Of a stretch of DNA of 64,000 bases, positions 1 to 64,000 are shown in pieces. The notes beneath the pieces were generated by a model. It saw nothing but the letters and a program-made list of their open reading frames with translations, was not told the origin of the DNA and did no database searches. Both the position numbers and the translations under genes were made by a program. The stretch comes from Thermococcus sp. JdFR-02 (GTDB taxonomy: Archaea > Methanobacteriota_B > Thermococci > Thermococcales > Thermococcaceae), in NCBI GenBank assembly GCA_002009975.1, contig MTLP01000012.1:1-64000 (forward strand), in the 5' to 3' direction. How positions within the stretch are numbered: position 1 is the first letter of the stretch; each line of letters starts with the position of its first letter.

Positions 1-114
1 TCGTTACAAAACAAAATTGACTCCATAACACAAAATTGCTTTTAGACAACAAAAACACAACAAAAAGAGCCAAAACAGAAAAATAAAAAACAATTACTCA
101 AGCCCAAAAATCGT

Positions 115-534
115 TTACTCCCCTCCCACCATTTTTGAAAAGATGTAGAGCATTATTATAATTAGCATCGCCAGAGCAGTGACTTCAAATCTTGGCAAAA
201 CTGGGGCTAAGCTTCTTATCAGCAAATACGTGGGTAAGGACATCAGTACTGTTACTGTTAGGATTAGATAGTGTTCCCTTGAAGCCTTTGCCCTATCTAA
301 ATAAGCGCTTTCAATGAAAAGCAAGGCTAAAGCAACTAACAAAATCCCAACTAATCCACCAATTTTGAAATAGATTAGAGCGCTCATGAGCAATGTTAAA
401 AACACAATGCCCAAGAAGTAAGAGACGAACCCGAATAACCCCAAAGCTAAAAGAGGCAAAAGCTTGGGATATCCTAAAAGCAAGGATAAAAGAACAATAA
501 AGGGAAAGATCGAATACCTAATTCTAAGCTTCAT
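115..534 (-). CDS. Small multi-pass membrane protein of the MoxR/DUF58 operon
   Basis: A 139-residue, almost wholly hydrophobic protein with about four predicted membrane helices and a short C-terminal tail. It is the last gene of a five-gene minus-strand operon; its start overlaps the end of the DUF58 gene by a few bases and follows a GAGGTGGT ribosome-binding site. I do not recognise a named family. Its position suggests a membrane partner of the MoxR/DUF58 system. The function is inferred from context only. Confidence 0.75.
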   Translation of the reverse strand: MKLRIRYSIFPFIVLLSLLLGYPKLLPLLALGLFGFVSYFLGIVFLTLLMSALIYFKIGGLVGILLVALALLFIESAYLDRAKASREHYLILTVTVLMSLPTYLLIRSLAPVLPRFEVTALAMLIIIMLYIFSKMVGGE

Positions 535-1781
535 ATCTTGACCACCTCTGCTATTGAACTCTTTAGGGGCTTTTTAATGTCCCAATCAATTATTATTCCA
601 TAGGCAGCCAATCTTCTAAGCTGAGCTTTTCTTTTAAGATTCAATAGCTTCAATGCAAGCTCCTCTTCCTCGCTTTTAGGTTCAAAGACTGAATAGGGGT
701 TCGGAGAGATAACAACAACTTTGTAACCATAGTGATAGAGAAGTTTAAGCGCTTCCATACCCTCTTCAGTTATTAGAGGTGAAAAGTATAGGATCTGTGC
801 TCTCGCTGGAAATTTAGTCTTTAGGAGGTGTTCCACTTGATAGGCAATCATGTTGTTCTTATCTGGCTTTGCCATGCTCAAAAAGTCAACACACTTGAAA
901 AAGTGCCTCTTTCCATAGTCAACTCTAATCCATAGAGGAACTTCTTCGGCTAATAAAAGTCCAAAGCTGGTTCCATTATTCAAACAATCAAGCATGAATG
1001 AGGCAGTAGCTCTAATCAGGTAATCAAAAACATCTTTTCCTCTATACGTTGCATCAACTATTAAAACGACATCAACCTTTCTTTCACTTTCATATTCATT
1101 GCTCATTATTTCGCCAGTTTTTGCAGTGGCTTTCCAGTTTATAATCTTTAGAGGGTCACCTGGTTGATATTCTCTAATCGCATGGAACTCAACACCCTCA
1201 CCAACTCTTGGTGAAGGCAGTGTTCCTATGGTTACTTTTGTTCCCTTTGTTGAATAAGGCGTTACAACATCCTCAAGCTTTGGAACCCCAACTATTTCAT
1301 CGTAAAGCTCAACAATTTTCTCTTTCTTGAAAAATCCAAAGGGGTCTTGATATTCAACCTTTACATAATTGAATTCATATATCCCCCTTCTAATCCTGAC
1401 TTTATATGAAAGCTCCCTAACCTCTCCCTTCTTTATAGAAATTAGAAACTCCTTGTCACCTTCAACAAGTTCCAAGCCTTTGGGCAAATCTTCGACGATT
1501 CTCAAGCTTGGAATCCTCTCATTAGATTTGATCTTAAGCTTTATCTCAACGATTTCACCTTCAAGTATTCTGTCGTGAGGAATCAACCTTTTAACCTCTA
1601 CATCCAACTTCGGTTTGAAAAATGCTAAAGCAACGAAAAAGAGCCAAAGAATTGGCAGGGTTAAATAGACCATATCCCATCTAAGGAAAAAGAAAGCTAT
1701 CAAAGTTGATAACCATAGGGCAAGCAAGAGCTGTATGGTTTTTCCTCTTGTTTGGTATTTATCTTCCTTAAATTCCTTCAT
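531..1781 (-). CDS. DUF58 domain protein (MoxR partner, vWA-like)
   Basis: About 416 residues. Two N-terminal membrane helices (roughly residues 15-60) precede a beta-rich region and then the DUF58 core around residues 195-250, with the typical RxYxPGDPLKxINWKATAKTGE-type signature (GDPLKIINWKATAKTGE is visible) followed by a vWA-like strand VDVVLIVDAT. DUF58 proteins pair with MoxR AAA+ ATPases, and the moxR gene lies directly upstream, supporting a chaperone/assembly module at the membrane. I chose the ATG at 1781 because a GAGTGATG ribosome-binding site precedes it; ATG and GTG codons 6-9 bases upstream are alternatives. The precise substrate in Thermococcales is unknown. Confidence 0.9.
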   Translation of the reverse strand: MKEFKEDKYQTRGKTIQLLLALWLSTLIAFFFLRWDMVYLTLPILWLFFVALAFFKPKLDVEVKRLIPHDRILEGEIVEIKLKIKSNERIPSLRIVEDLPKGLELVEGDKEFLISIKKGEVRELSYKVRIRRGIYEFNYVKVEYQDPFGFFKKEKIVELYDEIVGVPKLEDVVTPYSTKGTKVTIGTLPSPRVGEGVEFHAIREYQPGDPLKIINWKATAKTGEIMSNEYESERKVDVVLIVDATYRGKDVFDYLIRATASFMLDCLNNGTSFGLLLAEEVPLWIRVDYGKRHFFKCVDFLSMAKPDKNNMIAYQVEHLLKTKFPARAQILYFSPLITEEGMEALKLLYHYGYKVVVISPNPYSVFEPKSEEEELALKLLNLKRKAQLRRLAAYGIIIDWDIKKPLKSSIAEVVKI

Positions 1782-1786
1782 ATCCA

Positions 1787-2740
1787 TCACTCAAACTTTG
1801 GAACTGGAACTTTTTCCAAAATCCTCTCCATTATTGCCTCTTGGCTAACACGCATGTACCATAGTTCTCTCTTTAAAATTAATCTATGGCTTAAAGCAGG
1901 TATTGCTACCGCTTTTACATCATCTGGAATAACGTAATCTCTACCATTTAAAGCAGCATAGGCTCTTGAAAGTTTTAATAATGCTAAACTTCCTCTTGGA
2001 GATGAGCCAACCTCAATCTCTTTCTTATCTTCCCTCGTAGCGTTGATGATATTAACAATATACTCAAGAACAGCGTCGCTAACGTAAACTTCCTCAATTG
2101 CTCTTTGCATTTCTACAAGCTGACTTGGTGTCATAACAGGTCTTATATCAACATCTTCCTTTTTCCTTTCAATCCTGCGCTTTAAAATCTCTATTTCATG
2201 CCCTTTACTTGGATACCCAATTCTAAGTCTAACTAAAAATCTATCCAGTTGAGCTTCTGGTAAAGGATACGTTCCTTCCTGCTCAATTGGATTTTGGGTT
2301 GCAATAACTATGAAGGGCTTCTCAAGGAGGTAAGTTTTTCCTTCAATTGTAACCTGCTTTTCTTGCATAGCCTCTAATAGGGCGGATTGAGTCTTTGGTG
2401 GTGCCCTATTAATTTCATCCGCTAAGAGAATGTTTGTAAATACTGGACCTTTCTTAAACTCAAACTCTAATGTCTTTTGATTGAAAACGCTAACTCCTAA
2501 AATATCTGAAGGCAATAAATCAGGTGTAAATTGAACTCTTTTGAATTTGACTCCCAGTGCAGCTGCAAAACTTTTAGCCATTAAAGTTTTAGCCAAACCT
2601 GGCAAATCCTCGATTAAAATGTGTCCATCAGCCAAGATCGTTGTCAGAACTAATCTAAGCACCTCTTCCTTTCCAACTATTGCTTTCTTAACTTCCTCTA
2701 ATATCTTGTTCCCATATTCATGAACTTCCTCTATTTTCAT
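1787..2740 (-). CDS. MoxR family AAA+ ATPase
   Basis: 317 residues. The Walker A region is the MoxR-type variant (EDLPGLAKTLMAKSFA, around residues 43-58). The Walker B/sensor region is LLADEINRAPPKTQSALLEAMQE, abbreviated here to its key DE and R residues, and sensor 1 is ATQNPIEQEGTYPLPEAQLDRF with its conserved Asn. The C-terminal lid includes GSSPRG. MoxR ATPases act as chaperones for vWA-containing partners. The downstream DUF58 gene and upstream DUF4129-type gene form the classical module. Translation starts at an ATG preceded by GAGGTTGAT. Confidence 0.95.
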   Translation of the reverse strand: MKIEEVHEYGNKILEEVKKAIVGKEEVLRLVLTTILADGHILIEDLPGLAKTLMAKSFAAALGVKFKRVQFTPDLLPSDILGVSVFNQKTLEFEFKKGPVFTNILLADEINRAPPKTQSALLEAMQEKQVTIEGKTYLLEKPFIVIATQNPIEQEGTYPLPEAQLDRFLVRLRIGYPSKGHEIEILKRRIERKKEDVDIRPVMTPSQLVEMQRAIEEVYVSDAVLEYIVNIINATREDKKEIEVGSSPRGSLALLKLSRAYAALNGRDYVIPDDVKAVAIPALSHRLILKRELWYMRVSQEAIMERILEKVPVPKFE

Positions 2741-3161
2741 TTAAATCAACCTCCACAATCTCCAAAGCCTTTCTTAGATTTTTCAAAAAATCTCCTTCAG
2801 ATTTTAAAACTCTTAATGCCCTATTCGGGTTGTTTTGAAGCTTATAGAATTCTTGCGTGTAATCTTCACTTATTAAAGCATAAATCTCTTTGATTTCATC
2901 AGATATGATTTCTCTCGCAACTTTTCCCTTTTTGGATTTTTCTATCAGCGCAACCATTCTTTCAAAATCAGACCTGACTTTGGGTTTAGGTTTTCTTTTT
3001 GCCCTTAATCTATATTCCTCTTCAAGCTCTAGGAAAAAGAGGATGACCATTAAAATTATCCCTCCCAAAATAACACCGAACCATCTAGCAAAATATGAAC
3101 CAGCCACGAATGCTATTATCACAAAAGGTATTGCTAAAACTACAGCTTTATTTATCCTCAT
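2718..3161 (-). CDS. Membrane-anchored helical protein of the MoxR operon
   Basis: About 147 residues. Two closely spaced N-terminal membrane helices (residues 5-50) are followed by a basic stretch (RAKRKPKPKVRS) and a roughly 90-residue cytoplasmic helical domain rich in Glu and Lys. It overlaps the next gene (moxR) by 23 bases and the preceding gene by 14, so translation is probably coupled. The start at 3161 follows GGGTGATG; two start codons 6-9 bases upstream are alternatives. I know no function; its conserved place beside MoxR/DUF58 suggests an accessory membrane component. Confidence 0.75.
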   Translation of the reverse strand: MRINKAVVLAIPFVIIAFVAGSYFARWFGVILGGIILMVILFFLELEEEYRLRAKRKPKPKVRSDFERMVALIEKSKKGKVAREIISDEIKEIYALISEDYTQEFYKLQNNPNRALRVLKSEGDFLKNLRKALEIVEVDLNENRGSS

Positions 3162-3993
3162 TTTCATCACCCTTTATCCTTAAATAAAGCTCATAAGCCC
3201 TTTTAGCATCTTCCATGGTGACTTTCTCGGGTGCATACTTTGCCTTTTCAAAGAGCCTCGCTAATTCAACATAGGCATCGTGTTTGTATTTTACATGCTG
3301 GGCATGCTCCCAGTGAGTCCAGCTTTCCTTATACGGAATTCCCAAAACCTCAAGCCACAGAATAGCATTTTTATAAAGTTTGACCACTATATCCCTTGGA
3401 TCTCCAATAAATTTAATCCCTTCTTCTTGAAGCTTCCTATCAAAGGCTTCAAGCTTTTCTTTTAGTTTCTTCTTTTTCCTTGAAGTCTTAAAGCCAAGGT
3501 AAAATTTCATACTAAAGTAAACAAATAGAACCGTTAGAATCCCAAAGAAAGCATAGAGATAAATGCCTGGGTTTAAACTTCTAGGATTTCCGGGTTCTCC
3601 CATTGATTGATTATAGTAGGTAACATGGTACGTTTGATTAATCCATGTTCTGTTAAACACGGTAGTCATGTTAAGTTCAGGAAGAGGAGCATTTAAAATG
3701 TATTTGATGAGAGGAATGGAAAGTATAAAAACTCCAAGGAGCATTATAAGAATTCCTCTAAGGTCTACTCCCTGACGATTCTTTCTTTTTCTAGCTAAAA
3801 AATCCTCTCCTTGGATCAAAACTATTTGTATTAGCAAAAGACCTGCAACAATAACAAGAATTCCAAAGAAAAAACCGATCCAATGATACTGTTGAGAACC
3901 CTTGGGAGAACTGAGTATTTTTGCTTGAGAATTACTTATGAGCGAAATCAAAAATATTAACGCCATGAACGGAAATATCCATCGTCGCTTCAT
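3148..3993 (-). CDS. DUF4129 domain membrane protein
   Basis: About 281 residues, first gene of the operon. It has an N-terminal hydrophobic segment (possible signal anchor), further helices near residues 38-60 and 80-100, an external loop with several N-glycosylation sequons, another helix near 150-170 and a basic linker. The cytoplasmic C-terminal domain of about 90 residues ends in the pattern typical of DUF4129 (YKNAILWLEVLGIPY, then TxxEHA and ARLFEKAKY). DUF4129 proteins accompany MoxR/DUF58 and transglutaminase-like proteins. No strong ribosome-binding site precedes the ATG; the promoter lies so close that the message may be nearly leaderless. Confidence 0.8.
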   Translation of the reverse strand: MKRRWIFPFMALIFLISLISNSQAKILSSPKGSQQYHWIGFFFGILVIVAGLLLIQIVLIQGEDFLARKRKNRQGVDLRGILIMLLGVFILSIPLIKYILNAPLPELNMTTVFNRTWINQTYHVTYYNQSMGEPGNPRSLNPGIYLYAFFGILTVLFVYFSMKFYLGFKTSRKKKKLKEKLEAFDRKLQEEGIKFIGDPRDIVVKLYKNAILWLEVLGIPYKESWTHWEHAQHVKYKHDAYVELARLFEKAKYAPEKVTMEDAKRAYELYLRIKGDENEDK

Positions 3994-4021
3994 TTTAATC
4001 AATGATGGTATTGTTAGTTAT

Positions 4022-4067
4022 CTTTAAAAGTTTTACTTCACTGTAAACCCTCAGGGAAGTTTATAAG
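4022..4067. promoter_or_regulatory. Divergent promoter pair between the DUF4129 operon and DUF2118
   Basis: Two archaeal TATA-like elements lie back to back. CTTTAAAAG at 4022-4030 (with a BRE-like gtaaaa read on the minus strand next to it) is placed to start minus-strand transcription just upstream of 3993. GTTTATAAG at 4059-4067 would start plus-strand transcription around 4088-4092. This is assigned by motif and spacing only. Confidence 0.5.
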
Positions 4068-4098
4068 TTAGGAGATTAACCAAAATAGGGGGATGAAG

Positions 4099-4596
4099 AT
4101 GGAGAGAATACCTCGATTGTATGTTGAAGCGGATTATGAAGAGTGCTTTGATAAAAATGGAATTGCAAAAAAGGAATGCATTGTAATTCAAGATAATGTT
4201 GAAGTTAGATTAGGAAAGGGAGAAAAATTGCCAGATTTTATAGATAGAAAAAGAGCAAAATTCTTAGTAAAGGAGGTTTATGACAGATTCCACTTCTATG
4301 TTGATAAATATGAGAACAAAGTTAAGTGCGATATGATAATTGTTTTACCAGATAGGAGAACAGAGATAAGGCTTTACAAAGGGGACGAGCTAATGCTCCT
4401 ACCAGTAGAAGGATTTGTCTCTACGTTAATAGCTAAAGTTGGAAATAGAGTAAGAAAAAGCGATGCTTTTGCCGCAATAACAACTAAAAAGGGAGAAGTC
4501 CATTATCTAAAACCGCCAAAGAATGGTGTAGTTGTCTATATAGATGAGTTCACAAACAGACCTCATTACATATACTACATCCTTCCGGAGGATTAA
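4099..4596 (+). CDS. DUF2118 family protein
   Basis: 165 residues, matching the archaeal DUF2118 family in length and pattern: an N-terminal region with two Cys (DYEECF, KKECIV), a central beta domain, and a C-terminal biotinyl/lipoyl-like half barrel with KVGNRVRKSDAFAAITTKKG. No biotinylated Lys motif is evident, so it probably does not carry a cofactor. Function unknown. The ATG at 4099 is favoured because the AGGGGGATGA ribosome-binding site is correctly spaced from it; the ATG at 4093 is too close. Its 3' end overlaps the convergent small gene by 4 bases. Confidence 0.85.
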   Translation: MERIPRLYVEADYEECFDKNGIAKKECIVIQDNVEVRLGKGEKLPDFIDRKRAKFLVKEVYDRFHFYVDKYENKVKCDMIIVLPDRRTEIRLYKGDELMLLPVEGFVSTLIAKVGNRVRKSDAFAAITTKKGEVHYLKPPKNGVVVYIDEFTNRPHYIYYILPED

Positions 4597-4892
4597 TCTT
4601 CCTTTTTAATCCCTTGAACTATTGCTTTTATGTTTTCTCTAATTCTTAGCTTTAATGTGTTCATGTTGTCTCTCCCTTGTATTGTTCTTGTGTTGTTAGC
4701 ACTTGTCAATATCACGGACCATAAGTACAAACCGTGTTTTTTCTCCTCACTCTGAAACATTGCAAGAAACTTCTCTCCATCTACATCAACTTCCAAAATC
4801 TCTATATCTCTCTTACCGAGCCTTGTAGAGTATATTTCCCTTACATTCATCTCTTTAAACTCTTCTTTAAGTATGTCGGCAAAATATCCCAT
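4593..4892 (-). CDS. Hypothetical small protein
   Basis: 99 residues, soluble, with an alpha/beta pattern (a short helix, then strands around DIEILEVDVDGEKFLAMFQ). It is preceded by a good GGAGGGTG ribosome-binding site, which supports a real gene. It converges with the DUF2118 gene (4-base overlap). I recognise no family or function. Confidence 0.65.
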   Translation of the reverse strand: MGYFADILKEEFKEMNVREIYSTRLGKRDIEILEVDVDGEKFLAMFQSEEKKHGLYLWSVILTSANNTRTIQGRDNMNTLKLRIRENIKAIVQGIKKED

Positions 4893-5023
4893 AATACACC
4901 CTCCAGTGTTAATAACCCCATCCTCCTATATATGCCTTTCCCAGATTTGTGCAATATTGACCAAAAGCGTTATAAACGTATAGTCACGAGTAGCTTTGAA
5001 TACTATCAAATGTGGTGGAAGAA

Positions 5024-5500
5024 ATGAAAATTGAAAAAGGAGATTTCGTGGTTTTTAACTACATAGGAAAATTTGAGAATGGAGAGGTTTTTGACACAAG
5101 TTATGAGGATATTGCCAAAGAAGCTGGCATTTATCTTGAAGACAGAACTTATGGTCCTATTGGTGCTAATGTTGGGGTTGGGGAACTAATTCCCGGTTTA
5201 GATGAAGCCCTGGTGGGTATGGAGATTGGGGAAAAGAAAACGATAACGGTTCCCCCAGAATTAGGTTATGGATTGCCAAGAGACGACTTAATAGTAGACG
5301 TTCCATTAAAAGATTTTGAAAGCATTGGTCTAACTCCCGAAATTGGAATGTACGTTATGACTGATAGCGGAATAGCAAAAATAAAGGAAATCAAAGAAGA
5401 TCTCGTTTCATTGGATTTTAACCATCCATTAGCTGGAAAGACTCTTATATTCGAAGTTGAGATTGTTGATGTTCAAAAGGGTGAAGAAGCTGAGGAATGA
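5024..5500 (+). CDS. FKBP-type peptidyl-prolyl cis-trans isomerase (short, SlyD-like)
   Basis: 158 residues. The FKBP core is split by the insert-in-flap domain typical of archaeal short FKBPs: N-terminal half with FNYIGKFENGEVFDTSYE, then GELIPGLDEALVGMEIGEKK, then the flap insertion with the LGYG element, and a C-terminal strand FEVEIVDV. It catalyses prolyl isomerisation and has chaperone activity in the cytoplasm. The ATG at 5024 is chosen because GGTGG at 5014-5018 is a well-placed ribosome-binding site; the upstream in-frame GTG codons lie inside it. Single gene with its own upstream region. Confidence 0.92.
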   Translation: MKIEKGDFVVFNYIGKFENGEVFDTSYEDIAKEAGIYLEDRTYGPIGANVGVGELIPGLDEALVGMEIGEKKTITVPPELGYGLPRDDLIVDVPLKDFESIGLTPEIGMYVMTDSGIAKIKEIKEDLVSLDFNHPLAGKTLIFEVEIVDVQKGEEAEE

Positions 5501-5509
5501 ACTTTCTTT

Positions 5510-6421
5510 TTAAATTCCTATCTGCATATTTTTTGCGATATTGTAAATAAAAGCAGCCATTATTGCAAGCATTATACTATACTTAAGCCCAGTTGAAAAT
5601 TTTCCTTCTCTGATTACTCCAATGCCAACTCCAGAAACAACGGCTTGCACAATAACAAACGCACGCAAAATTCTATCTAAATCTTCAACTGGAAGTGTTA
5701 ACCCAGTTCCCGCTGTGGTTAATGCTCCTATTATTTGGAACACTATCCCTAAAATTAGAGGTCCTATAAATCCACTTGATGCCGTAAAGAACATAGTCTG
5801 CATTCCAGTAGAAGATTTTCTTTCCCTCTTGATTCTTAATATCTCACGCACGTCATTTCCTACGTTAACTAAAACCTCGGCCATTGGAGCTCCTCTATCT
5901 AATGCTTCGATGAGTATCATCATTGATCTATATATTACCGGAGACTTTTTATTACGAAATGCAAAGGCTCTTAGAGCTTCAATTGTAGGTCTACCCTTTT
6001 TTATTTCTGATACAGTTTTTTTGAACTCTTCACTTAACGCTCCAAATTTTGCCATTGTCACCTCTTCAAGAGCTTCTGTAAAAGCAATACCTGCTCTAAG
6101 TGAGCTGGCTAGATAAAAGAAGGCATCCGGCAAATTCCTTTCCATATCCTCTATTCTCTTGGAAATTTTCCAGTAGGGGTATATTCCCCCTATCGCAACT
6201 AGAGATGCCAAGAAACCGATAGGACCATAAATTGGCTTTAAAATTGCAAAAGCTATACCTATCATCCCAGATATAATCGTTATCAAAACAAGGAACTCTG
6301 TGGCAAGGAACTCTATCCCAGCAGTGTAGAGAAAGGCATCATACTTTTTTATCCATTTCTGAGGAATTATTTTTCTCATTAATTTTTCAAAGCGAGAGGG
6401 AACTTTTATTCTCCTAGGCAT
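5510..6421 (-). CDS. Type II secretion F (TadC/FlaJ-like) membrane protein, second copy
   Basis: 303 residues with the GspF/T2SSF layout: a basic N-terminus, two helices near residues 45-90, a cytoplasmic helical domain with the conserved LRAGIAFTEALEEV and RGAPMAEVLVNVG elements, then three or four helices to the C-terminus. Such proteins form the inner-membrane platform on which a secretion ATPase acts. It is the last gene of the KlbA operon, 4 bases after the other F-domain gene. The start at 6421 follows AAGGTGATA. Two F proteins beside one ATPase parallels the TadB/TadC pair of Tad pili. Confidence 0.88.
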   Translation of the reverse strand: MPRRIKVPSRFEKLMRKIIPQKWIKKYDAFLYTAGIEFLATEFLVLITIISGMIGIAFAILKPIYGPIGFLASLVAIGGIYPYWKISKRIEDMERNLPDAFFYLASSLRAGIAFTEALEEVTMAKFGALSEEFKKTVSEIKKGRPTIEALRAFAFRNKKSPVIYRSMMILIEALDRGAPMAEVLVNVGNDVREILRIKRERKSSTGMQTMFFTASSGFIGPLILGIVFQIIGALTTAGTGLTLPVEDLDRILRAFVIVQAVVSGVGIGVIREGKFSTGLKYSIMLAIMAAFIYNIAKNMQIGI

Positions 6422-6425
6422 ATTA

Positions 6426-7481
6426 TCACCTTGGTTCATTACGTTTAATTATGATTATCATAAGCAGAGACATCAGGGGAAAGCCAAATAGAAGAATTAT
6501 GGCTAATCCTTGAACTGGTATTACAAGCCTCTTTGTCATAGCCGATGCCGCTAGAATTGCAACTATAAGCATAGTCGGCAATACAACGCTTATAAACATG
6601 TAAACAAAAGCCAAACCATTGACCTTTTGAACATAATCCACAAGTTTCATCCTGTATTCAAAGGAATAATCATCTGCTAACTTATAAAGAATCTCAACTA
6701 AGTTACCACCAAATTTTACAGCTCTCAATATCTGCTTTATAACTCTACTCACGTTTTCAGACTTCATCTTTTCTTCAAACCTTGTTAAAGCTTCCTCAAA
6801 AGATGCTCCAGAATGCATATCCCTAATGAGCAATTTAAATTCCTCTGAAATCACTCCATACTCGGAATTTGCCACCGAAAGAAGAGTTTCTGCAATACCT
6901 ACGCCAGAGCCAAGTAGAGATGCCATATGCCTTAAGACGAATGGCAAAGCCCTCTCAACTTCGGTAACTCTTGCATGATACACCATCTTTGGGTAGTTTC
7001 TCATGTATAAGAAGCCAAATATGAACCCAAGAACACTCACCATTAATGAGATGTCTGGAGGAAAAGCGAGTAGTAGGGCAAATAAAAACGCGAATATTGC
7101 CATAATTATTGAAACACCTAGCATTAAAGCGACGAATTTTTCTTTGCTCATCATTATATTTGCTCTATATAAATCATACTCAAGCCCCTTTATTGATTGG
7201 GTCATTGACTTTATTGGTCCCTTAAAGTACCTTAAGGTTGCATCTGTAACCCTATCCAAAAAGAACTTTTGTATCTCTTTGCTTCTCCATTCTGTCAATA
7301 TCTCTATCTCTTCCTCTTCAGGCTTTTCTTTTGCAACTTCTTCTTGAAGCTTCTTTAATAGTTCAAGTCTTTCTTGTATGGTCTTTTCTGGAGATACACG
7401 TCTAATTGGCTTCTCACTTACTTCGATTGTTACTTCTCCAAGTTTCTCTAAGAAGCTTATGAACTTATCTACAATCCCCAA
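6426..7481 (-). CDS. Type II secretion F (TadB/FlaJ-like) membrane protein, first copy
   Basis: 351 residues. An N-terminal cytoplasmic part of about 110 residues is rich in Glu and Lys; a pair of membrane helices (about 115-165) follows, then the T2SSF cytoplasmic domain with LLGSGVGIAETLLSVA and SGASFEEALTRFEE, and two C-terminal helices. It uses a TTG start with a GGTGAC ribosome-binding site 6 bases upstream, just past the KlbA stop codon. Platform protein of the KlbA secretion/pilus system; it is a paralogue of the downstream copy. Confidence 0.88.
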   Translation of the reverse strand: MGIVDKFISFLEKLGEVTIEVSEKPIRRVSPEKTIQERLELLKKLQEEVAKEKPEEEEIEILTEWRSKEIQKFFLDRVTDATLRYFKGPIKSMTQSIKGLEYDLYRANIMMSKEKFVALMLGVSIIMAIFAFLFALLLAFPPDISLMVSVLGFIFGFLYMRNYPKMVYHARVTEVERALPFVLRHMASLLGSGVGIAETLLSVANSEYGVISEEFKLLIRDMHSGASFEEALTRFEEKMKSENVSRVIKQILRAVKFGGNLVEILYKLADDYSFEYRMKLVDYVQKVNGLAFVYMFISVVLPTMLIVAILAASAMTKRLVIPVQGLAIILLFGFPLMSLLMIIIIKRNEPR

Positions 7482-7491
7482 TACTCGTCAC

Positions 7492-10400
7492 CTAAATAAA
7501 GCTCTTAGCTTTCTTAGACAATTCAATCGTGCTCTCCTTTTCAATTCTCTTTAGCAGCTCTTCTGGGTCTATATAGAATTGCCTTATGTATTCTCCAACC
7601 TCATGCACACTTCTAACTCCCTTCTCTACCATCCATTCCAGCACTATTTTTCTCTTTTCTTTTTCTATTTCTAATTCGGAAAGAGTTAAACCCGTGTGTT
7701 GGGATAGAATATTCATGAACCTGCTTGGAACTCCAGTTGGCACAAGCTCATCCTTTGCTGGATCATACTTGTATAGCTTATTTAGTTGCACGCTCTCGGC
7801 TTCAATTCCAGAGACCTCTGCAATCTCAGTTATCCTCCTTATGGTTCCCTTCTTTCTACTGTGGTATCTAACTTGCATTATAATAATATCCAGAGCTGGA
7901 ATCATGATTCTTGGAACGCTCATTGGAGGACTCTCCAATCTTATAATGGTTTCTCTGGCTGAGTTAGAGTGAATTGTTCCCATACAATTTGAGACTATTA
8001 TCCCTCCAAATTTACCAGCTATGTACGTATGGTTGTCAGCTACAGTCAGATCGTACACATAATCATTCACTTCGATTTCTTCTATTGCCACTATTTTGTC
8101 CCAATAAACATTGGCATCAGCTAATAACTTAAGTTCTTCTGAATCCAATATCTCAGATATTTGGTTTAGTTTCCCTCTTGAAATTGCCCTTTTTCCTATT
8201 TCATATGCTTCAATTGTGCTTCTTGTTGAAACTCCCATTAAAAATGCCAATTGTTCTTGGGTTAAACCCTTCTCTTTTCTAATTTCTTTTAAGAGCTTTC
8301 CAATATTGGGGACAGAATCAATCGAAGTTCCTGCTTTTTTAAGGATTTCCACTAGTTTCTCGGCTTTTATAGTATGAGTGAACCCAATCCTTTTAGCAAA
8401 TTTCATTAAGTTCTCTTTTCCACTTATGCAAATCTTATAGTAAGGTCCAATGTTGCCTTTTCCATCCTTTTCTTGAGCTGAAACATGGGAAATAATCCCA
8501 AATCTAAGCAATAGATAAGGCAATATTATCGCTAAGTTTCTATTTGCTGTTACAAATTCAATTGTATTCGTTCTTTCATTTACATGGGCATCTGAATCAA
8601 AGAGTCCTTGTATGAACTCTGCTAAATCTTTGTTATTTGATTTCATTATTTTCTCTGGAACTCTAAATGTTCTCGTTTTATTACCAACTGGGATATTCTT
8701 TGAGAGTTTCCTAACAACCTCTTTATTATATGCTCTAACTCTCTTATATTCTCCATAATCCAAAACCTTAACGTCAACAAACTTAGAGAGTTTACTTGCA
8801 AATTTTTCTATTACCTTCTCATCAGAATTCACAAAATCTATATAATCCGTTCCTAAATGCCCATTTCCAAGTAGTGCACCAATTAAGTACGCATCTGGTG
8901 GATCCTCACCATCTATGCTTATCTTTCTTGGTAAAGCTATGTAATCTCCAATTTTTGCCCTCTCCGCATTAATTTCCACAATTCCATTCTCAATTTTGTA
9001 AATCGGATGATCGGGAGTTAAGGTTATCTCTTTTCCACTCTTTGTTTTGATTTTGAGCATCTTTCCTTTGTATTTTCTTCTCCAAATTCTTGTAACTAAC
9101 TTATCCTCAATTTTGAAAGTTTCTTTGTTAAAGCTCTTTATGTAAACATTTTCACTAGATACATCAATCCACTCGAATTCTCCCTCTTTTTGGGAGGCAT
9201 GTTTTCTAAAGAACCGTTCAGCAAATTTTCCAATTTCAATGACTTGCCCATCGGCTAAGAGTATTAGTTCATCTTTAAGTAAAGCACCATCATGTCCCGT
9301 ATTCATTGCCGTGAACATCGTCCTAGCTTCTGGACCTCTAACCTCACCGACTATAATCCTATCTGGACGCATTCTTAATGTGTTTTTGACCAAATCGTCC
9401 ATCGTAATTTCTCCCTTACCTTCAACGTTTGGGGGTCTTGTTTCCAATCTTATCCAATGCTCAATTGGTAACTGTAACTCAGCAGTGTCTTCTATACTAA
9501 TAACACGCTCACTTGGTGGGATAAACATCGCCAAAGAGTTTAAGGTGGTTGTTTTACCCGAACCAGTTCCACCTGCGATTAATATGTTAGCTGGCTTGAT
9601 CCTTAATCCATCAACGTATATCCAAAACAGTGCTGCAACGTCTAAGTTCATCGTACCATACTTTATAAGGTCTACAATCGTTAATGGGTCCTTTTTGAAC
9701 TTTCTGATAGTTAAGGTAGGACCTTCAATAGAAATTGGGGCTATTGTAGCATTTACTCTACTTCCATCTGGTAAACGAGCATCTAAAAGAGGGCTTTGTT
9801 GGTCTATTCTTCTCCCGACCTCTCTCGCAATACGTTCGATAATGTTTAATATCTCCCTATCTTCGTCAAAAATAATGTTTGTTTTACACATGTTGAAACG
9901 TCTATGCCACACATAAACGGGCTTTCTTGTTCCAATAACCATTATTTCTTCTAAGTTATCATCTCTGACCAAAGGATCTAATTTTCCATAACCAATCATG
10001 TTTTGAACTATTAACTCTGAAAGAACCTCTATTCTACCTTCCGAAAGAGTTGGAGCCATCTCTCTTACCATATTTCTAACGGCTTTCAAAAACACCCTAC
10101 GCCTCTCTTCTAAGTTTGGTATGCTCTCAGGATCTATTTGAATTTCAACAACAGCCCTGTCTCTAACCATCTTTAGAAGCTTTTCTTCCTCTTTGCTAAG
10201 CTCAGGAAGTTTAAGTTCATATATCGGGATTGGCTCGCCTTTAACTTTTAATATACGAACATTCCCGTAAACATCCAATACTTTAACATCTTTACCATAA
10301 ACGGGAACTGCAGGCTTTTTCATTGTTGTTTCAAGTATCTCCTGCAAGCTAAGTGGCTTTATACCTACTTCTTCACTTTCAGTTGTTGGTGGAGAAACCG

Positions 10401-10605
10401 AAGATTTTGATTGAAGCTTGAGTATCTCCTCTAACCCTCTAACCTTAGGCTCCAAAGGAAGTTCTGTAGGTTCTTCCTTTTTTGAAACTGGTTCTGTTTC
10501 TTTACCAAGCTCCTCAAATACACTTTCAAGGGGGGCAACATCTTCACTTAATACTTCTTCTATCCAAGATAATCTGGATTTTCTTTTTTTCTTCTCCTCC
10601 ACCAT
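7492..10605 (-). CDS. klbA: KlbA-type secretion ATPase (T2SSE/TadA family) interrupted by an intein
   Basis: About 1037 residues encoded, of which 433 are an intein, leaving a mature ATPase of about 604. The extein has an acidic N-terminal region (about 1-135), an N-terminal T2SSE domain, Walker A GGTGSGKTTTLN (about residue 345-356 from this start), an Asp box with ISIEDTAELQLP, Walker B/Glu region RPDRIIVGEVRGPEA, and the His box HDG//CMGTIHSNSA, which the intein splits. Hexameric ATPases of this family power pilus assembly or secretion at the membrane. The insertion point and Ala1 identify it with the known KlbA inteins of Pyrococcus and Methanocaldococcus. Its start overlaps the end of the upstream gene by about 60 bases. 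ATG 10605 is preferred to GTG 10614 because GTGAG sits 4 bases ahead of it. Confidence 0.93.
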   Translation of the reverse strand: MVEEKKKRKSRLSWIEEVLSEDVAPLESVFEELGKETEPVSKKEEPTELPLEPKVRGLEEILKLQSKSSVSPPTTESEEVGIKPLSLQEILETTMKKPAVPVYGKDVKVLDVYGNVRILKVKGEPIPIYELKLPELSKEEEKLLKMVRDRAVVEIQIDPESIPNLEERRRVFLKAVRNMVREMAPTLSEGRIEVLSELIVQNMIGYGKLDPLVRDDNLEEIMVIGTRKPVYVWHRRFNMCKTNIIFDEDREILNIIERIAREVGRRIDQQSPLLDARLPDGSRVNATIAPISIEGPTLTIRKFKKDPLTIVDLIKYGTMNLDVAALFWIYVDGLRIKPANILIAGGTGSGKTTTLNSLAMFIPPSERVISIEDTAELQLPIEHWIRLETRPPNVEGKGEITMDDLVKNTLRMRPDRIIVGEVRGPEARTMFTAMNTGHDGALLKDELILLADGQVIEIGKFAERFFRKHASQKEGEFEWIDVSSENVYIKSFNKETFKIEDKLVTRIWRRKYKGKMLKIKTKSGKEITLTPDHPIYKIENGIVEINAERAKIGDYIALPRKISIDGEDPPDAYLIGALLGNGHLGTDYIDFVNSDEKVIEKFASKLSKFVDVKVLDYGEYKRVRAYNKEVVRKLSKNIPVGNKTRTFRVPEKIMKSNNKDLAEFIQGLFDSDAHVNERTNTIEFVTANRNLAIILPYLLLRFGIISHVSAQEKDGKGNIGPYYKICISGKENLMKFAKRIGFTHTIKAEKLVEILKKAGTSIDSVPNIGKLLKEIRKEKGLTQEQLAFLMGVSTRSTIEAYEIGKRAISRGKLNQISEILDSEELKLLADANVYWDKIVAIEEIEVNDYVYDLTVADNHTYIAGKFGGIIVSNCMGTIHSNSARETIIRLESPPMSVPRIMIPALDIIIMQVRYHSRKKGTIRRITEIAEVSGIEAESVQLNKLYKYDPAKDELVPTGVPSRFMNILSQHTGLTLSELEIEKEKRKIVLEWMVEKGVRSVHEVGEYIRQFYIDPEELLKRIEKESTIELSKKAKSFI
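7987..9285 (-). mobile_element. KlbA intein (class 2, Ala1) with homing-endonuclease and HTH domains
   Basis: 433 residues. The N-terminal junction is HDG/ALLKDELILLADG, so residue 1 is Ala and not Cys or Ser. The C-terminal junction is GGIIVSN/CMGT, with Ser rather than His before the terminal Asn and Cys at +1. Intein block B is LTPDHPIY. Two LAGLIDADG-type motifs are visible: LIGALLGNGHL, where the usual acidic residue is Asn, and FIQGLFDSDAHV. Near the C-terminus is an XRE-type helix-turn-helix (KEKGLTQEQLAFLMGVS). Class 2 KlbA inteins splice by direct attack of Cys+1 on the N-terminal junction; that the same happens here is inferred. Confidence 0.93.
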
Positions 10606-11578
10606 ATCTCTCACTTCTCAAGCTATTTGTCCAATAAACTTTATATTTAATCTCCAAATCTTGACTTCCCAACCAAACAACCCATACAGGGAAATCATAT
10701 TCTGGGAGTTTTTTAAGGGGAGTAAATTCCTTTACAATCTTCCTTCCCGATATTAAATTATTCGAGAGCCTATAAATATTAAACGTTTTCTCAGGTTGTG
10801 TCTCGATTTTACCCTTTTTCTGGATTCCTGTGTATTCGGGTAAAATCTTCCTTACATATTCATTAAAAGTTGTAGAATATTCTGGCTCAAAGTCATAACA
10901 TTCCGCACCCTCAAATATTACTGGCATTCCTACTACAAAAACTGTGTTAAATTTTCCATCTTTATTCGGTATATTCTTCAATACTAAGTTTACACTTCCC
11001 TCATATTTAATTATTTTTATAAACTCATCTTTCCCCAAAAATGTGCTTTGAATGTTGAAATAATATTGAGGCATTAGTATAACTTGAGGTACTATAGTTT
11101 CGTAGAAAAAGTTTGTTTTGTCATCAATTGTTCCTATGATATATTTTGTAGTACCATTTTCATAAACAACTTTAACTGAGGTTGGGAAGTATGTTTCATA
11201 GTCTTCGGGAGTTATTATTATAGAACCGTTCTTTTTCACGTTTATTCTTACTTTAAGGACCTCATAGGGATTAATCCAGAAACCAGGGAGATAATTAAAG
11301 GTATTTAAATAGGGATTAATGTAAGTTTCATTATCAATCTCACCCAAGATTTCTCCATTCTCTCTATAAATAGTGTAATTATAGAAGGGATTCACAACAA
11401 TAAACTTTTGTATTGGGGCAGTATTTATGAGAGTAACGTTTATTTCCATCTTTAGCTCAGCCTTCACTCCAATGTTATTATAGTCAGTTCCAGGTAAGGG
11501 ATACTCCTCCCCAGCGACACTTAAAGAAAAAATCATTATCATGAAAACAAACAAAAGATAAAATGAGGGCTTTTTCAT
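10544..11578 (-). CDS. Hypothetical secreted protein of the KlbA operon
   Basis: 344 residues. A Sec-type signal peptide (MKKPSFYLLF onward, cleavage plausible near SVAG/EEY) is followed by a beta-rich extracytoplasmic region with many N-glycosylation sequons (NVT, NYT, NET). There is no C-terminal anchor. The ATG at 11578 follows a GAGGTGGGA ribosome-binding site. It lies between the DUF515-like gene and klbA and overlaps the klbA start by about 60 bases, so it very probably works with the secretion system, for instance as an external component. No family recognised. Confidence 0.7.
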   Translation of the reverse strand: MKKPSFYLLFVFMIMIFSLSVAGEEYPLPGTDYNNIGVKAELKMEINVTLINTAPIQKFIVVNPFYNYTIYRENGEILGEIDNETYINPYLNTFNYLPGFWINPYEVLKVRINVKKNGSIIITPEDYETYFPTSVKVVYENGTTKYIIGTIDDKTNFFYETIVPQVILMPQYYFNIQSTFLGKDEFIKIIKYEGSVNLVLKNIPNKDGKFNTVFVVGMPVIFEGAECYDFEPEYSTTFNEYVRKILPEYTGIQKKGKIETQPEKTFNIYRLSNNLISGRKIVKEFTPLKKLPEYDFPVWVVWLGSQDLEIKYKVYWTNSLRSERYGGGEEKKKIQIILDRRSIK

Positions 11579-11588
11579 ATCTCCCACC

Positions 11589-13004
11589 TCATCCTGTAAC
11601 TTTTGCAATGTATAGCATGTCCTTGTAGTTTAGTATATCCGTGACAAACTCTGCAGGGACTTCCACTATCACTAAAAACCTTACAGTTGGATCTAACACT
11701 AACATTCCAGAATCCTTTTCCAAATCTATAACCTTCCACCCATACTTTTCAAGTTGTGCTTTAACTTCTTCAGGCGAAGCTATTTTGTTTGCCGCTATTG
11801 CTTTCAAAACTTCAGCTAAGTTCACGTTATAGCTATAGAAAGCGTTAGAGCTTTCACTGCTTGACTGGCTTGTTGTGTATTGCTCACTTGATGATTGAGA
11901 ACTTGTGATTGATGTCTGCCCCGGAGCATATGATGTTGATTGAGATTCACTATACGTTGTTGATGCTGAGGAGGTAACAGTAGTGCCTTCACTTTGAGAT
12001 TCACTCAACGAGATTTGACCAACAGTTGTTGGCAATAATATCATGTCAACAAAACCTTCATCTGCTATTTTTATATACTCCCCTTTTGTACCGTTTTTCG
12101 CATATATCTTAATCTTATCTCCCGGAGATATAAATGCACCAACAATGCTATCTCTACTCAAAACTAACGCTATCTTTACCATTTCAACCTTCTCTATAGA
12201 GTACTGCAATAACTCATTATAATCCGTTATTCTGCTTATGATGTACTTAGCCTCAACTTTTGTATAAATCCTCTTCTCTTCTCCTCTCTTCAGTATTACT
12301 TTTTGTGAAGGCAATGAATCAATAAGATATTGGTAATATTTCTGCCATAGATTAAGCAAATATGGATTTGGATCTATAGCGAGGACTTCTTCCTTAGTTT
12401 GAGCTTTGTTAATTTTTTCTTTTAACATGTTTAAGGTTTGCACAGTTTCTTTCTTTAGATCTTCTGGTAAAGGCTGAATAAGCAAGTGCTCAAATGATTG
12501 CTCGATTATTAATGTTTGATTCATTTTTATCATATTCAGCTCTTCCAGTGCTTTTCTCTCTGCTTCCCGCCTCTTTTGTTCTTCAATTTCTGCTAATGCC
12601 TTCTCATATTCAGCTTTTATATCAATCTGATTAAGTTCTTCGATACTTTGAGCTTTCTTTATTTTATCAATCAACTCAAACTTTCTTGTGTTATTTTCAA
12701 GCTCTCCAGTAAAGTATTGATTAACAATTGCTAATTTTTCTTGTCTCGCCTTTTCTAATTCTCTAGCGGCTCTACTCTGCATGTAAGTGTAGACTGCAAA
12801 ACTTATTATCAAGATTATTATCAAGAGAACAGAAGCGCCTATAATAATCCTCCTCTTTTTTTCTCTTTCTCTTAAAGCTCCAATTTTAGAAACTTTTTCT
12901 GGAGGTACTTTTGGAGGAGGGACTTGGGAAGGGGGCTTTTGCTCGCCCGCCATTTTACCCAATTCCCTCAATCTTCTAATTTTCTCCTCAATACTTTCAG
13001 ACAC
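11589..13004 (-). CDS. DUF515-like membrane protein with coiled coil and Ser/Thr-rich segment
   Basis: About 471 residues. A cytoplasmic N-terminal helix (SIEEKIRRLRELGKMAG) is followed by a Pro-rich stretch (PPSQVPPPKVPPEK), a single membrane helix near residues 55-78, a long charged coiled coil (about 80-200), and a beta domain. A Ser/Thr/Gln-rich low-complexity segment of about 65 residues precedes a compact C-terminal domain. The layout and location beside KlbA fit the archaeal DUF515 family, from memory. First gene of the five-gene operon. A GTG start at 13004 is chosen for the GGTGGTGA ribosome-binding site. Likely bitopic scaffold of the pilus/secretion machine; this is inference. Confidence 0.75.
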   Translation of the reverse strand: MSESIEEKIRRLRELGKMAGEQKPPSQVPPPKVPPEKVSKIGALREREKKRRIIIGASVLLIIILIISFAVYTYMQSRAARELEKARQEKLAIVNQYFTGELENNTRKFELIDKIKKAQSIEELNQIDIKAEYEKALAEIEEQKRREAERKALEELNMIKMNQTLIIEQSFEHLLIQPLPEDLKKETVQTLNMLKEKINKAQTKEEVLAIDPNPYLLNLWQKYYQYLIDSLPSQKVILKRGEEKRIYTKVEAKYIISRITDYNELLQYSIEKVEMVKIALVLSRDSIVGAFISPGDKIKIYAKNGTKGEYIKIADEGFVDMILLPTTVGQISLSESQSEGTTVTSSASTTYSESQSTSYAPGQTSITSSQSSSEQYTTSQSSSESSNAFYSYNVNLAEVLKAIAANKIASPEEVKAQLEKYGWKVIDLEKDSGMLVLDPTVRFLVIVEVPAEFVTDILNYKDMLYIAKVTG

Positions 13005-13102
13005 ACCAGTCACCACCATGAGAGTTATCGTTAAAATCAAATACACCTATATTCGAATTAGTTTTTTGAATATTAAACCTTATTTAGATTTTGGTGGTGA
13101 TT

Positions 13103-13444
13103 ATGGAAAAGTTAGTAATTAAAGTAGCAAAAATTAAGGGAAACTGTCCTGTATTTAAAGTAGGAGATAAGATAGTTATTGAAGGACCATCTGTAAATCT
13201 TAAAGAGACAGATGCTATATGTACACATGCATTTGCATCACTTTTACCATATATCGTTGCTCTCCGCAAAGGTGTTAAACCAAGCGAAATAGGTCTTGGA
13301 AAAGGCGAGAAAGCTTATATACAATGCTTAGACCCAGGACCACCCTATACAGAAGGTGGAACAGCTATTTTTGAAGTAACTCTTGAGAGAGGTGAAAAAG
13401 ATGAAACAAAGAAAAGCATGGGCAATAGTGAAAGAGGTGATTGA
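13103..13444 (+). CDS. TIGR04076 family protein
   Basis: 113 residues with the hallmarks of this family: an early GNCPVFKVGDK element, a central CTHAFASLLPYIVALRKG helix and a C-terminal AYIQCLDPGPPYTEGGTAIFEV with Cys and the PGPPYTxGGT motif. Members are small cytoplasmic proteins of unknown function, often near redox enzymes. The start at 13103 follows GGTGGTGATT. Its last 44 bases overlap the following GTPase gene in another frame. Confidence 0.85.
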   Translation: MEKLVIKVAKIKGNCPVFKVGDKIVIEGPSVNLKETDAICTHAFASLLPYIVALRKGVKPSEIGLGKGEKAYIQCLDPGPPYTEGGTAIFEVTLERGEKDETKKSMGNSERGD

Positions 13445-14474
13445 CGAAGCTGACATTGTCATTGAGGTAGTTGATGCCAGAGATCCGTTAGGAACAAGGA
13501 ATGAGAAGGTTGAACGCTTAGTTAGGGAGAGCGGAAAAAAATTGTTAATAGTTATGAACAAAGCCGATTTAGTCCCTAAGAAGTGGGCTGAGGAATATAA
13601 GCGGAAAAATAGAGATGTTCCAATCATCTTTGTAAGTGCGAGAGAACATTTGGGAACGGGAATCTTAAGGAGAGAGATTAAAAAATTGGCAAAAGAAATA
13701 CAAAAAGAAGAAAATGAAAGGATAAAAGTAGCATTGGTTGGTTATCCAAATGTTGGAAAAAGTACAATAATAAATGTGCTAAAAGGAAAGCATGCCGTTG
13801 CCGTTGCCCCAATCCCGGGGTACACAAAAGGAAAGCAGTTGATAAGACTAACGAAAAGAATTTATCTCCTTGATTCCCCTGGAGTTGTTCCAATCGATGA
13901 TTTTGATGAGTTGGTTATTAGAGGTAGCTTTCCAGCAGATAAAATTGAAGAGCCCGTAAAACCAGCTTTAAAACTCATTAGAAGAATTTTAGAAACAAGA
14001 AAGGAAGCTTTAATTGAAAAATATGACATCCAAGAATTTGAAGATGAGGAGCAGATTTTAGAGGCGATTGGAAGAAGGAAGGGAATAATAAGAAAAGGCG
14101 GAGAAGTTGACTTAGAGGAAACTGCACGCTACTTTTTAAGGGAATGGCAAACAGGGAAATTCACACTCTTTGGTAAGGAGGAGAAAAAGAAAAGTAAAAT
14201 TATATTTGACTTTGAAGACATTTTAGATGAAATTGAAGAAGAAAAGCTTTTAGATCCAAGAAGGATAATTTGGAAGTTTAAAGAAGATATTAAGCCAAGT
14301 AGCATTAAAAAAGTCGGATTTAGAGAGATTGACGAGTTTGTTGTTGGAATTGCAACCGGATTTAAGAAGTGTGATGGTGGACTTAAGATCTTAGAGGAGC
14401 TAACAGGTAAAAAGACTATAGCAAGCGAGTGTTTTGGTAGAAAGTGGAAGGGGGTAGTTGCTATTTTAGGATGA
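13401..14474 (+). CDS. Circularly permuted GTPase (YlqF/Nog2-like)
   Basis: 357 residues. The G motifs occur in permuted order: G4 NKADLVP, G5 SARE, then G1 GYPNVGKSTIIN and G3 DSPGVV, which defines the YlqF/YawG superfamily. These GTPases act in large ribosomal subunit assembly. The C-terminal half carries an acidic linker and a charged region found in archaeal members. The ATG at 13401 is preferred because GAGAGGTG lies about 8 bases upstream; the longer TTG-initiated reading would place that site inside the gene. It overlaps the previous gene by 44 bases. Confidence 0.92.
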   Translation: MKQRKAWAIVKEVIDEADIVIEVVDARDPLGTRNEKVERLVRESGKKLLIVMNKADLVPKKWAEEYKRKNRDVPIIFVSAREHLGTGILRREIKKLAKEIQKEENERIKVALVGYPNVGKSTIINVLKGKHAVAVAPIPGYTKGKQLIRLTKRIYLLDSPGVVPIDDFDELVIRGSFPADKIEEPVKPALKLIRRILETRKEALIEKYDIQEFEDEEQILEAIGRRKGIIRKGGEVDLEETARYFLREWQTGKFTLFGKEEKKKSKIIFDFEDILDEIEEEKLLDPRRIIWKFKEDIKPSSIKKVGFREIDEFVVGIATGFKKCDGGLKILEELTGKKTIASECFGRKWKGVVAILG

Positions 14475-14550
14475 CATTGTTAAATAAAAACGTTTACATT
14501 TATACAAAATGTTTATAAATTCTTTTTCCTATTTAGTGGGGGGAAGCACT

Positions 14551-15576
14551 ATGAATAAGAGAATTGCAGTTTTTGTCATTCTTTTGATTGTAAGTATAGC
14601 CTTTGGATGCATTGGAAACTCTCAGCAAGAGACTGCTACTCCAGAAAAGCCCAAAGCTTTAACAATATCAACGACAACGAGCCTATATGACACTGGAATT
14701 TTGGAAGAGGTTGTTGCACCAGCGTTTAAAGAAAAGTATAATATAGAGTTGCGTTTTATTCCCAAAGGGACGGGTGGAGCAATAATGGATGCAAAGAATG
14801 GTGCAAGTGATGCTATTTTAGTTCACGCACTTTCCAAGGAGCAAGTTTTCATGGAAGAAGGTTATGGAGTAAACAGAAAGGTGTTTGCATATAATTTCTT
14901 CGTGATTGTAGGACCAAAGGATGATCCAGCAGGAATTAGAGGTTTAAATGTCATAGATGCCCTTAAGAAGATAGTCGAATATGGAAGGGCTCATCCAGAC
15001 CAGCTCATCTGGATTTCAAGGGATGATGGCTCTGGAACCAATACCAAGGAAATAGCTTTGTGGAAGGCAGCTGGCTTTGAGTTTGAGAACCTCAAGAATG
15101 AGAAGTGGTTTGGAACAACAGGTTCAGGAATGGGAAATACACTTCTCTACACCAGCGAGAGAAAGGCTTATACCCTCTCCGATATCGGAACCTATCTCAA
15201 ATACCAAAAAGAGGGTAAAATTGATTTAGATATGCTCGTTGACAAAGGAGAGCAGCTCATAAATGTATACGCTATAATCATCATAAACCCCAAGAAGATT
15301 GAAGATAAGGACTTTGATGGGGCAATGCTCTTGGCTAAGTGGCTTACCTCCGAAGAGGGACAAAAAGCAATAGCCGAATATGGAAAAGATGAATTCGGCA
15401 GACCACTATTCTATCCAGCGATTCCGGTTTTGGAGAAGGAAGAAGGGAACGTCTTTGAGTGGATACTTAAGTATGGATTTATAAAAGATGGTGACATTTA
15501 TACTGAGTGTCCCAAAAAATACAGATACAATCCGGGGGACATGAAATTTTATGAATTTAAGATCGATTTAAGTTAA
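14551..15576 (+). CDS. tupA: Tungstate ABC transporter substrate-binding lipoprotein (TupA)
   Basis: 341 residues. A lipoprotein-like signal peptide ends in SIAFGCIGN (lipobox-type Cys about residue 22), then a Thr/Pro linker and the TupA binding fold: TISTTTSLYDTGILEE at the N-terminal lobe, PKGTGGAIMDAKNGASDA, and SRDDGSGTNTKE. These TTTS and SRxDxSGT elements define the TupA group, distinct from the WtpA protein of Pyrococcus furiosus. Tungstate import would feed tungstopterin enzymes such as the GAPOR encoded at 56.6 kb. Start chosen at 14551 after GTGGGGGGAAG; the earlier in-frame ATG lies in the TATA-like region. Confidence 0.92.
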   Translation: MNKRIAVFVILLIVSIAFGCIGNSQQETATPEKPKALTISTTTSLYDTGILEEVVAPAFKEKYNIELRFIPKGTGGAIMDAKNGASDAILVHALSKEQVFMEEGYGVNRKVFAYNFFVIVGPKDDPAGIRGLNVIDALKKIVEYGRAHPDQLIWISRDDGSGTNTKEIALWKAAGFEFENLKNEKWFGTTGSGMGNTLLYTSERKAYTLSDIGTYLKYQKEGKIDLDMLVDKGEQLINVYAIIIINPKKIEDKDFDGAMLLAKWLTSEEGQKAIAEYGKDEFGRPLFYPAIPVLEKEEGNVFEWILKYGFIKDGDIYTECPKKYRYNPGDMKFYEFKIDLS

Positions 15577-15586
15577 AGGTGAGCTA

Positions 15587-16294
15587 ATGGCTTGGGACTA
15601 TATAATTCAGGGATTTAAAGAAGCCCTTGGACTGATCACACAGGATTATGTCATAGAAATTGCACTTAGGTCGATAAAAGTCTCTGGGTTAGCTACATTA
15701 ATAGCCGTTGCTTGGTCTCTGCCCCTTTCTATTTTTATAGGCTTAACGAACTTCCGTGGAAAATGGGCTGTAAAGGGTTTAATTAACGGCTTAATGGGAG
15801 TTCCTACAGTAATTTGGGGACTTATCCTATATCTATTTTTAGTTCCCAAGGGTCCATTTGGAGCCTTAGGACTTCTTTATACTGAAATGGGAATAAGCAT
15901 TGGTCAAGCTTTGTTAATAACCCCCATTATCATAAGCATAGTTGTAAATTCTCTTGAAGCTATTGAAGTTGAAATTAGGGAGTTAGCTCTAACTTTAGGA
16001 GCAGATGAAATCAGGGCTTCCTTTCAAGTAGTTACAGAAAGTTTTGGAGGGATAATCCTAGCTATAATAGCTGGATTTAACAGAGCGATTGCCGAGCTTG
16101 GAATAGCTCTGATGATTGGTGGGAATATCTACGTTAAAGGTGGGTATTACAACACGCGAGTGCTGACTACGGCAATTCAAATGTATACTGTTAGAGCTGA
16201 GGTTAGCATTGCTATAGCCCTTGGGATAATACTGATGAGTATCGTTTTGGGAATAAACCTCTTATCAAATCTAATCAGGAAGTGGTTGTCATGA
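15587..16294 (+). CDS. tupB: Tungstate ABC transporter permease (TupB)
   Basis: 235 residues with about five or six membrane helices and the ABC permease EAA loop (LALTLGADEIRASFQVV, around residues 135-150, followed by Gly-rich ILAIIAGFNRAIAELG). It sits between tupA (10-base gap, GGTGAG site) and tupC (ATGA overlap). Its length and context match TupB. Forms the membrane channel of the tungstate importer. Confidence 0.92.
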   Translation: MAWDYIIQGFKEALGLITQDYVIEIALRSIKVSGLATLIAVAWSLPLSIFIGLTNFRGKWAVKGLINGLMGVPTVIWGLILYLFLVPKGPFGALGLLYTEMGISIGQALLITPIIISIVVNSLEAIEVEIRELALTLGADEIRASFQVVTESFGGIILAIIAGFNRAIAELGIALMIGGNIYVKGGYYNTRVLTTAIQMYTVRAEVSIAIALGIILMSIVLGINLLSNLIRKWLS

Positions 16295-17007
16295 GCTTCA
16301 TTAAGGTCATTGGCTTGACAAAAAGTTATAGCGACACAAAAGCCCTCGACAATGTAAGCTTGGAGATTGAAAAAGGAGAAATATTCTGTATAATGGGACA
16401 CAGCGGTGCAGGGAAGACAACACTATTAAGAATTCTAGCTCTTTTAGAAAAACCCGACTCAGGGGAATACTATTTTGATGGGACTAAAGTTGATTGGAAC
16501 GATAATTTGAGAAAAAGCATCACAATGATCTTTCAAATTCCCGTAATGTTTAACACAACTGTCTTTAAGAACGTTGCCTATGGATTAAAAATTAGAAACT
16601 ATCCCAAAAATGAGATAAGAAAAAAAGTTAAAGAAGTTTTAGAGCTGGTTGGGCTTCAAGGTTATGAAAATAGAAAGGCAAAATCTCTTTCTGGAGGAGA
16701 AAAGCAGAGAGTAGCAATTGCTAGAGCCATAGTTCTTGAGCCCAAGCTTTTACTCATGGATGAGCCAACCGCAAACTTAGACCCAACAAATTCCGCAATA
16801 ATCGAAGAGATAGTTAGAGAAATCGTGAGAGAGAAGGAAACAACTATAGTCTTTTCAACCCACAACTTGTTCCAAGCAAAGCGTTTAGCCCATAGAGTTG
16901 CCCATATATACAAAGGAAAGATAGTTGAGGTTGGGGATACAAAAGAAGTCTTTGAAAATCCGAAAAATGAGCTGACAAAGAAGTTTATTAATGGTGAACT
17001 CTTCTGA
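16291..17007 (+). CDS. tupC: Tungstate ABC transporter ATP-binding protein (TupC)
   Basis: 238 residues. Walker A GHSGAGKTTLL (about residue 36), Q-loop TMIFQIPVMF, ABC signature LSGGEKQRVAIARAI, Walker B LLLMDEPTANLDP and the switch His in VFSTHNLFQAKRL. ATG at 16291 overlaps the tupB stop in the ATGA arrangement, indicating coupled translation. Energises tungstate uptake. ATP-binding proteins alone are hard to assign a substrate; the assignment rests on operon context. Confidence 0.92.
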   Translation: MSFIKVIGLTKSYSDTKALDNVSLEIEKGEIFCIMGHSGAGKTTLLRILALLEKPDSGEYYFDGTKVDWNDNLRKSITMIFQIPVMFNTTVFKNVAYGLKIRNYPKNEIRKKVKEVLELVGLQGYENRKAKSLSGGEKQRVAIARAIVLEPKLLLMDEPTANLDPTNSAIIEEIVREIVREKETTIVFSTHNLFQAKRLAHRVAHIYKGKIVEVGDTKEVFENPKNELTKKFINGELF

Positions 17008-17041
17008 GCTAAAGCTTATAATGGAGAATTAGATATTTTGA

Positions 17042-18756
<1,715 letters not shown>

Positions 18757-18827
18757 GATATCACCAAATAGAATAGGAAAAAGAGAATAAATGAGTTACT
18801 CTCTTGAAAAATGGTAAAAACATCATC

Positions 18828-20498
18828 TCACCATTGCATATAGAACCCTTGCTCGTGGTATGTTTGTCCTTTAATGATATAGCTTGGAGATCCTCCAACT
18901 CTCTTGACAACTCTTCGCGTCCCATATCTTGTTGCACCTGCCACAACAATTATGAAACTTTCTTCATTCCATGGATTTCTAATTGTCTCAACAACACCCA
19001 ATGTTTCATCTTTTGGGAATCCTGAATTTAGCGAAAGCTCTCTTACCTCACTATCATCAACAAAGAGAAAAGCATTAAAGTTTTTGACAACATTTGGACT
19101 CCTTTCCAAACTCCAACTTCCATTGAAGATGAACTTTATTGGTAACTTTTCATTAAGTTCTTTTGTAATTTTATTTGCTACTGGACCTCCAATGAGAATT
19201 AGATTCTCTCTCAAATCGTCCTCGGTCAAGTTCGCATCACTTTTGATAATAATCTCTGGGTAAGAGCCATAAAACTGTTCAAAAGTTTCTTTTAAATGCT
19301 CTGTTAATTGAATTGTACTTTCTCTGTCATGTTCCAAACCTTTCTTATCAGGATTTTGAGTCCCATAAACGATAATTATCTTGTCATGAGCATGAGATTT
19401 TTCTAAAGCCCAAAATCCTGTAACTGGCACTCTCTGCTTGAAATAAAGACTCACATTTTCTGGAGTGGACCACCTTTGCATATGCTTAACCAAAATAGGC
19501 AAGTAATCAGCAAAAGTCTCATTAGTCTTTTTGATTTTATCAAAATTCTCAAATTCTTGAATGAAATCCTCTAAAAGGTAAAAACCAATAGATGAATCGA
19601 ATATTTTGTGATAATTTATGAGTTCAGAAAGATTTGTTGCAAATTGCTCTGCAAGATATTTAGCAAACGCTTCTGTTAGGAGTTCTCGATAATATGTGTG
19701 AAAGCTGAAATGGTAAGGGTCAATAGAAGAAAGCGCTGGGAATTCTCTCTTCACCTCTTCCAAATAATAGCTAACGTTCTCAAAAACTGTTGGATTAGCG
19801 TCAAGCAGTGGGTCTATAAAAGGATGGGTAAACTCGTGAAGTGCTATTAAAGCTCTGAACTTGCTCGCCAGTTTATTTTTAGGAACGGTTCCAACACATG
19901 TTACTGAATTTACTCCATACTTACTGTTGAAATGAATTGCTAAGGAGTAAGAGAGCTCTATCTTATATTCCTTATGAGTGTAGCCAAAGAATTCAACGAA
20001 TTTTTGTGGAAAGTTTTTGGGCAGGGCTTCCTTTAATGGCTCTATAGCTTTTTCATATTCCTCTTTATGAGCGTTGTAGAACTCGATGAAGTTAGTGTCC
20101 TTTGCAAATCTTACTAATTCTCTGTAAAGTCCTGTTAAAAGAGGATCATCTTCGCTTTCGTTTCCCAAATAAGGCATTCCAACCAGATCCCCTGCCCAAC
20201 GAGCTATTGCCATATCTCTAACATAATATGGAGCATCCTTTGGAAATATCTCTTTAGCTAATTGGATTGCTGGATGATCTTTATAATCACTAAAGTAAGT
20301 TAAAACATTGTTGACATAACTTTGAGGAGCAACTATAAATTCATCACTGCCATTAAAAGCTAAAATGTAAACCACAGCAAAAAGCTCAAGATTGGGATTC
20401 ACCTCAACGACAACTTTAGATTCCTGAGTCCCTGCCCTGACAGTAGGAAAAATTGAGAGCATTAAAAGGAGAGCTAAAATTAATGAAGCCTTCTTCAC
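18828..20498 (-). CDS. Secreted protein with HExxH motif (DUF4932-like) and C-terminal surface-protein-like domain
   Basis: About 556 residues. A signal peptide (KKASLILALLLMLSIFPTVRAG) precedes a helical domain of about 330 residues containing ALHEFTHPFIDPLL, an HExxH motif of metallopeptidase type near residue 222, with a downstream ELLTEAFAKYLAEQ helix supplying a candidate third ligand (Glu). The C-terminal 160 residues contain alternating beta elements (IIIVYGTQNPD, LILIGGPVANKI, FIIVVAGATRYGTRRVV) that recall archaeal S-layer/surface-protein domains. The N-terminal part resembles DUF4932. GTG at 20498 is chosen because GGTGGT sits just upstream. Peptidase activity is inferred, not shown. 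Confidence 0.72.
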   Translation of the reverse strand: MKKASLILALLLMLSIFPTVRAGTQESKVVVEVNPNLELFAVVYILAFNGSDEFIVAPQSYVNNVLTYFSDYKDHPAIQLAKEIFPKDAPYYVRDMAIARWAGDLVGMPYLGNESEDDPLLTGLYRELVRFAKDTNFIEFYNAHKEEYEKAIEPLKEALPKNFPQKFVEFFGYTHKEYKIELSYSLAIHFNSKYGVNSVTCVGTVPKNKLASKFRALIALHEFTHPFIDPLLDANPTVFENVSYYLEEVKREFPALSSIDPYHFSFHTYYRELLTEAFAKYLAEQFATNLSELINYHKIFDSSIGFYLLEDFIQEFENFDKIKKTNETFADYLPILVKHMQRWSTPENVSLYFKQRVPVTGFWALEKSHAHDKIIIVYGTQNPDKKGLEHDRESTIQLTEHLKETFEQFYGSYPEIIIKSDANLTEDDLRENLILIGGPVANKITKELNEKLPIKFIFNGSWSLERSPNVVKNFNAFLFVDDSEVRELSLNSGFPKDETLGVVETIRNPWNEESFIIVVAGATRYGTRRVVKRVGGSPSYIIKGQTYHEQGFYMQW

Positions 20499-20569
20499 AT
20501 TACCACCCAATAGAAGAATGAACATCTACAGCTAAAAAGTTTTCTTCAAACAAAAGATAGAGGAAAAGC

Positions 20570-21721
20570 TCACTTCCTCAAAGGCTCTGGAATTGCTTTA
20601 TCCCACTGCTCTTTAGCCAATTTTCCAGTGTATTTGAACTTTTCAATTGTTTCTTTTGCTTCCTCTCTTCTTCTTTGATGCTCCTTTAGGAAAGCTTGAA
20701 CTTTTTCTATCAGATAGCGCTTACATTCACCACAAAGCAACTCTCCACTCTTACACTTGGTGTAACGTTCAAGTAATGCCTTATCGTCTGGTTCAAAGAA
20801 TATTTCAAGCCATTTAAAGACCACACACTTCTCTGGATTTCCACCTTTTTCTCTTTGCTCTTTTACAGTGGGCTGACCTCCAGTAACTGCATACTTCCAA
20901 ATCTTTTGCCTAATTTCTTCAGGAGAATCAGTTAGATAAATAGCTGTTTCAGGCTTTGAAGCACTCATTTTTCCCTCTAATCCAGTAAGGGGTGGAACAA
21001 ATTTGCTATGAATTGCCGCTGTCTTGTAGTAACCTAAGCTTTCAGCAAAATCTCTCTGGATTCTCCAATATGGATCTTGATCAATTGCCGCTGGTATTAA
21101 GCTTCTTCTTTCTTCAAAAAATGTTGGAGCAGCTTGAATTGCTGGATAAAAAATCATTCCAATTTTGCTTTGTTCAGTGAATCCAAACACTGCTTTTGCC
21201 ATTGAATAAGTAACTTTCTTTGCTATGGGAATTGCCATTTCATAAATCTTTGTAAATTCGCTGTCCTGAAATATGAAAGTCTTATCTGGATCGAAGCCTA
21301 CGGCTATGATATCCAGTATATTCTCATAAGCCCACTTTTTTGTGTCTTCAAAGGTTAGATTTGGCTTAAACAAAAATTTCTCATCATCTGTTATTTGAAC
21401 ATATAAATTAACTCCAAACTTTTCTTGGAACCATCTTGTAGCGTAGAAAGGAATTATGTGTCCAATGTGCATTGGTCCTGAAGGTCCTCTTCCAGTGTAA
21501 AGGAAGAAACCTTTCCCTTCCTCGTAGTCTTTAAGCACTAAATCGTAGTCTCTGTGAGAGAAAAAGAACTTTCTTTTTAAGTAAAATGGTAGTTCGCTTT
21601 TAGTCAGCTCCTTAGTCTTTTCCAAAAGCTCTTCTGTAAGTGGAGAAGTTCCAAATTCCTTTATTAGCTTGTCATAGTCCACTAAACCTTCAACGTCCCA
21701 TGGAGTAACCTTAAATTCCAC
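20570..21721 (-). CDS. trpS: Tryptophanyl-tRNA synthetase
   Basis: 383 residues, the archaeal/eukaryotic-type class I enzyme. HIGH-type motif in SGPMHIGHIIPF (about residue 82), KMSKS-type motif GKMSASKPETA (about 257), and characteristic ITDDEKFLF and DPYWRIQRDFAE elements. Charges tRNA-Trp, whose gene is also in this window at 61.7 kb. A GTG start at 21721 gives an N-terminus EFKVTPWDVEG like Pyrococcus TrpRS and is preceded by GGGGGTG; the first in-frame GTG lies within that site. Confidence 0.97.
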   Translation of the reverse strand: MEFKVTPWDVEGLVDYDKLIKEFGTSPLTEELLEKTKELTKSELPFYLKRKFFFSHRDYDLVLKDYEEGKGFFLYTGRGPSGPMHIGHIIPFYATRWFQEKFGVNLYVQITDDEKFLFKPNLTFEDTKKWAYENILDIIAVGFDPDKTFIFQDSEFTKIYEMAIPIAKKVTYSMAKAVFGFTEQSKIGMIFYPAIQAAPTFFEERRSLIPAAIDQDPYWRIQRDFAESLGYYKTAAIHSKFVPPLTGLEGKMSASKPETAIYLTDSPEEIRQKIWKYAVTGGQPTVKEQREKGGNPEKCVVFKWLEIFFEPDDKALLERYTKCKSGELLCGECKRYLIEKVQAFLKEHQRRREEAKETIEKFKYTGKLAKEQWDKAIPEPLRK

Positions 21722-21896
21722 CCAAAACACCCCCAGTAAAAGCTAACCCAATCAAAAGAGCACTAATTTCACCAAAGCCAAAAACAATCACCAAGTTTCA
21801 TCATGGGTTTAAAATGGGGAGCTCTAAATTTAAACTTTTCTATCATAATTAGAAATCAAACAATAACCAAAGCATTTCGTATAAGGTAGCATCTTC

Positions 21897-22687
21897 TTAA
21901 ATTGCAAACTCTTCAAATTCTACTCTTAAGATGTGATATTGTTTTTTATCTAAAGCATTTTTCTTAATGGGAACTAGGATCATTGTATTATACAGCTTTG
22001 CATAGTCTTTTAAACTTGTCAGAAACTTAAACACAGCATTAAAACCATTCTCAAGAATCAAATACTCTAAACCATCGAGGAGAATAAATTTTTCATCATT
22101 GGTTCTTTTCATGAATCTGATAAGTTCTTCAATTAAGAATTCCAGCCTGCGTGGATGGATACTATCAGGAGTTTCAACTTTACTTAACCATAATGAGGAG
22201 CACTCACACTCAAAAGAATGCCAGTACTCTTTTTTCGTCGGCTTATTATAATACATAAACGCCCTTTAGCCAAACTACATGCTAACTCAAGTATTTTTGG
22301 TGAGCATTCAATTAAAAAGACACCTTTCCATATTTCTCTTTCTTTTATCTCCAACATCCTCTTTTTAAAAAGTTCAGCTTTAAAGATAAACGATCGTCTT
22401 TTAATGTTATAGAGAGCAAGAAGAAGGATTCCTCCAAGGATAATAAGGTAATGCCCAAATGCTTCAATATTTAAAACGTAGCTTTTTATCACATCAAAAT
22501 CACTCAAGAAAATTAAAAGCAATCCTAAGAAAAATAGAGATATGCCTAACATGATTAAGTAGACAGTTATATGATTAAGTGCATAAAGAACTTTTCTATG
22601 CTTGTACGTTTCATATATTCCAAATGCAACAAATAAGAATAAAATGAAATCACTAACAATAACATGTGTTGGAACCATAAGCATCAC
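21897..22687 (-). pseudogene. DUF835 membrane protein gene split by a frameshift
   Basis: The 5' reading frame (22687 down to about 22184) encodes five membrane helices and the beginning of a DUF835 domain (KGVFLIECSPKILELACSLA, then CIIISRR). The remainder of DUF835 continues in a different frame (22256 down to 21897) with WLSKVE, SIHPRRLEFLIEELIRFMK, FILLDGLEYLILENGFNAV and LVPIKK. Adding one A to the run of six A read near 22230 on the minus strand would join RRKK to EYWHSFE, restoring an intact protein of about 260 residues. DUF835 proteins are Thermococcales/Methanococcales membrane sensors of unknown role. It could be a recent mutation, programmed slippage or a sequencing error. Confidence 0.85.
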
Positions 22688-22773
22688 TATATACAGTACT
22701 GCAATATTTCCTTATAATGATTTTAATTAGATATTTGTCATTCTGATAATTGTATAAACATTAAAACAAATCG

Positions 22774-23457
22774 CTATAGTCTTGCCAGATAATTTCTCAA
22801 TTCTTGAGCTTTAACTGTAATTGTTTTCTCATATTCTGTAAAAATTATTGATTTAACAACTTTAAACACTATTGCTCCTTCGCTTAGCTTAATATCAAAG
22901 ACTCTGGTTGAGATCTCTCTCAATTCTTGAACTGTCTCTTCCTTGAGAAGGGAGGTATTCAAAAACATAAATGCTATCTCTTTTTTATTCCCAATATCTG
23001 GACGAATTGCTACTCCGAAAAATGTTTCTAATTGTAGTGAGTCTTTTTCATTTATCTTAAGGGCTTTTTCAAGCCCTATGATTATTCTCAAAGTAAAATC
23101 CGCTTGGATTTCTCTAATTATCTTATCGTACTGCTTCTTCCAAATTGGAATATCCTGAAGCAAGTCAATTTTGCCAATTACATTACCAACATTTATGATG
23201 CCTCCAAGCTTTATCACTTGAACGTTGTCAATTATCTCCGTATCTATTCCTATTAACTCAAGATGCGTTTTGAAGATGTGAAGCTGATCCAAAGTATCCA
23301 CTATTATTGTAGGAATGTTATTTTGCTTTGCATACCTTAAAAGTAGATAGAATATTAAATGTATAGGTTCGTCAGGAGTATATTCAATGAGAATACTTTC
23401 TCCATTACAAATCGTTTCAAAATAATCAAACAGGGAAGTCTCAAATTTTTTGCTCAT
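22774..23457 (-). CDS. DUF257 family protein
   Basis: 227 residues. RecA-like alpha/beta layout without a clear Walker A: ESILIEYTPDEPIHLIFYLLLRYA, IPTIIVDTLDQLHIFKTHLE, and DNVQVIKLGGIINVGNVIGKI match the Thermococcales-restricted DUF257 family. Function unknown. The ATG at 23457 follows GGGGGATATAGG and is preferred to the longer in-frame reading. It neighbours the DUF835 gene; DUF257 and DUF835 genes often occur in Thermococcales genomes and may be related folds. Confidence 0.85.
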   Translation of the reverse strand: MSKKFETSLFDYFETICNGESILIEYTPDEPIHLIFYLLLRYAKQNNIPTIIVDTLDQLHIFKTHLELIGIDTEIIDNVQVIKLGGIINVGNVIGKIDLLQDIPIWKKQYDKIIREIQADFTLRIIIGLEKALKINEKDSLQLETFFGVAIRPDIGNKKEIAFMFLNTSLLKEETVQELREISTRVFDIKLSEGAIVFKVVKSIIFTEYEKTITVKAQELRNYLARL

Positions 23458-23587
23458 CCTATATCCCCCATTTTCTGTAAAAATGATAAATTTAAGAATT
23501 TGTTGGTACATCTTTGAAAGTCACAGCAGGTGCAAATTTCAAAAAGATTTTTAACCTAAAACGATATGTTAAATTAAGGTGTTTAAA

Positions 23588-24043
23588 ATGAAGAGCTTTC
23601 TTACAGAGCAGCAAATTAGGATTTTACAGCTCAGAGCAAAGGGATTAAAGCAGAGTGAAATCGCAGAAATTTTGGGGACTAGTCGGGCAAATATAAGCAT
23701 TTTAGAGCATAGAGCTTTAGAAAAAATCGAAAAAGCCAAGAATACACTTTTAATCTGGGAACAGATAAACTCAAAGATTAGTGTTGAGGTTAAAAAAGGA
23801 GAGGATCTTTTTAATGTTCCTGAAAAGCTCTTTAAAAAAGCTGATGAGATTGGAATTAAAGTACCATACAGCACAGCGGAAATAATAGCTTTTTTAGTTG
23901 AAAATGCTCCAGTAGAAGATAGAATTATAAAAAGAGAGTTCACACTGTTTCTTGATAAACATGATCGCTTGAGAGTCAGCGAATGCTTAATTGAGAAGTT
24001 TAATGAGAAAGGGCAAGATAAGGGAAGTGAAAATACCATTTAA
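23588..24043 (+). CDS. tfx: Tfx family DNA-binding protein
   Basis: 151 residues. An N-terminal sigma-70 region 4-like helix-turn-helix (FLTEQQIRILQLRAKGLKQ, then IAEILGTSRANISILEHRA) fits the Tfx family first described beside the fmdE gene of Methanothermobacter. The C-terminal domain of about 90 residues is the family's conserved partner domain. A probable transcription regulator whose targets are unknown. The start at 23588 follows an AAGGTG site. Its last 57 bases overlap lrgB tail to tail. Confidence 0.88.
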   Translation: MKSFLTEQQIRILQLRAKGLKQSEIAEILGTSRANISILEHRALEKIEKAKNTLLIWEQINSKISVEVKKGEDLFNVPEKLFKKADEIGIKVPYSTAEIIAFLVENAPVEDRIIKREFTLFLDKHDRLRVSECLIEKFNEKGQDKGSENTI

Positions 24044-24661
24044 AGCCATTGCTAGCCCACTAACTGCTCCACTTAGCTCATCATCCAAAATTATTCTTGC
24101 AGTGCCTAATCCATGAGAAGTTACTCCCATAGCCAATCCCCTTGCAACTCTATCTTTCACCTTTGCTAAATTTAAAATCTCAACCCCGATTGCATTACCA
24201 AAGATTCCAGTCAAAATTACTAAAACAGCGGTTAATGCTGGAATTCCGCCAATTTTTTCGCTAACTCCAATTGCTATAGCCGTTGTAATGCTTTTTGGTG
24301 CTATGCTTAGCAAAACCTCTTTGCTACCGCCTAAAGCTTTTACAATGTAAAAAGCGCTTAAAATAGCCATTAAACCTCCAACTGTTATTCCAACCAAGAT
24401 TTGCCTTGAATAGGCTTCAATTATCTTTCTTTGCTTATAAAGGGGAATAGCCAAGCTCACAACAGCAGGACCCAAGAGAAAGCTTAAAATCCTCGCACTT
24501 TCCATGTATGCATCATAACTAATTTTAAATCCTTTTAAGATGAGTGAAATTGTGATTATTGAAAGCAGGACAGGATTTAAGTAAAAAACCCTTCTCTTCT
24601 CATAAAGTTTCATAAAAATGTAATAAACAAAAAGCGTTGCAAAGATGCCAAAACTTTTCAT
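23987..24661 (-). CDS. LrgB/CidB family membrane protein
   Basis: 224 residues with six or seven membrane helices and LrgB family elements SFLLGPAVVSLAIPLY, APKSITTAIAIGVSEKIGG and RGLAMGVTSHGLGTARII. In bacteria LrgAB/CidAB are linked to murein hydrolase export or pyruvate/small-molecule transport; Thermococcales lack murein, so a transport role is likelier. The gene overlaps lrgA by 4 bases, with a GGAGGTG site, so the two are co-translated. Confidence 0.9.
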   Translation of the reverse strand: MKSFGIFATLFVYYIFMKLYEKRRVFYLNPVLLSIITISLILKGFKISYDAYMESARILSFLLGPAVVSLAIPLYKQRKIIEAYSRQILVGITVGGLMAILSAFYIVKALGGSKEVLLSIAPKSITTAIAIGVSEKIGGIPALTAVLVILTGIFGNAIGVEILNLAKVKDRVARGLAMGVTSHGLGTARIILDDELSGAVSGLAMALNGIFTSLILPFLIKLLN

Positions 24662-24987
24662 TTCAGCACCTCCACTAATTTAGCTGTTAATATTATCGTC
24701 ACAAAGAAACTTATTATCAATGCACCAAAAATAGGTAAAGCTTGTGCTTTAATCAGCCCCCAATAGAGAACTATGCCAACGCCTGGGGGGATAAACATTA
24801 TGCTCATGTTTTTAACTAGGAGCTCTGCCTCTCTCTCAACTTCTTCTAATCTCACAACTTTGAAAATAAGGGCAAAAGTTAGCAAAATCATCCCAACGAC
24901 ATTTCCCGGAATTGGAAGGTTAAATAGCTCAACAAGGACTTCCCCTAAAAATAGGAAACCAAAGATTATAACTAGCCCTTTATACAT
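24658..24987 (-). CDS. LrgA/CidA family membrane protein
   Basis: 109 residues, four membrane helices, with the LrgA hallmark LPIPGNVVGMILLTFAL and LLVKNMSIMFIPPGVGIVLYW. It forms a two-gene operon with lrgB. Holin-like by family name only. The start follows GGGGGTG. Confidence 0.9.
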   Translation of the reverse strand: MYKGLVIIFGFLFLGEVLVELFNLPIPGNVVGMILLTFALIFKVVRLEEVEREAELLVKNMSIMFIPPGVGIVLYWGLIKAQALPIFGALIISFFVTIILTAKLVEVLK

Positions 24988-25028
24988 GGCACCCCCAATA
25001 AGGAAATTAAAAAAAGAGGTATAAAAAG

Positions 25029-25307
25029 CTAAGCTTCACTCTCAGGTAATTCTCTGTAGTTCACACTCATCTGAACTAGCTCTTCAAGAGTTAACGGTTC
25101 TTCTCGAATTACTTCAACGCCATAAGGTTCAAGCATCTTCAATAGCTCTTCTTTTGGCAGCTTTTGTTCATCAAAAACCACAAAGCCTCTTTTTGCATAG
25201 CCGTTAATGAAAACCCTGTAAATTGCTATATTCAAGCTCAGCTCATACTGTAAATTCATTGCGTCAACTGGATTAATTCCATTGAGCTTAAAGGTTAGCT
25301 TCAGCAT
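25029..25307 (-). CDS. Hypothetical small protein downstream of the Tes-family gene
   Basis: 92 residues, soluble, beta-alpha pattern with an N-terminal strand (MLKLTFKLNGINPVDAMNL) and an acidic C-terminus. It starts 11 bases after the stop of the radical-SAM gene and has a GAGGTGGG ribosome-binding site, so the two are co-transcribed. It may be an accessory or substrate-recognition partner of that enzyme; this is inference, and I recognise no family. Confidence 0.7.
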   Translation of the reverse strand: MLKLTFKLNGINPVDAMNLQYELSLNIAIYRVFINGYAKRGFVVFDEQKLPKEELLKMLEPYGVEVIREEPLTLEELVQMSVNYRELPESEA

Positions 25308-25318
25308 TTTTACCCACC

Positions 25319-28300
25319 TCATTCAAAGTAGTTTTTGATATCAATGTAAGTCTTCCTGTAAAGTTCACTCTTTTTCATCCACTCAACAAATTCCCTCGTT
25401 CTAACGTATTTATCCTTCTTGTAATCCCATTCTGGATGCAAAGCTTTCCACTCTTCCCATGAGTAGCTAAATTGTGCCTGCACTTTATCCCTGTAAAGCT
25501 CTGGAATTACGTTAAACGTACAGAATGGCACTATCCTTCCGTCAGGCAGTGCATAATGGATAACACAGCGTTCTACTCTTTCAATATCATAGTTGTACTC
25601 ATCCATAAAGTGCATCATTCCAAGGAATAACGTCTTTGTGTGGAATTCGCCCAAAGCATCGTAAGTACCATGAGCAAATGCATGCTTCATAACCTCTAAT
25701 ACATCAAAGCTCTTTGGAGCGTATTTTTCATCATAAAAGCTCTTGAATTTGAGGAAAATCTCTGCACCTATCTTTGCCTTAGCTAATCTACTTAAATGTT
25801 TCCAATTCTCTAACTCTTCTGCTTTTTCTCCCAAGAACTCTACAAATCCCTCTACATCCAAAAATCTTGATATTGGAATTACTCTATCTCCATCTAAAAA
25901 GACGTAGGTCGCTGCACCACAGCTAAAGTGGGATGTCATATAATACCTCTTTTCGGTGAACATCTCAAAGAATTTCGCTATATGCCCAGCAATTGGAATT
26001 GGATACCAATCTTCCTTAGCTATTGCACCATTAGTTTGCTCCTCAATTTTCTTTATAGCTCCAGGGACTGTAATTCTAAACCTCTGTCTCTCCTTCTTTG
26101 GAACTCTCCCAACCAAAGATATAGGCTGAAAGTTCACTCCCCTCACAATATCGAGATGGTTTAATCCAAAGTTTATCATTGCTCCAAGTTCGTGGTCATT
26201 TACGTTTCTAATCGTTGTTGGGACCAAAACTATCCCTGGACCACCTGCTTTTCTAATGTTCTCAAAGATTAAGGGAATTTCCCAATGGTTTTTCCAATTG
26301 GTTTGGGGCGTCATTCCATCAAAGCTTAAGTAAAAAGTATTTACTCCTGCTTTTTTGAGTTCTTTAACGAACTCCGGCTCAAAGGCTAGCCTAATTCCGT
26401 CTGTGTTTAATTGTATGTGGTCATATCCCTCTTCCCTAGCCACCTTAATTATCTCAATTAGATCATCTCTTAAAGTTGGTTCTCCACCAGTAAACTGCAC
26501 CGCGTTAGCTCCTATCTCCTTCTCATGCTTTGCGTTTCTTAACATCATCCTAATTTGCTCTAAGGTTGGTTCATATATGGGCTGTCCCTCTTTAGCGTAA
26601 AAGAAGCAATTGCTCACCAAAATTCCATCTGCAACAATGAACGAATGGCTTTCATCTTCAACTTCAATATCGTATACATATCCCCTGTATTCTTCCTTTT
26701 CTATGTGCTCAATTACGTCAATGTAGAAACTCCCAACTTTTTCGATTTTTGAATCTTTCCTGTTTCCAATATCTCCTAACTTATTTTTATGTCCCTCTCT
26801 GAGATCGAGCATTTCAATAAGCTTGACCATGTCATTCCCAGCTATGTAAAGCTTATACAAGTCATGGTTTGCTCCCTTCATCTTTTCTTTTTTTACCGTG
26901 TAAACTCTTGCGAATATTCCAAGAGATGCCAACAGATACAAAATTTCTCTTATCAATCCCTTTGAAACACTTGCATAACCAATGTTCAAATGCCTCTCTC
27001 CTTTAACAACATACCCATCACCATTGAAAAGTCCGCTGAGAAGGGCTACTTTAGCTTCCAGTGGAAAGTCCAAGAAATTCCTTGGGAGTCTCTTATTTTT
27101 AGCTTTCTCTGGGATCTGGAAGACATATTTAAACACGAGTCTCATTAATCTGCTTCCAATAACTATCTGTTTCGTTTTTCCCTCCCATTTAAGGAAACTA
27201 TACGGAATGCCAAGATTCTCAAGAATATTTACAATCTCTTTTTCAACATCTTCGTGCGAAACCGTAATCCTCAAATCTTTCGTTGTATAGTGTCCATCTG
27301 CTATGAAATAACCGATAAGTTTTGCTAGTTCTGGAGTTATCTTGAGCTTTGAGGGCAACGTATGCTTGGTAGCATCTCTTCCAAGTTCAAAATTACCCCC
27401 AGCATTGAGCTCATAAAAAGCTTTTAGAGGCATGGAGTCTTGATACTTCCAATGATATACCTTCTCCCCATACTTATCCTTGAGCTGTGATAGATCAAGA
27501 TCTTTTATACCCCTCACATAGATTTTTTCCTTTTCTTCCTCTGGAAGGTGTTTAAATGCTTCTAGAAGGTCTATTTCATCTAAAACATTCTCGTGTGTAA
27601 AATTCCAAAGCAGAATAAGCTCATCACCCTCTTTAAGCTCATCAGCAGGCTTCTTAATTATCCCTTCTTCTGTGTAAATGAAAACCTTGTGTTCTGGTGT
27701 GGTTCTAAGTTCTCTCCCTGTTTTGGTCCTAATTTTAATGATTTCTCCTCTATGAATTCTTCTTAAGAACTTTGTAACTTTAGTCCATTTTGCGGTTCCG
27801 TTTTTGAATGTTAGAACATATAAATTCTGGGGAAACGAGTATTCTCCGTTAAAGCCATCAATTTTGACTTTGTGCTCAAAATTAAATAACCTTGCTACTT
27901 CCTCGAACTTAGCAAGCTTAGTTTTATCTCCAAACTTAAAGAGTGCCTCTTCATCCTTGGGGAAGCAATACCAACAGCTTAAATTACACCTATTCGTTAA
28001 AACAATGTTCAAGAGGCTTGTATGGGATAGATGCCTTGCACACAATCCACAATCAAATGGACAGTTTAAACCACTATTCTCCACATTAAAACTAAGCAAC
28101 TTCTTCTCTGTAAATCTCCACTTTTTGAAGTGCTTATACATTTCAACATCTTCGTAATACAAATCTGTAATTATGCTCTCAGGGCACTTTTTGCTTATCC
28201 ACACTTTTCCATCTTTCTCCCAAATAACAGCTGGGACGACCTTTCTCGTCTCTGGGCATAAAGAGTACGTTCTGTGTGGTAACGAAGTCCCATAACCTCT

Positions 28301-28432
28301 GTTTGAATTTTTAAGCAACTCATGGAACTCTTCTTCACTAATTTCAGGAAATTCAATGATATCACGAACCTTACGAGTTAACTGCTCAAACTCCTTCTCG
28401 CCACTTGGAACCTCTCCCACCGTCTCTGCCAT
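25319..28432 (-). CDS. Radical SAM protein of the tetraether-synthase (Tes-like) family, interrupted by an intein
   Basis: 1037 residues encoded, 584 after removal of a 453-residue intein. The extein has a short N-terminal domain with SLCPETRKV and KKCPES, then NCPFDCGLCARHLSH, then the radical SAM site RCNLSCWY//CFFYAKE (CX3CX2C), split by the intein before the third Cys. Downstream are the SAM-binding GGEPTLRDDL (about ORF residue 625-635 including intein), LSFDGMTPQ, and C-terminal Cys in HFSCGAAT, ERCVIHY and PFCTFN for auxiliary clusters. CPxDCGLC followed by SHT and a radical SAM site is the pattern of archaeal Tes (MJ0619 type), which couples archaeol chains into tetraethers. Two N-terminal site residues differ from what I expect, so a paralogue is possible. 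ATG 28432 follows GAGGTGGT. Confidence 0.8.
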   Translation of the reverse strand: MAETVGEVPSGEKEFEQLTRKVRDIIEFPEISEEEFHELLKNSNRGYGTSLPHRTYSLCPETRKVVPAVIWEKDGKVWISKKCPESIITDLYYEDVEMYKHFKKWRFTEKKLLSFNVENSGLNCPFDCGLCARHLSHTSLLNIVLTNRCNLSCWYCFPKDEEALFKFGDKTKLAKFEEVARLFNFEHKVKIDGFNGEYSFPQNLYVLTFKNGTAKWTKVTKFLRRIHRGEIIKIRTKTGRELRTTPEHKVFIYTEEGIIKKPADELKEGDELILLWNFTHENVLDEIDLLEAFKHLPEEEKEKIYVRGIKDLDLSQLKDKYGEKVYHWKYQDSMPLKAFYELNAGGNFELGRDATKHTLPSKLKITPELAKLIGYFIADGHYTTKDLRITVSHEDVEKEIVNILENLGIPYSFLKWEGKTKQIVIGSRLMRLVFKYVFQIPEKAKNKRLPRNFLDFPLEAKVALLSGLFNGDGYVVKGERHLNIGYASVSKGLIREILYLLASLGIFARVYTVKKEKMKGANHDLYKLYIAGNDMVKLIEMLDLREGHKNKLGDIGNRKDSKIEKVGSFYIDVIEHIEKEEYRGYVYDIEVEDESHSFIVADGILVSNCFFYAKEGQPIYEPTLEQIRMMLRNAKHEKEIGANAVQFTGGEPTLRDDLIEIIKVAREEGYDHIQLNTDGIRLAFEPEFVKELKKAGVNTFYLSFDGMTPQTNWKNHWEIPLIFENIRKAGGPGIVLVPTTIRNVNDHELGAMINFGLNHLDIVRGVNFQPISLVGRVPKKERQRFRITVPGAIKKIEEQTNGAIAKEDWYPIPIAGHIAKFFEMFTEKRYYMTSHFSCGAATYVFLDGDRVIPISRFLDVEGFVEFLGEKAEELENWKHLSRLAKAKIGAEIFLKFKSFYDEKYAPKSFDVLEVMKHAFAHGTYDALGEFHTKTLFLGMMHFMDEYNYDIERVERCVIHYALPDGRIVPFCTFNVIPELYRDKVQAQFSYSWEEWKALHPEWDYKKDKYVRTREFVEWMKKSELYRKTYIDIKNYFE
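26609..27967 (-). mobile_element. Intein in the radical SAM protein, inside the CX3CX2C motif
   Basis: 453 residues. The N-terminal junction is NLSCWY/CFPKDEE (Cys1); the C-terminal junction is ADGILVSN/CFFYAKE (Ser-Asn end, Cys+1). Block B is TTPEHKVFIY; blocks F/G are GYVYDIEVEDESHSFIVADG. Two LAGLIDADG motifs are present, LAKLIGYFIADGHY and LLSGLFNGDGYV, both with the acidic residue, so the DOD homing endonuclease looks intact. In-frame splicing is required to complete the Fe-S motif. The junctions are inferred from the intein end blocks and the rebuilt CNLSCWYC motif. Confidence 0.93.
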
Positions 28433-28562
28433 CACTACCACCTCTGTCTATTGAATTACCCGAAAAGGTATAAAAACTTTTGCGTAAATATGAAAGTTTA
28501 TCTTCATAGTGCTAAAGTTAGTGTTAAATACACAAAGCATGTTAAAGCTATGGGGTGGTAGC

Positions 28563-28952
28563 ATGCCAGCGAGAGAAATGAGAATGGAAATGTTTCTTAG
28601 AGCTTTAATGAGAAGAGATTTTGACAAAGCTCGCGTTCATTTGGAAAAGCTAAATAAGATTGTTGGTAAAGATGAATGGGGGAGGGGTTACAGCAAGGCT
28701 ATAGCTGGTTTTATCAGTGCTTTAAATGATAATGAAACAGATTCCCTAATTGTTAAACTAATTACTGAGTTCAATAGAGAGAAAGCAAAGGAATTGTTAG
28801 AGCATTTTGAAAATGTCTTAGCCCATGAATTTAGGGACGAGTATGAAAAAGGTTATTATACAGCTTGGAAAGAGTTGCTAACTGCATATCTCGCTCAAAA
28901 AACGTTAGAGGGTGTAAGAGGTGGGCAAAGAAGAACAATTAAGAAAGCTTGA
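28563..28952 (+). CDS. Hypothetical helical protein upstream of the uracil-DNA glycosylase
   Basis: 129 residues, predicted all-helical and charged (AREMRMEMFLRALMRRDF, then repeated Glu/Lys-rich helices). The start at 28563 follows a GGGTGGT site. It overlaps the following udg gene by 32 bases in another frame, so the two are translationally coupled. No family recognised with certainty; possibly a DNA-repair or regulatory partner by context. Confidence 0.75.
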   Translation: MPAREMRMEMFLRALMRRDFDKARVHLEKLNKIVGKDEWGRGYSKAIAGFISALNDNETDSLIVKLITEFNREKAKELLEHFENVLAHEFRDEYEKGYYTAWKELLTAYLAQKTLEGVRGGQRRTIKKA

Positions 28953-29508
28953 AGAAAAAATTAAAAAATGTCAAAAATGCTCTTTAGGAAAACTAAGAAC
29001 CAATGCTGTTCCTGGAAGTGGTAGTTACAACTCTAAAATCATGTTCGTTGGAGAAGCTCCGGGGTATTGGGAAGATCAAAAAGGATTACCATTTGTAGGT
29101 AGGGCTGGGAAGATTCTAGATGAAATGCTGAAAGGAATTGGATTAAAGAGGGAAGAGGTTTATATAACAAACATTGTTAAGTGCCGTCCCCCAGAAAATA
29201 GAGACCCTTATGAAGAGGAAATAAAAGCCTGCAGCTCTTATTTGGATTTACAGATAGATTTAATCAGACCTAAGATAATCATTCCCTTAGGAAGACATTC
29301 CATGAGATACATTCTGGAGAAGTTTGGATTTAATGTAGAGCCAATAAGCAGAGTACATGGGAAAACATTTGAAGCAAGAACCCTATTTGGAAAAATATAC
29401 ATAATGCCCATGTATCATCCAGCTGTGGTGTTATATAGACCCCAGTTAAAGGAAGAAGTTCAGGAAGATTTTAAAAAGCTCAAGAAGCTTTTAGACGAGC
29501 TTAGTTAA
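28921..29508 (+). CDS. udg: Type 4 (archaeal) uracil-DNA glycosylase, Fe-S
   Basis: 195 residues. The motif GEAPGYWED (motif A, about 44-52), GLPFVGRAGKILDEML, and the C-terminal MYHPAVVLY (motif B) mark UDG family 4. Four Cys for the 4Fe-4S cluster are visible: CQKC near residue 17-20, then CRPP and ACSSY around 88-104. It removes uracil from DNA, important at high temperature. A GTG start at 28921 gives a good N-terminus; the upstream gene ends 32 bases inside it. Confidence 0.93.
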   Translation: MGKEEQLRKLEEKIKKCQKCSLGKLRTNAVPGSGSYNSKIMFVGEAPGYWEDQKGLPFVGRAGKILDEMLKGIGLKREEVYITNIVKCRPPENRDPYEEEIKACSSYLDLQIDLIRPKIIIPLGRHSMRYILEKFGFNVEPISRVHGKTFEARTLFGKIYIMPMYHPAVVLYRPQLKEEVQEDFKKLKKLLDELS

Positions 29509-29936
29509 ACTATTTTGTTTACTCTTTTGTCAGTTTTTGATATTGATTTTTGTAATATTTTCATGTTTTCGCCAGTTTATTGGATCATTATTCTTAATAT
29601 TAGTACTATTTTGAAAAATGTTTCATCGAACTGAATACTCTTTTGGATTGAATTTCTTTTCTCTAAGTTTTTTCGACTTTCGCCGACTTTTATGTAGCTT
29701 TTTAGAGAAAGGTTTTTATGGTTTGAGGGCATTAGTGTTCTTGATAGTTCATCACAACACAACCGAGTTCAAAGGCACATGTCAGAGACCAAAAGAAAGC
29801 TCGACATAAATTTTGATTTAGTAATTAAACTTCGAAAATAAACAAAATGACAGAAAAATTTCCGAAAGAGTTATATATTAATTGAACTCCCCAAAACTGC
29901 TGGATATCGAAGATGTTGGTTTGGAGGTGTTGAATA
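29509..29936. promoter_or_regulatory. Long intergenic region with the nhaC promoter
   Basis: 428 bases without a convincing gene. A strong BRE/TATA pair, CCGAAAGA then TTATATAT at 29862-29878, is well placed for transcription start near 29900-29905 and for nhaC at 29937. A second BRE/TATA-like element, AGAAAGG then TTTTTATGG around 29704-29722, could start an upstream leader or a small RNA. Short open frames here look non-coding. No other structure was recognised. Confidence 0.55.
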
Positions 29937-31532
29937 ATGGGTGATTTCGGTGTGTTATCTTTGCTGCCCCCATTAGTAGCTATTATATTGGCTATTTGGA
30001 CAAAAAGAGTATTATTGGCCTTGTTTGCTGGTGTTTGGATTGGTGGAGTAATGGTTGCAGGAGGAAACCCAATTACAGGGACTACACAAACTTTGGACTG
30101 GATAGTTGGAAATGCAATTGACGACTGGAATGCAAAGATTCTACTGTTCGACTTCTTAATCGGTGCAGGAGTAGGATTGATTTATAAGTCTGGTGGAGCT
30201 ATGGCAATTGCAAGAGCCCTAACTAAAACAGTAAGAACGAGCAAAGCAGCATCACTTATGGGTTGGCTCTTGGGTGTTTTGATCTTCTTTGATGACTATA
30301 CAAACACAATTATTGTAGGTAACACAATGAGACCAATTACAGACAAAACCAGGGTTTCAAGAGAAATGTTAGCCTATATTGACGATTCTACCGCTGCTCC
30401 TGTTGCAGGTTTAGCACTAGTTTCAACATGGATTGGTTTTGAGGTAGGTTTAATCGGTGAGTCATTCCAAGATCTTGGAGTTACTTTAGGTCCTTATGCT
30501 GCTTGGGTTTCAAGTGTCCCATACAGATTCTACTCAATATTTGCAATTATCTTGGTGTTCCTAGTTGCCTTTACACACAGACACTACGGTCCAATGCTTC
30601 ATGCTGAATATAGGGCAAGAACAGAAGGAAAAGTTCTAAGAGATGGAGCTAAACCAATGATGACTACTGAAATTGACCTTGGATTACCAAAAGAGGGAGG
30701 AAACGTCTGGACATTCATACTACCAATTCTTACATTAGTATTTGTAACTCTCTATGGAATGTGGGTTACTGGAGGAGGAGGCGAAGTTTACGCCACAGAT
30801 GGACTGATGGGAGTTCTTTCAAACTCTGATCCAGCTTTAGCTTTGCTTTGGGGTTCATTTACAATGGTCGTCGTTGCATTCTTCTTGGTCTTGCTATTCA
30901 AACAAATGAGCCTTGAGGAAGCTGAAACAGCCATAATTCAAGGTATGAAGCAAATGATTATTGCAAACTCCATATTGCTCTTAGCATGGAGCATTAAGAG
31001 TGCAACTGACGCTGTCGGAACTGCCCCATACGTGGTTGATTTAGCCCAAAGAGCTGGTGTGAGTGCAGGAATAGTGCCATTAATAATCTTCTTAGTTGCA
31101 ATGTTTATCTCATTCACAACTGGAACATCTTGGGGAACATTCTCAATAATGATGCCAATAGCAATTCCATTAGCTTATCACGTGAGCGGTGAAGTTGGAC
31201 CAGTATTATTTGCAAGCATCGGTGCGGTCTTTGCAGGTGGTATCTTTGGTGACCACTGTTCACCAATTAGTGATACAACAATTATGAGTTCAATGTTCTC
31301 TGGAAGCGACCACATAGATCACGTTACAACCCAAATACCTTATGCCGTAACAGCTGCAGGTGCTGGAATAATACTATACCTGCTCTTTGCAGTTGGACTT
31401 AGAGCTTGGCTAATCCTACTACCAATTGGACTAATTATTCTAGTTGGCGCACACTACCTCTTAAGCGAATGGTACGGCAAGAAATATGGAATTCCACATG
31501 GAAAAGTCCCAATATATGTAGTTGAAGAATGA
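29937..31532 (+). CDS. NhaC family Na+/H+ antiporter-type transporter
   Basis: 531 residues with about 11-13 membrane helices. Family features include an N-terminal LLPPLVAIILAIWTKRV, the conserved FFDDYTNTIIVGNTMRP (about residue 118-135), and a C-terminal TGTSWGTFSIMMPIAIPLA and GDHCSPISDTTIMSS. These are the NhaC/YuiF-type antiporter signatures; substrate may be Na+/H+ or an organic ion. Start is preceded by GGAGGTG. Monocistronic, with its own promoter. Confidence 0.92.
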   Translation: MGDFGVLSLLPPLVAIILAIWTKRVLLALFAGVWIGGVMVAGGNPITGTTQTLDWIVGNAIDDWNAKILLFDFLIGAGVGLIYKSGGAMAIARALTKTVRTSKAASLMGWLLGVLIFFDDYTNTIIVGNTMRPITDKTRVSREMLAYIDDSTAAPVAGLALVSTWIGFEVGLIGESFQDLGVTLGPYAAWVSSVPYRFYSIFAIILVFLVAFTHRHYGPMLHAEYRARTEGKVLRDGAKPMMTTEIDLGLPKEGGNVWTFILPILTLVFVTLYGMWVTGGGGEVYATDGLMGVLSNSDPALALLWGSFTMVVVAFFLVLLFKQMSLEEAETAIIQGMKQMIIANSILLLAWSIKSATDAVGTAPYVVDLAQRAGVSAGIVPLIIFLVAMFISFTTGTSWGTFSIMMPIAIPLAYHVSGEVGPVLFASIGAVFAGGIFGDHCSPISDTTIMSSMFSGSDHIDHVTTQIPYAVTAAGAGIILYLLFAVGLRAWLILLPIGLIILVGAHYLLSEWYGKKYGIPHGKVPIYVVEE

Positions 31533-31602
31533 ACTCCTTTTATATTTTATTTTTCACTAACTTTTAAAACTTCTTTTGAGAGTTTTCTTTGGAGGTGTAA
31601 AA

Positions 31603-32508
31603 GTGCTGATTAGAGCATTTATCCCAGCACATATCACAGCATTCTTTGTTCCAAAGTTCAATGATGATCCCCTATTAGCAGGTTCTTTGGGGGCGGGAGT
31701 CAACATTAACAAAGGAGTTAACATTTTTGTGAATATTGAAAATAGTTTAGAAAGGCATGTACATGTCGCATTTAATGGTGAACCTGTTAAAAAAAGAAAT
31801 GCCATAATTAGTTACTCAGTTGCTGAAGAATTAGTTCCAAAAGACTTTCTTGGAGAAGTTGGGATTTGGCAATACTTTGATTTTCCAAATGGATATGGTT
31901 TTGGCAATAGTGCTGGTGGAGCCTTGGGAACGGCTTTATCTTTAGCTTTTGCCTTTAAAAACATGACATTTCTTCAAGCCGCTCAAATTGCCCATAAATA
32001 TGAAGTTTTAAACAAAGGTGGTTTGGGTGATGTTATTGCTCAAATTCATGGAGGGATAGAGATCAGAGTAAAACCCGGCGCACCCGGGATTGGAGTTGTT
32101 GATAATATCTTTTCTGAAAATTATAGAGTTTTAACAGTTCCCTTTGGAAGATTAAGCACAAGGAAAGTTCTGGATAGTGATGTTGTAAAGCTAATTGAGA
32201 TTGAAGGGAAAAAAGCATTGGAAAAGCTTCTGGAAAAGCCAAACATTGAAAACCTAATGAAGTTAGCAAGAAGTTTTGCAGAGAGAACTGGACTTTTGAG
32301 TGGAGATCTCCTAGAGATTGCAAGAGAGCTCGACAAAAGTTTAAAGCTTCCAGCTTCTATGATTATGCTTGGCAAAAGCCTCTTTGCATTTTTGAAAGAT
32401 GAGGAGGTAGAAATGGTTCAGAAAACACTAGAAGAGCTTTCAATTCAAAACTATCAAATTTGTGGAATTTGGGAGGAAAAACCAAAAGTTGAAAGATGGA
32501 TTGGATAA
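31603..32508 (+). CDS. Pantoate kinase (archaeal, GHMP family)
   Basis: 302 residues. The N-terminal IRAFIPAHITAFFVP and the GHMP glycine loop GFGNSAGGALGTALSL (about residue 102-117) match the archaeal pantoate kinase (PoK), which phosphorylates pantoate on the archaeal route to coenzyme A. LNKGGLGDVIAQIHGG is another conserved segment. A GTG start at 31603 is chosen because GGAGGTG lies at 31591-31597; the longer in-frame reading covers that site. No phosphopantothenate synthetase gene is adjacent. Confidence 0.9.
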   Translation: MLIRAFIPAHITAFFVPKFNDDPLLAGSLGAGVNINKGVNIFVNIENSLERHVHVAFNGEPVKKRNAIISYSVAEELVPKDFLGEVGIWQYFDFPNGYGFGNSAGGALGTALSLAFAFKNMTFLQAAQIAHKYEVLNKGGLGDVIAQIHGGIEIRVKPGAPGIGVVDNIFSENYRVLTVPFGRLSTRKVLDSDVVKLIEIEGKKALEKLLEKPNIENLMKLARSFAERTGLLSGDLLEIARELDKSLKLPASMIMLGKSLFAFLKDEEVEMVQKTLEELSIQNYQICGIWEEKPKVERWIG

Positions 32509-32536
32509 TTGTCTATAAGATAAAGATTAATAGAAA

Positions 32537-32580
32537 AAGTTTATATCACATAACGTTTAAACACAAATTGGAACGTTAAA
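32537..32580 (+). promoter_or_regulatory. Promoter and candidate operator of the HTH-DUF211-HTH operon
   Basis: A TATA-like GTTTATAT lies at 32540-32547. Downstream are two AACGTT-centred palindromic boxes (AACGTTTA at 32552 and AACGTTAA at 32572), 20 bases apart, i.e. two helical turns, flanking the expected start of transcription. The spacing suits a dimeric repressor such as the adjacent HTH protein; autoregulation is inferred. Confidence 0.45.
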
Positions 32581-32594
32581 ATTAGGTGAGGGAA

Positions 32595-33173
32595 ATGACC
32601 AAAAAAGTTAGGGTGATTACAGATCCCAAGGTTATAAAACTTATGCTTGAAGACACGAGGAGACAGATACTTCAACTTTTAAGAAATAAGGAGATGACAA
32701 TCTCCCAACTTTCCGAAATCCTTGGAAAAACGCCACAAACAATCTACCATCACATTGAAAAGCTCAAAGAAGCTGGACTTGTTGAGGTAAAGAGAACAGA
32801 GATGAAGGGGAATTTAGTTGAAAAATACTATGGGAGAACTGCAGACGCCTTTTATATTAACATGTATCTTGGAGATGAAGAGTTAAGATACTTTGCGAGA
32901 TCAAGGTTAAAGACAAAGTTGGATATATTTAAAGCTCTTGGATACTCTTTCAACGATGAGGAGCTTTTGGACATAATGGACAAACTTCTCGCAAAGGAGC
33001 ACGAGTATAAAATGGAGATTTCGAAGGAGATAGAAGCAAAGGAAGAATTACTAAAGGACTTCTCAAATGAGGACATAATCCATGCAATAGAATGGTTCTC
33101 AATGGCAAAGTTGGGAAGAGATGACGAAGCTTTAGAGTTATTGAAAAAACTGGGAGAAATACTTAAAAAGTAG
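32595..33173 (+). CDS. ArsR-like HTH transcriptional regulator
   Basis: 192 residues. Winged HTH at residues 15-75 with DTRRQILQLLRNKEMTISQL, then KTPQTIYHHIEKLKEAGLVEV, followed by a helical C-terminal domain of about 100 residues. It resembles Thermococcales regulators of the ArsR/PadR-like superfamily. The ATG at 32595 follows GGTGAG. It starts an operon with a DUF211 gene and a second HTH gene. Confidence 0.85.
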   Translation: MTKKVRVITDPKVIKLMLEDTRRQILQLLRNKEMTISQLSEILGKTPQTIYHHIEKLKEAGLVEVKRTEMKGNLVEKYYGRTADAFYINMYLGDEELRYFARSRLKTKLDIFKALGYSFNDEELLDIMDKLLAKEHEYKMEISKEIEAKEELLKDFSNEDIIHAIEWFSMAKLGRDDEALELLKKLGEILKK

Positions 33174-33201
33174 GTTTCCTATGGGCTAAGGGGAAGTAAA
33201 G

Positions 33202-33507
33202 ATGGCAAAAGGTATTAGGTTGTTAGTGTTGGATGTCCTTAAGCCTCATCAACCTATGGTAACCGAACTTGCTTTAGGTTTGAGCGAGTTGAAAGGTGTA
33301 GATGGAGTTAACATAACTTTAGTTGAGATTGATAAAGAGACTGAGAACGTAAAAATAACGATTGTCGGAGATAACTTGGACTATGAGGAAATTGTGAGAA
33401 CGATTGAAGAGTTTGGTGGGGTAGTGCACAGCATAGACATGGTAGCCGCTGGAAAGAAGATCATTGAAGAAAGTGAGACCCCGCAAGACAAATTAGAAGA
33501 GTTTTAG
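33202..33507 (+). CDS. DUF211 family protein
   Basis: 101 residues, ferredoxin-like fold expected. KGIRLLVLDVLKPHQPMV at the N-terminus, GVDGVNITLVEIDKETENVKIT, and GGVVHSIDMVAAGKK are conserved DUF211 segments. Known archaeal members are small oligomeric proteins of unknown role with possible metal or ligand binding. Between two HTH regulator genes, with short gaps, so probably a ligand-sensing partner; this is inference. Confidence 0.88.
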   Translation: MAKGIRLLVLDVLKPHQPMVTELALGLSELKGVDGVNITLVEIDKETENVKITIVGDNLDYEEIVRTIEEFGGVVHSIDMVAAGKKIIEESETPQDKLEEF

Positions 33508-33516
33508 TGAGCGATT

Positions 33517-34074
33517 ATGAAAGAGGTTATAATAGTAACAGATCCCAAAAAAGTTAGGGCACTTGCTGATCCTACCCGTTTTAAAATTTTAGAACTTTTA
33601 AGAATGCATCCGATGAGCATAAACGAACTTAGTCAGCTCTTAAATAAAGATAGATCCACAGTTTACAGACATGTGAAAACTTTAGAAAACTCTGGCTTCA
33701 TAGAAGAAATTGCCCAAGAGGGGAATGAAAAGATATATGGAAGAAAAGCGAGAATATTTTTACTTAAGTTTGAAGCTGATGAGACACTAAAAGAATTCAA
33801 GCAGAGATACATGAAAGTTGAAGCCAAAAGGATTTATGAGATCCTTACAAACTCTAAAATAAATGTAAAAGACAAAGAAACCTTCCTGAGGCTTGTTGAA
33901 GAGATTCTGAGAGATATAGAAGAATTCTCAAGACCAATCTTTAAGAAGATTTCAGAGTCAAACGTTGACATTAAAGAAGTTGAACTTTTGCACCTGCTTA
34001 ATCTACTTGTTCTTCTAAATTCTAATGAGCTGTGTGAAAAAGCCAAAGAATTAAGAGAAATCCTAGAATTCTAG
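33517..34074 (+). CDS. ArsR-like HTH transcriptional regulator, second of the operon
   Basis: 185 residues. The N-terminal TDPKKVRALADPTRFKIL and HTH with NKDRSTVYRHVKTLENSG are a clear winged helix; the C-terminal half is helical and acidic. It is related to the upstream HTH protein (both start V-I-x-D-P-K), suggesting duplication around the DUF211 gene. Its 3' end overlaps the convergent nnr gene by 12 bases. Confidence 0.87.
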   Translation: MKEVIIVTDPKKVRALADPTRFKILELLRMHPMSINELSQLLNKDRSTVYRHVKTLENSGFIEEIAQEGNEKIYGRKARIFLLKFEADETLKEFKQRYMKVEAKRIYEILTNSKINVKDKETFLRLVEEILRDIEEFSRPIFKKISESNVDIKEVELLHLLNLLVLLNSNELCEKAKELREILEF

Positions 34075-35505
34075 GACATGCTTAACGACATATGGTATCT
34101 TTTTTGCAACTTCCAAAGCTGTGAAATTTTCTCCCTTCTCTTCTTTAACCATATCGCCAGCGAGTCCATTTAAGAAAGCACCAACACTTGCGGCTCTTAA
34201 GGGACTGTTTCCTAAGGCTAAGAGAGAAACAATTACTCCAGCTAAAACATCACCAGTTCCCCCTGTGGTCATTCCTCTGTTGCCCGTTTTGTTGTACTTC
34301 CACTCTTCTCCATCGCTTATTATATCATAAGCTCCTTTGAGCAAGATTGTGCCGTTGATTTCTCTCGCCTTCTTGGTGACGAGCTTTGCTTTTTCCTCCA
34401 AGCTCCCCTCAGGCTTTTCACCAAAAAGTATTTTAAATTCCCCAGCATGTGGAGTCAAAACAAAAGTTTTACCCCTTAAAACGCTCAAGTCCTCAGCTAC
34501 GGCTTTTAATCCGTCAGCATCAATGACCATTGGCTTCTTGCAGTGCTTAACGAATTCTCTTACAAATTCTTTGGTCTCCCCACTCAATCCAATTCCCATT
34601 CCAATTGCTACGGCATCAGCCTTTTCTGCTAAAGCCAAGACTTCCTCTAGGAGCTCTTTTGAGAAGTTCTTACCCCTAACGGGTCTCAAAATTAAGTCTG
34701 GGTCGTTTATTCTCCTCGCACTTTCTTCAGGCATTGCTAGATAAACAAGATCAACTAAATAGGAAGCAGCTTTTGAAGCTAAATAAGGTGCCCCAAAGTA
34801 GTTCTCGCTTCCTCCGATTATCAAAACTTTGCCATTTTGACCCTTATGCTCTCCCTTTTTCCTTAAAGCAAACTTTGCATCCCCCGGACCGACTAAGTAA
34901 TAGAGCTCCTTTGGATAGCCAATCTTTGCTATTATCCTTTCAAAACCTTCGTATTCCTCTTTGTCCCATTGGAAAGTTACTGCAAAATCGCAATTTACCC
35001 TAACGCTCGAGGGATAGCCGCTCGGCAGATCAACACTAACTATCTTAGCTTTTCCGGCATATTCATTGATTTTCTTAACAGCGCTCCTTATTGGCTCTCT
35101 CGGCTCTCCCTTAGTTCCCGCGCCGAGTAAAGCATCAACTATAACATCAAAACCTTTCAAATCCAGAGCTTTTATTTGACTTGAGTCTTTAAGAACTTTA
35201 ATCTTTACAAAATCGAGCTTCTTGAGAATTTCCCAGTTATGCTTTGCCTCCTCACTTCTGATTTTCACCTCATCGCCGACTAAAAAGAGGGTCACATCGT
35301 TTTCAAAGCTCAAGTGCCTCGCTATTACAAAGCCGTCTCCGCCGTTGTTGCCTGTTCCGCAGAAAATCACCACTTTTAAGTTTTTTCCAAACTTCTCCTC
35401 AATTATCCTCGCCACACCCGCACCGGCATTTTCCATCAATTGAAAAGGTGAAATACTAAGCCACTTAGCGTTTATATCCCAAATGTAAACATCCTCAATT
35501 TTCAT
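34063..35505 (-). CDS. nnr: Bifunctional NAD(P)H-hydrate repair enzyme Nnr
   Basis: 480 residues with two fused domains. The N-terminal YjeF epimerase half (1-215) has CGTGNNGGDGFVIARHL and VDALLGAGTKGEPREP. The C-terminal ribokinase-like ADP/ATP-dependent dehydratase half has LTPHAGEFKILFG and the catalytic Asp in TTGGTGDVLAGVI. Together they epimerise and dehydrate damaged NADHX/NADPHX. The ATG at 35505 follows GGTGGTG; the longer in-frame reading is not needed. Confidence 0.95.
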   Translation of the reverse strand: MKIEDVYIWDINAKWLSISPFQLMENAGAGVARIIEEKFGKNLKVVIFCGTGNNGGDGFVIARHLSFENDVTLFLVGDEVKIRSEEAKHNWEILKKLDFVKIKVLKDSSQIKALDLKGFDVIVDALLGAGTKGEPREPIRSAVKKINEYAGKAKIVSVDLPSGYPSSVRVNCDFAVTFQWDKEEYEGFERIIAKIGYPKELYYLVGPGDAKFALRKKGEHKGQNGKVLIIGGSENYFGAPYLASKAASYLVDLVYLAMPEESARRINDPDLILRPVRGKNFSKELLEEVLALAEKADAVAIGMGIGLSGETKEFVREFVKHCKKPMVIDADGLKAVAEDLSVLRGKTFVLTPHAGEFKILFGEKPEGSLEEKAKLVTKKAREINGTILLKGAYDIISDGEEWKYNKTGNRGMTTGGTGDVLAGVIVSLLALGNSPLRAASVGAFLNGLAGDMVKEEKGENFTALEVAKKIPYVVKHVLEF

Positions 35506-35562
35506 GAACACCACCGTTAAAAATTTAAAAAAGAAAAGGTTAAAAGATTTAGCCAATGGAAC

Positions 35563-36033
35563 TTAAAGAACAATTCTCTTAAATGATCTGTAGTCCAAAA
35601 ACTTCCCAATAAGTATGAACGCAGAACCCAAGAGAATCATCAGACCAAGCAGGCATAAATTCTTTCGCTTTTTGGAATTATAATTTCGAAAAGTTGCTAC
35701 TGCTGTTAGAAAGCTCAACATTGCTCCAATTCGAAAGTATGCGAATTATATAGTTATTTCGTCTCTGTAGAGAAAGTACACCGCCCTAAATAATGTAGCT
35801 CCTAGACAATAACCCAAGTTCTCCTTTCCTATAATCGAGGCTATTACTATTCCAAAGAAGGTGTTTTAAATATCACCACTTTTTGTCTTTCAGGTCCTTA
35901 GAAAGACCGAGTTCAAGGCAAAGTTATCAACAGTCCCGTCAATATAATATAGTTGAGAACTTTTAAGTTAATGATAAAGTTAGCTAGTCCAAATTACAAG
36001 AAGGAAGAGAAAGTATAGGAAGGCCTTTTTCAT
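35563..36033 (-). pseudogene. Decayed membrane-protein gene
   Basis: An ATG at 36033 preceded by GGTGATG opens a typical signal/anchor sequence (MKKAFLYFLFLLVIWTS) that stops at once. Further on, one continuous frame encodes DGTVDNFALNSVFLRT, stop, KTKSGDI, stop, NTFFGIVIASIIGKENLGYC and onward to YRDEITI, stop, FAYFRIGAMLSFLTAVATF and finally MILLGSAFILIGKFLDYRS to a terminal stop. Three in-frame TAA/TGA codons and at least one frameshift thus disrupt a membrane protein of about 150 residues. It lies directly downstream of the Cys-rich peptide gene cluster. Confidence 0.8.
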
Positions 36034-36039
36034 GTTTCA

Positions 36040-36939
36040 TCACCTAATTAAAGTTAGATTTTGGAAGATTAAAGTATAATTCATGTTTTCCGAAATTATG
36101 GAAAATCTAACGGGTAGTAAGTCTTCTTTCCTTATGAGAAGCATAATAGTAGAGTTGCTTTCAATTGTAGATAATCTATAAAAATCATGATATTCCTCAA
36201 GAGTCAAGTTTACATTCTTGAAATATGAGAAAATGTTTTGGAGATTAATGTCTTCTATGTGCTCACATGACATGATGTTCGTATGGATATCTTTTTTGTC
36301 ACTATTACTCCCATTGTATAGGATAACTGATGTTCCATTACAAGTCAAAATTTCTCCAGAGGGGATATCCTGAATTTTAAAAAGATTTGGCTTCTTAAAA
36401 AGATATAGATAAACACTAGACTCAGTATTGTTTAGAATGGATGTTGTTTCATGTATTATGGCCTTATATCCCTGAGCTTTTTCAAATTTTACAGTCATTT
36501 GAGTAAGGAGTGTTTTGGAGTTTAAACTTGTTTCATGGATAGATATAACTACTACAATAGCCAGCAAAATAACCCCCATAGCATATATTGCAAGAATCTT
36601 TTTAGGCATCTTGATATGCTTAGAGGATGCGTAATAAAGAAACATTACTCCGTTAAAAATTAAAAGCTTTAAAGAGATATCCTTTAGAGGAAAGCCCAAA
36701 TAGTAGTTACGGGTTAACAAGAGAAAAGAGACTAAAATCAGATATAAAGAAAAATTTTCAGGCTTTTGTTTGATCTCACTAAGGGAATTAAAAAACAGAT
36801 GAAGTAACAATAACGCCGTGATTATTCCAAGAGTTAATGAAAACATGAGGTTGAACTTTTCGATTTTCCTAAAATAAGCGTCAATGGAAAAGAGCAAAAA
36901 ACCAAGAATAACCAGAAAACCTCTAACTTCTTTTTTCAT
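36040..36939 (-). CDS. Membrane protein with an external LolA-like domain
   Basis: 299 residues. Four or five membrane helices occupy residues 8-135. The remaining 160 residues are extracytoplasmic and look like a LolA/LppX-type lipid-carrier fold: GYKAIIHETTS, LFKKPNLFKIQDIPSGEILTCNG, TSVILYNGS, and a last RKEDLLPVRFSI. Several N-glycosylation sequons support an external location. It overlaps the small membrane gene upstream by 17 bases and belongs to the Cys-rich peptide operon. Role in export or immunity is only a suggestion. Confidence 0.7.
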   Translation of the reverse strand: MKKEVRGFLVILGFLLFSIDAYFRKIEKFNLMFSLTLGIITALLLLHLFFNSLSEIKQKPENFSLYLILVSFLLLTRNYYLGFPLKDISLKLLIFNGVMFLYYASSKHIKMPKKILAIYAMGVILLAIVVVISIHETSLNSKTLLTQMTVKFEKAQGYKAIIHETTSILNNTESSVYLYLFKKPNLFKIQDIPSGEILTCNGTSVILYNGSNSDKKDIHTNIMSCEHIEDINLQNIFSYFKNVNLTLEEYHDFYRLSTIESNSTIMLLIRKEDLLPVRFSIISENMNYTLIFQNLTLIR

Positions 36940-37123
36940 TTAACCATCTCCTAAACCATACTCGCGGAGGGATTGTTAGGATAGTGATAACAAGTGTTAT
37001 AACAAAAACCATGTAAGCTGGGACATTTAATCTCCCAGATTTCCATAAGTTACCCACTACAATAAAAATAATAAAATAAAGAGGTATTGAACGCCCAATT
37101 TCTTGTTTAACAATTATATCCAT
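36923..37123 (-). CDS. Small membrane protein of the Cys-rich peptide operon
   Basis: 66 residues with two membrane helices (IPLYFIIFIVVGNLW and AYMVFVITLVITILTIP) and a basic tail. The ATG at 37123 is favoured because GGAGGT is 6 bases upstream; the earlier ATG at 37129 is too close. It sits 14 bases after the precursor gene and overlaps the next gene. The size and place would suit an immunity or export helper, but nothing in the sequence proves it. Confidence 0.65.
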   Translation of the reverse strand: MDIIVKQEIGRSIPLYFIIFIVVGNLWKSGRLNVPAYMVFVITLVITILTIPPRVWFRRWLNEKRS

Positions 37124-37136
37124 ACCCATACCTCCA

Positions 37137-37826
37137 TTAAGAGAAATAACACTGCCCCATACAGTATCCTAAATCAGCCCCTAGACATATTGCACACGCT
37201 AAACATCCAACTCCAGTTGCAATACAAGTGGGACAGATATACACTAAGCAATCTAAACAATATCCTGTTGTACATTCCTGAAGCATACACCCTACAACAC
37301 ATTCCCAAAAGCCATCATCACTAGTTACATGAATTTGGCCATTTTCGGCAGTTGCTATTAACTCAATGTTTCCATTCTTATCAAGAGAATAGAACTCTAT
37401 TTTGCCAACACTATCCCCAGATAATGTCATCGTATACTTAACGGGCTTAATTTTGTTTGAAAGATAAACTACTACTGAAGACACTCTTACTCCTTCTTTG
37501 CTTTTCTCATATCCTATGGGAAATACTGCAAATGTTGCACTCTTTCCAGAAGAGGTTGAAATTTTGTAAACTTTTGCATTTTTTATTAACAGCGAAGGAA
37601 GCAAATTTGTATTTGCAATTAGTTTTTTAAGTTCATGTGAGTTAACTGCACTAGAGAGAAGCACATACTTTTGAATTCCAGTGATTTCTTCTAACCTCAG
37701 CTTTTCTTTAGTATATACACAGGTTTTTGGTTTTGCAATTTGCTGTTCTGCTAGTACTGGAGCTGCAATCATCCCCAAAATCAAGACTAAAACAAATAAC
37801 GAACCTAACATCATTTTTCGATTCAT
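37137..37826 (-). CDS. Secreted precursor with 12-Cys C-terminal peptide (halocin C8-like)
   Basis: 229 residues. A Sec-type signal peptide (MNRKMMLGSLFVLVLILGM, cleavage near VLAEQQ) is followed by a domain of about 145 residues with a single Cys. The C-terminal 57 residues (37140-37310) hold 12 Cys, beginning FWECVVGCMLQEC and ending GYCMGQCYFS, mostly spaced CxxC, CxxxC and CxxxxC. The order signal peptide, N-terminal domain, Cys-rich hydrophobic tail parallels the halocin C8 precursor, which yields an immunity protein and a disulfide-rich archaeocin. The homology is by architecture and Cys pattern only. The start at 37826 follows GTGAC; a TATA-like ATATTTAT lies about 45 bases upstream. 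Downstream are two membrane genes. Confidence 0.72.
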   Translation of the reverse strand: MNRKMMLGSLFVLVLILGMIAAPVLAEQQIAKPKTCVYTKEKLRLEEITGIQKYVLLSSAVNSHELKKLIANTNLLPSLLIKNAKVYKISTSSGKSATFAVFPIGYEKSKEGVRVSSVVVYLSNKIKPVKYTMTLSGDSVGKIEFYSLDKNGNIELIATAENGQIHVTSDDGFWECVVGCMLQECTTGYCLDCLVYICPTCIATGVGCLACAICLGADLGYCMGQCYFS

Positions 37827-37862
37827 AGGTAGGTCACTCGATAAACAATAAACAAAAAACAA

Positions 37863-38672
37863 ATAAATATTTTTCGTAAACCAAAAGTTAAAGAAATCAA
37901 TAAGAGTTTGAGTAAATTTTTAATTCAAAGCAATTATTTTTATGTCTTTGAAATACTCAACATCACAATCGATTAAATAACATGTGTTACTGCCCTTAAT
38001 TTGACTTTTATTAGTGCTATTTTTAATTATAATCAATATCAAAAAGCTTGATATTACCTTACCACCCGTATTTTACTGTGATGAAAAGAAGGGGAAAATC
38101 TTAGTCCTGCTTTTTATTTTTGTTATTCTCGTCATAAGCCTTGATTTTAATGATAAAAACCACCAATTCATGTTGGAACTCGAAAAACAGACTCCTCAAA
38201 AATTTGTGCGTTCAACCAAAGTCACCCTTAAAAGAAGCTAAAAGAATTCATATCAAACAATACAATCTTCACAAACCCTCACCTCTTAGAGCAATTTCCA
38301 AGTTCTCAATGCAATGATGATAAATAACAGCATTGAAATTAATAGGAAAAGATACGAGTATGCTGTGCTCACCTTGGGAAATAAAATATAGCAGTTCTAT
38401 TGTCTTTAAGAGGAGGATGCTGGATAGACATTAAAATTTACAAAGATGGGGAATCACTTGTGAATTATGAACAGTTCTATGTGCTGTTTCAGATAAGCTC
38501 TACCTGCATGAGCATAGAATCCAAAGATGTGAAGTTTTTGGATGAAAATAAAACACCTTTAGTTTACTATGCATTGTTCTTAACCCAAGAACATCTCAGA
38601 GTTAAACATTTTCGGTAGCACTTCTGGACAAGTGTGTAATTTAATAAACTTTTTTACTCCCTCAATCAACAA
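37863..38672. other. AT-rich region with degraded coding fragments
   Basis: About 810 bases between the Cys-rich precursor and the macro-domain gene. The part next to 37826 is its promoter. Plus-strand open frames at 38014-38241 (with a hydrophobic KGKILVLLFIFVILVISLDF) and 38382-38618 (DIKIYKDGESLVNYEQFYVLF onward) read like pieces of membrane/extracytoplasmic proteins but lack good starts. They are probably decayed remnants like the one on the other side of the island. I see no RNA gene. Confidence 0.4.
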
Positions 38673-39245
38673 TTACTCTAAAACTTTCAAAGCCCTCTCA
38701 TAATCCGCCCTTGAATAAAGCACAAGATAAACTTCTTTAACACTCTCAGCTTCCCTTGAAAACTCTTCCACAACTTCAATAAAAGTTTTAACAACCTCTT
38801 CCAGTGGACATCCATAGATGCCGGCACTTATGGCTGGAAATGCAATTGAAGAAATGTTTAGCTCTTCAGCTTTTCTTAATGGCCCGATTAACGCTTTTCT
38901 AAGCTTCTCCTTTAAGCTCCCATTCCATTTTCCACCACAATAAGGCCCAACCGTGTGGATAACGTATTTTATTCCAGAGCGCTCCATGTTTAAAGCGGGT
39001 GTAACAACGACTTCACCGTGCTCAATGTAATTTCTCCCAATCTGCTCTCTCATAGCCTCTTTGCTGATTTTGATGTATTCGTAAGGGTCTCCAGCTGCAG
39101 CTTTAGCAATGGCTAAAGCTACTCCTCCACCGTGCTCCAAATATTTGTTTGCCGCATTAACTATCGCCTCCGCTGGAAACCTAGTTATGTCTCCTTGGGC
39201 GAGCTTAAAAGTTAAATTTCTAAAGGTAAGTTCTTTTAAAATCAT
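38673..39245 (-). CDS. Macro domain ADP-ribose-binding protein
   Basis: 190 residues. Macro domain with the N-terminal [34 protein letters not shown]-type loop (key residues N-A-A-N and GGGVA), and the phosphate loop [17 protein letters not shown]. Such domains hydrolyse ADP-ribose-1-phosphate, O-acetyl-ADP-ribose or ADP-ribosylated targets. The start at 39245 follows GAGGTGAG, four bases after the mtaD stop codon, so it is co-transcribed with mtaD. Confidence 0.92.
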   Translation of the reverse strand: [190 protein letters not shown]

Positions 39246-39249
39246 ACTC

Positions 39250-40530
39250 TCACCTCGACAACAAATCTTCTGCAACCTCTTGAGCTTTATCCAAAACCCG
39301 CTCCTCATCAAAGCTCAAAACTTCTCTATCAAGCATCAAAATCTTCCCATCGACTATTGTGGTCTCGACATCGCTTCCATTTGCAGAATAAACGATGTGG
39401 CTTATAACATTGTGAATCGGTCTTAGGTGAGGTTTGTTGAAGTCAATTATAATCAAATCTGCTAAAGCACCTTCTCTTATTACTCCAGCATTCAGCTTTA
39501 GTGCTTTTGCCCCATTTTGAGTTGCCATCTTAAAAACAGTTGAAGCATCGGCTATTGTTGGATCAAGGATGTGCACTTTGTGTAAGAGTGCCGCTAGTTT
39601 CATCTCTTCAAGCATGTCCAAGTTGTTGTTGCTTGCAGTTCCATCAGTTGCTAAAGAAACGTTCGCCCCTTCTTTTAAAAGCTCCCTAAGGGGCATTACT
39701 CCACTCGCAAGCTTCATGTTCGAGGCTGGATTGTGTGCTATTGTTGCACCACTTTTTGCAATGATTTCAATATCCCTTTCGTTCAACCAGACGCCATGTG
39801 CAATAATAACATCATCTTTCAAAAACCCAATCTCATCTAAAAGCTCAACTGGACTTTTTCCATATTGGGCTTTTATGTTCTCCACTTCAGTTTTAGTTTC
39901 ACTAACGTGGATTGTTATCATTTTCTTGTACTTATCTGCTAACTCTCTAACCCTTTTCAAAAACTCTGGAGAGCAAGTGTACGGAGCGTGAGGTCCAAAG
40001 AGGAAGTTAATCCTCTCCAAACCAAGCTTTTCGACAAATTCCATAACTCTAAAGGCTTCCATAATCTCTTTTTCCCCTTTTTCTTTATCTCCGAGTTCGA
40101 TCATCCCGTGACTTAGATAAGCCCTTAAGCCACTCTCTTTTACTGCTTTAGCAGTTTCATCCATGAAGAAGTACATGTCAACAAAAGTTGTTGTTCCAGT
40201 CTTTATCATTTCTAAAGCACCTAAAAGAGAACCCCAATAAACATCACTTGCTTTGAGTTTTGCTTCTCTTGGCCAAATATGCTTTTGAAGCCATTCCATA
40301 AGTTCCAAATCATCTGCAACGCCCCTAAAAAGTGTCATGGCTAAATGGGTGTGTGTATTTATAAAACCAGGAGAAACTATTTTTCCGTTAGCATCAATAA
40401 CAACATCAGCACTCTCCTTCAAACCTTTTCCAATTTTTGTTATTTTGTTTTCTTCAATAAAAAGGTCGGCTTTTATAATTTCCAGATTTTCGCCATAGAT
40501 GAGGGTTCCGTTTTTTATTAAGATGCTCAT
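39250..40530 (-). CDS. mtaD: 5-methylthioadenosine/S-adenosylhomocysteine deaminase (amidohydrolase)
   Basis: 426 residues. Amidohydrolase barrel with metal ligands HTHLAM (about residue 64-66), the substrate-binding GPHAPYTCSPEFL, HVSETKTEVE, IAHGVWL and catalytic Asp in LATDGTASNNNLDM. LFRGVADDLELMEWLQKHIWP is typical of MtaD. It deaminates MTA, SAH and perhaps adenosine; pairing with a macro-domain protein suggests nucleoside/nucleotide metabolism. The start follows GGTGGTGAAAG. Confidence 0.93.
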   Translation of the reverse strand: MSILIKNGTLIYGENLEIIKADLFIEENKITKIGKGLKESADVVIDANGKIVSPGFINTHTHLAMTLFRGVADDLELMEWLQKHIWPREAKLKASDVYWGSLLGALEMIKTGTTTFVDMYFFMDETAKAVKESGLRAYLSHGMIELGDKEKGEKEIMEAFRVMEFVEKLGLERINFLFGPHAPYTCSPEFLKRVRELADKYKKMITIHVSETKTEVENIKAQYGKSPVELLDEIGFLKDDVIIAHGVWLNERDIEIIAKSGATIAHNPASNMKLASGVMPLRELLKEGANVSLATDGTASNNNLDMLEEMKLAALLHKVHILDPTIADASTVFKMATQNGAKALKLNAGVIREGALADLIIIDFNKPHLRPIHNVISHIVYSANGSDVETTIVDGKILMLDREVLSFDEERVLDKAQEVAEDLLSR

Positions 40531-40585
40531 CTTTCACCACCAAAGCTAATAAGTTTTTAAGCCTAAATAAAGTTTAGGTGATACT

Positions 40586-41308
40586 ATGGAGAAGCCCATT
40601 ACATTGAACTTGCCAAAAATTGAAAACCCAATCTTTATAGAGGGCTATCCAGGAATTGGACTTGTTGGACATATAGCAGCTAATTTTCTTGCAAAAGAAC
40701 TCAAAATGGAAATGATAGGGCACATTGAGAGCTCATTCATTCCACCAATAACCTTAATTTTAGAAGGAAAACCAAATCCCCCAATAAGATTTTACGCAAA
40801 GGATAACGTGATAATAGCCATCGCCGACATTTATATAACCCCAACGCTTGTAAATGAGATAGCTAAGGAAGTCGTTAGCTATCTAAAGGAAACCAACGCT
40901 CAAAAAGTAATCTCAATGGGCGGCATGGGCATTGGATTTTTCAAAGAAAAAATGGAAGTTTATGGAGTTGGAGGAAGCGAAGAGGAAAATAAAGAGCTGG
41001 AGGATATTGGGGTAAAGATACTCAAATTCGGCTCAATAATGGGGATGAGCGGTAGGCTACTTTGGGAAGCCTCAAAGGAAAAACTAAAGAGCTACGTCCT
41101 CTTGGGCGAAACTTTTGGAGATAGACCAGATCCAAGGGCAGCTGCAAATGTAATAGAGTACCTCAAAAAGCTCATTCCATTAGAGGTTTCAACCGAACCA
41201 CTAATCAAAGAAGCGGAAATGATTGAAGAACAATTAAGGAGAATGCATGAACAGATGGAAATTGCAAGAAGAAAAGCCGAGAAAGAATACGAGAGCGTTT
41301 ATGTATGA
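40586..41308 (+). CDS. PAC2 family protein (proteasome assembly chaperone 2-like)
   Basis: 240 residues. PAC2 fold with IFIEGYPGIGLVGHIAANFL at the N-terminus, AIADIYITPTLVNEIAKEVV, SMGGMGIG, and a charged coiled-coil C-terminus (EEQLRRMHEQMEIARRKAEK). Archaeal PAC2 family proteins may assist proteasome assembly, but this is not settled. Start after GGTGAT. The following gene begins about 10 bases after its stop. Confidence 0.9.
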   Translation: MEKPITLNLPKIENPIFIEGYPGIGLVGHIAANFLAKELKMEMIGHIESSFIPPITLILEGKPNPPIRFYAKDNVIIAIADIYITPTLVNEIAKEVVSYLKETNAQKVISMGGMGIGFFKEKMEVYGVGGSEEENKELEDIGVKILKFGSIMGMSGRLLWEASKEKLKSYVLLGETFGDRPDPRAAANVIEYLKKLIPLEVSTEPLIKEAEMIEEQLRRMHEQMEIARRKAEKEYESVYV

Positions 41309-41318
41309 GGTGATGCTA

Positions 41319-41705
41319 ATGCTTGAAGAAATTTTAGTTTTAACCGGAATATCAAGGAGAACCTTGGATTCTTTACTTAAAAGCCCATACAAAACAATTG
41401 AAATTAGAAACGCTAGAAATGTTCTCGCCTTAAGCAGAATTAAAGCTGGAGAAAAGATATTCCTAACTTATGAAACCTTCCATGATATTGTAAAAGGAAC
41501 TGAAGGCATAGTTGCTGAAATTTTAAGAGTTGAGAGCATGGAGCAGAGGGTTTTATGGGAAGAAAGTGATGAAAGGGAGCAGATGATTTGCAGAGTTCAG
41601 TTAAAACTTTTGGGTCTTGGAAAAGTTTTGGAAATCGTTGAAAGAAATAGTGCAATAAGGGTAAAGATCAGAGAGATGCTCCCACATGAGATGAGGATGG
41701 GTTAA
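41319..41705 (+). CDS. DUF473 family protein
   Basis: 128 residues. LEEILVLTGISRRTLDSLL, RNARNVLALSRIKAGEKIFLT, GTEGIVAEILRVE and the C-terminal MLPHEMRMG fit archaeal DUF473. Possibly a small nucleic-acid-linked protein; function unknown. ATG 41319 is preferred because GAGGTG at 41307-41312 is 6 bases upstream; the earlier ATG at 41313 abuts it. Probably co-transcribed with the PAC2 gene. Confidence 0.85.
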   Translation: MLEEILVLTGISRRTLDSLLKSPYKTIEIRNARNVLALSRIKAGEKIFLTYETFHDIVKGTEGIVAEILRVESMEQRVLWEESDEREQMICRVQLKLLGLGKVLEIVERNSAIRVKIREMLPHEMRMG

Positions 41706-41737
41706 AATATTTAAGAGTTTCCGTTTTGGACTGAGAA

Positions 41738-42493
41738 TTAGAAAATATCAAGTGTCTTTTGCTTCCCTCTTTTGATTTTCCCTCGTTTAGGAGGTTTTAG
41801 TTTCCTAAATTCAAGCCCTTCTTTTTCTAAAAGCTTTCTTGCACCTTCTGTCAGAGATGGAGCAACCAAAATGCCCCTGACTTTCCCATATTCTTCTTTT
41901 AAGGCATCAACATAACGTTTCAACTGGCTTACCGCGTGTAGATCTGCCCTTCTGCGCTTTAACTCCAAAACAACAATGTTGCCTTCTTTATCCTTACCCA
42001 AAACATCAACTATACCATGTTTTATGGGTTTTTCCTTGGATAGTGGCTTAAAACCTTCTTCAATAAGTTCTGGATTCTCAAAAATTAGGTCTGCCATTTC
42101 TTTTTCGCTTCCTGTTAGGGCTAATTCTTCATAATCCTCTGCTGAGAAATAGCTTGCGAGGTAAACATTAATTAGCTCAACTTCTAAAATCTCCCTCGGC
42201 TTTTTCCTTACGCTTTTTAGAATAATATTTTCATCTTTTACTTCAAAGCTGGCAATACTTCCAGGCGGTTGCCAATTCACAGGTTCTCTTTTGTTCTTTT
42301 GATGGATTAAAAAAGAGCCATCTGGTTTGATCATAATAACCCGATCCCCAGGACCGAGTTCACTCTTAGCCCTTCCATCATAAGATACCTTGCATAGGGC
42401 AAAAATGGTGAGTATAGCTTCATTTCTAAGCCCTTCACTAACCAGTTCAATTAATTCATCTTTCGTTGGATTAACTTTAGATTTAACTTTCAT
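41738..42493 (-). CDS. nucS: Mismatch/single-strand endonuclease NucS (EndoMS)
   Basis: 251 residues. N-terminal DNA-binding beta domain (about 20-110) with VNWQPPGS, then a RecB-like nuclease domain with catalytic residues in HGIVDVLGKDKEG and VVLELKRRRAD (D, then E-x-K) and QLKRYVDAL. The last residues KQKTLDIF form a PCNA-interacting peptide. In Thermococcales it cuts both strands at mismatched bases. Start after GGAG. Near hypA and the replication genes. Confidence 0.95.
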   Translation of the reverse strand: MKVKSKVNPTKDELIELVSEGLRNEAILTIFALCKVSYDGRAKSELGPGDRVIMIKPDGSFLIHQKNKREPVNWQPPGSIASFEVKDENIILKSVRKKPREILEVELINVYLASYFSAEDYEELALTGSEKEMADLIFENPELIEEGFKPLSKEKPIKHGIVDVLGKDKEGNIVVLELKRRRADLHAVSQLKRYVDALKEEYGKVRGILVAPSLTEGARKLLEKEGLEFRKLKPPKRGKIKRGKQKTLDIF

Positions 42494-42568
42494 CTCCTTT
42501 TCCCAACCATGGGTTTGGAACTTAACATCTTATAAAGTTTTCAAACTTAATTCTCTCGGGGGATGTGA

Positions 42569-42982
42569 ATGCATGAATGGGCGTTAGCTGATGCTATAGT
42601 TAGGACAGCTTTAAATGTTGCTCAGGAAAATGAAGCAAATAAAGTTCTTGAAATTAGAGTTGTTTTAGGCGAATTGCAGGATGTTGATACGGAATTGATT
42701 GAATTTGCAGTTAAAGAGCTTATAAAAGGGACAATAGCAGAAAATGCAAAGATAACCTTCATTGAAGAAGAAGCACTTTTCAAATGCAGGAACTGTAGTT
42801 TTGAGTGGAAATTAAAAGACATCAAGGAAAGCTTAGATGAAAGAATTAAAGAGGATATTCACTTCATTCCAGAGGTTGCTCACGCATTCATGAAATGCCC
42901 AAAATGTAAAAGCCCAGATTTTGATGTAGTTAAAGGAAGAGGCGTTTATATAGAGGGAATAAAAGTGGCAAAGGAGGAGTAG
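42569..42982 (+). CDS. hypA: Hydrogenase nickel incorporation protein HypA
   Basis: 137 residues beginning MHEWALADAIV, where His2 is the Ni ligand. The Zn site is formed by CRNC (about 73-76) and CPKC (about 110-113); the insertion between them is longer than in bacterial HypA, as in Thermococcus. Works with the ATPase-type HypB encoded 2 bases downstream to mature NiFe hydrogenases. Confidence 0.95.
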   Translation: MHEWALADAIVRTALNVAQENEANKVLEIRVVLGELQDVDTELIEFAVKELIKGTIAENAKITFIEEEALFKCRNCSFEWKLKDIKESLDERIKEDIHFIPEVAHAFMKCPKCKSPDFDVVKGRGVYIEGIKVAKEE

Positions 42983-42984
42983 CG

Positions 42985-43710
42985 ATGCTCGATCCAAGAA
43001 TTAACGTCATAGATGAGCGTTTGAAAGGTATTAAGAGAGTAATCCCGGTAGTGAGTGGAAAAGGAGGCGTTGGAAAATCGATAGTCTCTACAACCCTTGC
43101 TCTAATTTTAGCTAAAAAAGGATTTAAAGTTGGGCTTTTGGACTTAGACTTTCATGGAGCAAGTGATCATGTAATCTTAGGGGTCAAAGATATATTTCCA
43201 GAAGAGGAGAAAGGTGTTATACCCCCTGAGATTTATGGGATTAAATTCATGAGCATAGCATTTTATTCAGAAGATAAACCAACCCCATTAAGGGGAAAAG
43301 AAATTACAGATGCGTTACTTGAACTTTTAGCAATAACAAGATGGGAAGACCTAGATTTCCTAGTCATTGATATGCCCCCAGGATTAGGAGAACAGTTCCT
43401 TGATCTTTTAAGGTTCATAAAGAGAGGAGAATTTCTGATTGTTGCTACACCTTCAAAACTGGCAATAAATGTTGTTAAAAAAGTGGTGGAACTTTTGAAA
43501 GAACTAAACCTCAAAACATTAGGGATAGTGGAGAACATGAAGCTAGACGATGAAAAAGAAATCAAAGAACTTGCAGAAGAATTTGAGATACCTTATTTGG
43601 TAGATATTCCTCTGTACAGAGATTTGGATGAAAAGATTGGGAATATTGAAGCGTTACTAAGTTCAGAGTTTGCAGAAAAAATTGAAAAAGTTGCAGAAAA
43701 GATTCTTTAA
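42985..43710 (+). CDS. ATPase-type HypB (MinD/Mrp-like) for hydrogenase nickel insertion
   Basis: 241 residues. Deviant Walker [15 protein letters not shown] near residue 22, [10 protein letters not shown], and [17 protein letters not shown]: a MinD/Mrp/NBP35-type ATPase. Its adjacency to hypA matches the Thermococcus kodakarensis HypA-HypBAT pair, in which this ATPase replaces GTPase-type HypB. I call it HypB by that context. Start after GGAGGAG. Convergent 4-base overlap with radA. Confidence 0.9.
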
Positions 43711-44777
43711 TCTTCTATTCCTTTTTCAGTAATTTTGAATGCTGCCTCTCCTTCAGGCAGGTGAGGCGAATCCACTAATCTTGCGATTCTCTTTCCACCT
43801 TTTCCTTTTCTTAGATAAAGCCTAACTGTTGCTGAGTGAGCCAATATATGACCACCAATTGGTCTCGTTGGATCTCCAAAGAAAGCATCAGGTCTTGCTT
43901 GAACTTGGTTTGTAACAAAAATTGCAACATCATGTAAGTTAGCTAGGCGGTGCAAATCAGATAAATGTTTCCCAAGCTTTTGTTGTCTCTCTGCTAATGC
44001 TCCTCTCCCAATATATTCAGCTCTGAAGTGAGAGGTTAGAGAATCCACGACAACTAGCTTAATATTGTTGTTCTTTATGAGTTCTTCAGCTTTTTCTACT
44101 AGAAGCATTTGGTGGTTTGAATTGTAAGCCCTTGCAACATATATGTTCTTCAGGACTTCCTCAGGATCCAAACCCCTATTTTCTGCAATTTGCCTAATTC
44201 TCTCTGGTCTAAATGTGTTCTCGGTGTCGATATAAATAGCACCTGCTTCTAATCCACCTTCATCTCTCCCAAGTTGAACGGTCACACAAAGGGTGTGAGC
44301 TATTTGGGTCTTTCCACTTCCAAACTCACCGAAAACTTCTGTAATTGCTTGGGTTTCAACTCCTCCACCTAAAAGCTTATCCAAAGCCTTGCTTCCAGTA
44401 GTAATTTTCCCAATTATTTGTCTTCTCTGTAAATATTCATCCGCCCTTATGAAGGTGCCAATATTTGCAGCCTCTCTTGCTGCCTGGATTATCTTTAATG
44501 CCGCACCCTCACTTATTCCAGCTATTTCTTTAAGCTCAAGCGGAGATGCAACAGCTATTGCTTCTAACGTATCAAAACCAGCTTCTCTAAGTTTTTCAGC
44601 TGTTGCTGGACCTACCCCCGGTAAGTCCTCAAGTGTGCTTACCTCTTTTTTCTTCTTTTTCTTGACAGATTCAACAACACTTTCTACAATAGTTTCTTCA
44701 AGTTCATTTTCAACAGGCAATTCTTCAAACTCATCCAATTCTTTAATTTCCTCTGCAGATTTCTTTTTTCTCGCCAT
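43707..44777 (-). CDS. radA: DNA repair and recombination protein RadA
   Basis: 356 residues. An acidic N-terminus, helix-hairpin-helix ([17 protein letters not shown], about 60-76), polymerisation motif [11 protein letters not shown], Walker [13 protein letters not shown] (about 147-158), Walker B LVVVDSLT, and L2 region around [17 protein letters not shown]. Archaeal RecA/Rad51 recombinase. No intein is present at the site where some Pyrococcus RadA proteins have one. It lies immediately beside the replication origin and is transcribed away from it. Start after AGGTGGT. Confidence 0.97.
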
Positions 44778-44930
44778 GTTTACCACCTATTAGCATGACA
44801 GTCGCTAACTTTAAGGCATCGAAGGATTATATATTTTTCTCTTTTATTAAATGAGCAAATGGCATGTTAAAATCAAAAATACGTTGTGAGTAACCCCCAA
44901 TTGTTAAAATAAAGCCAAGCAAGAGATATA

Positions 44931-44943
44931 TTTCCAGTGGAGA
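44931..44943 (+). repeat. Mini-ORB element
   Basis: TTTCCAGTGGAGA matches the core of the ORB consensus TTCCAGTGGAA. It lies outside the left ORB, near the radA start. Confidence 0.7.
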
Positions 44944-44992
44944 CATGGCTCACATATTTAGTACAATGATATGGAAATTTTTTCATATATAT

Positions 44993-45019
44993 CCCAGGGA
45001 GTTTTATTTCCACTGGAAC
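44993..45019 (-). repeat. Origin recognition box (left ORB)
   Basis: Read on the minus strand this begins GTTCCAGTGGAAATAAAACT and ends CCCTGGG, identical over 27 bases to the element at 45269 in opposite orientation. The dyad TTCCAGTGGAA plus the G-run tail is the classical ORB bound by Orc1/Cdc6 initiators. Confidence 0.92.
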
Positions 45020-45268
45020 CAAGTTTTGACATATTCAACAGATCAGGTAGTGTGAAATAGAGAAACAAGGTTTATAAATGCTTTTTAACTTTGTAAATAG
45101 TCAAATGTTCAGTCTAGTTATATACTAATGCATGTTTTGTTTCAGTTTTTACATTTTTATGTATTAATTTTTGAACAATGTTCATAGATAAGTTTATATA
45201 TTGTGAGGAGTATAAGAGATGGGAGTGTTTATCACCAAAACAACAAAATTTTTCTGTGTCTGTCCGCA

Positions 45269-45297
45269 GTTCCAGTGGAAATAAAACTCCCTGGGGG
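45269..45297 (+). repeat. Origin recognition box (right ORB)
   Basis: Plus-strand ORB, identical over 27 bases to the inverted copy at 44993-45019 and ending in a run of five G. The two copies face each other across the AT-rich segment. Confidence 0.92.
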
Positions 45298-45403
45298 TTA
45301 ATATTTATTTAATAGATTTGGAATTGTTAAATAATATTGTTTTTCTAAAGTGTTCTGAAATGTGCACCAATGATCTAATTTTTCATGATAATTGTTAGGA
45401 GTG

Positions 45404-45503
45404 TTATCCAAAGGAAATTATCAGTTGTGTTCAAAGAGACGTTTACATTGTTAAATTCTTGATGAACTCACTTGTGCATTAAACACCTTTATTTCCTTTG
45501 GAA
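45404..45503. repeat. Variant mini-ORB pair with TTTGGA core
   Basis: TATCCAAAGGAAA at about 45406-45417 and TTTCCTTTGGAAC at 45492-45503 are near-palindromes in which the AGTGGA of the mini-ORB is replaced by TTTGGA. A third copy, TTTCCTTTGGAGC, lies at 46317-46329. They may be diverged initiator sites or sites of another protein. Confidence 0.5.
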
Positions 45504-45545
45504 CAGTGGACTTTTAAGAGATAAAGGCAAAATAACTTTTGGTGA

Positions 45546-45557
45546 TTCCAGTGGAAG
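45546..45557 (+). repeat. Mini-ORB overlapping the start of the oriC-linked gene
   Basis: TTCCAGTGGAAG covers the preferred GTG start codon (45551) of the next gene, so initiator binding there could affect its expression. Confidence 0.7.
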
Positions 45558-46162
45558 AACAAGTCCTTAAATGGTTAAAGGAAGGTAGGGATGATGCTGA
45601 AGATATTGTTGATTTTCCATGGAATGTTAAAAAACAGTCTGAACATGTTTATTTGGCAGAGTATCCAAAAATACCCTTTGTGCTTAATGTCGTGTTTACA
45701 GAAGGTTTTGTTCATTTGATAGTTCCTTTTGGCTTGGAGACGGTCTCACTTGAACCATCTGAAAGACTTAAACTTTATCATACGTTGCTCCTATTGAATG
45801 ATAAAATAAATCTCCTTAAGTTCACCCTGAGTGGATTTAATGAGGAAATTGTTCTTAGGGTTGATTTGGATAGAAAATCCCTTGGAAAGGAGGAATTCAA
45901 CGATGCTTTAACTTCATTGCTGATTGGTGTTAATGAACTAGTGAAAGCTCTTGGTTTGGAAAAAGACTTTGCGAGATCTATATTTGAACGGGTAGCACTT
46001 ATGATAATTGAAAGATTGCAAAGGGGTGCAACTAAGAAAGATTTAGTTAAATTTTTAGTAGTCAAAGTGGGGATGAAAAGAGAAGAAGCTGAAGCATTTA
46101 TAGATGAAATCATTAAAGCCCAGAAGGAGGAAGAACGAAAAAGCAGCATTGGCTATGTTTGA
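45551..46162 (+). CDS. Conserved oriC-linked hypothetical protein (YbjN-like)
   Basis: 203 residues. N-terminal helix EEQVLKWLKEGRDD, a mixed alpha/beta domain of about 130 residues (FVLNVVFTEGFVHLIVPFG, LLLLNDKINLLKFTLS, VLRVDLDR) resembling YbjN-type or type III chaperone-like folds, and a charged helical C-terminus (KKDLVKFLVVKVGMKREEAEAFIDEI). The GTG start at 45551 follows a perfect GGTGAT at 45541-45546. It is located between oriC and orc1/cdc6; a replication role is suggested by place only. Confidence 0.75.
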   Translation: MEEQVLKWLKEGRDDAEDIVDFPWNVKKQSEHVYLAEYPKIPFVLNVVFTEGFVHLIVPFGLETVSLEPSERLKLYHTLLLLNDKINLLKFTLSGFNEEIVLRVDLDRKSLGKEEFNDALTSLLIGVNELVKALGLEKDFARSIFERVALMIIERLQRGATKKDLVKFLVVKVGMKREEAEAFIDEIIKAQKEEERKSSIGYV

Positions 46163-46474
46163 TTTTTAATTGTTTTCTTTTTTAGTTGACATATTCCTAG
46201 GCTGATAAAATTTGTATTTCTCAAGATGTCTTAACTGAAATTTACATGAACTTGCTCAATAAAGCATATATACCCCTCAAGCTATTATCTTATTTGCATT
46301 TCCTATGCTTCCTGTGTTTCCTTTGGAGCCAAAATATTGTGGTATTTAAACAAATAACAAATGTTACAATTGTAACATTAAGACATTTAATCAATAACAT
46401 ATTGAATTATACGAACAGTAAAATTAAATGCTGTCTTTAAAAGCAAGAGTTCCATTTCCAGTGGAGGTTCGAGG
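46163..46474. promoter_or_regulatory. orc1/cdc6 upstream region
   Basis: About 310 bases without a gene. A TATA-like CTTTAAAAG at 46435-46443 would place transcription start near 46464, inside a mini-ORB (46455-46467). The variant box TTTCCTTTGGAGC lies at 46317-46329. A small open frame here (46246-46440) has no ribosome-binding site and is not called. Confidence 0.55.
46455..46467 (+). repeat. Mini-ORB overlapping the orc1/cdc6 ribosome-binding site
   Basis: TTTCCAGTGGAGG: its GGAGG end doubles as the ribosome-binding site for the ATG at 46475. This is a plausible autoregulatory site for Orc1/Cdc6. Confidence 0.65.
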
Positions 46475-47731
46475 ATGAGAGAGAATGAACAAACTTATTT
46501 GGACTCAATTTTTGAAAAGTATTTGAATGCAAGGAAGATATTCAAAAATAAGGAAGTTCTTAGACATAGCTATACTCCAAAAGAATTGCCTCATAGAAGG
46601 GAACAAATAGAATCTCTGGCTCACATCCTTGTTCCAGTACTTAGGGGTGAAACACCTTCCAATATTTTCGTTTATGGAAAAACTGGAACTGGAAAAACTG
46701 TAACTGTAAAGTTTGTAACTGAAGAGCTTAAGAGGATTTCAATGAAGTACAACATCCCTGTTGAGGTTATTTATCTCAATTGTGAAATTGTTGACACTCA
46801 ATATAGAGTTTTAGCCAATATTGTCAACCATTTTAAGCATGAAAGTGGGTTTGAAGTTCCTTTGGTTGGATGGCCCACAGATGAGGTTTATTCCAAACTT
46901 AAGCAGATCATAGATTCAAAAGATAGATTTGTTATCATAGTCCTTGACGAAATCGATAAGCTAGTCAAAAAGAGTGGTGATGATATTCTCTATAATCTAA
47001 CACGTGTAAATACAGAGCTGAGTAAAGCAAAAGTCAGCATTATTGGAATTTCCAACGATTTAAAATTCAAGGATTATTTGGATCCAAGAGTTTTAAGCTC
47101 TTTAAGTGAAGAGGAAGTGGTGTTTCCACCCTATGATGCTAACCAGCTTAGAGATATCCTCCAACAAAGGGCTGATGTTGCTTTTTATGAAGATGTTTTG
47201 GATGAAGCCGTTGTGCCGTTATGTGCCGCTTTAGCAGCAAGAGAGCATGGGGATGCAAGAAGAGCTTTGGATTTGCTTAGAGTTAGTGGAGAAATCGCTG
47301 AAAGGGAAGGAGCTCCAAGAGTCACCGAGAGGCACGTTTGGAAAGCCCAGGAAAAAATCGAACAAGATACGATGGAGGAGGTTATAAAAACCCTCCCCTT
47401 GCACTCAAAGTTTGTTCTCTATTCGATAGTCCTTTTAGATGAAAATGGCGAGTTGCCGGCAAATACTGGAGATGTTTATGCGGTTTATAAGGAGATTTGT
47501 GAATACATGGATGTTGAACCTTTAACTCAAAGAAGGGTAAGCGATTTAATTAGTGAGCTTGACATGTTGGGGATAATAAATGCTAAGGTTGTCAGCAAGG
47601 GGAGGTATGGAAGGACAAAGGAGATTAGATTGAACGTTACACCCTATAAAGTCAAAAATATATATAGAACAGAGTACCATCTTCAACCGCTCTTAACATT
47701 GAGCATGGTTAAGCAGAGGAGGTTGTTTTGA
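46475..47731 (+). CDS. cdc6: Orc1/Cdc6 replication initiator
   Basis: 418 residues. AAA+ domain with Walker A VYGKTGTGKTVTVKF (about residue 67-81), Walker B VIIVLDEIDKLVKK (about 150), sensor 1 IIGISNDLKFKDYLDPRV, Arg finger/sensor 2 EHGDARRALDLLRVSGE, and a C-terminal winged helix (about 310-400, with GRTKEIRLNV) that reads ORB DNA. Its gene lies next to its own origin. Loads the MCM helicase. Its stop overlaps the DP1 start by 4 bases. Confidence 0.97.
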   Translation: MRENEQTYLDSIFEKYLNARKIFKNKEVLRHSYTPKELPHRREQIESLAHILVPVLRGETPSNIFVYGKTGTGKTVTVKFVTEELKRISMKYNIPVEVIYLNCEIVDTQYRVLANIVNHFKHESGFEVPLVGWPTDEVYSKLKQIIDSKDRFVIIVLDEIDKLVKKSGDDILYNLTRVNTELSKAKVSIIGISNDLKFKDYLDPRVLSSLSEEEVVFPPYDANQLRDILQQRADVAFYEDVLDEAVVPLCAALAAREHGDARRALDLLRVSGEIAEREGAPRVTERHVWKAQEKIEQDTMEEVIKTLPLHSKFVLYSIVLLDENGELPANTGDVYAVYKEICEYMDVEPLTQRRVSDLISELDMLGIINAKVVSKGRYGRTKEIRLNVTPYKVKNIYRTEYHLQPLLTLSMVKQRRLF

Positions 47732-49731
47732 TGGATGAGCTTATTAAGGACTTGCTTGCCAACAAATACTTAATAACTCCTCCAGCTTATTTTGTTTTGT
47801 CAGAGCATTATAAAAAAGAATTTGCACTTGCAGAGCTAATAAAATTCACAAAGCAGAAATTTAACACATTTATTATTGATGATAATGTTGCTAAAGCGTT
47901 TTTAGAATATAAAGGTCTTTTAAGGGTTGGTGTTGAGAAGTACGTGCAAACTTCTACTGAAACCATGAAGGAAAAATTTCCAAAGGAAATTGGAACCGCT
48001 GAAACCCATGAAAAAGAATCCTTTTTCCTCGCTCAAACTATCGAAAAACCAACTTTGAAGGAGTATTCTGGTAAATCGCGTGAGGATATTGGTCATATTG
48101 TGGAATCAAGAGGTGAGGGGGAAGTTTATACTGAAGAAATTGGAACCTCTATTTCCACTGGAAACACCGAAATTTTGGAGTCGTTAGAAGGCTTTGATAA
48201 TGAATTAAAGGGAGAATATGTGGGAAATTTGGGGGGTACCAGTTCTATTTCCACTGGAACAGTTGAGGAAGGAGTGGAGTATAATGGAGAGGAGGTTGAA
48301 GTTAAGAGACAAGTGGTGGAAGAGTATGGTGCTTTAGTGCCTCTTGAAGAAGAGGAAATTCCAGAGGAAATTAAAGAGAAGAAGTATTCTGTTTATAGAG
48401 ATTTCAAAGTAACGCTCAAAGAAGATTTTGAACCTATTGCAAAGGAAATAAAACCCGAGTTTGAGATTAAATTCGATGTAAGAAAAGTGAAAATGAAGAG
48501 ACCCAAAGCAAAGAATGCAAATGGAAAGGAAGGTGAAATCATAATTAGAAGTTATGAAAATCTCTTTAGGAGCAGATTAAGGAAGCTTAGGAAGATATTG
48601 AGAGAGAACCCGGAGATAAGGGGTGTCGTTGATATTGGAAAATTGGGTTATATAAACTCTGATGGAGAAATCACAATTATTGGTCTTGTAAATTCAAAAA
48701 GGGAAACGGCAAAAGGATTCATTTTTGAAGTTGAAGACACTACTGGTGTTACCAAGGTATTCATCGGAAAGGACAGTGAAGATTACAAAAAAGCGTATGA
48801 TGTTTTATTGGACAGTGTTGTTGCTTTTAAAGGTTATTATTCAAAGAGAGGTATTCTATTTGCGAATCACCTTTATCTTCCTGACGTTCCATTGTATAAG
48901 AGGGAAAAGCCACCATTGGAAGAGAAAGTTTATGCTGTCTTAATCAGTGATATCCATGTGGGCAGTACAGAATTTTGTGAAAAAGCCTTCATGAAGTTCA
49001 TAGAATGGCTAAATGGTAACGTTGGAAGTAAGGAAGAGGAAGAAATTGTAAGTAGGATAAAGTATATGATAATAGCAGGTGATGTGGTTGATGGAATTGG
49101 TATCTATCCGGGGCAATATAACGAATTGAACATTCCAGATATTTTTGATCAATATGAAGCTTTAGCAAATCTCTTATCCAATGTTCCCGAACATATACAA
49201 ATGTTTATTGGTCCTGGAAACCACGACGCTGCAAGAACAGCATTACCTCAACCAGAATTTTACAAAGAGTATGCTAAACCACTCTATGATTTGAAGAATG
49301 CTATAATAATTAGCAATCCAGCATTAATTAATTTACATGGGAGAGACTTTTTAATTGTGCATGGAAGGGGAATTGAAGACGTCGTTGGGAACGTTCCAGG
49401 TGTAACTCACCACAAACCAGCAATGCCCATGGTGGAATTACTAAAGTTAAGGCATTTGGCACCAACTTTTGGAGGAAAGGTCCCAATAGCACCAGATCCA
49501 GAAGATTTGCTGGTGATTGAGGAAGTTCCAGATTTAGTTCAAATGGGGCATGTTCACGTTTTGGATTATCAAGTCTACCGCGGTGTCTTTTTAATAAACT
49601 CAGCAACTTGGCAAGCTCAAACAGAGTTTCAAAAGATGGTTAACATAGTTCCAACTCCAGCGAGAGTTCCTATAATAGATATTGAGACTGCAAGATTGAA
49701 AACGATTGTTGATTTTACCAAATGGTGTTAG
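47728..49731 (+). CDS. polB: DNA polymerase D small subunit DP1 (exonuclease)
   Basis: 667 residues. The N-terminal helical region (1-75) is followed by a poorly conserved acidic linker (about 80-220), an OB fold (about 255-380, GVVDIGKLGYI and FEVEDTTGVTKVF), and the Mre11-like calcineurin phosphoesterase domain with VLISDIHVGS, AGDVVDGIGIYPGQ, GPGNHDAAR, VHGRGIED and MGHVHVLD. This is the 3'-5' exonuclease and accessory subunit of family D polymerase. The linker contains two mini-ORB sequences. Start overlaps orc1/cdc6. Confidence 0.96.
   Translation: MMDELIKDLLANKYLITPPAYFVLSEHYKKEFALAELIKFTKQKFNTFIIDDNVAKAFLEYKGLLRVGVEKYVQTSTETMKEKFPKEIGTAETHEKESFFLAQTIEKPTLKEYSGKSREDIGHIVESRGEGEVYTEEIGTSISTGNTEILESLEGFDNELKGEYVGNLGGTSSISTGTVEEGVEYNGEEVEVKRQVVEEYGALVPLEEEEIPEEIKEKKYSVYRDFKVTLKEDFEPIAKEIKPEFEIKFDVRKVKMKRPKAKNANGKEGEIIIRSYENLFRSRLRKLRKILRENPEIRGVVDIGKLGYINSDGEITIIGLVNSKRETAKGFIFEVEDTTGVTKVFIGKDSEDYKKAYDVLLDSVVAFKGYYSKRGILFANHLYLPDVPLYKREKPPLEEKVYAVLISDIHVGSTEFCEKAFMKFIEWLNGNVGSKEEEEIVSRIKYMIIAGDVVDGIGIYPGQYNELNIPDIFDQYEALANLLSNVPEHIQMFIGPGNHDAARTALPQPEFYKEYAKPLYDLKNAIIISNPALINLHGRDFLIVHGRGIEDVVGNVPGVTHHKPAMPMVELLKLRHLAPTFGGKVPIAPDPEDLLVIEEVPDLVQMGHVHVLDYQVYRGVFLINSATWQAQTEFQKMVNIVPTPARVPIIDIETARLKTIVDFTKWC
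48151..48165 (-). repeat. Mini-ORB within the DP1 coding sequence (1)
   Basis: ATTTCCACTGGAAAC, i.e. GTTTCCAGTGGAAAT on the minus strand, encoding Ser-Ile-Ser-Thr-Gly-Asn in the variable DP1 linker. Confidence 0.6.
48247..48260 (-). repeat. Mini-ORB within the DP1 coding sequence (2)
   Basis: ATTTCCACTGGAAC, i.e. GTTCCAGTGGAAAT on the minus strand, about 96 bases after the first, in the same frame and again encoding Ser-Ile-Ser-Thr-Gly. It matches the core of the two oriC ORBs exactly. Confidence 0.62.
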
Positions 49732-49744
49732 CGGGTGAATTCTA

Positions 49745-52700
49745 ATGGAAGAATTTAGTGATGAAATGAAAGCTTACTTTGAAAGGCTTCAAAGGGAGAT
49801 TGATAAAGTTTATGAAATAGCTAAAAAAGCGAGAATTCAAGGGAAAGACCCTGTTAGGGATATTGAAGTTCCACAAGCAACTGATATGGCTGGTAGAGTT
49901 GAGAGCTTAGTTGGACCCAAGGGAGTTGCTCAAAGAATTAGAGAGTTAGCACAAGAGTATGGTAAAGAGTTAGCAGCACTAAAAGTTGTTGATGAAATAA
50001 TTGAAGGAAAGTTTGGCGAGATGAGCTTAGAAGAAAAAGCTGAACAAGCCGTGAGAACTGCTTTAGCTATTCTTACAGAAGGTATTGTTTCTGCCCCTAT
50101 TGAAGGTATCGCTTACGTTAAGATAAAACAAAATTCTGATGGGAGTAAATATCTAGCATTATACTATGCAGGCCCCATTAGGAGTAGCGGTGGAACTGCC
50201 CAAGCCTTGAGTGTTCTAGTTGGTGATTATGTTAGAAGAAAACTTGGATTGGATAGATATAAGCCAACAAATGATGAAATAGAGCGTTATGTTGAGGAAA
50301 TAGACCTTTATCACAGAGCAGTTACAAGATTGCAATATTATCCAAGTGCCGATGAGGTTAGATTAGCAATTCAAAACATCCCCGTTGAGATAACGGGAGA
50401 AGCTACAGATGATGTTGAGGTTAGTGGTTATAGGAATTTGCCAAGAGTCGAGACCAATCAGCTTAGAGGTGGTGCATTATTGGTCTTGGCAGAGGGTGTT
50501 CTTCAAAAGGCTAAAAAATTGGTCAAATACATAGACAAGATGGGAATTGATGGGTGGGAGTGGCTTAAGGAATTTGTAAAGAGTAAAGAAATGGGAAAGG
50601 GCGAGGAAAGCAAAAGCGAGGTTGCAAATGAGGAAACAACATCTCAACTAACAATCGAGGAAAGGAAAGGTTTCTATTATGAGCTTTATGAAAGACTTAA
50701 CAAAGAGATTGCTCCGAATAAAAAATACACAAAAGAGATCATAGGTGGCAGACCTCTATTTGCAGAACCCTCAGCAAATGGTGGATTTAGACTTAGGTAT
50801 GGTCGCTCAAGAACGAGTGGTTTTGCCACATGGGCTGTTAATCCAGCAACAATGATTTTAGTTGATGAGTTTTTAGCTGTAGGAACTCAAATGAAGACTG
50901 AAAGACCCGGAAAAGGTTGTATTGTAACACCAAACACAACTATCGAAGGACCAATAGTTAAGCTAAAAGATGGAAGCGTTGTTAGGGCTGATGATTATGA
51001 AATCGCTCTTAAAATAAGAAATGATGTTGTTGAAGTCCTTTATTTAGGAGATGCGTTAGTTAATTTTGGTGATTTTCTTGAAAACAATCAAACCCTTTTA
51101 CCAGCCAATTATGTTGAAGAATGGTGGATACAAGAGCTGATAAAAGCGGTAAATGACATTTACGAAGTTGAGCTTAAACCCTTTGAAGAAAATCCAAGAG
51201 AGAACGTTGAAGAAGCGGCAGATTATCTTGATTTGGATGTTGATTTTTTGGCTAAGCTTTTGTACGACCCCATTAGGGTTAAGCCAAAAGTTGAAGAAGC
51301 AATTCATCTTTCAAGAATCCTTGGAATTCCCCTACATCCTTATTACACACTCTTTTGGAATACATTGACTGTTGAAGAACTTATTCAACTTCAAAATGCC
51401 TTAATAAATGCCCAAATTGAATGGGGTAGCTATCTGGGTAATAAATATGCTAAGAAAATAATCCTTAGTTTGGAGAGTATAAAAAGAACGAAAGTTAAGA
51501 GAAGCTTAGAGCTTTTAGGTTTGCCCCATAAAGTTGAGGATGGCTTTGTGGTCATTGAATATCCATGGAGTGCCGCACTTTTAACTCCATTGGCTAATCT
51601 GGAGAAAAGAATTGAAGTTAAACAATTCTATACACCAATTGATTTAATCAATGAAATAAGCCCAATAAAGCTTAGGGATAAGGGAATCAGTTGGATTGGC
51701 GCAAGAATGGGCAGACCAGAAAAAGCTAAGGAAAGAAAAATGAAACCACCAGTTCATGTCCTTTTCCCAATAGGCTTAGCTGGGGGAAATTCGAGAGATA
51801 TTTACAAAGCGGCAGAAGAGGGAAAAGTGGCGGATGTGGAGATTGCTCAATTTAAGTGTACGAACTGTGGTCATGTGGACATTTTCCCAACCTGTCCCGA
51901 GTGTGGGGGAGAGACTAAAATACTCTTCACATGCCCAAGGTGTAAACATCAGTCAACAGAGGAGAAAGTTTGTCCAAGATGTAACGTTGAGATGAGAGCA
52001 TATGTGAGAAGGAAGATTAACCCAAGGGAACTTTTGAGTAAAGCCATGGAGAACGTTAGGATCAATACTTTGGATAAGCTAAAAGGCGTTATGGGTATGA
52101 CCTCTGCTTACAAAGTTCCAGAGCCCTTGGAAAAGGGTGTTTTAAGAGCTAAGAATGACGTTTACGTCTTTAAGGATGGTACTATTAGATTTGATGCAAC
52201 AGATGCCCCAATTACTCATTTTAGACCAAGAGAAATAGGTGTTTCAGTTGAAAGACTTAGGGAACTTGGCTATACCCATGATTTTGAAGGAAAGCCGTTG
52301 GTTAGTGATGATCAAATTTTGGAGCTTAAAGTTCAAGACGTTATTCTTTCAAAAGAAGCTGGTAAATACTTGGTTAGGGTTGCAAAGTTTATAGATGACT
52401 TGCTTGAGAGATTTTATGGATTGCCGAGGTTTTACAATGTAGAGAAGATGGAGGATTTAGTAGGACATTTAGTTATTGGCTTAGCACCACACACTTCAGC
52501 TGGTATAGTGGGGAGGATAATAGGCTTTGTTGATGCCTTGGTTGGTTATGCACATCCATATTATCATGCAGCGAAGAGGAGGAACTGTTTCCCCAGTAAT
52601 ACGGAAATTTTGGTGAACATTGAAGGAGAACCCAAGAGAGTTACTCTTGAAGAACTCTATGGGGATCTTTATGAAGATGAAACCTATGAAAACATGGTTT

Positions 52701-54973
52701 ATGTTAAGAGAAAGCCGAAGAAGGGGATTAAGGTTTACTCATTTGATACAAAGAGCGGAAAAGTTGTTTTAACGGAAATTGAAAATGTTATAAAAGCTCC
52801 AGCAACTGATCATTTAATTAAGATAGCCCTTGAAACTGGGAGAAGCTTTGAAACTACCGTTGATCATCCTGTTATAGTTTATGAAAATGGGGAATTCAAG
52901 GAGAAGAGAGCTTTTGAAGTTAAAGAAGGAGATTTAATTTTGCTGCCAAAGATTGAATTTGAAGTGGAAGACATTGAAGAGATTGATTTGCTCAAAGAAT
53001 TTGCTAAGGATGAATTTAAAGAACTGTGGAACGTTATTATGGTTCGTGGAATTGCTGAGTGGCTTAAGAAAGTTCTATCCTCTGCGGAAATTTCTGGATA
53101 TCATGAATATCTAAAAAGGAACTCTATTCCGCTTTCTGTTATTTTAAAACTACTGGAAGAGAAAGGTCTTACTTTAGATGACATTCCTAAGGAGTTATAT
53201 CTCGGAATTAAGCGGGATAAGGTTAAGATAAAACGCACTGTGAAGATTGAACCATTACTCAAGTTAATTGGCTACTATCTTGCTGAAGGTTATGCGAGGG
53301 AAAGCAACAGCGTTTATCAGATAAGCTTCTCAAATGGTGATAAAGAGATTAGAGAGGACATCAAACGTGCCCTTAGGGAAGCCTTTGGAGATGGCTTTGG
53401 AATGTACGAACGTGGAGAAAAAATAACTGTGGGCTCAAGGATCATTTACCTACTGTTCACTAAGGTTTTGAAAGCTGGAAGTGGAGCTAGAGATAAAAGA
53501 GTTCCATCCTTTGTCTTTAAACTCCCGAGAGAAAAGGTCAAGCACTTGCTTCAAGCCTATTTTGAAGGGGATGGAAGTGCCATAAAAACAGCTGCTCGTG
53601 TAGTTGTTTATAGTGTCAACAAACCTCTCCTTGAAGATATTGAGACACTACTCTTGTCCAAGTTTGGTATCAGGGGATATTACACCCTAGATAAGAATGC
53701 CAACAGAGGGAACGCCCGTGGAAGACTCTATCATATTGAGCGCGGAAACGAGCCGCCAATATCTAAAGTGTATGCTCTCAACATAGCTGGTGAATACTAT
53801 GACCAGTTCTTTGGGGAGATTGGCTTCACTAGTGAGCGTAAGAACTCTGTTTATGACTTACACAAGAACAGAAATCGCATTAGGGATAAGTACTTTACTG
53901 AAAATGGATGGCTCCTTAAGGTCAAGCGTGTTGAATACATTAAACCAGAAGAAGAATTTGTGTTCTCTTTAAATGCAAAGCAATATCATAATGTTATAAT
54001 TAATGAAAATATTGTAACACATCAATGTGATGGAGATGAGGATGCTGTTATGCTCCTTCTCGATGCTCTATTGAATTTCAGCAAATACTATCTCCCAGAA
54101 AAGCGTGGAGGAAAAATGGATGCACCTTTGGTTATTACTACAAGATTAGACCCAAAAGAGGTTGATAGCGAAGTTCATAACATGGATGTTGTCCGCTATT
54201 ACCCACTTGAATTTTACCAAGCAACCTATGAATTTAGATCTCCAAAGGAAATAAAGCTCATTGAGAGAGTTGAAGATCGTTTAGGAAAACCTGAGCAATA
54301 TGAAGGTTTAAAATTCACTCATGATACAGATGATATAGCTTTGGGTCCAAAGATGAGCAGATACAAGCTATTGGGTGATATGGAAGAAAAAGTTAAACAG
54401 CAGTTAGTGCTCGCTGAAAAAATTAGGGCTGTTAATGAGCATCATGTTGCTGAGACGATTATAAACTCTCATTTAATTCCAGATTTGAGGGGTAATTTGA
54501 GAAGCTTCACAAGACAGGAGTTTAGATGTGTTAAATGTAACACAAAATACAGGAGACCACCATTAAACGGAAAATGTCCAAAATGTGGTGGAAAAATCGT
54601 TTTGACAGTTTCAAAAGGTGCAATTGAAAAGTATTTGCCGGCAGCAAAAACTTTGGTCACTGAATATGATGTGCTTGATTATACAAGGCAGAGGATATGT
54701 TTAACTGAAAAAGACATAAAATCTCTATTTGCAACGGTTTTTCCAGAAACGCAGAAAATCTTAATGACATCTAAAACAATTGACATCTGTGAAAAAATGG
54801 TGATCGATAGATTCGGTGGAAGGAGAAAAAATGGATATCTGGAGGAGTTAAAAGCAAATGGCATGTTAAAGAAGAAGGAAAAACCGAAAGAAGAGAAAAA
54901 ACTTGAGTTTAAAAAGAAGCCTAAGAAGAAAAAGAAAGTTGTTAGTTTGGAAGAGTTCTTCAGTGGAAAATAG
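49745..54973 (+). CDS. polC: DNA polymerase D large subunit DP2, interrupted by an intein
   Basis: 1742 residues encoded, 1262 after removal of a 480-residue intein, the normal DP2 length. The N-terminal MKAYFERLQREIDKVYEIA and GPIRSSGGTAQALSVLVGDYV are conserved; a Cys-rich zinc region (CTNCGHV to CPRCNVEM, about 703-750), the catalytic segment around AAKRRN//CDGDEDAVMLLLDAL split by the intein (catalytic Asp of DGDED), a C-terminal zinc finger CVKCNTKY...CPKCGGK, and a final PCNA-interacting-like SLEEFFS. Catalytic subunit of the archaeal replicative polymerase; starts 13 bases after DP1. Confidence 0.97.
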   Translation: MEEFSDEMKAYFERLQREIDKVYEIAKKARIQGKDPVRDIEVPQATDMAGRVESLVGPKGVAQRIRELAQEYGKELAALKVVDEIIEGKFGEMSLEEKAEQAVRTALAILTEGIVSAPIEGIAYVKIKQNSDGSKYLALYYAGPIRSSGGTAQALSVLVGDYVRRKLGLDRYKPTNDEIERYVEEIDLYHRAVTRLQYYPSADEVRLAIQNIPVEITGEATDDVEVSGYRNLPRVETNQLRGGALLVLAEGVLQKAKKLVKYIDKMGIDGWEWLKEFVKSKEMGKGEESKSEVANEETTSQLTIEERKGFYYELYERLNKEIAPNKKYTKEIIGGRPLFAEPSANGGFRLRYGRSRTSGFATWAVNPATMILVDEFLAVGTQMKTERPGKGCIVTPNTTIEGPIVKLKDGSVVRADDYEIALKIRNDVVEVLYLGDALVNFGDFLENNQTLLPANYVEEWWIQELIKAVNDIYEVELKPFEENPRENVEEAADYLDLDVDFLAKLLYDPIRVKPKVEEAIHLSRILGIPLHPYYTLFWNTLTVEELIQLQNALINAQIEWGSYLGNKYAKKIILSLESIKRTKVKRSLELLGLPHKVEDGFVVIEYPWSAALLTPLANLEKRIEVKQFYTPIDLINEISPIKLRDKGISWIGARMGRPEKAKERKMKPPVHVLFPIGLAGGNSRDIYKAAEEGKVADVEIAQFKCTNCGHVDIFPTCPECGGETKILFTCPRCKHQSTEEKVCPRCNVEMRAYVRRKINPRELLSKAMENVRINTLDKLKGVMGMTSAYKVPEPLEKGVLRAKNDVYVFKDGTIRFDATDAPITHFRPREIGVSVERLRELGYTHDFEGKPLVSDDQILELKVQDVILSKEAGKYLVRVAKFIDDLLERFYGLPRFYNVEKMEDLVGHLVIGLAPHTSAGIVGRIIGFVDALVGYAHPYYHAAKRRNCFPSNTEILVNIEGEPKRVTLEELYGDLYEDETYENMVYVKRKPKKGIKVYSFDTKSGKVVLTEIENVIKAPATDHLIKIALETGRSFETTVDHPVIVYENGEFKEKRAFEVKEGDLILLPKIEFEVEDIEEIDLLKEFAKDEFKELWNVIMVRGIAEWLKKVLSSAEISGYHEYLKRNSIPLSVILKLLEEKGLTLDDIPKELYLGIKRDKVKIKRTVKIEPLLKLIGYYLAEGYARESNSVYQISFSNGDKEIREDIKRALREAFGDGFGMYERGEKITVGSRIIYLLFTKVLKAGSGARDKRVPSFVFKLPREKVKHLLQAYFEGDGSAIKTAARVVVYSVNKPLLEDIETLLLSKFGIRGYYTLDKNANRGNARGRLYHIERGNEPPISKVYALNIAGEYYDQFFGEIGFTSERKNSVYDLHKNRNRIRDKYFTENGWLLKVKRVEYIKPEEEFVFSLNAKQYHNVIINENIVTHQCDGDEDAVMLLLDALLNFSKYYLPEKRGGKMDAPLVITTRLDPKEVDSEVHNMDVVRYYPLEFYQATYEFRSPKEIKLIERVEDRLGKPEQYEGLKFTHDTDDIALGPKMSRYKLLGDMEEKVKQQLVLAEKIRAVNEHHVAETIINSHLIPDLRGNLRSFTRQEFRCVKCNTKYRRPPLNGKCPKCGGKIVLTVSKGAIEKYLPAAKTLVTEYDVLDYTRQRICLTEKDIKSLFATVFPETQKILMTSKTIDICEKMVIDRFGGRRKNGYLEELKANGMLKKKEKPKEEKKLEFKKKPKKKKKVVSLEEFFSGK
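52586..54025 (+). mobile_element. DP2 (PolII) intein with C-terminal Gln
   Basis: 480 residues. N-terminal junction AKRRN/CFPSNTEILVN (Cys1); block B TTVDHPVIVY; LAGLIDADG motifs LLKLIGYYLAEGYA and LLQAYFEGDGSA; C-terminal junction NENIVTHQ/CDGDED, so the last intein residue is Gln instead of Asn while the preceding His is kept. This matches the PolII intein of Pyrococcus abyssi, known to splice with a terminal Gln. Endonuclease acidic residues (E and D) are present. Confidence 0.95.
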
Positions 54974-55022
54974 TTGCGAAAATCGTATAAACCTTTAGTC
55001 ACTAATTTTATTTTTGAGAGCC

Positions 55023-55709
55023 ATGAAAATAGTGCCGAGTATAGCTTATCTACGCATTTACAAACAAGCCTTTGTTGGATATTCAATGGCATTAGCTGGA
55101 TGGATCGGAGAGCATCTGCTTAATGAAAATTCTCTTCCAAAGCCAATATTCTTTTTTAAAGCTCTCAGAAAGCTTAATTTTAAATTCATTGGTGAAGATA
55201 AGGAAGATGATAGCTTAACTCAGTTTTTCTCTGGAAAAAATGTTGGTGTAACTGTTTCATTTGAGCCCTTTAGTGATTCTCTTTTCTTACAAATCTATCC
55301 CCTGAAAAAGAGGATTAGTCCCTCAATGACAATTAGGGCACAGTATATAGAATTTTATGATCAGTTCGTAGTTTCTGTTGAACCAGCTCAAAGGTTGCCC
55401 CATGGGATTAAAAGCGTGGGGATAAATGCTTTAATTATTGAGGACAGTTATCCAATTTCCCTTCCTTACTGGGGAATGGTTCATGAGGATTGGGAAAATG
55501 ATCTCAAGCTTTTAGTCATGTTAAACAATATCTATGATGATTTGGAGGGAAGAGAATATAGATGTCCAATCTGCTTTTCTACATTAAGAAGAGAGGGAGA
55601 AGCATTAAAATGTGATAGCTGTGGCTTTGTATTCACAAGTGAAGAAAACTTCGACAAAGTGTTGTCAGAGTTCTCTTTAGAAGTAGGAGAAGAGATATTC
55701 AAGGTTTGA
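55023..55709 (+). CDS. Hypothetical protein with C-terminal zinc ribbon
   Basis: 228 residues. An N-terminal alpha/beta part (to about 170) of unknown family is followed by a zinc ribbon with CPICFSTLRREGEALKCDSCG. Start chosen at ATG 55023 rather than the TTG 9 bases upstream; no strong ribosome-binding site is seen. It follows DP2 by about 50 bases in the same direction, which may hint at information processing. Confidence 0.75.
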   Translation: MKIVPSIAYLRIYKQAFVGYSMALAGWIGEHLLNENSLPKPIFFFKALRKLNFKFIGEDKEDDSLTQFFSGKNVGVTVSFEPFSDSLFLQIYPLKKRISPSMTIRAQYIEFYDQFVVSVEPAQRLPHGIKSVGINALIIEDSYPISLPYWGMVHEDWENDLKLLVMLNNIYDDLEGREYRCPICFSTLRREGEALKCDSCGFVFTSEENFDKVLSEFSLEVGEEIFKV

Positions 55710-55723
55710 TTGCTTAGCGATGG

Positions 55724-55737
55724 TAAAATTTATAAAG
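55724..55737 (+). promoter_or_regulatory. Promoter of tRNA-Gln
   Basis: GTAAAA followed by TTTATAAA is a strong BRE/TATA pair, with the TATA box about 28 bases ahead of the tRNA 5' end. Confidence 0.7.
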
Positions 55738-55764
55738 CAATTCTAACACCTATGAAATGGGCAT

Positions 55765-55840
55765 AGCCCCGTGGTGTAGCGGCCAAGCATGCGGGACTTT
55801 GGATCCCGCGACCGGGGTTCGAATCCCCGCGGGGCTACCA
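55765..55840 (+). tRNA. tRNA-Gln (anticodon TTG)
   Basis: 76 bases including an encoded CCA. Acceptor stem AGCCCCG pairs with CGGGGCT. The anticodon arm GCGGGA-CTTTGGA-TCCCGC has TTG in the loop, and the T arm has CCGGGGTTCGAATCCCCG. No intron. The short sequence after it (to the tpiA stop at 55915) contains no gene. Confidence 0.95.
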
Positions 55841-55914
55841 TCAAAGCGGGCTCCAGACCTTCGAACCCCCAAAAATTCTTCTAATTTTCTAAGAATTAAA
55901 ACAAAAAGAAGAGT

Positions 55915-58558
<2,644 letters not shown>

Positions 58559-58682
58559 CCTTCCACCCCCAGTATATCACTCTTAGTGTTGGATGAGTTA
58601 ATAAACATATTTAAAACTTATGTCTCGTATGCTCTAAATTAGAAAAGAAATTGTCAATTAGAAATAAAGAAAAGAGAAAACT

Positions 58683-59807
58683 TCAAATTTGTTCAAATCT
58701 GTCTTTAAGTTTATCCAATACATGGGGTAGGGTTGTGTATTCCATGTCTTCAAGTGGTAATCTATGTGGCTCAAATGGTCCATGCCTTCTCATGTAATCT
58801 GCGATCTCTAAAGCTTTTCTTCTTGCATCGTCAAAGGAAACATCATCAAATAAATCAACCGGACCTATTAACTTTCCATCTTTATTTATCTGCCATCCTA
58901 AAGCCATTACTCTTGGAGGTCCATCAAATCTTGCTGGAGTTGCGTATTTAAGTGGGACGGGCATTATTGGACCGTTGTGACTTCCACGCATCCAACCACT
59001 AACCAAATGTGGGAATGCAAATGGTTCTAAGACTTCTCCTAAAGCAGGCAATCCACTTTGAGCTCTCACAATAGCAACGGGATCATCTTTTCCTACATAT
59101 TCCCCAGCAATTTGATAAAGTTTCTCTGTGCTAATAACAGCAACTGGCTCGTCCTTTGGTAGTTTATGGCCCTCTTTTGGGAAAACCCTCTTAATAACAT
59201 ATCTTGATTTTGCCCCAATCAGGGCTAGAATATCATAAAGTTCCTCTGGGGATTTCATTATAACCCTTTTATGCTCCATAATATCCCAAATCTCGAATCT
59301 AAAGCCCATATGCATGTTTGGATCGATTACCAATCCTGCTGTATTGAAAGGATCAGCAAACATTCTAAAGATTGGCAAGTTAAATGCTCCTGGCTCTGTT
59401 TTGTCCATGTGGAAAGTTACTATCGGCTCGCTTTTTCTTAGTGTTATCTCCATCTCTGCTACTCCAGGTCCCATACCTTTAATGTTTCCGCTAAATGCGT
59501 CTTTTAATAAATCTTGACCAGCTCCATATAACCCAAGTTCTTTAGCAACTTCAGTTGCTTCTTTAAACACATTCCATGCCAGTCCATGGATTTCTTCACT
59601 ATCTACGCCTTTTTTATGTGTCATTATTAACTGTACATCGTCTCCACAGTAAGTTGCATGGTAGTCAATGATTGTACCTTCTTCTTTGGCTTTACTCAAC
59701 ATCTCATTTGCCTTCTCTATGAGAGCTGGGTGAACCTTGTGATGTCCTGGCCAGCCGCCTATGTCCGCTTTTATAACGCTAATTGTTATTTTTTCTCCTA
59801 CTGCCAT
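58683..59807 (-). CDS. fbp: Fructose-1,6-bisphosphate aldolase/phosphatase
   Basis: 374 residues, class V FBPase with dual activity. Metal-binding residues in ISVIKADIGGWPGHHKVHP and YCGDDVQLIMTH, then HGLAWNVFKEA and the phosphate site MRGSHNGPIMPV; PPRVMALGWQ and the C-terminal RHGPFEPHRLPLEDMEY are conserved. Condenses DHAP and GAP and dephosphorylates FBP, the archaeal gluconeogenic step. Start at 59807 after GGTGAT. Upstream of gor/tpiA on the same strand, with a separate promoter likely. Confidence 0.96.
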   Translation of the reverse strand: MAVGEKITISVIKADIGGWPGHHKVHPALIEKANEMLSKAKEEGTIIDYHATYCGDDVQLIMTHKKGVDSEEIHGLAWNVFKEATEVAKELGLYGAGQDLLKDAFSGNIKGMGPGVAEMEITLRKSEPIVTFHMDKTEPGAFNLPIFRMFADPFNTAGLVIDPNMHMGFRFEIWDIMEHKRVIMKSPEELYDILALIGAKSRYVIKRVFPKEGHKLPKDEPVAVISTEKLYQIAGEYVGKDDPVAIVRAQSGLPALGEVLEPFAFPHLVSGWMRGSHNGPIMPVPLKYATPARFDGPPRVMALGWQINKDGKLIGPVDLFDDVSFDDARRKALEIADYMRRHGPFEPHRLPLEDMEYTTLPHVLDKLKDRFEQI

Positions 59808-59930
59808 TGATATCACCATTTAGAAAATTGTGACTCATCTCTTATAAGATTTTACTATTTTCAAATATATCACCTGAGATGATACATTAATAGAAAAGAT
59901 ATGGATGATATGACGTTGAAAATGTTAAAG

Positions 59931-60176
59931 TTAGGCTTGACAAATATCTTCCCAGCCGAACTCCTCCTTAACGATTCTAATTAATTCTTTGAGTTCTTCT
60001 TTTTTGATGTTAACACTGCTTGTAGCCCCAACCATTGCTATGATTCCATGGATTTCCTCCTGAAGCTGGATGACATCGTCATTGATCTTTGTTACTTTTA
60101 GCTCTCTTCGAGCTATTTCTTCTTCACTTATCCTGAATTTGTCTTCTCCAATCTTAACGTGCTTTATTTCCTTCAT
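59931..60176 (-). CDS. Hypothetical small protein
   Basis: 81 residues, charged. N-terminal beta (KHVKIGEDKFRIS), then two helices (EEEIARRELKVTKINDDVIQ, KKEELKELIRIVKEEFGW). The start at 60176 follows GGTGAC with 4-base spacing, supporting a real gene. No family recognised. Confidence 0.65.
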   Translation of the reverse strand: MKEIKHVKIGEDKFRISEEEIARRELKVTKINDDVIQLQEEIHGIIAMVGATSSVNIKKEELKELIRIVKEEFGWEDICQA

Positions 60177-60262
60177 AGATGTCACCGCAATATTTTTGTT
60201 AATTATTGTTAATAAAATTTTTCGATAAAATGATTAAATACTAAGAAGCGGAATTCTGTATC

Positions 60263-60760
60263 ATGGAATACGTTCACTTAATATATAGAAGGCTTCCAAA
60301 TAGGGTTCTTGAGAGATGGGATAAGTTGATTGATGATTTGGGGAATATTATAGTGGCAGAATCTGAATTTTATGGGATGCTAACTCCTCTATATGTTAAC
60401 GGAGTAAAAGTGATTGATAATGGATATAAGATGATTTATTTTGCATTTATTGGAGAAAATTATGACATTTTGAAGGTTTATGATGATAATGGAGATTTTA
60501 GGGGATTTTATGTTGATATTTTGGGTTATACCAAACGTCAAGGGAATATTGTAGAAATGCTAGATTTATTTTTAGATATCTTTATATTCCCAAATGGTGA
60601 TTTCTTTTTACTCGATGAAGATGAGCTTGAGATGGCTCTTAATTATGGAATAATAGATAAAGAAACATTTGATTTTGCCTTTAGTGTTGCTAACAACATT
60701 ATAAAACGCCTTTTGGAAGGCAAGTTTCCTCCAGAAGTTGTTCATAAATATGACATTTGA
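60263..60760 (+). CDS. DUF402 domain protein
   Basis: 165 residues. YVHLIYRRLPNRVLERWDKL, then a beta-barrel with the DUF402 pattern YDDNGDFRGFYVDIL and LDLFLDIFIFPNGDFFLLDEDEL, and a helical tail. DUF402/FomD-type proteins are phosphohydrolases of nucleotide or RNA substrates. No ribosome-binding site; the ATG lies close to the promoter, so the message may be leaderless. Confidence 0.85.
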   Translation: MEYVHLIYRRLPNRVLERWDKLIDDLGNIIVAESEFYGMLTPLYVNGVKVIDNGYKMIYFAFIGENYDILKVYDDNGDFRGFYVDILGYTKRQGNIVEMLDLFLDIFIFPNGDFFLLDEDELEMALNYGIIDKETFDFAFSVANNIIKRLLEGKFPPEVVHKYDI

Positions 60761-60848
60761 GTGTCATAATGACAGAAAACCCTTCAAAAATCTTAAATAT
60801 CCCTTGAAATTTCAGTGCAATACTAACTAATTCTTGGATGTGATAAGT

Positions 60849-61673
60849 ATGAAGAGAATTACGGTTGCAATCATTGGTGCTGGAACTATTGGGAGTGCTG
60901 TTGCAAAAGCTTTGATTAATCAGGATTTTATAAGACGAGTAATTGCAACAAGGAGAAGTTTAAGTAAGCTGGAGAGATTAAAAAACCACGGGATAGAGAT
61001 AACGTCAGATAATAAGAAAGCAGCTAAGGAGAGTGATGTGATAATTCTTTCCATCAAGCCAAAGGATGTCAAAGAGGTTCTTTTAGAGATTTGTCCAGAA
61101 ATAGAGAAGAAACTTGTTATATCATTAGCTGCAGCTCTTTCACTTGAGTTTCTTCAAGAAATATGTCCAAACGCTAAGTTCATAAGAGCAATGCCAAATG
61201 TAGCCCTTTTGGTTAGGGAATCATTTACTGCATATGCTGTTGGGAAAAATGTTAATGAGGAAGAATTAGAAATAGCTGAAAGGATTTTCAATGCTTTTGG
61301 GAAGTTTGTTAGGGTTGAGGAAAAGTATTTGGATGCGATAACTGGTTTAAGCGGTTCAGGACCAGCCTATGCTTCAATACTTCTTGAGGCTTTAATGTAT
61401 GGTGGTCTTTATGTTGGTCTTCCAAGAGATCTCTCTTTAATAGCTGCTGCTCAAACTATTTTGGGAACTGCAAGGTTAGTCATTGACCTTAACATGCATC
61501 CTGCTGAAATTAGGGATATGGTTATTACTCCTGGAGGGACTACAATAGAGGGAATCTATGAAATTGAGGATAGCAATATTAGGACTGCAATTATAAGGGC
61601 GGTGGATACTGCAACAAAAAAGTCCAAAATTCTTTCTTTTGAAATCCTCTCAAACCAAAAGAAAGAACTTTAG
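60849..61673 (+). CDS. proC: Pyrroline-5-carboxylate reductase
   Basis: 274 residues. Rossmann motif AIIGAGTIGSAVAKAL, MPNVALLVRESFTAYAVG, the catalytic/dimer helix TGLSGSGPAYASILLEAL and the C-terminal DMVITPGGTTIEGIYE. Final step of proline synthesis (P5C plus NAD(P)H to proline). No other proline genes lie nearby, so P5C may come from ornithine or arginine. ATG 60849 follows GTGATAAG. Confidence 0.95.
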   Translation: MKRITVAIIGAGTIGSAVAKALINQDFIRRVIATRRSLSKLERLKNHGIEITSDNKKAAKESDVIILSIKPKDVKEVLLEICPEIEKKLVISLAAALSLEFLQEICPNAKFIRAMPNVALLVRESFTAYAVGKNVNEEELEIAERIFNAFGKFVRVEEKYLDAITGLSGSGPAYASILLEALMYGGLYVGLPRDLSLIAAAQTILGTARLVIDLNMHPAEIRDMVITPGGTTIEGIYEIEDSNIRTAIIRAVDTATKKSKILSFEILSNQKKEL

Positions 61674-61685
61674 TTTTTACCTTCC

Positions 61686-61700
61686 GCAAAGCTTATAAAT
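61686..61700 (+). promoter_or_regulatory. Promoter of tRNA-Trp
   Basis: A BRE/TATA pair, GCAAAGCTTATAAAT, lies 27-35 bases upstream of the tRNA 5' end. Confidence 0.7.
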
Positions 61701-61726
61701 TCTCGATAATTTAAAGGGTAGTGGAT

Positions 61727-61871
61727 GGGGGCGTGGTGTAGCCTGGTCTATCATCGCGGGCTCCAGAAGCTATGAGGAAAAGCGGGTTTGCTGACTCGGG
61801 GATGAACTTCTGGAGCCCCGAGCAGCTGGAGAAACCCGCGGACCGGGGTTCAAATCCCCGCGCCCCCACCA
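61727..61871 (+). tRNA. tRNA-Trp (anticodon CCA) with intron
   Basis: 145 bases, of which 78 remain after removal of the intron (61767-61833). Acceptor stem GGGGGCG pairs with CGCCCCC; CCA is encoded. Exon 1 ends in the anticodon loop CTCCAG (anticodon CCA at 61763-61765), after stem GCGGG; exon 2 begins A-CCCGC. T arm CCGGGGTTCAAATCCCCG. The intron breaks the anticodon loop after position 37, as usual in archaeal tRNA-Trp. Confidence 0.95.
61767..61833 (+). ncRNA. Box C/D guide RNA in the tRNA-Trp intron
   Basis: C box ATGAGGA (61772-61778), D' box CTGA (61791-61794), C' box about GGGATGA (61799-61805), D box CCGA (61818-61821). The D' guide GCGGGTTTG pairs with the mature tRNA across the anticodon loop and places position 39 five bases from D'. 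The D guide CTTCTGGAGC pairs with GCTCCAGAAG and places C34 five bases from D. Positions 34 and 39 are the known targets of this archaeal intron RNA for 2'-O-methylation. Confidence 0.88.
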
Positions 61872-62008
61872 ATTACCGCTTCTAGAATTTTAAGAAATAA
61901 TTCAAAAATTTGACTTTTTATAAAGAAAATTTAAAAAGTTTGAAGGCTCATTTCGACTCTTCTTCATCACGTCTCAGGAAGGAGAACGCTAATCATCGCC
62001 TAATTAAA

Positions 62009-62461
62009 TCAAAGTTCTTCTTTAACAGTTACAAAAGATACCATTGTAACGGTTTGACTAATCCCTTCTATCTCTCTTAATTTATCGATAACAATCTTCC
62101 CTATCTCTTCTGCTGAAGATGCTCTAACTTTTATCAATAAATCCCATTCACCGGCTATTATATGGACCTCATGGACACCATCAATTTGGGCAACTTTTTC
62201 AGCAACTTCCCTTTGCGTTAATCCTGGAGAGGGGTCATATCGAGCTAAGATAAATGCCGTTGTTCCTAAATTTAACTTCTTGTAATTTGGTTTTATTGTG
62301 AATTTTTCTATGATTTTTTCATCCACAAGCTTTTTTATTCTGTAATGGACAGTTGTCCGTGGGATTCCTAATTTCTTACTCAGAGTTGCGATATTTTCTC
62401 TTGAGTTGTCTTTGAGTTCTTCGAGCAATTTTAAATCTATCTTATCCAATCCTTCCGCCAT
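62009..62461 (-). CDS. Lrp/AsnC family transcriptional regulator
   Basis: 150 residues. HTH in LDKIDLKLLEELKDNSRENIA and IPRTTVHYRIKKLVDEKII, then the RAM/AsnC ligand-binding ferredoxin-like domain (AFILARYDPS, VHIIAGEWDLLIKVRA). Effectors are usually amino acids; the target is unknown. Transcribed toward the tRNA-Trp gene. The region between 61872 and 62008 has no gene. Confidence 0.93.
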   Translation of the reverse strand: MAEGLDKIDLKLLEELKDNSRENIATLSKKLGIPRTTVHYRIKKLVDEKIIEKFTIKPNYKKLNLGTTAFILARYDPSPGLTQREVAEKVAQIDGVHEVHIIAGEWDLLIKVRASSAEEIGKIVIDKLREIEGISQTVTMVSFVTVKEEL

Positions 62462-62527
62462 ATCCTTTCCCCTCTAGTCGTTTGTCATTTTTTCAAATAT
62501 ATATGTTTTATGTTTGTCGTTTACCCA

Positions 62528-63082
62528 TTATATAAGGTTTTCTTTTAACCATTTTGAAAACATCCTCAATGCTTTCCCTCTATGGGATATTCTGTTCTTT
62601 TCTTCGGTTGTCATTTCTGCAAATGTTTTCTTAAAACCATTCGGGACAAATATTGGGTCAAAACCAAACCCCATAGTCCCTCTTTTTTCAAAAATTATCT
62701 CTCCTTTTACAACTCCAGTGAAAATATGTACTTTTCCGTCATAGTATCCAATGACACTTTTAAAGTAGGCTCTCCTATCTTCAATTTCATCCATTAATTT
62801 CAAAATTCCATCATTTCCAAGGGTTTTGTAAACGTAAGCAGAATAAACTCCGGGAAATCCATTTAATGCTTCTATAAACAGTCCAGAATCATCTATAAAA
62901 AAAGGTTTGTCAATTTTGTTTTTAAGCCAGTTCAATGCAAATTCAACAACTTTTTCCAATTCATTTGCTTGGATTTCTGGATATTCAAATTTCTTCTGAA
63001 CGACTCTGACGCCTAAATTTCCCAGATATTTCTGAGCTTCTTCAACTTTTCCCTTATTTGACGTTATAAACACAATTTCCAC
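62528..63082 (-). CDS. rdgB: XTP/dITP pyrophosphatase (RdgB/HAM1)
   Basis: 184 residues. Nucleotide/metal motif [15 protein letters not shown] at the N-terminus, [23 protein letters not shown] in the middle, [12 protein letters not shown] and the C-terminal SHRGKAL motif. Hydrolyses ITP, XTP and dITP, cleaning the nucleotide pool. The GTG start follows GGTGAG. Confidence 0.95.
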
Positions 63083-63164
63083 TTTAGCTCACCTGTAAAA
63101 TAGTGTTGGGCATTAAAAATAAACTTTTGGCTAGTTTAGAAAAAAGTTAAGATGGGAATTTAGC

Positions 63165-63653
63165 TCAGTCTATTACGTACCCAATTTTCTCCACTAATGC
63201 TCTTCTCTCTTTTTTCTGCTCTTCAGTCTCTATCTTGTTTGCGGCTTTTCCATCAACGATACCTAAGATTGCTCTTCCCAACTCAGTTTCAGCAATAATT
63301 ACTTGTATTGGGTTTTCACTAGCACCATAAACCATTGCAACTGCAGGATGATTTTTTATGGTATTTAAAACGTTTATTGGGAATGCATTTTTCATAAGTA
63401 CTACAAACGCATGTCCGGCTCCGATTTTCACCGCATTTTTAGCTGCTAATTCCTCTAATTCTTTGTCATTTCCAGTGTATCTTGTTAACTGAGGTTTTGC
63501 TTCATTCATAGCAATTCCAAATTTAATTCCCGGGACAGTCGTTAGCAGAGCTTTAGCCAAATCATCGACAGTAAATATTGAAAAGTTACCTTGTCCTATA
63601 ATGCATTCTACCCCATCTGGTTTTTCAATATCAATCACCTCAATTTTCACCAT
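63165..63653 (-). CDS. Adenosine-specific kinase family protein
   Basis: 162 residues. The family's conserved segments are VECIIGQGNFSIFTVDDLAKAL, GIAMNEAKPQLTRYTGND, NAVKIGAGHAFVVLMKNAFPINVLN and AVAMVYGASENPIQVI. Proteins of this family were named adenosine-specific kinase from a structural/ligand study; the cellular role is unclear. Start at 63653 after GGTGGTTG. Confidence 0.88.
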   Translation of the reverse strand: MVKIEVIDIEKPDGVECIIGQGNFSIFTVDDLAKALLTTVPGIKFGIAMNEAKPQLTRYTGNDKELEELAAKNAVKIGAGHAFVVLMKNAFPINVLNTIKNHPAVAMVYGASENPIQVIIAETELGRAILGIVDGKAANKIETEEQKKERRALVEKIGYVID

Positions 63654-63714
63654 AGCAACCACCAAAAATAATATATTAGGATATTTGATAAAACTTTTTC
63701 TTAAGGGAGAGATA

Positions 63715-64000
63715 ATGGATGATGATGTGAAAATCGAAGAAATTGAATTTCTAGTTGAGATACTGAATAAACATCCAAAAGAAAGTTTGCGTAAAATAGC
63801 GAGTATTGAAGGTATTGATTATTATAGATTGAAGCGTCTCTACGATAAATACTATGGAGTAGGCAAACATGTCCAGGTTAATGCTATCTATGATATTGCC
63901 AGAGTAGGTCTTAGAAGTTATGTTGCATTTTTGAGCATGTCCAAAGAGGATATTCCACATGTGGCTTTGAAAATGGCTAATAATCCATTTATAGCTTATA
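63715..64000 (+). CDS. Lrp-like/HTH regulator, N-terminal part (truncated by the window)
   Basis: 95 residues are visible and the frame remains open at the right edge. An HTH-like N-terminus, EEIEFLVEILNKHPKESLRK and IEGIDYYRLKRLYDKYYG, suggests a DNA-binding protein of the winged-helix kind, followed by a beta-strand region VQVNAIYDIARVGLRSYVAF. The ATG at 63715 follows GGGAGAGAT. Probably a transcription regulator; identity is limited by truncation. Confidence 0.65.
   Translation, partial: MDDDVKIEEIEFLVEILNKHPKESLRKIASIEGIDYYRLKRLYDKYYGVGKHVQVNAIYDIARVGLRSYVAFLSMSKEDIPHVALKMANNPFIAY

What the first reader, a model, noticed from the sequence alone, without database searches (positions are those of the whole stretch)
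37137..37826. Halocin C8-like Cys-rich secreted peptide precursor in a hyperthermophile
A signal peptide, a domain of about 145 residues with one Cys, and a 57-residue tail with 12 Cys repeats the halocin C8 precursor plan (immunity part plus disulfide-rich archaeocin). Few antimicrobial peptides are known from Thermococcales, and a 12-Cys peptide would be exceptionally heat-stable. The gene heads a small operon with membrane proteins and decayed genes, typical of an accessory locus.
Basis: partly seen in the sequence, partly recalled or inferred. Interest (0 to 1): 0.85.

Follow-up and report, generated by a model that had tools for sequence, protein, structure and literature searches.

The report
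Heat-loving archaeon's probable antimicrobial peptide gene
This gene most likely makes an exported precursor that releases a small 12-cysteine antimicrobial peptide, with its own protection gene right behind it, and it belongs to a large family in Thermococcales where different peptide-plus-protection cassettes are swapped onto common carrier proteins; no activity has been tested.

Summary
In detail: 229 aa, signal peptide, a ~143-residue domain with one Cys, and a 60-residue tail with 12 Cys. It heads a three-gene operon with a decayed fourth gene behind it.

"Halocin C8-like" holds for the plan, not for homology: the halocin C8 model TIGR04449 matches nowhere in this genome, and tail profiles do not align. 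The archaeocin reading became stronger by another route.

The tail belongs to a family seen in other Thermococcales on a different exported N-terminal "chassis" (type C). That chassis elsewhere carries tails that pass the TIGR04449 cut-off. I collected 56 precursors with 14 tail types.

The gene directly downstream (66 aa, two predicted membrane helices) is homologous to the gene directly downstream of the same tail on the other chassis: 6 of 6 intact cases, plus decayed ones. Across the family, same-tail pairs share a downstream gene in 91/124 cases against 62/1416 for different tails (0 of 5000 permutations reached this). Orphan copies of the small gene occur. This is the signature of a peptide/immunity cassette, and it points to the small protein, rather than the N-terminal domain, as the immunity factor.

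Killing, cleavage and disulfides are inferred, not shown.

The parts
37749..37826 (-). signal peptide of the precursor (residues 1-26)
   Evidence: sequence and hydropathy; cleavage after AxA inferred
37320..37748 (-). N-terminal pro-domain ('chassis', residues 27-169, one Cys)
   Evidence: remote similarity to the type B chassis (hhalign 94% with signal peptide, 27% without) and to G088/G090/G091/G084/G079 proteins (24-28% identity)
37140..37319 (-). C-terminal 12-Cys tail (residues 170-229), predicted mature peptide
   Evidence: homologous to tails in G055, G064, G059, G061, G048 and G097; 12 Cys in the same order in G097
36923..37129 (-). 66-aa (start 37123) or 68-aa small membrane protein, two predicted TM helices, basic C-terminus: predicted cognate immunity protein
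   Evidence: homologues directly downstream of every intact tail of this type in Thermococcales
36040..36939 (-). 299-aa membrane protein: N-terminal part resembles the ~106-aa membrane gene that follows the immunity gene elsewhere (weak, hhalign 30%); C-terminal part soluble, LolA-like by eye only; accessory role
   Evidence: 34% identity to a frameshifted homologue behind the orphan immunity gene of G035
35563..36033 (-). decayed fourth membrane-protein gene of the operon
   Evidence: ATG at 36033 followed by an early stop; only a 52-aa open piece at 35563-35721 remains

Best explanation
A three-gene archaeocin operon. The precursor is exported by the Sec pathway (signal peptide: shown by sequence; export inferred). 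Its N-terminal domain acts as a carrier and folding aid that keeps the tail inert (inferred). Outside the cell, or at its surface, a protease cuts near the conserved junction D-G-[FY]-W-x-C and frees a peptide of about 58-60 residues held by up to six disulfides (inferred). The peptide is hydrophobic and acidic (no Lys or Arg, 6 Asp/Glu) and probably acts on the membrane or a membrane target of closely related archaea (inferred). The producer protects itself with the 66-aa membrane protein encoded next (linkage shown, function inferred); the 299-aa third protein is accessory. Peptide and immunity gene form a cassette that moves between different chassis proteins (shown by comparison).
For: Signal peptide and 12-Cys tail. 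The tail is homologous to tails on the unrelated type C chassis (E 8e-8, 2e-6 and 1.5e-5 with the single protein; 16 invariant columns, 36-44% identity), and type C elsewhere carries tails over the TIGR04449 cut-off, up to 48.3 bits. The same small membrane gene lies directly downstream in all 6 intact cases (window, G055, G064, G059, G061, G048) and beside decayed tails in G038, G070 and G060. 56 precursors, 14 tail types; same-tail pairs share a downstream gene 91/124 against 62/1416, and 37/51 against 24/445 when chassis identity is held at 60-80%; 0 of 5000 permutations reached this. Immunity homologues without an intact precursor of this tail type nearby in G060, G049, G067, G065 and G035, as expected for resistance kept without the weapon. 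Decayed precursors are common. Haloarchaeal halocin C8-like genes also have a 68-aa hydrophobic protein behind them.
Against: No activity, processing or expression data. No curated family names the tail, the immunity protein or the chassis. No protease or dedicated exporter gene in the operon. The AlphaFold2 model of the precursor is unusable (mean pLDDT 42.8), and a relative's model is passable only for a helical tail at pLDDT about 65-76, with no fold match. The linkage statistics would also fit a peptide signal with its receptor.
Confidence: 0.75

Rival explanations
1. A secreted peptide signal with its cognate membrane receptor (kin recognition or quorum sensing): the tail is the ligand and the small membrane protein senses it, so the two co-vary.
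For: Tail and membrane gene travel together; high diversity of tails; VARTIG modules in Thermococcales have been discussed as self/non-self systems (PMC8416519).
Against: A 66-aa two-helix protein has no signalling domain; homologous chassis carry halocin C8-domain tails; copies of the membrane gene without the peptide, and decayed precursors beside intact membrane genes, fit immunity better than a receptor without its ligand.
Confidence: 0.12
2. A cell-surface Cys-rich protein (metal-binding or structural) whose small membrane partner anchors it; no release of the tail.
For: Signal peptide and hydrophobic tail; Thermococcales use many disulfides (general knowledge); no protease in the operon.
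Against: At least 14 Cys-rich tail types on few chassis, patchy distribution (9 of 115 genomes for this tail) and frequent decay do not fit a structural role; no match to known metal-binding families.
Confidence: 0.07
3. A true halocin C8 family member with built-in immunity in the N-terminal domain.
For: Same precursor plan; halocin C8 is reported to release its C-terminal fragment by N-terminal cleavage and to have production and immunity directed by a single gene (PMC12893001 citing Sun 2005).
Against: TIGR04449 negative in this genome; tail profiles do not align; N-terminal domain shows no similarity to haloarchaeal precursors (hhalign 0.1%); chassis constant while tails vary, with tail-specific small genes.
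Confidence: 0.04

Closest known systems
Halocin C8 (HalC8/ProC8; NCBIfam TIGR04449 halocin_C8_dom)
   Same: Exported precursor with a large N-terminal part and a Cys-rich C-terminal peptide; small hydrophobic protein gene directly downstream in H. salinarum 91-R6 and Hfx. larsenii.
   Different: Sec rather than twin-arginine-like signal by eye; tail 60 aa with 12 Cys against ~76 aa with 10 Cys (halocin figures from memory); no TIGR04449 match; N-terminal domain not detectably homologous.
Thermococcales precursors with TIGR04449-type tails (L032-L038, chassis types B and C)
   Same: Same order of Archaea; type C chassis shared with window-type tails; small membrane genes downstream; type B loci share flanking genes with the window locus.
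   Different: Different tail family and different downstream membrane genes.
Polymorphic toxin systems, and the archaeal antimicrobial peptide survey of Makarova et al. 2019 (doi 10.1128/mBio.00715-19; not held here, known from memory)
   Same: Constant delivery part, variable C-terminal effector, adjacent immunity gene, orphan immunity genes; that survey is remembered as having widened the halocin C8 family across archaea.
   Different: The effectors here are small disulfide-rich peptides, not enzyme domains; whether the 12-Cys tail or type C chassis appear in that survey could not be checked.
VARTIG modules of Thermococcales (PMC8416519)
   Same: Hypervariable secreted proteins followed by variable membrane-protein genes.
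   Different: VARTIG is built on large Ig-domain proteins; no Ig-domain match was found in the proteins scanned here.

Membership tests
Halocin C8 family (TIGR04449) | C-terminal domain matches TIGR04449 at or above 24 bits | tested here: not met
   No match in the protein or in the whole genome at E<=10; positive controls in six Thermococcales genomes and one control genome over the cut-off
Halocin C8 family (TIGR04449) | Exported precursor with N-terminal part and Cys-rich C-terminal peptide | tested here: met
Halocin C8 family (TIGR04449) | N-terminal domain homologous to the halocin C8 precursor's N-terminal (immunity) domain | tested here: not met
   hhalign of window against three haloarchaeal precursors: probability 0.1%; a distant link cannot be excluded with so few sequences
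Halocin C8 family (TIGR04449) | Release of the C-terminal peptide and growth inhibition of relatives | not testable with these tools
   Needs mass spectrometry and inhibition tests
Peptide/immunity cassette of a polymorphic archaeocin family | Same effector tail on different N-terminal carriers | tested here: met
   Window chassis (type A) against type C in G055, G064, G059, G061, G048, and a third chassis in G097
Peptide/immunity cassette of a polymorphic archaeocin family | Tail-specific gene next door, co-varying with the tail and not with the carrier | tested here: met
   91/124 against 62/1416 pairs; 0 of 5000 permutations
Peptide/immunity cassette of a polymorphic archaeocin family | Immunity gene also found without the effector | tested here: met
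   G060, G049, G067, G065, G035
Peptide/immunity cassette of a polymorphic archaeocin family | Small membrane protein protects against the peptide | not testable with these tools
   Needs deletion and resistance tests

The most novel reading that the evidence does not exclude
Thermococcales carry a polymorphic archaeocin system: a few exported carrier proteins onto which at least 14 types of disulfide-rich peptide, many with their own small membrane immunity gene, are swapped by recombination; the window carries a 12-Cys class that is not halocin C8 and that also occurs outside the family Thermococcaceae on a third carrier.
Probability: 0.6. Interest if true: 0.78.

Novelty: new variant of a known kind. 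Interest (0 to 1): 0.62.

Why it matters
Tested archaeocins come from halophiles and Sulfolobales; none is described for Thermococcales in the papers I could read. A swappable peptide/immunity cassette makes 'how do hyperthermophilic archaea fight, and how do they protect themselves' directly testable, by giving a named peptide and a named protector gene. It also questions, for this group, the one-gene production-plus-immunity model of halocin C8. Peptides with up to six disulfides that work near the boiling point would be unusually robust scaffolds.

Tried and rejected
Single-protein scans of viral contigs and genome contigs found nothing. Profile scans of viral contigs with the type C precursors and the immunity protein found nothing, so no sign of a virus origin. 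Type B precursors against plasmids: no match. The many hits at query 114-155 in Thermococcus are an unrelated ~130-aa membrane-anchored protein. Homology of the window's N-terminal domain to the haloarchaeal precursors: not shown. Homology of the third gene's C-terminal half to the LolA-like proteins behind type B precursors: not shown. Structure: single-sequence AlphaFold2 is unusable; a type C relative folds only in its tail and Foldseek against PDB gave nothing with E<=0.001. Makarova 2019 is not held. Bacterial-type promoter scan is uninformative in an archaeon.

Full report
OBSERVATION. The ORF at 37137-37826 (minus) is 229 aa with a Sec-type signal peptide, a domain of ~143 residues with a single Cys, and a 60-residue tail with 12 Cys. 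The window's background Cys fraction is 0.63%, so 12 Cys in 57 residues is far from chance. The gene heads an operon: 8 bases after its stop comes a 66-68-aa membrane protein, whose end overlaps a 299-aa membrane protein by 17 bases; behind that lies a decayed membrane gene.

KNOWN FAMILIES. NCBIfam, Pfam and PDB sequence searches give no significant match for the precursor; Pfam and NCBIfam give none above cut-off for its two partners. The halocin C8 model TIGR04449 does not match this genome at all, but it does match proteins in six of 94 Thermococcales genomes above its cut-off. So halocin C8-type tails do exist in Thermococcales; this one is not one of them. The tail profiles do not align.

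RELATIVES. A search of 94 genomes with the single protein found two kinds of relatives. Full-length relatives at 24-28% identity occur in G088, G090, G091, G084 and G079, with other Cys-rich tails. Tail-only relatives occur in G055, G064 and G059, on a different N-terminal domain ('type C'). That type C chassis also carries the halocin C8-type tails. Profile searches then showed type C in 29 of 94 genomes, about 50 copies, many decayed, and type A/B relatives in a further set. In total 56 precursors with an adequate downstream stretch were collected; their tails fall into 14 clusters. The window tail cluster has six intact Thermococcales members, five on type C and the window on type A. A seventh intact tail, with its 12 Cys in the same order (spacings 3,4,6,2,3,2,5,2,2,7,3 against 3,4,4,2,4,2,6,2,2,7,3, read from the sequences), lies on a third kind of N-terminal domain in G097, a class-mate from another family.

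THE NEIGHBOUR GENE. The small membrane protein next to the window gene is homologous to the gene directly behind the same tail in G055, G064, G059, G061 and G048 (about 33-37% identity to the window copy, 17 invariant columns in the first four). It also sits beside decayed copies of this tail in G038, G070 and G060. It occurs without an intact tail of this type nearby in G060, G049, G067, G065 and G035. In G077 a close copy (61% identity) follows a decayed type A precursor.

TEST OF LINKAGE. For all pairs of the 56 precursors, I asked whether tails are alike and whether any gene within 700 bases downstream is alike (blastp E<1e-4). Same-tail pairs share a downstream gene in 91 of 124 cases, different-tail pairs in 62 of 1416. 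With chassis identity held between 60 and 80% the figures are 37 of 51 and 24 of 445. Shuffling downstream sets within chassis type 5000 times gave a mean of 25.6 and a maximum of 44 shared pairs. Pairs are not independent, so this is evidence of linkage, not an exact probability. The downstream gene follows the tail, not the chassis.

POSITION. The window locus lies between an NnrD-like gene set (34063-35556 and the genes at 32586-34074) and an SAH-deaminase-like gene (39250-40530). Type B precursors, most with halocin C8-type tails, sit beside the same neighbours in other genomes. Together with a remote profile match between window and type B precursors (94% with the signal peptide, but only 27% without it), this suggests types A and B are diverged versions of one locus. 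The sequence evidence alone is weak.

MECHANISM. Shown: signal peptide, tail family, tail/neighbour cassette, exchange between chassis, orphan neighbours. Inferred: export, oxidation, cleavage at the D-G-[FY]-W-x-C junction, killing of related archaea, and protection by the 66-aa protein, which has two predicted membrane helices and a basic C-terminus. The tail has no Lys or Arg and six acidic residues. In a type C relative, AlphaFold2 gave a helical tail at pLDDT about 65-76; the rest is unreliable.

OWN GENOME. A second locus, G000:C35 (L149), holds an intact 298-aa precursor with another Cys-rich tail, a decayed precursor, and small membrane genes, so this strain probably carries more than one such weapon.

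LITERATURE. Halocin C8 is described as releasing a C-terminal fragment after N-terminal cleavage with an unidentified protease, and as a single gene giving production and immunity (PMC12893001 and its reference to Sun 2005). Archaeocins described so far are halocins and sulfolobicins (PMC10105419). VARTIG modules and other variable secreted Thermococcus proteins have been proposed as conflict systems but are different proteins (PMC8416519, PMC4158269). The key survey, Makarova et al. 2019, could not be read, so some of this family may already be listed there; novelty is therefore set at 'new variant of a known kind'.

VERDICT. A sound observation; probably an archaeocin operon, not a halocin C8 member, with the immunity function most likely in the neighbouring gene.

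Noticed in passing
L149 (G000:C35) 4611-5507, 1756-2079, 4261-4629, 3923-4255: Second archaeocin-like locus in the window's own genome: intact 298-aa precursor with a 12-Cys tail, a decayed precursor, and small membrane genes downstream.
   Followed up: partly
L032-L038 (Thermococcales genomes): True halocin C8-domain (TIGR04449) proteins occur in Thermococcales on chassis types B and C, in six genomes over the curated cut-off.
   Followed up: yes
L157:8171-9298, L158:4139-5230, L171:3536-4624, L172:3924-5024, L174:4097-5197, L175:4051-5136, L177:4352-5437, L181:3366-4421, L188:3694-4725, L051:1851-2849: A recurring ~120-residue, 16-Cys tail on type C chassis, conserved in ten genomes; unusually large for this kind of peptide.
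   Followed up: no
L043:7485-8267 (G088): A type A precursor interrupted by a TAG stop; pseudogene or sequencing error.
   Followed up: no
window 38673-39311: Macrodomain-like (ADP-ribose binding) ORF next to the locus, overlapping the end of the neighbouring SAH-deaminase-like ORF; identified by eye only.
   Followed up: no
L190 3304-3510 and L191 3299-3505 (haloarchaeal plasmids): Halocin C8-like genes are followed by a conserved 68-aa hydrophobic protein that could be a separate immunity factor there too.
   Followed up: partly
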